From: a virus
Length of the DNA stretch: 25,429 nt
Reading direction: 5' to 3' (one strand)
Virus record (IMG/VR): IMGVR_UViG_3300023170_000158
Span: 1 to 25,429 of that record
Part shown: positions 1 through 25,429 of the stretch, one piece after another
Layout: the number at the start of each line of letters is the position of its first letter
Numbering within the stretch: the first letter of the stretch is position 1
Program-made: the position numbers and the translations under genes
Notes under the pieces: model-generated
Seen by the model: only the letters and a program-made list of their open reading frames with translations
The model's database searches: none
What the model was told of the DNA's origin: nothing

Positions 1-177
1 ATGGCAAAAGATTTATTGACTACATATAAACTAGGTTGGAAAACATCTTATTATCAGAATACATATGATGCAAAGAAAGACTTAGATGAACCACAACATG
101 ACATTGGTTGGAAAGATAATGTACCAACTGATGATGCACCAACTGATGAAGCAGACTGTGAGGCGTGTGCGATATAA
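1..177 (+). CDS. nrdA: Ribonucleoside-diphosphate reductase alpha subunit, C-terminal end (partial)
   Basis: Only the last 58 residues are inside the window; class Ia alpha subunits are usually about 750 residues, so the gene begins upstream and the ATG at base 1 is probably just an internal methionine. The KTSYY segment (residues 14-18) resembles the end of the catalytic barrel of class I alpha subunits. The tail ends in CEACAI, with C53 and C56, matching the flexible C-terminal cysteine pair that re-reduces the active site using thioredoxin or glutaredoxin. A phage glutaredoxin lies at 12184 and the beta subunit at 767, supporting a complete aerobic reductase that makes dNTPs for phage replication. 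The stop overlaps the next start (TAATG at 175-179). Confidence 0.85.
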   Translation: MAKDLLTTYKLGWKTSYYQNTYDAKKDLDEPQHDIGWKDNVPTDDAPTDEADCEACAI

Positions 178-770
178 TGTACACTGATGACGATCAAGTA
201 TGGCCTGAACTAGAACGTGATGATCTTTGGGTTTACGATAAACTCATATTATCACGTAAGTTAGGTTATCAATGTGGTCCTGCAGATATTGATGTACCCC
301 AACCAGGAAACTACATTGTTCGACCAATTACAAATCTTGTTGGATTAGGATTGGGTGCAAAGAAGATGTGGTTAGAAAAAGAAACAGGTCATTTACCACC
401 AGGACACTTCTGGTGTGAATGGTTTAGTGGTCAGCATTTAAGTGTTGATTATGAATATGGTAAATGCAAATTGTCAGTTGTTGGTCATCGATCAACAGAT
501 GATTTAACGAAATGGGATAGGTGGGAGAAAGTAAATTACTACATGGACTTTCCCTCTATTCTGTGGAAATTTAAAGACTTTCCAATTGTGAACTGTGAGT
601 TCATAGGAGGTAAACTAATCGAGGTTCACTTTAGAGAGAATCCTGATTTTAAAAATGGAAACAGTGAGTATATTCCTGTATGGGAAGGACAAGAAATAAA
701 CACACCAGAAGGATATACATACATAGAAAACAAAGACGTACACGGAAGAATAGGAGCATACATTAAATGA
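177..770 (+). CDS. ATP-grasp-like protein between nrdA and nrdB
   Basis: 197 residues. The ATG at 177 overlaps the nrdA stop and is preferred over the in-frame GTG at 165. Residues about 46-60 (PGNYIVRPITN and the GLGLGA that follows) look like the lysine/glycine-rich nucleotide-binding region of ATP-grasp enzymes. The segment near residue 140 (VNCEFIGGKLIEV, then HFRENPDF) resembles the C-terminal ATP-grasp signature, where acidic and Asn residues bind Mg-ATP. Known members ligate a carboxylate to an amine or thiol; the substrate here cannot be read from the sequence. It sits in one translationally coupled unit with nrdA and nrdB (TAATG upstream, ATGA downstream). The fold assignment comes from motifs only and is moderate; a link to nucleotide metabolism is inferred from position. 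Confidence 0.6.
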   Translation: MYTDDDQVWPELERDDLWVYDKLILSRKLGYQCGPADIDVPQPGNYIVRPITNLVGLGLGAKKMWLEKETGHLPPGHFWCEWFSGQHLSVDYEYGKCKLSVVGHRSTDDLTKWDRWEKVNYYMDFPSILWKFKDFPIVNCEFIGGKLIEVHFRENPDFKNGNSEYIPVWEGQEINTPEGYTYIENKDVHGRIGAYIK

Positions 771-1867
771 GCAGTGTTTTTAATAGAAACGAGGTTGACT
801 TTACAAAACAACCTATGTTCTTTGGCGAAGAACAAAATACACAACGATACGACCAATTCAAATATCCAATATTTGATAAACTAACACAACAACAATTAGG
901 TTACTTTTGGAGACCAGAAGAAGTTTCACTACAAAAAGATAGAAATGATTTTCTTACATTAAGAGATGAACAAAAACATATCTTTACATCCAATCTAAGA
1001 TATCAAACATTATTGGATTCTGTACAAGGTCGTGGTCCTGCGATTGCATTTGTACCATTCTGTTCACTACCAGAACTTGAAGGTTGTATGATTGCATGGG
1101 ATTTTATTGAAACTATTCACTCACGTTCTTATACTTACATCATTAAGAATGTATATCCTAATCCTGCAGACGTATTTGATAATATTCTCAAAGACAAACA
1201 TATCTTAGAACGTGCAGAAGCAGTGACAAAGACATATGATGAACTGATTGAAGCGGGTCATCGATATGCATTAGACGGTAAAGGTTCAACAAAAGAACTC
1301 AAAAGAAAACTATGGTTGGCAATGACCAATGTGAACATCTTAGAAGGATTACGTTTCTATGTTTCTTTTGCTTGTACATTTGCATTTGGTGAATTAAAGT
1401 TAATGGAAGGTAGTGCAAAGATTGTTTCTTTTATTGCAAGAGATGAATCTTTACACCTACAAATATCTCAACGTATCATTAATAATTACAGAGAGTATGA
1501 AAATGATAAAGAAATGTTAGAAGTTATCAAAGAAGAAGAACAACACGTAATTGATATGTATGCTGATGCTGTTCAACAAGAAAGAGATTGGGCAAACTAT
1601 CTATTCAAAGATGGTTCCATGATCGGTCTGAATGATAAACTACTACATAACTTTGTAGAATTTATGGCAAACAAAAGAATGAAGGCAATCGGATTAAAAC
1701 CAATCTATGATCAACCTGCAAATCAGAACCCATTACCATGGACTGATCACTGGTTAAACAGTCGTTCTTTACAAAACGCACCACAAGAAACAGAGATTGA
1801 ATCTTATGTGATTGGTGGCGTGAAACAAGATGTGAAAGAAGACGAGTTCAAAGGCTTCGAATTATAA
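767..1867 (+). CDS. nrdB: Ribonucleoside-diphosphate reductase beta subunit (radical-generating)
   Basis: 366 residues, close to E. coli NrdB (about 375). It provides the diiron-tyrosyl radical cofactor for class Ia ribonucleotide reduction. The ligands are visible: D84, E115 and H118 (in ETIHSRSYT), E193 (in LEGLRFYVSFA), and E227 and H230 (in ARDESLH). The radical tyrosine is Y122, and the first four of these fall at the same numbers as in the E. coli enzyme. The C-terminal tail (DEFKGFEL) is the acidic/hydrophobic peptide that docks on the alpha subunit. It overlaps the previous gene by ATGA and is followed by a zinc-ribbon microprotein at a TAATG overlap. All essential residues are present, so the enzyme should be active. 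Confidence 0.97.
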   Translation: MSSVFNRNEVDFTKQPMFFGEEQNTQRYDQFKYPIFDKLTQQQLGYFWRPEEVSLQKDRNDFLTLRDEQKHIFTSNLRYQTLLDSVQGRGPAIAFVPFCSLPELEGCMIAWDFIETIHSRSYTYIIKNVYPNPADVFDNILKDKHILERAEAVTKTYDELIEAGHRYALDGKGSTKELKRKLWLAMTNVNILEGLRFYVSFACTFAFGELKLMEGSAKIVSFIARDESLHLQISQRIINNYREYENDKEMLEVIKEEEQHVIDMYADAVQQERDWANYLFKDGSMIGLNDKLLHNFVEFMANKRMKAIGLKPIYDQPANQNPLPWTDHWLNSRSLQNAPQETEIESYVIGGVKQDVKEDEFKGFEL

Positions 1868-2010
1868 TGCCTAAGATACACCACGAATGTGAGGAATGTA
1901 ATAACGCATATATAGTTATTACAAAAGAAGATGTAGATGTACGATTCTGTCCTCACTGTGGTGAAGTTGTTCACCTTGATGAAGAATATGAAGAAGATGA
2001 TGATGAGTAA
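1867..2010 (+). CDS. Zinc-ribbon microprotein with acidic tail
   Basis: 47 residues, starting at the ATG that overlaps the nrdB stop (TAATG). Four cysteines form two knuckles: CEEC (residues 8-11) and CPHC (residues 28-31, followed by Gly), a typical zinc ribbon. The tail (residues 38-47) is almost entirely Asp/Glu. Such minimal zinc ribbons often make protein or nucleic-acid contacts; the partner is unknown. Its position directly behind nrdB suggests co-expression with the reductase. The coding call rests on the complete ribbon motif, start-stop overlap and tight packing. Confidence 0.8.
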   Translation: MPKIHHECEECNNAYIVITKEDVDVRFCPHCGEVVHLDEEYEEDDDE

Positions 2011-2012
2011 TT

Positions 2013-2351
2013 ATGAAAACACAAAGTGCAAAAGCAAAAGGTAGAAGACTTCAACAAGAGTTTCGTAAACTTCTTATCGAAGAATTAAATATACATCCTG
2101 AAGATATTGAAAGTCGTTCAATGGGTGCAGGTGGTGAAGACTTAATTATGGCACGTGCTGCCAGAGAGAAATTTCCATATTCAATCGAAGCAAAAAATGT
2201 TGAAAAGTTAAATGTTTGGTCAGCATATGAACAGGCAGAATCAAACAAAGGTAATTATGAACCTATCGTTGTGATGCGAAAGAATAATAAAAAGGCATTA
2301 GTTGTTATTGATGCTGAATATTTTGTGAAATTACATAAAGATAATGAATAA
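2013..2351 (+). CDS. PD-(D/E)XK nuclease, Holliday-junction-resolvase-like
   Basis: 112 residues. A basic N-terminus (KAKGRRLQQEFRKLL) is followed by a core of the PD-(D/E)XK type: a conserved-looking Glu near residue 17, GGED with D43, and the metal-binding pair E59 and K61 in IEAKN, then a helix with Gln74. Size and motif order resemble archaeal Hjc-type resolvases and small phage endonucleases. Likely roles are resolving branched phage DNA or degrading host DNA; the substrate is inferred. It starts 2 nt after the previous stop and overlaps the first glycosyltransferase by 8 nt, so it links the nucleotide-metabolism block to the sugar cassette. Confidence 0.7.
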   Translation: MKTQSAKAKGRRLQQEFRKLLIEELNIHPEDIESRSMGAGGEDLIMARAAREKFPYSIEAKNVEKLNVWSAYEQAESNKGNYEPIVVMRKNNKKALVVIDAEYFVKLHKDNE

Positions 2352-3012
2352 AACATTTATTACAGGTGTAGATAGTACACACGAATGGTTATTGAAGTGG
2401 TGGTATAAAAAATTAGTTGCAAACAATCCCGACATTCATGTAACTATTTGTGATTTTGGTATGTCTGATCATGTTCGTCAATGGGCACAAACACACGCCG
2501 ATCATTTCATTACATATCCTAAACATCCTCAAAATGCATGGTTTCACAAAACACAATGTTTAATTGATAGTAAGTATGAATGTACTTGTTGGATTGATGT
2601 TGACTGTGAGATATTGAAAAACATACAAGATGTGTTTGATTATGCACAACCAGGTAAGATATGTCTAACAAAAGATTGGGTTAGAGAAGGTGCAAGACCA
2701 AATCAAACTTGGTGGGCAACAGGTTTTAATCTCATTAAAGGTTATTCTGATTTATTATATGATTGGCATAGTATTTTAAAACAAGCAAAAGTTCGTGGTG
2801 ACCAAGAAGCATTACACGAATTGATGATGAATAATCCTGTACGAAATAAAGAAGTCATTGAACTACCACAAATCTATCAATGGTTGAGAATCTCATTACA
2901 AAAAGGACAAGACACACCAGAAAAACGAGTGATGCATTGGACAGGTCCTGTCGGTAAGAAACATATTAAAGAAAGGTTAATGAATGAAGACGATAACAAT
3001 TTTAACACCTAG
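2344..3012 (+). CDS. GT-A glycosyltransferase, GT8-like
   Basis: 222 residues. Residues 82-90 contain a hydrophobic strand ending in the DxD-type motif IDVD (D85, D87), which in GT-A enzymes binds the metal and nucleotide sugar. The C-terminal HWTGP segment resembles the His/Gly metal-binding end of GT8-type enzymes. W127 and neighbouring residues (TWWATGFN) fit the acceptor side of such folds. There is no signal peptide or membrane segment, so it should act in the cytoplasm. It is the first of three consecutive glycosyltransferase-like genes, overlapping the next by 29 nt. The sugar and acceptor are unknown. Confidence 0.65.
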   Translation: MNKTFITGVDSTHEWLLKWWYKKLVANNPDIHVTICDFGMSDHVRQWAQTHADHFITYPKHPQNAWFHKTQCLIDSKYECTCWIDVDCEILKNIQDVFDYAQPGKICLTKDWVREGARPNQTWWATGFNLIKGYSDLLYDWHSILKQAKVRGDQEALHELMMNNPVRNKEVIELPQIYQWLRISLQKGQDTPEKRVMHWTGPVGKKHIKERLMNEDDNNFNT

Positions 3013-3712
3013 TCGTAATCGACCACAAAGACTAGATACGTTTGTTCGTTCTGTCTATGAAACTGCTGATAAACCTGAACGAATTGAAATTCTAAATTAT
3101 ATTGACAGTGATGATCCTGCAATAAAAGAATATAAAGAATATGAAGACACTTATGTCAAAGAAATGTATGAGTTATTAAACTTTAGAAATCTTTATGGAC
3201 CACCAATGTCAGTATCAAAATCATGGAATGAACTAGCAAAAATATCATTAGGTGATATAATGATTATGGGTAATGATGATTTAATATATAGAACAGAGTA
3301 TTGGGATACAACAGTAGAAAATGAATTAAGAAAATATCCAGACAACATTTACTGTGCCTGGTTTGAAGATAAAATTAACGGACCAAAACATTGTGCATTT
3401 CCAATTATAAGTCGAACATGGTATGAAACGGTTGGTTATTTTGCACCAGGTGTATTTAACTTTGGATATAATGATACATGGGTATTTGATATCGCAAAGA
3501 AAGTTGGTCGAACACATTTTATCAAAGATGTTGTAGTAGAACATATGCATTTTAGTAAACAAAAGGCAGAGTTTGATGATACCTATGCAAGAAATCGAAC
3601 ACAAGAAAAAGGTAATCTTTATGCAAAAGATAAGATTATCTTTGAAGATACAGACAAACAAAGACAAGAAGACGCAAATAAATTAAAAGATATAATTAAA
3701 AGAAGTTGGTAA
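2984..3712 (+). CDS. Glycosyltransferase family 2-like protein
   Basis: 242 residues. The N-terminus (TITILTPSRNRPQRL) is the typical first beta strand and loop of GT2 glycosyltransferases. Residues 92-100 (IMIMGNDDL) carry an NDD in place of the DxD metal/nucleotide-sugar site. A later VEHMHF segment offers the usual third metal ligand region. The C-terminal about 40 residues are charged and helical. It overlaps both neighbours (29 nt upstream, TAATG downstream), so it is clearly part of the operon. The product could decorate a surface glycan, virion protein or DNA base; the sequence does not decide. Confidence 0.75.
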   Translation: MKTITILTPSRNRPQRLDTFVRSVYETADKPERIEILNYIDSDDPAIKEYKEYEDTYVKEMYELLNFRNLYGPPMSVSKSWNELAKISLGDIMIMGNDDLIYRTEYWDTTVENELRKYPDNIYCAWFEDKINGPKHCAFPIISRTWYETVGYFAPGVFNFGYNDTWVFDIAKKVGRTHFIKDVVVEHMHFSKQKAEFDDTYARNRTQEKGNLYAKDKIIFEDTDKQRQEDANKLKDIIKRSW

Positions 3713-4503
3713 TGTATAAGATCGCAGTATATAGAATACACTATGGATTAGATTTTTTAGAACAATCTGTCAAGTCTATCATTAATGATGTTGATTGGGT
3801 TTATATTTTTCATTCATCATATCCTTGGTCAAAAAGACAATCACTATCTTATCTAGGTGAACATATTAAACTACCTAAATTAGAAGAAAATGTTGAATCT
3901 TTTGTTGATCAAAAATTTCATAATAAAATAACATATGTTGCAAAAGAATATGAAAAACCAGATAATCAATATGCCGATATGTATCATTATATTAGAAAAC
4001 ATTATCATAGTCAACATCCACAGACTTTGATGATGGAACCTGATATGGTATTTGCACCAGGTGACGCAAAGAAATTACTAGAATATGAAGGTCCTCATGT
4101 GAGTACAAAACAAATTGAATTGTGGAAAGGTATGCATCATCGAGTTCCACAAAGAGAACGAGTGGGTCCTACTTTATGGAATGAAGAACCTAAAACAACT
4201 TTAAAAGGAACATATCAAAATATTATAGTTCATCCTACAATACAGAATTATAATTTTGGTTTTTGTTTATCAGAAAAGATTATGTTGTATAAACATTTAG
4301 TCGCAATTATGGGTTCTAGGGACATAGGAGATTCTATACCAAATGAACGATGGTATGAAGATAAATGGTTAAATTGGAAACCAGAAATGACAGATTTAGA
4401 GATTTGTGAAAAACACAAAAATCACATTAAACAAATAGAAAAGTTTGACCCACCGTCAAACATATTGGAGTATATGAATGGTTTTGAGAATAAAGGAATA
4501 TAA
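3712..4503 (+). CDS. Glycosyltransferase-like protein (GT-A type, tentative)
   Basis: 263 residues, from the ATG in TAATG (3712); the in-frame TTG at 3706 is less likely. An opening beta strand (KIAVYRIHYGLDFLEQSVKSI) and a central hydrophobic strand ending in EPDMVF, which could serve as a DxD-like motif, suggest a GT-A fold. The rest is rich in His, Trp and Tyr, as often seen in carbohydrate enzymes. I do not recognise a named family. It lies between a GT2-like gene and a radical SAM gene whose start is nested 26 nt inside its 3' end. Confidence 0.55.
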   Translation: MYKIAVYRIHYGLDFLEQSVKSIINDVDWVYIFHSSYPWSKRQSLSYLGEHIKLPKLEENVESFVDQKFHNKITYVAKEYEKPDNQYADMYHYIRKHYHSQHPQTLMMEPDMVFAPGDAKKLLEYEGPHVSTKQIELWKGMHHRVPQRERVGPTLWNEEPKTTLKGTYQNIIVHPTIQNYNFGFCLSEKIMLYKHLVAIMGSRDIGDSIPNERWYEDKWLNWKPEMTDLEICEKHKNHIKQIEKFDPPSNILEYMNGFENKGI

Positions 4504-5836
4504 CGAAGTACGAGTTATAGACCAGGATCATGTGAAGATTGGTTTATACGAGAAAGAAGGACAATACGTTATTCATCGTTATGCGGCTAGAGGAAAGATT
4601 AACAACTTTGTTGCAAACTATGAATTTATTGATAACAATAACGTATCACATTTAAAACCGATTGATTTAGAACACGGTAATAAAATATTAGACAAAGTAG
4701 AAAAAGGTGTTAAATATTCAAACATCTTTATTTTTTATGATGAAAAATCAGATGATACTAAACTACCTGATGAAAGAAGTGAACAAGAACACAAATACAC
4801 ATCAACAGGTATTAAGTTCTGGCGTCACCAAGAACAAATGTTTAATTATAAGAATGGTGATCCCAATACAATTATTTCTACTCACATATCTCCTGAAGGT
4901 GCTTGTAATTTAAAATGTCCCTATTGTAGTGTGACATACAGAGATACACATAGTCGTATACCAATGGAGATTATTCAGGACTATGTAACAAAATTAAAGA
5001 CGAGAGGCTTAAAGGCAGTCATATTAACAGGTGGTGGAGAACCAACTGCATATAAACATTTTAATGATTTAGTGCGTTGGTTGAAATCACAAGACTTATC
5101 AGTTGCATTAATTACAAATGGTTCTGAACAGTATTGGAAACGCATCGATGAAGATGTTTGTAAGATGTTTTCATGGGTTCGTGTTTCAATTAATGTATTT
5201 AAAGATTGGGATAAAAGAATAGGATTGCCTTTAGAAAAATTTGATACAGAAAAAACAGTGATCGGTTGTTCAATGGTCTATACAGTTGAACATGAACTGT
5301 CTGAAGAAGTGATGGCAGATAGAGTTGGTTTATTAAACAAAGTGTCTAAAGTTGCTGATAAATGTGGTGCAAAATATATTCGTATGTTACCGAACTGTTT
5401 ATTAGAACAAGAACATTTGATTCGACAACACAAGTCATTAGACAATGTTTTAGAACAAATTGATGACACAAGATTCTTTCATCAATACAAAGTACATGGT
5501 GCTCCAAAATCTGGTGTATGTCACCAATCATACTTTAGACCATATCTGAGTGAAGAAATACACAAAGAAACAGGTGTTGCAGGTACAGTCTATCCTTGTG
5601 ATAGTGTTGTATTGAATGATACTTATCAGTTCTTTGCTGAAGAATATCAACTGTGTCATGCAAGTGATATCTTAGATTACTTAGATAAAAAGATTAAACC
5701 AAAGTTTGATCCGAGAGAAAGATGTAAAGGTTGTGTCTTTACAGATAATGTTAATATGTTAGATGATTGGGCAAATGGTAAAATCGATAGATTTGACGAG
5801 TTCAAAGACCCATTGATGCATGAGGAGTTTGTATGA
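4478..5836 (+). CDS. Radical SAM enzyme with SPASM/twitch-like C-terminal cysteines
   Basis: 452 residues. The radical SAM cluster motif CNLKCPYC places the iron-sulfur ligands at C143, C147 and C150; GGGEPT (residues 185-190) is the SAM-binding GGE motif. About 140 residues precede the radical SAM barrel. The C-terminal part contains C348, C374, C393, C416 and C419 (CKGC), a spacing suggestive of a second Fe-S cluster as in SPASM/twitch proteins. These enzymes modify peptides, sugars or other molecules by radical chemistry. GGAG at 4467-4470 sits 7 nt before this ATG. Its place between glycosyltransferases and a sugar dehydrogenase suggests a sugar or glycan substrate, but a peptide substrate is also possible. 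Few phage operons of this type are familiar to me. Confidence 0.85.
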   Translation: MVLRIKEYNEVRVIDQDHVKIGLYEKEGQYVIHRYAARGKINNFVANYEFIDNNNVSHLKPIDLEHGNKILDKVEKGVKYSNIFIFYDEKSDDTKLPDERSEQEHKYTSTGIKFWRHQEQMFNYKNGDPNTIISTHISPEGACNLKCPYCSVTYRDTHSRIPMEIIQDYVTKLKTRGLKAVILTGGGEPTAYKHFNDLVRWLKSQDLSVALITNGSEQYWKRIDEDVCKMFSWVRVSINVFKDWDKRIGLPLEKFDTEKTVIGCSMVYTVEHELSEEVMADRVGLLNKVSKVADKCGAKYIRMLPNCLLEQEHLIRQHKSLDNVLEQIDDTRFFHQYKVHGAPKSGVCHQSYFRPYLSEEIHKETGVAGTVYPCDSVVLNDTYQFFAEEYQLCHASDILDYLDKKIKPKFDPRERCKGCVFTDNVNMLDDWANGKIDRFDEFKDPLMHEEFV

Positions 5837-6462
5837 TCAAAGCAGATTATTATGATGAGAATTATTTTGAACGTGGTGCTGAAGTGGGTAAATCTTTATA
5901 TTCACACTATCGTTGGATGCCTGAACTCACAATACCAATGTGTCATCACATTGTACAGTATTGTAATATCAAAAACGAGAAAGTATTAGACTTTGGTTGT
6001 GCCAAAGGTTTCTCTGTTTATGCATTACGATTATTAGGTATCAATGCATATGGTGTTGATATGTCAGAGTATGCAATTAGTGAGGCACCAAGGGCAATAG
6101 AAAAACGAGTTAAAGTAATAAAACAATATGAAGATTTTGATCAACAGTATGGTTTAATACTTGCAAAAGATGTCTTAGAACATATACCATATGAAGATAT
6201 AGAAAAACAATTAAGAATATTTTATCGAAGTGGACAGAAAGTCTTTATCATTGTACCACTTGGAAGTGACGGAAAATATTTTATAGATAGTTATGAATCA
6301 GATAAAAGTCACTTTATACGAGAAGACTTAGATTGGTGGACTAAACAAGTAGAGGATGTCGGTTATACAATCACAAAATCAACATATGATTTAGGACCAT
6401 TTAAAAAGAACTGGCAGTTCAATCCAAAAGGCAATGGATTAATTATAGGAGAAAAGAAATGA
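5833..6462 (+). CDS. Class I SAM-dependent methyltransferase
   Basis: 209 residues. Motif I (KVLDFGCAKGFSVYAL, residues 50-65) is the glycine-rich SAM-binding loop, followed by a strand ending in GVDMS, whose Asp binds the SAM ribose. LAKDVLEHIPYED matches the post-strand-4 motif common in small-molecule methyltransferases (methyltransferase type 11/23 group). A target-recognition domain of the DNA methylase type is not evident and there is no NPPY motif, so adenine or cytosine DNA methylation is unlikely. It is coupled to both neighbours by ATGA overlaps. Methylation of a sugar or of a radical SAM product is a reasonable inference. Confidence 0.8.
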   Translation: MIKADYYDENYFERGAEVGKSLYSHYRWMPELTIPMCHHIVQYCNIKNEKVLDFGCAKGFSVYALRLLGINAYGVDMSEYAISEAPRAIEKRVKVIKQYEDFDQQYGLILAKDVLEHIPYEDIEKQLRIFYRSGQKVFIIVPLGSDGKYFIDSYESDKSHFIREDLDWWTKQVEDVGYTITKSTYDLGPFKKNWQFNPKGNGLIIGEKK

Positions 6463-7646
6463 AAGTTGGATTTGTTGGTCTAGGAAACTTAGGTAGAGAA
6501 GCTGCCGAAGTCATGGCCGAGCATTATGATGTTATAGGATATGACATTAGAAAAGTAGAAACTACGATTAAAGTATCAAGTAGTTTACAACAAGCAGTAG
6601 ATGATAGAGATATAGTATTCTGTGCTGTGCAAACACCACACGATTCAGACTATGACGGAAGATATCCGACAAGTCATTTACCACCAAAAGATTTTGATTA
6701 TAGTATAGCGATTAATGCTATACAAGAAATTGATAAGTATGTCAAACCAGAAACAATGATTGTTTTAATTTCAACTTGTTTACCTGGCACTGTAAGAAAT
6801 AAGATTGCACCACTAGTAAAGACTGGTCGATTCATTTACAATCCATATTTAATTGCTCAAACAACAGTGAAATGGGATATGAAGAATCCTGAAATGATTA
6901 TTATCGGTACAGAAAACGGAACTGAAACAGATGAGGCATTAGAGTTATTTAATTTCTATAAACCAATCTGTGAAAGAAATACACGAGTAGAAATTGGTAC
7001 ATGGGATGAAGCAGAAGCAATTAAGATTTTCTATAATACTTTTATCACTACAAAATTATGTTTAGTAAACATGATCCAAGATTGTGCGATGAAAGTTGGA
7101 AACATCAACGTTGACATTGTGACTACTGCATTGAAAGATTCGACAATGAGAATCATGGGTCCAAGTTATATGAAAGCAGGTCTTGGTGATGGTGGTGGAT
7201 GTCACCCACGAGATAATATTGCTTTAAGATGGTTGGCACAAGAATACAACTTTGGTTATGATATCTTTGATGCAATTGTTCAAGTCAGAGAACTACAAGC
7301 AAAAGAAATGGCAAAGTTTATGGTCGAACAAAACGAGAATGAGATAGTCATTCTTGGTACAGGTTTTAAACCAAAGACAGATCAGTTACATGGGTCACCT
7401 TCTATACTTGTAGGATATTATTGTGAACTATTGGGTAGAAAGGTACACTATACCAATGACACAAAGAACATTGAACCAGATTTAGAGAATAGTAAATACA
7501 CATATCTCTTAGGACATTTTGACGGTACATATGATGATTACAACTTTGCAATTGATTCGACAGTCATTGATCCTTGGAGAACATTTAAAAACGAATCCAG
7601 ACCAGATTTAAAGGTCATTCCTTACGGAAATACACGTAAAAAGTAA
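6459..7646 (+). CDS. UDP-glucose/GDP-mannose 6-dehydrogenase-like protein
   Basis: 395 residues. The N-terminal Rossmann fold has GLGNLG (residues 7-12). The central STCLPGTV (105-112) and a lysine at about 189 (EAEAIK) match this family. The nucleophilic cysteine sits in GGGCHPRD (C248). The usual motif is GGxCFPKD, so His replaces Phe and Arg replaces Lys. A C-terminal UDP-binding-like domain contains GTGFKPKTDQ. The family oxidises UDP-glucose, UDP-GlcNAc/ManNAc or GDP-mannose to uronic acids with two NAD+. It ends the sugar cassette; a terminator-like hairpin follows within 20 nt. SD-like AGGAG at 6447-6451 lies upstream of the ATG. The exact sugar is not determinable. Confidence 0.85.
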   Translation: MKVGFVGLGNLGREAAEVMAEHYDVIGYDIRKVETTIKVSSSLQQAVDDRDIVFCAVQTPHDSDYDGRYPTSHLPPKDFDYSIAINAIQEIDKYVKPETMIVLISTCLPGTVRNKIAPLVKTGRFIYNPYLIAQTTVKWDMKNPEMIIIGTENGTETDEALELFNFYKPICERNTRVEIGTWDEAEAIKIFYNTFITTKLCLVNMIQDCAMKVGNINVDIVTTALKDSTMRIMGPSYMKAGLGDGGGCHPRDNIALRWLAQEYNFGYDIFDAIVQVRELQAKEMAKFMVEQNENEIVILGTGFKPKTDQLHGSPSILVGYYCELLGRKVHYTNDTKNIEPDLENSKYTYLLGHFDGTYDDYNFAIDSTVIDPWRTFKNESRPDLKVIPYGNTRKK

Positions 7647-7662
7647 TAATATATTACGAATT

Positions 7663-7705
7663 GGGGGTGTGCAGATTGTCGCACCCTCAAAACCCCTTAT
7701 TTTTC
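7663..7705 (+). terminator. Putative terminator after the sugar cassette
   Basis: A 9-bp stem with two G-T wobbles pairs 7663-7671 with 7680-7688 around an 8-nt loop. A T-rich run (TTATTTTT) follows about 8 nt downstream, further than in a textbook intrinsic terminator. The CCCC at 7693-7696 could pair instead with the G run, moving the stem next to the T run. It lies between the end of a long operon and a new promoter, which supports a terminator role. Confidence 0.5.
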
Positions 7706-7740
7706 AACAATAATAAACTCAAAAAAATTTAAAATAATTA

Positions 7741-7769
7741 TTGACATCTGGTCTTTTTTCCTGTAATCT
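7741..7769 (+). promoter_or_regulatory. Sigma-70-type promoter, leaderless configuration
   Basis: TTGACA at 7741-7746, a 17-nt spacer, and TAATCT at 7764-7769. The ATG of the next gene is only 6 nt after the -10, so transcription is predicted to begin at about the A of the ATG. Over 38 nt it matches the promoter at 14336 at 29 positions, including a T-rich spacer ending in TG. Confidence 0.75.
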
Positions 7770-7775
7770 GAATAC

Positions 7776-8360
7776 ATGATTAAAAGTCAGAAATCAGTTC
7801 TTGCAAAAAAAGATGTATTGACCGACAATGCAAGACATAATCAATTACAATACATCAAAAACACATCTAAAACTGTTCGCAGACAACATGATAAAAGAGT
7901 TGTTGAGAACGAGATTTTAGATTATTATGATACTGGTGATTCATGGTCACCTATTCAGAAACATTCTTACAATTTCCATGTTGTTTATCATAGAGGTTAT
8001 GATGATCCTGAAGATGGTTATTTTGAGAATAGTTGGACTGTTTTTAGAAACATTCCTTTCAATTATAACAGATTACAATCTCTTACCAAGAAAAAGAAGA
8101 TGATTAAATCATATTGTGATAAGAAATATGCAGAATATGATAAGGTAAAACCTTCTAATTATGTTGGTAGTAGAGTGACTATCCTGTATGATGATGAGTA
8201 TTATGCCACATATGCAGATGTATTTGGTTCTGATTTACCAGGTGCAGATAGTTATTACCATGATTATGGTCAAAACATTGATTTTATGTTAAAATATGAT
8301 TTTGTACACTATTGTCGCACTCCTAAAAAAGATGTTGACAATCAAGGAAAGGTGTGTTAG
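7776..8360 (+). CDS. Unrecognised protein, first gene of a promoter-driven small-gene block
   Basis: 194 residues, soluble, rich in Tyr, Asp and Lys, and with no signal peptide or membrane segment. The N-terminal 50 residues are strongly basic (several KK, RR and HDKR). The centre (residues 66-90) is predicted beta-rich with many aromatic residues. I recognise no family. The start is fixed by the lack of another nearby ATG and by a promoter whose -10 ends 6 nt upstream, implying leaderless translation. No ribosome-binding site precedes it. Being first behind a strong promoter suggests early expression and a possible host-takeover role; this is inference. Confidence 0.75.
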   Translation: MIKSQKSVLAKKDVLTDNARHNQLQYIKNTSKTVRRQHDKRVVENEILDYYDTGDSWSPIQKHSYNFHVVYHRGYDDPEDGYFENSWTVFRNIPFNYNRLQSLTKKKKMIKSYCDKKYAEYDKVKPSNYVGSRVTILYDDEYYATYADVFGSDLPGADSYYHDYGQNIDFMLKYDFVHYCRTPKKDVDNQGKVC

Positions 8361-8369
8361 AGTTTAGAT

Positions 8370-8573
8370 ATGATTGAACAAATAATGACACTAGAAAATC
8401 TCAAAAGATTACTTGAAGTTGCCAAAGAGATTAGAGGTTCTAAAAAAGTTGGTTGGCAAGAGAAGTATCTTATACTAGAAGGTGAGATTATGAGATTACA
8501 AGAACATCTAACAAAAGAGTTTTTAATTGCAGAAGCAGAATTTGAAAAAGAAAACAGAAAGGTATTACATTAA
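8370..8573 (+). CDS. Small helical protein of unknown function
   Basis: 67 residues, predicted as two amphipathic helices (residues 6-25 and 32-62) rich in Glu, Lys and Leu, consistent with a coiled coil. No known motif. It starts 9 nt after the previous gene and its stop overlaps the next start (TAATG at 8571-8575). Codon use matches the neighbours, supporting real coding. Confidence 0.65.
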   Translation: MIEQIMTLENLKRLLEVAKEIRGSKKVGWQEKYLILEGEIMRLQEHLTKEFLIAEAEFEKENRKVLH

Positions 8574-8650
8574 TGTTTAAATTAAATCAACAAACTACTA
8601 TTATTATATTATTATTTTTATTAGTCCTAAAACAGTACGGAGTATTATAA
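8573..8650 (+). CDS. 25-residue single-pass membrane peptide
   Basis: The frame opens at the ATG overlapping the previous stop and closes with a TAA overlapping the next ATG (TAATG on both sides). After a short polar start (MFKLNQQTT) there is a run of about ten hydrophobic residues (IIILLFLLVL), then KQYG. Double TAATG coupling and the hydrophobic core suggest it is translated. Function unknown; such peptides in phages can act on membranes or host membrane proteins. Confidence 0.5.
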   Translation: MFKLNQQTTIIILLFLLVLKQYGVL

Positions 8651-8946
8651 TGAACAAATTAGATTATGCTCAATTTGAATACGAACAATACGAACCAAGT
8701 ACATTTAGAAACGTATTAGTAAATCTTGCAAACGAGAGTTACAATGCCTATGCAAAAGGTTTGATAAAGAACAGACAATATGGTTCTGAAGTCCTTGCAG
8801 GTGTTGAAGAAGTCGCAAAATATTTCAATGACAGATGTACTATCGGTCAAAGAATGGATGTTAACTATGACACAATCATTGACGATTTGATGTTGTATGT
8901 TGATGAGAACAACGCAAAACTTGCCGCTTGGGCATTAGTCAGATAG
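8650..8946 (+). CDS. Unrecognised small acidic protein
   Basis: 98 residues, predicted mainly helical, with Asn/Tyr-rich segments and no cysteine pair beyond C63. No membrane segment. SD-like GGAG (8639-8642) lies 7 nt before the ATG. It overlaps the upstream membrane peptide at TAATG. I recognise no family. Confidence 0.7.
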   Translation: MNKLDYAQFEYEQYEPSTFRNVLVNLANESYNAYAKGLIKNRQYGSEVLAGVEEVAKYFNDRCTIGQRMDVNYDTIIDDLMLYVDENNAKLAAWALVR

Positions 8947-8954
8947 GAGAGAAT

Positions 8955-9134
8955 ATGATTAAATTTTTGTTTATTATATCATTCATTTCATTATTTGCCT
9001 CTATTGGTTTTATAAATGAAATGGGTACTACTAATTGGACATATGTTGCTATTTCAGCATTTATTGGTGTGTCCGCATTTATCCACGCATTAATTACAAT
9101 GATTCAACATGATAAGGAGCTTGACAATGAGTAA
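8955..9134 (+). CDS. Small two-helix membrane protein
   Basis: 59 residues from ATG 8955, preceded by AGGAGA about 5 nt upstream; the longer TTG-initiated frame from 8928 lacks support. Two hydrophobic segments (residues 2-18 and 27-48) are linked by a short polar loop (NEMGTTN), with a charged C-terminus (HDKELDNE). An inner-membrane hairpin topology is likely. Two-helix proteins of this size can be holins or antiholins, but no lysis gene is adjacent. Function unknown. Confidence 0.7.
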   Translation: MIKFLFIISFISLFASIGFINEMGTTNWTYVAISAFIGVSAFIHALITMIQHDKELDNE

Positions 9135-9282
9135 AAAATCTGATACAGTAAAATACAAATTTACACATTTAAAGAAAATATTAAAAGAAAAGTATGGTTG
9201 GATTTCTTTTCCACTAGTAACAAAAAATTCAATTGTGACTACAAATTGGGAAGGTGAACCAGTTAAACAATTAAAATTATAA
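9127..9282 (+). CDS. 51-residue basic protein of unknown function
   Basis: Starts at an ATG inside the end of the previous gene (SD AGGAG at about 9115-9119) and ends with a TAA overlapping the next ATG (TAATG). Lysine-rich N-terminal half (SKKSDTVKYKFTHLKKILK) followed by a short beta-rich half ending in VKQLKL. No recognised family. Coding is supported by the ribosome-binding site and overlaps at both ends. Confidence 0.6.
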   Translation: MSKKSDTVKYKFTHLKKILKEKYGWISFPLVTKNSIVTTNWEGEPVKQLKL

Positions 9283-9620
9283 TGGGCTTAATTTATATTC
9301 GACAGAAAACAAAAAAGAGAAACAAGTTACCTCTAACTGATTCTCTCAAAAAGGCAAGAGAAGATCATGCAGAATATCTTAAATCTCTTGGGTATAAGAA
9401 AATACCAAGGTCAGAATATACTGCCTTTAATGACATCAACACATTGAACGCAGACAGAACAAGAAGAACAATAGTTGTTGAGAAGAAAATAGTTCCTCAT
9501 ATGGGTAATGGGGCACCAAAAAGAAAACGTATTGAACATAACTTCACAGTGGCACCTGCATACAACAAGGGTGCATATCAAGTTATTAGTAAAGATGATA
9601 TAAAGGACATAGGTAAATGA
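9282..9620 (+). CDS. Unrecognised basic protein
   Basis: 112 residues, high in Lys and Arg (for example QKTKKRNK, NADRTRRT, KRKRIEHN), suggesting nucleic-acid or ribonucleoprotein contact, although no named motif is visible. The ATG overlaps the previous stop (TAATG); its own stop overlaps the next start (ATGA). No membrane segment. Confidence 0.65.
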   Translation: MGLIYIRQKTKKRNKLPLTDSLKKAREDHAEYLKSLGYKKIPRSEYTAFNDINTLNADRTRRTIVVEKKIVPHMGNGAPKRKRIEHNFTVAPAYNKGAYQVISKDDIKDIGK

Positions 9621-9829
9621 GTGGATTACAAGAAAGTTTTAGAGATTTATTATCCAGAACTTCAGTTGAAAATGAATTAGAACTGAACTACTGGTCAGGA
9701 AAGTTTCGTGGTAAGATACCAAAGAGTGTTAAACATAGAATGGAAAAGTTGAAATACATTTTATCATTACAGTATCAAGCAATGAAAGAAAAAGAAAAAC
9801 AAGAAAAAAAGGAGAGTGAAAATGCCTAA
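9617..9829 (+). CDS. Small helical, lysine-rich protein
   Basis: 70 residues. Residues 40-70 form a long charged helix (EKLKYILSLQYQ followed by many E/K), likely a coiled coil. The start overlaps the previous stop by ATGA; the 3' end carries the AAGGAGAG ribosome-binding site of the next gene. Function unknown. Confidence 0.65.
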   Translation: MSGLQESFRDLLSRTSVENELELNYWSGKFRGKIPKSVKHRMEKLKYILSLQYQAMKEKEKQEKKESENA

Positions 9830-10391
9830 TTGGTGTAGTAATAATTTTGGCCTATCAGGACCAAGAGAAAAGATAGAAGAAATCTATAATCAGATTACTT
9901 CGAAAGATGAAAGTAAAGGTTTATTGGATGCCTTAGTTCCAATGCCACAAGAAATTAGAGATACATTTAAAGAAGGTTCTGAAACACAAGATTGGTATTC
10001 ATGGAGTATTGATAATTGGGGTACAAAATGGGAAGTCAATGGTGAAGGACTAGAACTGCAATTAGATGGTGATAGTAATGAAGCATCAATCAATGGATAC
10101 TTTGATAGTGCATGGGGACCTCCAACACAGGCATACGATACATTCTTAGCAAATAATGAAGATTGTTCAATATACGCTTCGTATGAAGAACCTGGTATGG
10201 ACTTTGCAGGTATCTATGATGATGGTGAAATTAAACATTTAGATGGTCTTATGGATATTGCAAAAGAAGTTATCCAAGATGATTTAGAGAAAAGTGATAA
10301 TGAACTCTTTAATGAACTAGATGATGAGTTTGATATTGTAGAAAGAAACCGTGATTGGATTGAAGAAGAAATGGAGAATGAAGATGCCTAA
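9822..10391 (+). CDS. DUF1281/Api92-like ferredoxin-fold phage protein
   Basis: 189 residues from ATG 9822; the in-frame GTG at 9816 lies inside the ribosome-binding site AAGGAGAG and is rejected. The N-terminal MPNWCSNN is the hallmark of a widespread phage and plasmid family (DUF1281, YubB/Api92-like). WGTKWEV and the FDSAWGPPTQ segment (residues about 63-103) are further features of that family. The C-terminal third is very acidic. The family's biochemical role is not known to me. It overlaps the next gene by 8 nt. Confidence 0.8.
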   Translation: MPNWCSNNFGLSGPREKIEEIYNQITSKDESKGLLDALVPMPQEIRDTFKEGSETQDWYSWSIDNWGTKWEVNGEGLELQLDGDSNEASINGYFDSAWGPPTQAYDTFLANNEDCSIYASYEEPGMDFAGIYDDGEIKHLDGLMDIAKEVIQDDLEKSDNELFNELDDEFDIVERNRDWIEEEMENEDA

Positions 10392-10695
10392 AGAAGTAAA
10401 ACCGTTAGAAATGATACACAGAGAATGGTCAGAAATGAAAGATTCTGATTCAGAAACTATTATCAAATGGTTAAAGAAACATCAACGTATGGAATTACCG
10501 TATGACATTAAGTGGGATAATCTTATTCGATTTAATGAAACTGGCAATTGGCCGATAATTGTAAAAAGAAAATCAAAAGAAGATAATTTGAATGATAAAG
10601 AAGAAAATCTTTATGAACAAATTATGGCAGATGATGTTGGATTAACAGATGCCGAAGAAAGTTTAAGTGATGAGGAACTTGAAGCTATTCTTTAG
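10384..10695 (+). CDS. Unrecognised small acidic protein
   Basis: 103 residues from ATG 10384, which has GGAG (10373-10376) 7 nt upstream; an in-frame ATG at 10378 is an alternative. The protein is charged and predicted helical, with an acidic C-terminus (DAEESLSDEELEAIL). The lipoprotein gene that follows starts 26 nt inside its 3' end. No recognised family. Confidence 0.65.
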   Translation: MPKEVKPLEMIHREWSEMKDSDSETIIKWLKKHQRMELPYDIKWDNLIRFNETGNWPIIVKRKSKEDNLNDKEENLYEQIMADDVGLTDAEESLSDEELEAIL

Positions 10696-11161
10696 TATTA
10701 TACTTGCAACAACTTTAATTGGTTGTTCACAGAATAGAAATGTATCAAGTCATTTTGGTGCTGTAGTCGGAGGTGCAAGTGCAGGTGCTTCGTGTTATCA
10801 AATGATATCCGAGAATGTTGCCTTTGTAGCAACGTGTGCCGTGTTAGGTAGTTTTGTTGGTGCAGAATTGTTTTATAAATCAGACAAGAATATACACAAT
10901 GCTGTTTTTGTAGATCATCTAAATACTTCTCCAACAAAACCAAGTTACACGACATGGTTTAATCCTAGAACAGGAAACAATGGTGATATTAAGATTACAA
11001 GAACTTATGTAATTAACTCTGGTATGAAGTGTTCTGATTATCAATCGACTGTAAATATAGAAATGCAGTGGCCATTGTCAGGTATTGATCGTTCAACAGA
11101 ATTTGGAACAGCGTGTCAACATCCAGATGGTGTGTGGGAGGTAGTTAATGCGACATCTTAA
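10670..11161 (+). CDS. 17-kDa surface antigen-like outer-membrane lipoprotein
   Basis: 163 residues from ATG 10670. The signal peptide ends in the lipobox LIGC, making C19 the likely lipidated cysteine. Residues 29-70 form a Gly/Ala-rich glycine-zipper segment (AVVGGASAGAS). The C-terminal domain has the pattern C-x-DYQ, then FGTAC-x-HPDGVWEVV, which resembles the rickettsial/alphaproteobacterial 17-kDa surface antigen family. It should be anchored in the host outer membrane. A phage version could alter the surface, block superinfection or help envelope stability; this is inference. It opens a run of four envelope genes. Confidence 0.7.
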   Translation: MRNLKLFFSIILATTLIGCSQNRNVSSHFGAVVGGASAGASCYQMISENVAFVATCAVLGSFVGAELFYKSDKNIHNAVFVDHLNTSPTKPSYTTWFNPRTGNNGDIKITRTYVINSGMKCSDYQSTVNIEMQWPLSGIDRSTEFGTACQHPDGVWEVVNATS

Positions 11162-11495
11162 AAGTAGTTTGTTTTGGTACATTGTCATTATTGTAATTGC
11201 ATATCTTGGAACTTTGTTTTGGGGTGTGATTGCACAGGCACAAGAAGTACCACATACAAAAAGTAATTGTGTGATTACACAAGAAATAGATCCTGATACT
11301 ATGATTGTTTTACGAGAGAAAATGGTTTGTAGAGATGGATATATCGGTCCTAGTTATTGGGAAATCTTTGCCCAATTCTATTATCGTAATGTAGATACAC
11401 CAAGTTATTGTAGGTGGTTAGACAGATCAGATCATGTCTTTCATTCACCTGTTAAAGTGTGTCTAAAAGAGAACGGAGAGTGGGTATATGATTAA
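11148..11495 (+). CDS. Secreted or membrane-anchored protein of unknown function
   Basis: 115 residues. Hydrophobic residues 9-28 precede AQAQ, so it may be a cleavable signal peptide (after AQA) or an anchor. The exported part contains several cysteines (within NCVI, MVCRDG, SYCRW and KVCLK), compatible with disulfides in the periplasm. GGGAGG at 11136-11142 is a strong ribosome-binding site for this ATG. It overlaps the upstream lipoprotein gene by 14 nt and the next membrane peptide by 8 nt. No family recognised. Confidence 0.7.
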   Translation: MRHLKSSLFWYIVIIVIAYLGTLFWGVIAQAQEVPHTKSNCVITQEIDPDTMIVLREKMVCRDGYIGPSYWEIFAQFYYRNVDTPSYCRWLDRSDHVFHSPVKVCLKENGEWVYD

Positions 11496-11589
11496 TTTTA
11501 TATTTGGTGCAATTGTGGGTGGTTTTATAGTTTATATTAATCCTTCAATTGTAGATAGTTTAATGAATATCGTAAAGGGGGTAATCTAA
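11488..11589 (+). CDS. 33-residue membrane peptide
   Basis: Hydrophobic, glycine-containing stretch at residues 3-17 (NFIFGAIVGGFIVYI) followed by a short polar/hydrophobic tail. GGAG (11475-11478) is upstream; the stop overlaps the next ATG (TAATG at 11587-11591). The GAIVGG motif resembles a helix-packing glycine motif. Likely a single-pass inner-membrane peptide co-expressed with the two lipoproteins. Confidence 0.6.
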   Translation: MINFIFGAIVGGFIVYINPSIVDSLMNIVKGVI

Positions 11590-12182
11590 TGCGATACTTA
11601 ATGATGATGATTCTTGCAATGATTGTAGCATCTTGTAGTTCTACATATCAAGTAAAACAAGAATCAAGTGGCAATAATGAGATGCTAGAAGAAGTGCCAA
11701 AGTGGTTTGTAATGAAACCAACGAGTGATAACTTTCTCTATGGTGCTGGAGTTGCAACAAGTCCAGACCTAAATCTAGCAATTAAAAAGGCAAATCTAAT
11801 TGCAAAATCAGAGATTGCCGATGTAATCAATGGTGAAATGAATGAACGTGCCACATACTTCTCAACCGAAGTCGGTAGAGATAAAAACAAAAGAACTGTT
11901 CAGGAGTTCGATAGAACCATTGTCAACGTGATATCAAAGACTGCTGTCGTAGGTTACGAAGTTGCAGAACAAGATATCTATACAACTGCATATGATGAAT
12001 ATAGGGTGTATATACTCTTAAAATTCTCATATGATGACCAAAATAAACTTTGGGATAAGATACTTGATGACAGTATTAGTCAATTCAATGCCGATTCTAT
12101 TAAAGATGCAAATATTGACATGATTGATCAGGAATATATAGATACATATAATAAAATAATTCAGAAAGAGGAATTAAACTAA
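11589..12182 (+). CDS. LPP20-like lipoprotein
   Basis: 197 residues. The signal peptide ends in the lipobox VASC (C16). The mature part contains PKWF, then YGAGVATSPDLNLAIKKAN and AKSEIADVI, a pattern typical of LPP20-family lipoproteins. The second half includes VVGYEVAEQDIY and a YRVYILLKFSYD strand, also in line with that family. It is probably periplasmic or outer-membrane attached. A strong GGGGG-type ribosome-binding site (11576-11581) precedes the ATG. It is the last of the envelope group. The specific function of LPP20 proteins is poorly defined. Confidence 0.65.
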   Translation: MRYLMMMILAMIVASCSSTYQVKQESSGNNEMLEEVPKWFVMKPTSDNFLYGAGVATSPDLNLAIKKANLIAKSEIADVINGEMNERATYFSTEVGRDKNKRTVQEFDRTIVNVISKTAVVGYEVAEQDIYTTAYDEYRVYILLKFSYDDQNKLWDKILDDSISQFNADSIKDANIDMIDQEYIDTYNKIIQKEELN

Positions 12183-12183
12183 A

Positions 12184-12480
12184 GTGTCTATACAAGTATA
12201 TACAAAACCAGGTTGCAGTTATTGTGATCAAGCGAAAATGCTTTTAGTAAAATGCAACCTGGCATATGATGAGTTTATAATTGGTGTTCATATTACAAAA
12301 GAAGAATTAATTGAACAACTCAAACGTAATGTAAAAACAGTTCCTCAAATTGTGATTGATAAAGAAGTGATTGGTGGTTATAATCATTTAAAAGAATACC
12401 TATTAGATAAAGGATACATTAATTTTATGGGAGAAGTAATTGCAAATAAAGAACGAGAAACAATACAATCAGATACATGA
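12184..12480 (+). CDS. grx: Glutaredoxin
   Basis: 98 residues, initiated at GTG 12184 just after the previous stop. The active site CSYC (C11, C14) follows the VYTKPG strand; TVPQI contains the cis-proline and GGYNHL is the glutathione-binding loop. It should reduce the phage ribonucleotide reductase tail cysteines, as T4 NrdC does, using glutathione. A sequence of about 17 residues after the core (from GEVIANKE) is longer than in typical monodomain glutaredoxins; a possible small gene starts inside it. Confidence 0.9.
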   Translation: MSIQVYTKPGCSYCDQAKMLLVKCNLAYDEFIIGVHITKEELIEQLKRNVKTVPQIVIDKEVIGGYNHLKEYLLDKGYINFMGEVIANKERETIQSDT

Positions 12481-12631
12481 AAAATATGAAACTTATAAAA
12501 GAAAAGCATTTCAAAAAGAACTCAATCTAAAAGGTATTTTTGAATATTTTGATTTGAGAGAAGTAATAAAAGATTATGACAGCAGAAATAATAGACTTCA
12601 AAACAAAAAAACAACTAAATCAAAAATCTGA
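12440..12631 (+). CDS. Possible small helical protein with TTG start
   Basis: 63 residues if started at TTG 12440, which has GGGAG (12428-12432) about 7 nt upstream. The frame reads as a charged helical protein (YETYKRKAFQKELNLKGIFE, then FDLREVIKDY) with codon use like the neighbours, and it fills an otherwise uncoded gap of about 100 nt. It overlaps the glutaredoxin by 41 nt and the next gene by 56 nt. The only in-gap ATG frame (12477) gives just 17 residues. Start and reality are uncertain; a frameshifted extension of the glutaredoxin is an alternative. Confidence 0.4.
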   Translation: MQIKNEKQYNQIHEKYETYKRKAFQKELNLKGIFEYFDLREVIKDYDSRNNRLQNKKTTKSKI

Positions 12632-12986
12632 AGTAGAATTAGATGAAAGGATGCTGGAACAACAATCCAGAGATTTTGCTAATTCTTTAGTTGATGATTA
12701 TATGGTTCGTTTAATCCATGAATTTCAATCAGAGGGTATGGGTATTGGTTCTACTAATTGGGAAGAATCGAAAAAAACATTTAAAGAGATTGGATTTTTC
12801 ATTGAAGCTTTACGTGCATTGATACACAAAGAATTTGATTTAAAACATCCAATGCAACAAATCATTGACAGAATGATGAAAATAAAGTATGATAAACGAC
12901 AAGATAAATATTATTCACAAATACAATATTATATACCAAGGAAAACAGAAAAAACAGTAGAATTTGAGGGTGAAGAATTAGAATGA
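12576..12986 (+). CDS. Conserved-looking phage protein of unknown function
   Basis: 136 residues. The first residues (MTAEIIDFKTKK) form a short motif seen at the start of diverse phage proteins. The rest is helical (LIHEFQ, IEALRALIHKEF), with a Tyr-rich C-terminus ending in an acidic tail. No membrane segment or catalytic motif. It overlaps the rnh start by ATGA, so it is probably co-translated with that replication gene. The ribosome-binding site is weak. Confidence 0.65.
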   Translation: MTAEIIDFKTKKQLNQKSEVELDERMLEQQSRDFANSLVDDYMVRLIHEFQSEGMGIGSTNWEESKKTFKEIGFFIEALRALIHKEFDLKHPMQQIIDRMMKIKYDKRQDKYYSQIQYYIPRKTEKTVEFEGEELE

Positions 12987-13819
12987 TTTTAGTTGATTTA
13001 AATCAAGTGATGATATCTAACTTGATGGCACAAATAGGCAGAGATTCTGATATTAGTGAAGATTTAGTACGACATATGATATTAAACTCACTGAGAAGTT
13101 ATAATACCAAGTTTAAAGATGAATATGGTGACATTATAATCTGTTGTGATTCCAGACATTATTGGCGTAGAGAAGTATTTCCTAATTACAAATCAAGTAG
13201 AAAGAAAGCAAGAGAATCTGATTCACATGATTGGGATAATATATTTACTATCTTTAATAAAGTACGAGATGAACTCAAAGAACATATGCCTTATAAAGTT
13301 ATTGATGTCTATGGTGCAGAGGCAGATGATATTATTGCAACACTAGTTAAAAATAGTGAAGAAGAAATCTTAATATTAAGTGGTGATAAAGATTTCATAC
13401 AATTACAAAAATATGGTAATGTAAAACAATATGCACCCATTCAAAAGAAATGGATAGATGGTGTGGATCCTAAAAGATATATTAAAGAACATATCTTAAA
13501 GGGTGATCGTGGTGACAGCATTCCAAACTTCTTATCTCCTGATGATACCTTTATTAATGGTATTCGTCAAAAACCAATTAATAAAAAGAAGTTGGATTAT
13601 TGGATTGATAGTGATCCGAAAGGTTTCTGTAATGAATATCAATTCAGAAATTTTCAACGAAATCAGCGTCTTGTTGATTTCGACTATATACCTAAAGAAG
13701 TAGAAGATAACATTATGTCAGAATATGAAAACATTAAAGTTGCAGGACGACATAAAATATTAAACTACTTTATTACAAACAAATTAAAAGACTTAATCGG
13801 TCAAATACAGGAGTTCTAA
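12983..13819 (+). CDS. rnh: T4 Rnh-like RNase H / 5'-3' flap exonuclease
   Basis: 278 residues (T4 Rnh about 305). It belongs to the FEN-1/5'-nuclease superfamily, which removes RNA primers from Okazaki fragments. Visible metal ligands follow the family order: D5, D56 (ICCD), E113/D115/D116 (AEADDI), D135/D137 (SGDKDF) and D175/D178 (GDRGDSIPNF). The positively charged arch is YKSSRKK (residues 69-75). It starts at an ATGA overlap and works with gp32 (24447) and gp59 (21420) in T4-type replication. All active-site positions appear intact. Confidence 0.9.
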   Translation: MILVDLNQVMISNLMAQIGRDSDISEDLVRHMILNSLRSYNTKFKDEYGDIIICCDSRHYWRREVFPNYKSSRKKARESDSHDWDNIFTIFNKVRDELKEHMPYKVIDVYGAEADDIIATLVKNSEEEILILSGDKDFIQLQKYGNVKQYAPIQKKWIDGVDPKRYIKEHILKGDRGDSIPNFLSPDDTFINGIRQKPINKKKLDYWIDSDPKGFCNEYQFRNFQRNQRLVDFDYIPKEVEDNIMSEYENIKVAGRHKILNYFITNKLKDLIGQIQEF

Positions 13820-13821
13820 AA

Positions 13822-14289
13822 ATGGCATTTGATGAAACAGGAAAGTTTGGACCAACATTAACTTTCCATGAAATATTATTAAAAGTAAATAACGCAAAAG
13901 ATAAACCAAAAAAATTACAAGTATTAAAACATTATGATACACCAGAGTTGAGAATGATACTCAAAGGTGCATTTGATCCTAATATAGAATGGTTATTACC
14001 AGATAGTAATCCACCATATAAAGAAAATGAGGCACCAGAAGGTACTGAACACACATATCTCAAACGAGAAGCAAGAAGACTATATCATTTTATTAAAGGT
14101 GGTAATCCTAATCTATCACAGAATAAACGAGAAGCAATGTTTGTTCAGATACTAGAAGGACTAACAAAACCAGAGGCAGAATTATTAATTGCAACAAAAG
14201 ATAAGACTTTGAACAAAAAATATAAAGGTTTGACTGCCAATTTAGTCAAAGAGGCATTTGGTTGGAACGATTCTTTTATGAAAAAGTAA
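13822..14289 (+). CDS. Conserved T4-like phage protein (DUF6433-like, tentative)
   Basis: 155 residues, preceded by AGGAG at 13808-13812. The first half contains TFHEILLKVNNAKDK and HYDTPELRMILKGAFDP, then a conserved-looking PPY segment; the second half contains YHFIKGG and MFVQILEGL. This layout resembles a family common in marine T4-like phages, which I believe is DUF6433, though this is from memory. No catalytic motif or membrane segment is visible. It starts 2 nt after rnh and is the last gene before a promoter. Confidence 0.6.
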   Translation: MAFDETGKFGPTLTFHEILLKVNNAKDKPKKLQVLKHYDTPELRMILKGAFDPNIEWLLPDSNPPYKENEAPEGTEHTYLKREARRLYHFIKGGNPNLSQNKREAMFVQILEGLTKPEAELLIATKDKTLNKKYKGLTANLVKEAFGWNDSFMKK

Positions 14290-14313
14290 GTAAAATCAAC
14301 ACTTTTAGGTGCG

Positions 14314-14333
14314 ACATAATGTAACAATTATGT
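14314..14333 (+). other. 7-bp hairpin between operons
   Basis: A perfect inverted repeat pairs 14314-14320 (ACATAAT) with 14327-14333 around a 6-nt loop, 2 nt upstream of the -35 box of the next promoter. No T run follows, so it is not a standard terminator. It could be an operator or a weak termination signal. Confidence 0.35.
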
Positions 14334-14335
14334 GC

Positions 14336-14364
14336 TTGACATTTGCTCTCTTTTCGTGTAATGT
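14336..14364 (+). promoter_or_regulatory. Sigma-70-type promoter, leaderless configuration
   Basis: TTGACA at 14336-14341, a 17-nt spacer, and TAATGT at 14359-14364. The ATG of the next gene (14371) follows after 6 nt, so the transcript should start at the initiation codon. The spacer shares a T-rich pattern and terminal TG with the promoter at 7741. Confidence 0.75.
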
Positions 14365-14370
14365 ATAGAT

Positions 14371-14574
14371 ATGAAAAACAGATATGACATTGTTTACAAA
14401 TATCACGGTTGTGACTGGTCTAAAATGACAGTCGATACCTTTGGTGAAGCAAAAAGAATCAAAGATTTATTAATCGAAGGTTATATTGTTTCAGACATTC
14501 AAATATTTGAAACTATTGATAACAGATGTGTTTTCAATGCAGTAAACTTAATTGACATGAAGGAGGTCGCATAA
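14371..14574 (+). CDS. Unrecognised small protein, leaderless
   Basis: 67 residues, alpha/beta in appearance (YDIVYKYHG, then a helix EAKRIKDLLIEG, then strand DIQIFE). No known family. The start lies 6 nt after the -10 hexamer and no ribosome-binding site precedes it. The strong AAGGAGG of the following gene sits in its 3' end. Confidence 0.65.
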   Translation: MKNRYDIVYKYHGCDWSKMTVDTFGEAKRIKDLLIEGYIVSDIQIFETIDNRCVFNAVNLIDMKEVA

Positions 14575-14783
14575 TGGGAAAAGTTAAAGAATGGTTATAT
14601 GATGTTGTCGAAGAAAAGATTGACATCTTACGTAAGGCATATAAAGATGAGATTGTCACTAAAGATGAGGCAATCAATCATATTATGCAAATTCAAAACA
14701 TCGATGTATGGTGTGGTGATCAGATAGATTATTCTATCGCCGCTGAAATACTTGACGGTGAGATTGAAGGTGCATATGCTTAA
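14574..14783 (+). CDS. Unrecognised small helical protein
   Basis: 69 residues, acidic and predicted helical. AAGGAGG at 14561-14567 is one of the best ribosome-binding sites in the window, and the ATG overlaps the previous stop (TAATG), suggesting high translation. The segment VTKDEAINHIMQ could be a small helix-turn-helix-like unit, but this is weak. Function unknown. Confidence 0.65.
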   Translation: MGKVKEWLYDVVEEKIDILRKAYKDEIVTKDEAINHIMQIQNIDVWCGDQIDYSIAAEILDGEIEGAYA

Positions 14784-14988
14784 ATTTAAATGTACATACT
14801 TATATGGTTATGGTGATGCCGATGATACATCTCATATTTTCACACTAGAAGAAATGAAAGACCATAACTTAGATGCCTATATGGGTGACGATTGGGAAAG
14901 AGATTTTCTAATGTTAAATGTGGGTGAAGAATTACTTGTTAGTGGTCCTTGTGGCACTGAAGAAGTAAAATATGAAAGGTTGTCGTAA
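14776..14988 (+). CDS. Unrecognised small acidic protein
   Basis: 70 residues from ATG 14776 (SD-like AAGG about 6 nt upstream); the longer TTG frame from 14752 is unsupported. Rich in Asp/Glu, with a beta-like C-terminal half (FLMLNVGEELLVSG). The stop overlaps the next microgene start (TAATG). No family recognised. Confidence 0.6.
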   Translation: MLKFKCTYLYGYGDADDTSHIFTLEEMKDHNLDAYMGDDWERDFLMLNVGEELLVSGPCGTEEVKYERLS

Positions 14989-15074
14989 TGAATGAATGGA
15001 TTAAAAATTCAGTGATGACTTTCATTATATTAATTATTTTTGTATTAATTTGGGAAGTAATATTAGGAGCATGA
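14988..15074 (+). CDS. 28-residue membrane peptide
   Basis: Starts at a TAATG overlap. A polar start (MNEWIKNS) is followed by a hydrophobic helix (TFIILIIFVLIW) and a short tail. The ribosome-binding site of the next membrane peptide (AGGAG at 15065-15069) lies in its last codons. Two adjacent membrane peptides before a cell-wall hydrolase gene raise the possibility of a lysis-related role. Confidence 0.5.
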   Translation: MNEWIKNSVMTFIILIIFVLIWEVILGA

Positions 15075-15075
15075 T

Positions 15076-15189
15076 ATGGTTTGGACAAATATATTTTTAT
15101 TATTTAATTTAACAGTTTTAGTATTAATCGCATTAATGGTTTATGCCATTGGAGAAAAAATAAGTGAGTATGACAAAGAAAAAAAGTAA
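15076..15189 (+). CDS. 37-residue membrane peptide
   Basis: Preceded by AGGAG with 6-nt spacing. Residues 3-26 are a hydrophobic helix (IFLLFNLTVLVLIALMVYAI), followed by a charged tail (EKISEYDKEKK), so an N-out/C-in single-pass topology is likely. It overlaps the next gene by 26 nt. Possible holin-like or accessory membrane peptide; no homology recognised. Confidence 0.55.
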   Translation: MVWTNIFLLFNLTVLVLIALMVYAIGEKISEYDKEKK

Positions 15190-15475
15190 AAAGTTTAAAG
15201 ACGAAGTACCTGAAATACCATTTACCTATGACTTCTATTTGGTGTATTGGGAAGACATTCAGAGTGATGCAGGATGGCGTGATATGAAAGATATCATTAA
15301 TTCAAAACCTGCGATCTGTGTTTCCACTGGTTGGTTAGTAAAGAATGATAGAAAAGTACATATCTTAATGAGTGATTATTCTTATGATGATAAAGGTGGT
15401 TTAGCAGACGGTGGTAATACGACTGTTATACCTACTAAAAATGTAATACAAAAATTTAAGATAGGTGATCTTTGA
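15164..15475 (+). CDS. Conserved-looking phage protein of unknown function
   Basis: 103 residues from GTG 15164, which has GGAG (15151-15154) 9 nt upstream; ATG 15170 is an alternative start. A lysine-rich N-terminus is followed by a beta-rich domain (FYLVYWEDIQSD, CVSTGWLVKN, KVHILMSD, TTVIPTKNVI) resembling small phage proteins that end in a similar VIPK-type strand. Function unknown. The stop overlaps the TTG start of the hydrolase gene. Confidence 0.65.
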   Translation: MSMTKKKSKKFKDEVPEIPFTYDFYLVYWEDIQSDAGWRDMKDIINSKPAICVSTGWLVKNDRKVHILMSDYSYDDKGGLADGGNTTVIPTKNVIQKFKIGDL

Positions 15476-15996
15476 ACAATAACAATTTTTATATAGGAAC
15501 ATTTCTTGCCATTCTTATTATCTCCATTCTATATCATGGTTATGGTAGGGCAGATGTTTATTATCCTAAAGATACTGATTTAGATTGTCTGGCACAAAAC
15601 ATTTATTTTGAGGCAAGATCAGAATCACAGGCAGATCAAATTGCAGTTGGTCAAGTTGTTTTAAATCGTGTTAAAAGTCCAAGATATCCAAACAATGTTT
15701 GTGATGTTATCAGACAAGGTCCAACTTATAACTGGACAAAGAATTTTCCTGTAAAACATAAATGCCAATTCAGTTGGTACTGTGATGGTAAATCAGATAA
15801 CATAAGAGATATTGATGCCTGGAGATTGGCAAAATCAATTGCAGGTGTTCTTCTAGCAATGCCTGATATGGTTCCAAATGTTGTGGAAGATGCAACACAT
15901 TACCACGCTCATTATGTAAAACCTCATTGGGCATCCAAATTAGAAAAAGTTACACATATTGATGGTCATATATTTTATAGAGTTATTGACAATTGA
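15472..15996 (+). CDS. SleB/CwlJ-type cell-wall hydrolase with N-terminal membrane anchor
   Basis: 174 residues, started at TTG 15472 (overlapping TGA); no ATG lies upstream of the conserved domain, and the TTG keeps the hydrophobic anchor at residues 7-21. The Hydrolase_2 domain shows CLAQNIYFEARSE, with the likely catalytic E47, then AVGQVVLNRV, YPNNVCDVI and CQFSWYCDG. The family cleaves peptidoglycan (lytic transglycosylase type). With an anchor or signal-arrest segment it would act from the periplasmic side, as an endolysin or cell-entry enzyme. A second hydrolase of another family is at 18086. The -35 box for the next gene lies in its 3' end. Confidence 0.85.
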   Translation: MNNNNFYIGTFLAILIISILYHGYGRADVYYPKDTDLDCLAQNIYFEARSESQADQIAVGQVVLNRVKSPRYPNNVCDVIRQGPTYNWTKNFPVKHKCQFSWYCDGKSDNIRDIDAWRLAKSIAGVLLAMPDMVPNVVEDATHYHAHYVKPHWASKLEKVTHIDGHIFYRVIDN

Positions 15997-16014
15997 TCAA
16001 AAGTATGATATAAT
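15986..16014 (+). promoter_or_regulatory. Sigma-70 promoter with extended -10, near-leaderless
   Basis: TTGACA at 15986-15991, a 17-nt spacer and a perfect TATAAT at 16009-16014 preceded by TGA (extended -10). The ATG of the next gene follows after 8 nt, leaving room for only one or two untranslated bases. The promoter is embedded in the end of the hydrolase gene. Confidence 0.8.
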
Positions 16015-16022
16015 AAAACAAA

Positions 16023-16601
16023 ATGAACATATTTTACTTAGATGAAAATCCTAAAACCTGTGCAGAAATGCATTGTGATAAACACGTTGTAAAGATGATT
16101 GTTGAATATGCTCAAATACTTTCAACTGCTCACAGAATGTTAGATGGCACTAAATATATAGGAACTACCAAAACAGGTAGAAAAGCAACAAGATACAAAT
16201 TACCAGATAACTTAGAAAATATTGTTTACAAAGCGTGTCATTATAATCACCCTTCAACTGTTTGGGCTCGTACTTCTAGTCAGCACTATAACTGGTTGTA
16301 TGAATTGTGGCGTGAACTATCAGCAGAGTATCGACATCGATATGGAAACCAAAAAGGCAAAGATCACTCCAGCTGGACGTTGCTTGGTGACATACTAAAA
16401 CATACTCCAACAAATTTAGAAGACAAAGGTTTTACAGAACCACCACAGGCAATGTCACATTATCCAGAATGTAAAGTTGATGGTGATTCTATACAGGCAT
16501 ATAAGAACTACTATATAATCGCAAAGAAAGAATTTGCAAAATGGACGAATCGACAGATTCCAGAATGGTACACACATGGACTTACAACAGAAACTATTTG
16601 A
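16023..16601 (+). CDS. Conserved phage protein with CDKH motif, unknown function
   Basis: 192 residues. The N-terminus (MNIFYLDENP, then MHCDKHVVKMIVEYAQ and LSTAHRMLDG) is a pattern I know from conserved but uncharacterised phage proteins. The many His and Cys residues (C18, H21, H37 and a later CHYNHPS) could bind metal. PPQAMSHYPECK and WYTHG near the C-terminus also look conserved. It begins 8 nt after a perfect -10 hexamer and overlaps the ACP gene by 26 nt. No enzyme class can be assigned. Confidence 0.75.
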   Translation: MNIFYLDENPKTCAEMHCDKHVVKMIVEYAQILSTAHRMLDGTKYIGTTKTGRKATRYKLPDNLENIVYKACHYNHPSTVWARTSSQHYNWLYELWRELSAEYRHRYGNQKGKDHSSWTLLGDILKHTPTNLEDKGFTEPPQAMSHYPECKVDGDSIQAYKNYYIIAKKEFAKWTNRQIPEWYTHGLTTETI

Positions 16602-16809
16602 AATAATAACACCTTACACTGAAGACGGTATTGAACTTGATTCCCATTTCATTGATGATTTGGGTTTCGATAGTCTAACAGTTGTAGAATTTGTTATGCA
16701 ATTGGAAGATGAGTTTAATATAGAAATAAATGATAATGAAGTGTCACAAATTGCTAGAGTAAAAGATTCATTAAAAATATTAGAAAGTAAAATAAATGCC
16801 AACATATAG
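16576..16809 (+). CDS. acpP: Acyl carrier protein
   Basis: 77 residues from ATG 16576, the usual ACP length (about 78). The phosphopantetheine site is GFDSL with S33, followed by the helix TVVEFVMQLEDEFNIEI, nearly the textbook ACP helix II and loop. The protein is acidic, as expected. No synthase, acyltransferase or holo-ACP synthase is nearby, so it would depend on host modification. Roles could be redirecting host fatty-acid flux, lipidation or supporting glycolipid synthesis; all inferred. The neighbouring genes overlap on both sides (26 and 14 nt). Confidence 0.85.
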   Translation: MDLQQKLFEIITPYTEDGIELDSHFIDDLGFDSLTVVEFVMQLEDEFNIEINDNEVSQIARVKDSLKILESKINANI

Positions 16810-17101
16810 ATTTAAAAATCACAAGACAGGTGAAGTGTGGGAAGAATTAATGATGATTGCTGAAATGGAAGAGTTTAAAAAACAAAAACATATTGAATTA
16901 TTACCACCTACACAAATGAATATTATTTCTGGCACTGGAGAATTAGATAGTAAAACAGATAGTGGATGGAAAGATACACTATCAAAAATCAGTGAAAAAC
17001 ATCCAAATTCACCATTAGCACAAAGATATGGTGCAAAGGAAAGTAACGCAAAAATTAAGGCAAAAGAGGTTGTTAAAAAACATAGGGCAAGAAAATTATA
17101 A
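16796..17101 (+). CDS. FmdB-like N-terminal phage protein lacking zinc cysteines
   Basis: 101 residues. MPTYRFKNHKTGEVWEELM resembles the start of FmdB-type regulatory zinc-ribbon proteins and of a related T4-like phage family, but no cysteines are present. The C-terminal half is lysine-rich (KESNAKIKAKEVVKKHRARK), compatible with nucleic-acid binding. It starts 14 nt inside the ACP gene and is the last gene before a 127-nt non-coding stretch. Function unknown. Confidence 0.6.
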   Translation: MPTYRFKNHKTGEVWEELMMIAEMEEFKKQKHIELLPPTQMNIISGTGELDSKTDSGWKDTLSKISEKHPNSPLAQRYGAKESNAKIKAKEVVKKHRARKL

Positions 17102-17228
17102 ATAATTTTGTATCTGTCTGAAAAGATTGAAGAGCAAAAGTAGGGTTAACATTGCCTGAAAGTCAGCTGTTATCAATCCAGGACTAGATAAAGGCCCAAC
17201 TTAGGTTGGGCCGCACTAAAGGATAAAC
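17102..17228 (+). other. Structured non-coding stretch before phoH
   Basis: 127 nt with no plausible gene, unusual where most genes overlap. It holds two potential stem-loops. The first pairs 17147-17151 with 17168-17172 and, inside, CTGA 17156-17159 with TCAG 17163-17166. The second is a perfect 8-bp GC-rich stem, 17193-17200 with 17205-17212, and a TTAG loop. No T run follows, so a simple terminator is unlikely on this strand. It ends 16 nt before the phoH ATG. It could be a leader RNA, processing site or small RNA. Confidence 0.5.
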
Positions 17229-17942
17229 ATGGCGAAAAAGAAACTTGAAATTACTGATAAAGAATTAGTCAATATAAAACCAATCACAGAAAATCAAAAG
17301 AGAATGGCAGATGCCTGGAAATCAGGTAAACATCTATTTTTATATGGTGTTGCAGGAACAGGTAAAACTTTTCTTTCTTTATATCTAGCATTAAAAGAAG
17401 TATTAAACGATAAGACAGATCAACAAAGAGTTTATCTTGTAAGAAGTTTATTACCAACACGAGATATTGGTTTTCTACCAGGTGATGAAGAAGACAAAGC
17501 ATTTCTCTATCAAATGCCATATCAAAATATGGTACGTTTCATGTTTTCAGCACCAACAGAAAATGCATTTGAAAGATTATATGTTGATTTGAGAAATCAA
17601 GGTACTATTGAATTTTTATCTACATCATTTCTCAGAGGTATTACAATCGATAACGGCATTATTATTGTTGATGAGTGTCAGAATCTTAACTTCCATGAAC
17701 TAGATACAATCATCACAAGAGTTGGACAGAATAGTAGAATTATATTCTGTGGTGACTTTCAACAAACTGATTTAAACAAAACTTCCGAGAGAAATGGTAT
17801 TTACGATTTTCAGAGAATATTATATGAAATGGGTGAGTTCGAAAATATCGAATTTGACCTAGGCGACATTGTAAGAAGTGGTTTCTTACGTAATTATCTA
17901 GTTAACAAAATAAAGTTAGGATTGCACTATGACCAGACTTAA
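17229..17942 (+). CDS. phoH: PhoH-like ATPase
   Basis: 237 residues. Walker A is GVAGTGKT (residues 40-47) and Walker B is IIIVDECQN (144-152). The NQKRMADAW helix before Walker A and the FCGDFQQTD sensor segment fit the PhoH/RNA-helicase-like P-loop family. PhoH-like genes are common in marine T4-like phages; their role in infection is unresolved despite the phosphate-starvation name. The start has AAAGGA upstream, and the gene stands behind the structured stretch described at 17102. Confidence 0.9.
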   Translation: MAKKKLEITDKELVNIKPITENQKRMADAWKSGKHLFLYGVAGTGKTFLSLYLALKEVLNDKTDQQRVYLVRSLLPTRDIGFLPGDEEDKAFLYQMPYQNMVRFMFSAPTENAFERLYVDLRNQGTIEFLSTSFLRGITIDNGIIIVDECQNLNFHELDTIITRVGQNSRIIFCGDFQQTDLNKTSERNGIYDFQRILYEMGEFENIEFDLGDIVRSGFLRNYLVNKIKLGLHYDQT

Positions 17943-18105
17943 AGAACTAAAACAACTACACAAATACTATAAACAAAAAGTAGCAGATATAGAACGAGAT
18001 AGAGATTTTGATCGTTCATCAGAAATGTGGAAGATATTACGAGACCACAAAAAACTAAAACTACACTATAAAACGGAGATAGCAAATGCAAAACAATTGG
18101 ATTAA
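17929..18105 (+). CDS. 58-residue coiled-coil protein (DUF465-like)
   Basis: Starts at ATG 17929, 14 nt before the end of phoH. Almost entirely helical and charged (LKELKQLHKYYKQK, then SEMWKILRDHKKLKLHYK), forming a likely coiled coil that resembles short DUF465/SlyX-type proteins. Codon use matches its neighbours and it overlaps the endolysin start by 20 nt, so coding is likely. Function unknown. Confidence 0.7.
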   Translation: MTRLKELKQLHKYYKQKVADIERDRDFDRSSEMWKILRDHKKLKLHYKTEIANAKQLD

Positions 18106-18595
18106 ATGTTTAGAAACAATATTACACCACGAAGGTGGATACGTCAATCATCCAAAAGATCCTGGAGGAGAAACAAATCTAGGCGTCACCAAGAGAGTTT
18201 ACGAAGACTTCGGTGGAACAAAAGATATGAAAGATTTGACGAGAGAAGACGTAGAACCTATCTATAAAAAGAACTATTGGGATAGAGTAAAGGGTGATGA
18301 TTTGCCTTCTGGATTAGACTTATGTGTCTTTGATTTTGGTGTCAATGCAGGAACAGGTCGTGCCGCTAAGTATTTACAGACATTAATTGGTACAGTTGCA
18401 GATGGTGGTATTGGTCCAAATACACTGAATAAACTAAGTGAATTTGTGAAAGAAAACGGACTGAATGAAACTATCAAAATGTATCAAACAGAAAGACAAA
18501 AATACTATGAATCATTATCAACATTTGATACCTTTGGTAAAGGGTGGACAAGACGAGTAGTAGAAACAACTAGATTAGCACTAGAAATGTGTTGA
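18086..18595 (+). CDS. Endolysin, glycoside hydrolase family 108
   Basis: 169 residues. The GH108 N-terminal signature HHEGGYVNHPKDPGG contains the catalytic E16, followed by TNLGVTKRVY. The middle YWDRV and FDFGVNAG segments are typical, and the C-terminal third matches the peptidoglycan-binding half of the family. It has no signal peptide, so it would need a holin. ACGGAGA at 18073-18079 is the ribosome-binding site. The gene ends inside the -35 of the next promoter (TGA within TTGACA). Confidence 0.9.
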   Translation: MQNNWIKCLETILHHEGGYVNHPKDPGGETNLGVTKRVYEDFGGTKDMKDLTREDVEPIYKKNYWDRVKGDDLPSGLDLCVFDFGVNAGTGRAAKYLQTLIGTVADGGIGPNTLNKLSEFVKENGLNETIKMYQTERQKYYESLSTFDTFGKGWTRRVVETTRLALEMC

Positions 18596-18620
18596 CATTC
18601 TAGTCAAACTGTGATATAAT
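18592..18620 (+). promoter_or_regulatory. Sigma-70 promoter with extended -10, leaderless configuration
   Basis: TTGACA at 18592-18597, a 17-nt spacer and a perfect TATAAT at 18615-18620 preceded by TGA. The ATG of the exonuclease gene (18627) is 6 nt after the -10. The stop codon of the endolysin overlaps the -35 box. Confidence 0.85.
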
Positions 18621-18626
18621 TATATT

Positions 18627-19319
18627 ATGTTTAATCATTTACCTAAAGTTGAGTTTCCTGAACTCAAAGCAAAAAATATAGACGGAAAGAGATTCTATGA
18701 AAATCTGGAAACAAATCAATCTTATCCTTCAATTACCACTGTATTATCTATCAGAGATAAAAAAGGATTACACGAATGGCGGCAAAAAGTGGGCGAAGAA
18801 GTTGCCAACTATATTGCTCGTACATCCGCCAATCGTGGAACTGCTGTTCATAATATGGTTGAGGATTATCTCAACAACGTAGAAAAAGAACAGTTAGACG
18901 AAAAACACAAAAAGAACTTCCACGCATGGTGTATGTTCAATGAATTTAAACCTATCCTTAATAACATAAATAATATACATACACAGGAAGCACAAATGTT
19001 TTCTGAGAAATACACTGTCGCTGGTAGGGTTGATTGCATCGGTGAATACGAAGGTAAACTGTCAGTGATAGACTTTAAAACTTCTTCTGGTGAAAAGAAA
19101 GAAGAATGGATTAGTAACTATTTTATACAAGGTTCCGCTTATGCAGAAATGTATGAAGAACTCACAGGAACACCGATAGAACAAGTTGTGATTTTAGTCA
19201 TCACGTCAGACGGTACAACACAAGTATTCAAAAAGAATAAATCAGATTATCTACCACAATTAAAAGAGGCAGTAGAGAACTTTTATAAGTGGATAGAAAA
19301 TGAAAAGAATAATCTTTAG
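18627..19319 (+). CDS. RecB/Cas4-like PD-(D/E)XK exonuclease
   Basis: 230 residues. Motifs of the RecB-type nuclease family appear in order: RGTAVHNMVEDYL (H75), AGRVDCIGE (D136), VIDFKTS (D149 and K151), and the motif QGSAYAEMY (Q168, Y172) that is typical of RecB/Cas4-like exonucleases. It should digest or process DNA ends using metal ions, possibly in recombination or host DNA breakdown. There are no cysteines suitable for a Cas4 iron-sulfur cluster, so it is closer to phage exonucleases. The transcript is predicted leaderless. It overlaps the following secreted-protein gene by 20 nt. Confidence 0.85.
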   Translation: MFNHLPKVEFPELKAKNIDGKRFYENLETNQSYPSITTVLSIRDKKGLHEWRQKVGEEVANYIARTSANRGTAVHNMVEDYLNNVEKEQLDEKHKKNFHAWCMFNEFKPILNNINNIHTQEAQMFSEKYTVAGRVDCIGEYEGKLSVIDFKTSSGEKKEEWISNYFIQGSAYAEMYEELTGTPIEQVVILVITSDGTTQVFKKNKSDYLPQLKEAVENFYKWIENEKNNL

Positions 19320-19659
19320 TCTTGCAATCATTATATTTTTATTAGATGTTTATGTATTTCAAGCAGAAGCAAGAACATTTTCAGATGAATTTAACGAAAC
19401 ATTTACAAACACAAAAGAAGTTACTCTCTTTTGTGGTAACATCGATAAAGTCGCTTACTTTATGGGTTATCACTTCGAGTTATTACCTGTATCTATTGGT
19501 GAAGGTTATGATATCCTTGAAGGTAAAACAGAAAAAGTCTTTCTTGCGGCTTCTAAGGACTTAAAGAAAATCGCAATATTGGTTATGAATGATAACAATG
19601 AATTATGTGTTCAATCAATCAGTGTGAAACACGAAATGTATGAAAATTCTACCGACTAG
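19300..19659 (+). CDS. Small exported protein of unknown function
   Basis: 119 residues. The N-terminal signal peptide is MKRIIFSLAIIIFLLDVYVF, with a likely cleavage after AEA near residue 25. The mature part is small, with C45 (LFCGN) and C106 that might form a disulfide. No family recognised. It overlaps both neighbours, so it is expressed with the exonuclease and the first GT42-like gene, perhaps acting in the periplasm. Confidence 0.7.
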   Translation: MKRIIFSLAIIIFLLDVYVFQAEARTFSDEFNETFTNTKEVTLFCGNIDKVAYFMGYHFELLPVSIGEGYDILEGKTEKVFLAASKDLKKIAILVMNDNNELCVQSISVKHEMYENSTD

Positions 19660-20182
19660 CGATAAAGTTATTGTCATTGGTAATGGCGTTAGTAGAAAAG
19701 GTTTTGATTTATCACAATTCAATAATGAATGTGTGATTGGTTGTAATGCACTACACAGAGATTACACACCAACATACTTAGTTGTTTGTGATAATCGAAT
19801 GTATGAAGAAGTTTTATATTCTGATTACATTAAAACAAATTGGGTATTCTTTCGAAGCATTATGGGATTTAATAATGATAGACGAAATAGTGGTAAAACA
19901 GAAATAAGTCCTCCTGAAAATGCAAAAGATTTAAAAGAATATATCAATGATGAAGGTCAAGGTTCTGGAATATGTGCCTTGAGATTAGCAGTCACTATGA
20001 AACCAAAAGAGATTCATATGTTAGGATTTGACTTTGGTGGACATAACATTTACGAGGGTACAAATGGTTATCCGAAACAAGCATACAAACAAATAACAGG
20101 AACAAATTGGAGAAGAGGATTTGAAAAGATACGATTGAAAAATTCTCACATTCAATTTATTGACATATTAAACAAAATATGA
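19640..20182 (+). CDS. GT42 sialyltransferase/DUF115-like protein, copy 1
   Basis: 180 residues. The opening strand-loop GNGVSRKGFDL (residues 14-24), then GCNALHRDYTPTY (34-46), and a central GSGICALRLAV followed by EIHMLGFDF (near 108-132) follow the motif order of GT42 enzymes (Campylobacter Cst proteins: GNGPSLKEID, then SGVYMCAVA, then SGIDFY). The DUF115/MptE-like family shares this fold. Known GT42 enzymes transfer sialic acid from CMP-sialic acid. The catalytic His-containing C-terminal region is short here, so the activity is uncertain. Two paralogues lie at 22001 and 22621. Its end carries the promoter at 20160. Confidence 0.6.
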   Translation: MKILPTSDKVIVIGNGVSRKGFDLSQFNNECVIGCNALHRDYTPTYLVVCDNRMYEEVLYSDYIKTNWVFFRSIMGFNNDRRNSGKTEISPPENAKDLKEYINDEGQGSGICALRLAVTMKPKEIHMLGFDFGGHNIYEGTNGYPKQAYKQITGTNWRRGFEKIRLKNSHIQFIDILNKI

Positions 20183-20188
20183 TATAAT
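20160..20188 (+). promoter_or_regulatory. Sigma-70 promoter with extended -10, near-leaderless
   Basis: TTGACA at 20160-20165, a 17-nt spacer and a perfect TATAAT at 20183-20188 preceded by TGA; that TGA is also the stop codon of the upstream gene. The next ATG (20196) is 7 nt away. An AGGAG at 20189-20193 lies where it would be at or upstream of the predicted transcription start. Confidence 0.85.
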
Positions 20189-20195
20189 AGGAGAC

Positions 20196-20588
20196 ATGAT
20201 GCACAAATACACACATAGATTTTATGAACTACTTGAAGAAATAAAAGCATTGCATGATAAGAAAAGACATGATTATGCTCAAGAGGCAGATCCATTTGCC
20301 AACTTTAGATTATCTGAATTAGGTGGAATTGATGCCTGGAAAGGTATTGCAGTTCGATTAGGTGATAAGTATAGTCGATTAATGTCTTTTATACAAAAAG
20401 GTGAATTGAAATATAATGATGAATCAATCAAAGATACCTTAATGGATAATGCTGTTTACTCTTTAATTGCACTTATATTATATGAAGAATCACAAGAGAA
20501 TAAAGATCAAATGACTTTTTCATATTATAGTGATAATAATGTTGCAAGTACAGCTTCAACAACACAATCGACAGGAGATCAAGGGTGA
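20196..20588 (+). CDS. DUF1599/Nmad1-like protein
   Basis: 130 residues. KKRHDYAQEADPFANFR, then GIDAWKGIAVRLGDKYSRL and a DESIKDTLMDNAVYSLIALILYEE helix match the all-helical family DUF1599, called nucleotide modification associated domain 1. Members recur in phages next to nucleotide and DNA-modification genes and resemble MazG-type folds. The last 20 residues are a low-complexity Ser/Thr tail. It precedes gp33 and ThyX at overlapping starts. Its precise activity is unknown; a role in handling modified nucleotides is a family-based inference. Two adjacent ATGs are possible starts. Confidence 0.75.
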   Translation: MMHKYTHRFYELLEEIKALHDKKRHDYAQEADPFANFRLSELGGIDAWKGIAVRLGDKYSRLMSFIQKGELKYNDESIKDTLMDNAVYSLIALILYEESQENKDQMTFSYYSDNNVASTASTTQSTGDQG

Positions 20589-20794
20589 CACCAAAAGATT
20601 TTGCGATATTAATCGATCAAAAAGTTCAAATGAAACAAATGACACACATGGATGCTATCTTAGAATATTGTAAAGAAAAAGAAATTGAACCGGATACAAT
20701 CACCCATTTAATTAATCGAACATTAAAAGAAAAGATTAAATTAAATGCTGAAGAATTACATTATTTACCAAAGAGTGGTGCATTACCAATATGA
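20585..20794 (+). CDS. 33: gp33-like late transcription coactivator
   Basis: 69 residues, initiated at GTG 20585 with GGAG (20573-20576) 8 nt upstream. The pattern of a helical N-terminus (DFAILIDQKV, MTHMDAILEYCKE) followed by LNAEELHYLPK and an ending close to LPI resembles the gp33 proteins of marine T4-like phages. In T4, gp33 links the gp55 sigma-like factor on RNA polymerase to the sliding clamp. Its position near gp59 and gp32 agrees with the T4 gene neighbourhood. The call relies on recalled similarity and order. Confidence 0.7.
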   Translation: MTPKDFAILIDQKVQMKQMTHMDAILEYCKEKEIEPDTITHLINRTLKEKIKLNAEELHYLPKSGALPI

Positions 20795-21420
20795 ACGTAA
20801 CACTGATAGATAAAATGGGCAGTGATAAAACAGTTGTCAATGCAGCTCGTGTATCATTTGCAAAACAAATCGAAGGGCATCGAGTTGGTCTATCACAAAA
20901 AGATGAAAAGTTAATTAAATATTTGGCAGATCATAATCACTGGTCACCTTTTGCCCATGCAAGTTTACAGTTTAGAATTAAGGCACCTGTTTTTGTTGCA
21001 AGACAATTGGTTAAACATCAAGTCGGTTTGGTGTGGAACGAAGTAAGTCGTAGATATGTTGATGATGAACCAGAGTTTTATATACCCTTCATGTGGAGAA
21101 AACGACCACCAAAAAGTATCAAACAAGGATCTAGTGATGAAGAAATAGAATATGATGTATCTAATGAAATAGGTATTTTAAAAAAATTATATAATGATAT
21201 GATTGAAAAAGGTATTGCACCAGAAATGGCAAGAATGGTTTTACCTCAGAATATGATGACTGAATGGTATTGGTCTGGTACTTTATATGCATTTGCTCGT
21301 GTATGTAATTTGAGATTAAAAGAAGACACACAATCTGAAACAAGAGATGTGGTTACACATATTGAACAAGTAATGAAAGATCAATTTCCAATCAGTAGTC
21401 AATACTTATTGGATAATTAA
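20791..21420 (+). CDS. thyX: Flavin-dependent thymidylate synthase
   Basis: 209 residues. It makes dTMP from dUMP with FAD and methylenetetrahydrofolate. HWSPFAHASL (residues 50-59) is the conserved N-terminal motif. The signature region reads RQLVKHQVGLVWNEVSRRY (71-89). The canonical ThyX motif is RHR, seven residues, then Ser; here KHQ replaces RHR and eight residues precede S86, a variant I associate with phage ThyX. The later YAFARVCNLR segment carries the conserved substrate-binding Arg. It replaces the T4 td/frd pair in this neighbourhood. Confidence 0.95.
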   Translation: MNVTLIDKMGSDKTVVNAARVSFAKQIEGHRVGLSQKDEKLIKYLADHNHWSPFAHASLQFRIKAPVFVARQLVKHQVGLVWNEVSRRYVDDEPEFYIPFMWRKRPPKSIKQGSSDEEIEYDVSNEIGILKKLYNDMIEKGIAPEMARMVLPQNMMTEWYWSGTLYAFARVCNLRLKEDTQSETRDVVTHIEQVMKDQFPISSQYLLDN

Positions 21421-22016
21421 TGGATGGATTTGAAGTATATAAAACGTATCTAGCAATCAAACTACATTTTAGTAGAGAAGATTATAATATAGATCAATAT
21501 AATGGAAAGACAAGAGCGACATATGAATCCTTTAATAAAAGAAATGATCGTTTCTTTTTTCACAGAGTTGCAAAAAAACATAAAAGTGATATTATGGATT
21601 TTCTTGTGTCTGGTTTTGTCACTAACAACACTACATGGGTTGGAGACCTCAATTCATCAACAGCAGATCAAAAGTATTTACAATATGTTAAAAGACGAGA
21701 TGGTTTCACATATTACTTCAAACTTGATATGTCACATTTAATTAAAAAAGCAAATGGTGATTTTAATAAAATATTTAAATGTCATAAAGGTCAACACCCA
21801 ATTCTATTAAAAAGTTTTCTAGCAAAAAAGATAGGATTAGATACCATGTCAGTATTACAAACTATGTTTAATTACTGTAAAAAGTTTGATAAAGAAATTG
21901 AAGAACAAATAGTATGGCCTAAAGTGAGTTTATTAGTTCGTAAATATACTTCATTTTTAAAAGATAAAGATTATATTAAATTGAAAAAGGTGATTAAGGA
22001 ATGCGTAGTTTCGTAA
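21420..22016 (+). CDS. 59: gp59-like helicase loader
   Basis: 198 residues (T4 gp59 217). VYKTYLAIKLHF, then RFFFHRVAKKHK, FLVSGFVTNNTTWVGDL and the C-terminal VWPKVSLLVRKY follow the T4 gp59 pattern (VYKLYLMIKQH, KYFFQKLSEKYK, NLVANQDAWIGD, VWNNYSIKLKAY). gp59 loads the gp41 helicase onto gp32-coated forks. It begins at a TAATG overlap with thyX. The basic, helical composition fits DNA binding. Confidence 0.9.
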   Translation: MDGFEVYKTYLAIKLHFSREDYNIDQYNGKTRATYESFNKRNDRFFFHRVAKKHKSDIMDFLVSGFVTNNTTWVGDLNSSTADQKYLQYVKRRDGFTYYFKLDMSHLIKKANGDFNKIFKCHKGQHPILLKSFLAKKIGLDTMSVLQTMFNYCKKFDKEIEEQIVWPKVSLLVRKYTSFLKDKDYIKLKKVIKECVVS

Positions 22017-22624
22017 TAGCAAACGGTACCAGTCGTCAAGGATTTGATTTGAACATACTATCAATGTATGGTAAAACTTATGGGTGTAATGCATTGTATA
22101 GAGATTTTACACCTGATTATATTGGTGGTATTGATCGACCAATGATTGATGAAATGGTGAGAGAGGGTGTCTGGCAGAACTCAACGATGATTTGTAAACA
22201 TATGTATCCTGGTTCTTTTGATCCTTTTCCTCGTGCAAAATTATATGTGAAAACATTTAAACAAGCATTAGGTTATGACAAACATTATGATACAGGACAA
22301 ACAATGTTAGATTATGCATCTCAACATTTACAAGAAGGTGAAATCTATATGCTTGGATTTGATTTAACAAATTACATAGAACAAAGTCAAAGAAATATTG
22401 ATAATAAAATAGACAATGTTTATGCAGGTACTGATTGTTATGCATCACTAGACGCTGCCGAAAAATATTGTGGTAAATGGATAAATGAAATGAAAGAGAT
22501 ATTTTCTTTAAATCAAAAAATAAATTATTATCGTGTTGGTGCATCAATCAAACCGAATGAATTTAATTTAATTAACAACTTATATCATATCAATTATGAT
22601 GAGTTTATGGAGAAATTGAAATGA
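22001..22624 (+). CDS. GT42/DUF115-like protein, copy 2
   Basis: 207 residues. The N-terminus repeats the family pattern: ANGTSRQGFDL (residues 7-17), YGCNALYRDFTPDY (27-40) and a DRPMID acidic segment; the middle has TGQTMLDYA, then EIYMLGFDL. This is clearly related to the genes at 19640 and 22621. The glycine after the first strand is kept but the first Gly of GNG is Ala. SD-like AAGGA (21995-21999) precedes the ATG closely; it overlaps gp59 by 16 nt. Likely a cytoplasmic nucleotide-sugar enzyme, donor unknown. Confidence 0.6.
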   Translation: MRSFVIANGTSRQGFDLNILSMYGKTYGCNALYRDFTPDYIGGIDRPMIDEMVREGVWQNSTMICKHMYPGSFDPFPRAKLYVKTFKQALGYDKHYDTGQTMLDYASQHLQEGEIYMLGFDLTNYIEQSQRNIDNKIDNVYAGTDCYASLDAAEKYCGKWINEMKEIFSLNQKINYYRVGASIKPNEFNLINNLYHINYDEFMEKLK

Positions 22625-23463
22625 AAAGATTGTTCTTAATAGGTAATGGTGAAAGTCGAAAGAACTTTGATTTGAATTTACTCAACGGTAAAGGTAAAAC
22701 CTACGGTTGTAATGGATTACATAGAGATTTTACACCAGATGCTTTAACTTGTGTTGATCCAGGAATTACACATGAAGTTTATGATAAGGGTTATGCAAAA
22801 GATAATGTTTGTTATTATCGAGGATGGACTTCACTGCCAGGTGATTTATATGAAAATATGAAATCAACACACATAGAAGATATGACAGGTCGTTTTGGTT
22901 ATGAACCTAAACTTGTAGAAAGTGAACGATATGAAGGATCAACTGAATTTGTCATACATGGTTCGACTGCATTATGGCAAGATAAACTATTAGAAGAAAA
23001 AAGACCATACAAAGGTATCGGTGCAAATGTGTTATTCATCTCTTGGTTACATCCGAAAGATAAAGTAACACGAATAGATGACATCATGGATTTAAATGAT
23101 GGCACAACAGGAGATTGTGGATGGTCGGCAGGTCCAACTGCAATGAATATTGGTTGTAAAGTAGAACAACCAGAACAAGTTTTTATGATCGGGTGTGACT
23201 TATATTCTAACACAGACAATTTTAATAATATGTACAAGAGCACACTTCATTATGAAAGAGATGATATCGCCGCTGTCAATCCAGTTAATTGGTTAAAACA
23301 ATATGCGGCTGTTATGTTAACAAATTCAAATACAGATTTTTACAAAGTAAATGAAAAACCATTAGGTAGTGATAACATAAACAAAGAAATACCTGAATGG
23401 AACGACTTGATTAATATAAACTATATCACACAAGAGGAACTTATCAACAAGTTTCTAATCTAA
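22621..23463 (+). CDS. GT42/DUF115-like protein, copy 3 (longest)
   Basis: 280 residues. GNGESRKNFDL (residues 8-18), YGCNGLHRDFTPD (28-40) and CVDPG match the other two copies; later GWSAGPTAMNIG and VFMIGCDLYSN correspond to the second motif region. It is about 75-100 residues longer than its relatives, the extra residues lying between the two motif blocks (residues about 90-150) and containing FVIHGSTALW. The length is closer to bacterial GT42 enzymes. It starts at an ATGA overlap with copy 2 and ends the operon before the outer-membrane gene. Confidence 0.6.
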   Translation: MKRLFLIGNGESRKNFDLNLLNGKGKTYGCNGLHRDFTPDALTCVDPGITHEVYDKGYAKDNVCYYRGWTSLPGDLYENMKSTHIEDMTGRFGYEPKLVESERYEGSTEFVIHGSTALWQDKLLEEKRPYKGIGANVLFISWLHPKDKVTRIDDIMDLNDGTTGDCGWSAGPTAMNIGCKVEQPEQVFMIGCDLYSNTDNFNNMYKSTLHYERDDIAAVNPVNWLKQYAAVMLTNSNTDFYKVNEKPLGSDNINKEIPEWNDLININYITQEELINKFLI

Positions 23464-23478
23464 AATTAACACTTAACG

Positions 23479-23486
23479 CATAAATA
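23479..23486 (+). promoter_or_regulatory. Possible T4-type late promoter
   Basis: CATAAATA matches the T4 late promoter consensus TATAAATA at 7 of 8 bases, in the short gap before the outer-membrane protein gene. Such boxes need the gp55/gp33 system, and a gp33-like gene is present. One AT-rich octamer can occur by chance. Confidence 0.45.
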
Positions 23487-23497
23487 TCACGTTAACA

Positions 23498-23518
23498 TTT
23501 ACATTATGGTAATGTGAA
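23498..23518 (+). other. Leader hairpin before the outer-membrane gene
   Basis: A 9-bp stem, counting one G-T wobble, pairs 23498-23506 with 23510-23518 around a 3-nt TGG loop, 18 nt before the ATG. It would lie in the 5' leader of a transcript from the late promoter at 23479. A leader hairpin of this kind may protect mRNA ends; that is inference. Confidence 0.4.
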
Positions 23519-23536
23519 ACTAAAAAAGGAAAATAA

Positions 23537-24313
23537 ATGCAAAAATTAATATTAATTTTATCTGCTATGTTGATTTCAACATCTACATATGCAGGAGTAA
23601 CTGGTTCTGTTGGAGTTGATTTCTCCGAGAACTCAGCAGGCGATGTAATCGCAACTAAAGACATTGACTTGGATATTTCAAGTGATGTTGGATTTGCGTC
23701 TATCGCTGTTATTACAAACGCAAGTGATCAACTTGTCTTAGACGAGTATTCACTTGGTGTAAAATACACAAACGGTTCAATCAGTTATGGTGAACAAAGT
23801 GATATCTTTATCGGTGGTGGACTTGAAGTTGTTGGTGCAGACACACTAGCAAATCCAAGTGATGCTGGTGAAAGTATCATTGGTTCATACAACAATACCT
23901 CTGTAAGATTTTTATTTACAGACACAGGTACAGATGTAACTGATTTTGATACAGTACAATTAAAACATTCATTAGACGTAGGCAAACTAGGTCTTGCCGC
24001 TTCTGTCGATCACACAATCGATGGTGGTGACAATATCTATGCTGTTGAAGGAACTGTCGGTCTAGGTGCAGAAGCAACATTAACAACTGTTGCAACACAC
24101 GACAATTCGTTAACAGACAAAGTGGCATACGAATCAATCATCTCTACAAAGGGATTCTCATTATTCGTAAACGGTGATGAAGGTGATTGGTCACAGAACG
24201 CAGGTGCAGGTTATATCTCATCTTACAAATCAGTTGACTGGTATGTAGAAGCAGGATACAATATGGATTCTAAAGACGTAACACCAGCTGCTGGAGTATC
24301 TGTTAATTTCTAA
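23537..24313 (+). CDS. Outer-membrane beta-barrel (porin-like) protein
   Basis: 258 residues. A clear signal peptide (MQKLILILSAMLISTSTYA) cleaves after A19. The mature part is Gly/Asp/Ser-rich with alternating hydrophobic residues through many beta strands, and the protein ends in VSVNF, the C-terminal aromatic signal for BAM-dependent outer-membrane insertion. No virion role is evident. Phage-encoded porins are known to change host permeability or receptors. AAAAGGAAAA precedes the ATG. It is a single-gene unit with its own terminator. Acidic surface segments (SENSAGD, DTGTDVTDFD) suggest loops. Confidence 0.75.
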   Translation: MQKLILILSAMLISTSTYAGVTGSVGVDFSENSAGDVIATKDIDLDISSDVGFASIAVITNASDQLVLDEYSLGVKYTNGSISYGEQSDIFIGGGLEVVGADTLANPSDAGESIIGSYNNTSVRFLFTDTGTDVTDFDTVQLKHSLDVGKLGLAASVDHTIDGGDNIYAVEGTVGLGAEATLTTVATHDNSLTDKVAYESIISTKGFSLFVNGDEGDWSQNAGAGYISSYKSVDWYVEAGYNMDSKDVTPAAGVSVNF

Positions 24314-24321
24314 TATTTTTG

Positions 24322-24350
24322 AAAAGAGTGGGGTTTCGACCCCACTTTTT
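24322..24350 (+). terminator. Strong intrinsic terminator with TTCG tetraloop
   Basis: A perfect 8-bp stem pairs 24327-24334 (AGTGGGGT) with 24339-24346 around a TTCG tetraloop, followed by TTTT to 24350 that also extends pairing with AAAAG upstream. It ends the outer-membrane protein transcript 2 nt before the gp32 -35 box. Confidence 0.95.
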
Positions 24351-24352
24351 AG

Positions 24353-24381
24353 TTGACAAAGTTGACTATATATGATATAAT
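24353..24381 (+). promoter_or_regulatory. gp32 promoter, extended -10
   Basis: TTGACA at 24353-24358, a 17-nt spacer and TATAAT at 24376-24381 preceded by TGA. It is the only one of the six promoters in the window followed by a leader: 65 nt lie between the -10 and the gp32 ATG. Confidence 0.9.
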
Positions 24382-24446
24382 ACAATCTTATATTATGCAT
24401 ACGTGGATAACAAAAACATACAATAAACATACGGAGAATACAATAA
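24382..24446 (+). promoter_or_regulatory. gp32 mRNA leader, possible autoregulatory site
   Basis: An A/T-rich, little-structured stretch with CGGAGA (about 24432-24437) as ribosome-binding site. In T4, gp32 represses its own translation by binding an unstructured, A/T-rich leader next to a pseudoknot. The composition here fits such a binding site, but no pseudoknot is evident to me. Confidence 0.5.
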
Positions 24447-25364
24447 ATGTCATTTGAAGCATTAAAAAGAAGTCGAGGTAATTTCGACAAACTCACAAAA
24501 GAGTTAGAAGCTCTAACTAAAACAACTACCACACAATCATCAGGCAAAGACGAAAGATTCTGGAGACCAGAACTTGATAAATCAGGTAATGGTTATGCCG
24601 TTATTCGTTTTCTACCTGCAGTTGAAGGTGAAGAATTACCTTGGGCAAGAGTATGGTCACACGCCTTTCAAGGACCAGGTGGTTGGTATATTGAGAACTC
24701 TCTAACTACAATGAACAAGAAAGATCCTGTATCAGAGGATAACAGTCGTCTTTGGAATACTGGTTTAGATTCTGATAAAGAAATTGCAAGAAAACGTAAG
24801 AGAAAGTTAACATACTATACTAATGTTCTTGTGGTATCTGATCCTAAGAATCCAGAAAATGAAGGTCAAGTAAAATTATTCAAGTTTGGTAAAAAGATAT
24901 TTGATAAGATTACTGAGGCAATGCAACCACAATTTGAAGATGAGAAACCTTTAAACCCATTTGATTTCTGGGAAGGTGCAAACTTCAAATTAAAAATCAG
25001 AAAAGTAGATGGTTATTGGAACTATGACAAATCAGAGTTTGATTCACCATCACCACTTGCTGATAATGACGATGATATACAGAGCACTTGGAAAAAACAA
25101 TATGCTCTATCAGAGTTTTCAGATCCTTCAACTTTCAAATCATATGATGAACTCAAAGCGAGATTTGAGAAAGTTGTTTATGGAACTGGAACTACTACGA
25201 CTGCTGATAAAATTGATACTCCCACCATTGATGATGAGGTATCGGCACCAGTAGTTGAAACAAAAAGTGAAACAAAACCGTCAGTCACTTCTACCGATTC
25301 AACTGATGACAGTGAAGATGATGACACAATGGATTACTTCTCAAAATTAGTAGAAGAAGACTAA
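24447..25364 (+). CDS. 32: gp32-like single-stranded DNA-binding protein
   Basis: 305 residues (T4 gp32 301). The N-terminal basic region (LKRSRGNFDKLTKEL) supports cooperative binding. The OB-fold core has NGYAVIRFLPA, WSHAFQGPGGWYIEN and LTYYTNVLVV, then SDPKNPENEGQVKLF and WEGANFKLKI, all matching T4 gp32 segments. The C-terminal tail is acidic (DDSEDDDTMDYFSKLVEED) and would contact replication partners such as gp59. T4's zinc ligands are mostly missing: H72 aligns with the T4 His, but the three cysteines are replaced (ENS, then DPVSED) and no cysteine occurs anywhere in the protein. It is expressed from its own promoter. Confidence 0.95.
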   Translation: MSFEALKRSRGNFDKLTKELEALTKTTTTQSSGKDERFWRPELDKSGNGYAVIRFLPAVEGEELPWARVWSHAFQGPGGWYIENSLTTMNKKDPVSEDNSRLWNTGLDSDKEIARKRKRKLTYYTNVLVVSDPKNPENEGQVKLFKFGKKIFDKITEAMQPQFEDEKPLNPFDFWEGANFKLKIRKVDGYWNYDKSEFDSPSPLADNDDDIQSTWKKQYALSEFSDPSTFKSYDELKARFEKVVYGTGTTTTADKIDTPTIDDEVSAPVVETKSETKPSVTSTDSTDDSEDDDTMDYFSKLVEED

Positions 25365-25429
25365 TCCTATTCTCTCCTTGTTTCGCTTAGGGTTTGTGTC
25401 CTAATTCACACGTGGCGCCCATGGTTAGG
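25365..25429 (+). other. Region after gp32 with alternative hairpins (window edge)
   Basis: No gene can be placed. CCTAA at 25400-25404 can pair with TTAGG at 25387-25391 or with TTAGG at 25425-25429, so two mutually exclusive stems are possible. The second would enclose a 5-bp stem CGTGG/CCATG (25411-25415 with 25419-25423). An ATG at 25421 begins a frame cut by the window edge. A terminator or regulatory structure is possible. Confidence 0.3.

Follow-up and report, generated by a model that had tools for sequence, protein, structure and literature searches.

Few phages on Earth are as numerous as those of SAR11 and of marine cyanobacteria, yet their effects on host surfaces are hardly known. 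Genes for the modification of LPS and O-chains have been described in pelagimyophages and cyanomyophages (Zaragoza-Solas et al., 2020, PMC7029224). For this phage group that account reports glycosyltransferases (GT8) together with a UDP-glucose 6-dehydrogenase, with a proposed role in changing the host O-chain, and it mentions radical SAM cassettes in passing, as part of a variable region. Nothing pertinent came from literature searches on radical SAM enzymes combined with O-antigen or with twitch, nor from those on phage radical SAM enzymes and carbamoyltransferase. LPS-type genes in these phages are already known, and no description of the radical SAM–methyltransferase pair reported here was found in the literature searched. 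The initial annotation of the locus was aware of no published phage pathway that combines precisely these genes, which fits that literature apart from the passing mention.

The window analysed, 25,429 nucleotides of the IMG/VR record IMGVR_UViG_3300023170_000158, covers part of the genome of a pelagimyophage-like virus, one resembling phages of SAR11, a bacterium abundant in the ocean. Six overlapping genes (GT1, GT2, GT3, rSAM, MT and UGD) lie on the + strand between 2344 and 7646, every ORF of the previously proposed operon being found at its coordinates. The features are as follows.

2013..2351, + strand: RusA-like/PDDEXK resolvase-type nuclease (phrog_244, E 5.5e-22; PF24608, weak; synteny)
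2344..3012, + strand: GT1, putative glycosyltransferase, GT8-like (glycogenin-like; weak profile match, conserved motifs)
2984..3712, + strand: GT2, family-2 glycosyltransferase (phrog_14945, E 1.9e-57; PF00535)
3712..4503, + strand: GT3, putative glycosyltransferase of GT-A fold with an invariant ExD (predicted fold, ExD columns)
4478..5836, + strand: rSAM, radical SAM enzyme (PF04055, invariant columns, predicted fold)
5833..6462, + strand: MT, class I SAM-dependent methyltransferase (PF13489; phrog_27380, E 1.2e-62; pairing)
6459..7646, + strand: UGD, divergent nucleotide-sugar 6-dehydrogenase of the UGD family (Pfam domains, PDB profile, catalytic Cys)
7661..7690, + strand: closing 3' hairpin

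Consecutive genes overlap by 29 nt (GT1/GT2), 1 nt (GT2/GT3, TAATG), 26 nt (GT3/rSAM) and 4 nt (rSAM/MT and MT/UGD, both ATGA). This chain bears out the translational coupling that had been claimed, except for its start at 2344; the RusA-like gene overlaps GT1 by 8 nt, and the coupled unit therefore begins further upstream. The nuclease is the syntenic upstream neighbour in relatives too and is probably outside the pathway. The terminator-like hairpin noted at the other end is real (-20.1 kcal/mol for the fold of 7643-7712, z -3.75). However, as the T run begins approximately 16 nt past the stem it is not a canonical intrinsic terminator, and it is absent from the list produced by a strict terminator scan.

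The product of rSAM belongs to the radical SAM superfamily, with a CX3CX2C motif (C143, C147 and C150, all invariant) and a match to PF04055 of 43.5 bits (cut-off 29.5). Residues 1-98 form a dispensable N-terminal domain that is missing in loci L149 and L240 and in a second subfamily. The five extra C-terminal cysteines pointed out previously are present at positions 348, 374, 393, 416 and 419. Four of these (C348, C374, C416 and C419) are invariant across 15 divergent sequences, from phages to an archaeon, and C393 is replaced in some. The invariant residues satisfy the pattern C...GX4C...CX2C after the core (C348, GTVYPC374, C416-KG-C419), which by sequence is a twitch-type arrangement, as in enzymes with a second Fe-S cluster. 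The protein also ends in an invariant C-terminal HxxF.

The predicted fold of rSAM is closest to SkfB (Z 17.6, the top match and a RiPP maturase), BlsE (Z 16.6) and DesII (Z 16.6), the last giving the longest structural alignment (317 residues, 12% identity); on the model these three are tied as nearest folds. Viperin (Z 15.4), BtrN (Z 15.0) and the maturase SuiB are also among the best matches. None of the curated NCBIfam families is matched above its cut-off. Assignment as a BlsE-type cytosylglucuronate decarboxylase is not supported (23.5 bits against the TIGR04466 cut-off of 400), nor is one as a SPASM peptide maturase, the seven-cysteine set of which is missing (four invariant cysteines, five in the window rSAM). 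A viperin-like enzyme making a chain-terminating nucleotide would suit the viperin fold and the matches to pVip core profiles (PADLOC, E 6.9e-14; NCBIfam, 40.5 bits). However, the match covers only about 100 residues of the core, with the PADLOC match also confined to it, and 40.5 bits lies far under the family cut-off of 180. With the extra four-cysteine twitch pattern, the MT partner and the glycan neighbourhood also against it, viperin identity was rejected and such a function is almost certainly not that of rSAM.

The SkfB and SuiB folds could also point to a RiPP-like modification, in which rSAM would act on a ribosomal peptide or protein and MT and the glycosyltransferases would finish the product; the structural proximity of GT3 to the peptide S-glycosyltransferase SunS is in keeping with this. 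Against it, the gene overlaps leave no space for a precursor between GT3, rSAM, MT and UGD, no small ORF (of 60-70 aa and above) recurs beside the pair in relatives, and rSAM combines a dispensable N-terminal domain with the lack of a SPASM set. Attachment to a peptide, one of the acceptors first suggested for the locus, is disfavoured with no precursor gene in evidence, and we regard RiPP-like chemistry as highly improbable.

MT matches PF13489 at 40.1 bits (cut-off 27) and is tightly linked to rSAM. Among 79 viral MT loci, 75 have rSAM no more than 1 kb upstream, three begin at a contig edge and one is without rSAM, i.e. the neighbour is present in 75 of the 76 testable loci. In close-family viral rSAM loci not cut by a contig end MT adjoins in all except L130 and L137, where it is two small ORFs away. 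The second rSAM subfamily, approximately 22% identical, is also paired with MT (SynMITS9220M01, L250-L279). rSAM and MT are a near-obligate gene pair and the indivisible core of the cassette. Distances of the two proteins correlate (r 0.80, 28 loci, 0/2000 permutations). As the rSAM-GT3 and MT-GT3 distances correlate equally well, part of this signal comes from common descent of entire loci; it is not specific to the pair and was discarded as a mark of its co-evolution.

The six genes are not one fixed unit, since UGD and the glycosyltransferases vary while rSAM-MT is constant. Among the 28 non-redundant loci of the close family UGD is kept in about 21, and rSAM is present with only about 10 of the best 80 phage UGD homologues. 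Co-conservation of the genes, on which the initial annotation had made its proposal depend, thus holds for rSAM and MT and only partly for GT1-GT2-GT3-UGD. In place of UGD and the glycosyltransferases other loci carry GDP-mannose dehydratase, DegT, TylF-type or carbamoyltransferase genes.

UGD contains PF03721 and PF00984 above their cut-offs (53.9 and 63.7 bits), matches PDB UDP-glucose dehydrogenases (E 6e-28) and retains an invariant catalytic Cys in GGGCHPRDN. Its C-terminal UDP-binding domain (PF03720) scores 16.5 bits against a cut-off of 30, and TIGR03026 (NCBIfam) 140.4 against 189.8. UGD is therefore described as divergent and UGD-family-like, rather than as UDP-glucose dehydrogenase proper. 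The GT1 family profile matches PDB glycogenin (GT8) weakly (E 0.011) and keeps DxD (DVDC) and HWTGPxGK as conserved columns; since it has no Pfam match and no sequence match above any family cut-off, it is named GT8-like and not GT8. GT2 matches PF00535 with an E of 5e-4, below the Pfam cut-off. No sequence family was found for GT3 in Pfam, PHROG and profile searches. Its predicted model (pLDDT 89.8) is best matched in Foldseek by GT-A enzymes (E 1.6e-6, with TM of just 0.41-0.47), SunS being the top match.

In a wide variety of phages the rSAM-MT pair is surrounded by genes for glycosyltransferases and nucleotide-sugar enzymes. The cassette of the window recurs in HTVC008M, where rSAM and MT are gp158 and gp159, with a carbamoyltransferase and a NAD synthetase in addition. 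Elsewhere the neighbours are GDP-mannose dehydratase and epimerase (L152), epimerase (L141), RmlD-like, DegT, GDP-mannose dehydratase and cytidylyltransferase genes (L271), TylF and heptosyltransferase-type genes (L025), or heptose genes and a carbamoyltransferase homologue (SynMITS9220M01). An archaeal relative of rSAM (L195) lies in a glycan-type locus with UGD, DegT and epimerase-like genes, and an MT-family gene (30%) is located about 1.5 kb, one gene, away rather than adjacent. The sugar modification proposed in the initial annotation is well supported by these phage neighbourhoods and the archaeal locus, and three fold neighbours of rSAM that act on sugars or related small molecules (BlsE, DesII and BtrN) count in the same direction; the top fold match, SkfB, counts against it. 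The neighbourhoods do not separate a sugar from another substrate of rSAM itself.

The operon is probably a phage glycan-tailoring cassette, with a host cell-envelope glycan as the likeliest acceptor; that no flippase, polymerase or ligase gene lies within it counts against this reading. UGD would convert a nucleotide-sugar into a uronic acid by oxidation at C6, where other phages would supply GDP-fucose-type or other sugars. Using a 5'-deoxyadenosyl radical, and with its predicted auxiliary cluster relaying electrons, rSAM may alter a ring position of a sugar or nucleotide-sugar by oxidation, epimerisation, deoxygenation or decarboxylation (compare BtrN, DesII and BlsE). MT would methylate the product and GT1-GT3 would pass it to the acceptor, most likely the O-chain or LPS core of the host envelope, which could alter phage receptors and superinfection.

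The same enzymes might instead glycosylate a virion protein of the capsid, neck or tail fibre, and in L149, L265 and L251 the pair is near structural-looking genes. The pelagimyophage cassette, however, lies next to nrdB and the RusA-like gene, within the nucleotide-metabolism region, and the published view prefers the host O-chain (PMC7029224); a virion acceptor is unlikely.

Hypermodification of phage DNA, by transfer of the finished sugar to a modified base, is very unlikely. The T4-like phage RB69 arabinosylates its own DNA (PMC6024577), the HTVC008M homologue of GT2 has an extra C-terminal ParB-like domain (phrog_620, E 4.5e-7), GT2 weakly resembles the N-terminus of the phage DNA-methyltransferase family phrog_2675, and in L019 a DNA methyltransferase-like gene lies two genes downstream of MT. 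However, the window GT2 lacks this ParB-like extension, and no Tet/JBP match was obtained in a search without a strong positive control. A search in which T4 was positive found no thymidylate-synthase-type (PF00303) hydroxymethylase in either HTVC008M or G004, a relative of 146 kb, the window itself being a fragment. Attachment to a DNA base, also suggested initially, is disfavoured because these two relatives lack the T4-type enzyme. In addition, PMC7029224 reports restriction-modification in only one of >100 SAR11 genomes.

Judged by sequence searches, the pair appears phage-centred, occurring almost only in phages and rarely in cells. At E 1e-40 rSAM was found in 0 of 297 genomes drawn from the order to which a SAR11 genome belongs (a set without a positive control), in 1 of 297 from the L032 phylum and in 2 of 156 from the L033 phylum. 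A further phylum sample gave 0 of 299, again without a positive control. L032, a deltaproteobacterial MAG, carries rSAM (52%) and MT (35%) in reversed order with no sugar operon directly around them, which counts against the glycan-tailoring reading. An origin of rSAM as a host-derived auxiliary gene was rejected on the genome counts above. Tentatively, at somewhat less than even confidence, rSAM and MT may represent an undescribed two-enzyme unit, phage-centred and rare in cells, that joins a radical sugar transformation to methylation and is plugged into different nucleotide-sugar pathways, yielding a modified glycan for which host genomes carry no genes. If true, the pair would add a new enzymatic means of making unusual sugars and offer a specific, testable way into the question of whether and how these phages change receptors. 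Together with its C-terminal HxxF and four twitch cysteines, the pair is also a marker by which such cassettes can be found in viromes.

Aminocoumarin-type deoxysugar tailoring employs a carbamoyltransferase and an O-methyltransferase. The HTVC008M cassette is similar in that carbamoylation and methylation of a sugar would be possible, whereas the window cassette has no carbamoyltransferase and the likeness is one of gene combination. RB69-type DNA arabinosylation (PMC6024577) likewise unites a T4-like phage, sugar metabolism and glycosyltransferases, but it needs hydroxymethylcytosine, and the hydroxymethylase family was not found in HTVC008M and G004. The passages of PMC7029224 consulted describe neither the rSAM-MT pair, nor how nearly obligate its linkage is, nor the twitch-type cysteines. 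BtrN, SpeY, BlsE and DesII share the radical SAM core with the window rSAM (fold Z 11.6-16.6). BtrN and SpeY also share four C-terminal cysteines of twitch type. The window rSAM differs from all four in its low identity to them (12-16%), with no curated family cut-off passed, and it is distinguished by its near-obligate MT, its invariant C-terminal HxxF and its phage-centred distribution.

The best DNA matches of the window, a virus record of 25,429 bases, are to the SAR11 phage HTVC008M and to T4-like cyanophages. The initial annotation described a six-gene sugar-modification operon at 2344-7646, and this layout is confirmed: three glycosyltransferase-like genes (GT1-GT3), a radical SAM enzyme (rSAM), a class I methyltransferase (MT) and a nucleotide-sugar 6-dehydrogenase (UGD) overlap successively by 29, 1, 26, 4 and 4 nt. 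A RusA-like nuclease gene (2013-2351) joins this chain, sharing 8 nt with GT1. Folding gives a stable hairpin 3' of UGD, as described, but a strict scan does not call it as a terminator.

The rSAM and MT genes are closely associated. Two rSAM scans gave approximately 50 close viral loci, and in every untruncated one rSAM is followed immediately by MT or, in L130/L137, separated from it by two small ORFs. Conversely, rSAM lies within 1 kb upstream of MT in 75 of the 79 loci examined in the MT scan; five of the 75, set apart by the script solely because the called MT start overlaps rSAM by 64-130 nt, were counted as paired. Three of the remaining four start at a contig edge, and one lacks rSAM. 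This last (L246, 3947-4618 of a 354-kb contig) is the sole MT homologue of the 79 with no rSAM nearby. A second rSAM subfamily, typified by phage SynMITS9220M01 and only ~22% identical to the window enzyme, occurs in ~28 MT loci, and the linkage therefore persists through deep divergence. The rSAM and MT distance matrices correlate (r 0.80, n = 28); those with GT3 (0.87) and UGD (0.76) do so too over 19 loci, and thus this measure alone does not single out the pair. After removal of redundancy, UGD is present at ~21 of 28 rSAM loci of the close family, and of the 80 phage proteins most similar to UGD only ~10 are accompanied by rSAM. The earlier interpretation is retained in part and made more precise, with rSAM plus MT as the unit to focus on and UGD variably present.

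In a set of 50,697 phage records, matches to rSAM are confined to two records of HTVC008M, to SynMITS9220M01 and, weakly, to two records of a single large uncultured phage; MT matches three records. Cellular rSAM copies are rare (1/297 and 2/156 genomes in the phyla of loci L032 and L033), with none in 297 genomes from the order of a SAR11 genome, a set without an internal positive control.

The neighbours of the pair include GDP-mannose dehydratase and epimerases (L152, L141), RmlD-like, DegT aminotransferase and cytidylyltransferase genes (L271), TylF-type methyltransferase and heptosyltransferase-like genes (L025), and heptose genes (SynMITS9220M01). HTVC008M shares the window's cassette and adds to it a Nol-like carbamoyltransferase, a 2OG-Fe(II) oxygenase and an NAD synthetase. 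The last of these (gp161, L001 12602-13360) is retained next to UGD and MT across many relatives and might provide NAD+ or convert a uronic acid to its amide. An archaeal rSAM relative (L195) has UGD, epimerase-like and DegT genes, a PMT-like membrane protein (judged by eye) and, one gene away, an MT-family gene. In a deltaproteobacterial MAG MT adjoins rSAM in reversed order, with no sugar operon immediately around.

The rSAM exceeds the PF04055 cut-off. Aligned across the window phage, cyanophages, other viral contigs, the deltaproteobacterial MAG and an archaeal genome, its invariant residues include C143, C147, C150, C348, C374, C416, C419 and the C-terminal H448xxF451. Five C-terminal cysteines had been noted; four (C348, C374, C416, C419) are invariant and match the twitch pattern, and the fifth, C393, is not invariant. 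The N-terminal domain (residues 1-98) is missing from several homologues. The nearest folds to the AlphaFold model (pLDDT 89.4) are SkfB (Z 17.6), BlsE (16.6), DesII (16.6, the longest alignment) and BtrN (15.0). As Z differences below 1 were counted as ties, the modelled fold fits sugar-acting and peptide-acting enzymes alike. It would thus accommodate peptide modification in a RiPP pathway, but no precursor is visible and the SPASM set is absent. Assignment to the viperin family was tried and rejected.

GT2 can be assigned clearly to the phage glycosyltransferases (phrog_14945), and GT1 matches glycogenin (GT8) weakly, as a profile only. Searches found no GT3 relatives of known function; its model (pLDDT 89.8) resembles GT-A enzymes, SunS first, with TM-scores below 0.5, and it is therefore termed a putative glycosyltransferase. 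UGD retains both main domains and the catalytic Cys (GGGCHPRDN), with its UDP-binding domain and NCBIfam subfamily scores below cut-off; it is a predicted, divergent nucleotide-sugar 6-dehydrogenase. Searches assigned MT no specific family. The GT2 of HTVC008M (gp156, L001 7207-8298) carries a C-terminal ParB-like domain (phrog_620, E 4.5e-7) that the window GT2 lacks. This tail is the main hint towards DNA modification, a less probable reading since the search that detects a PF00303 enzyme in T4 finds none in HTVC008M or in a 146-kb relative.

Other genes of the window are as follows.
10667-11161, short secreted member of PF16998 (17-kDa outer-membrane surface antigen), possibly a phage-encoded envelope protein
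16023-16601, remote similarity to Pyr_excise (pyrimidine dimer DNA glycosylase), which at 24.6 bits narrowly passes the cut-off of 23
16534-16809, gene whose product resembles acyl carrier proteins (PF00550, 42.9 bits) and has DSL at its phosphopantetheine site
19640-20182, 22001-22624 and 22621-23463, three related phrog_30607 proteins, weakly similar to alpha-2,3-sialyltransferase and MptE-like families; two of the genes lie side by side and overlap
23537-24313, predicted secreted protein, porin-like by eye, with no match in Pfam
In HTVC008M, a gene at a different position is annotated as an outer membrane porin. Another locus (L022) has a phrog_30607 homologue in the vicinity of homologues of UGD and GT1, and the window trio may therefore belong to the same glycan system as the operon.

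Pairing, motifs and neighbourhood provide the basis for a working model in which a nucleotide-sugar would be oxidised, in the window by UGD, then altered by radical chemistry and methylated, before the glycosyltransferases attach the product to a host-envelope or virion glycan. Zaragoza-Solas et al. (PMC7029224) had earlier proposed host O-chain modification for the glycosyltransferases of these phages, with a passing mention of radical SAM cassettes. Phage glycan modification is a known kind of system, of which the operon would be, with partial support, a variant with rSAM and MT at its centre.
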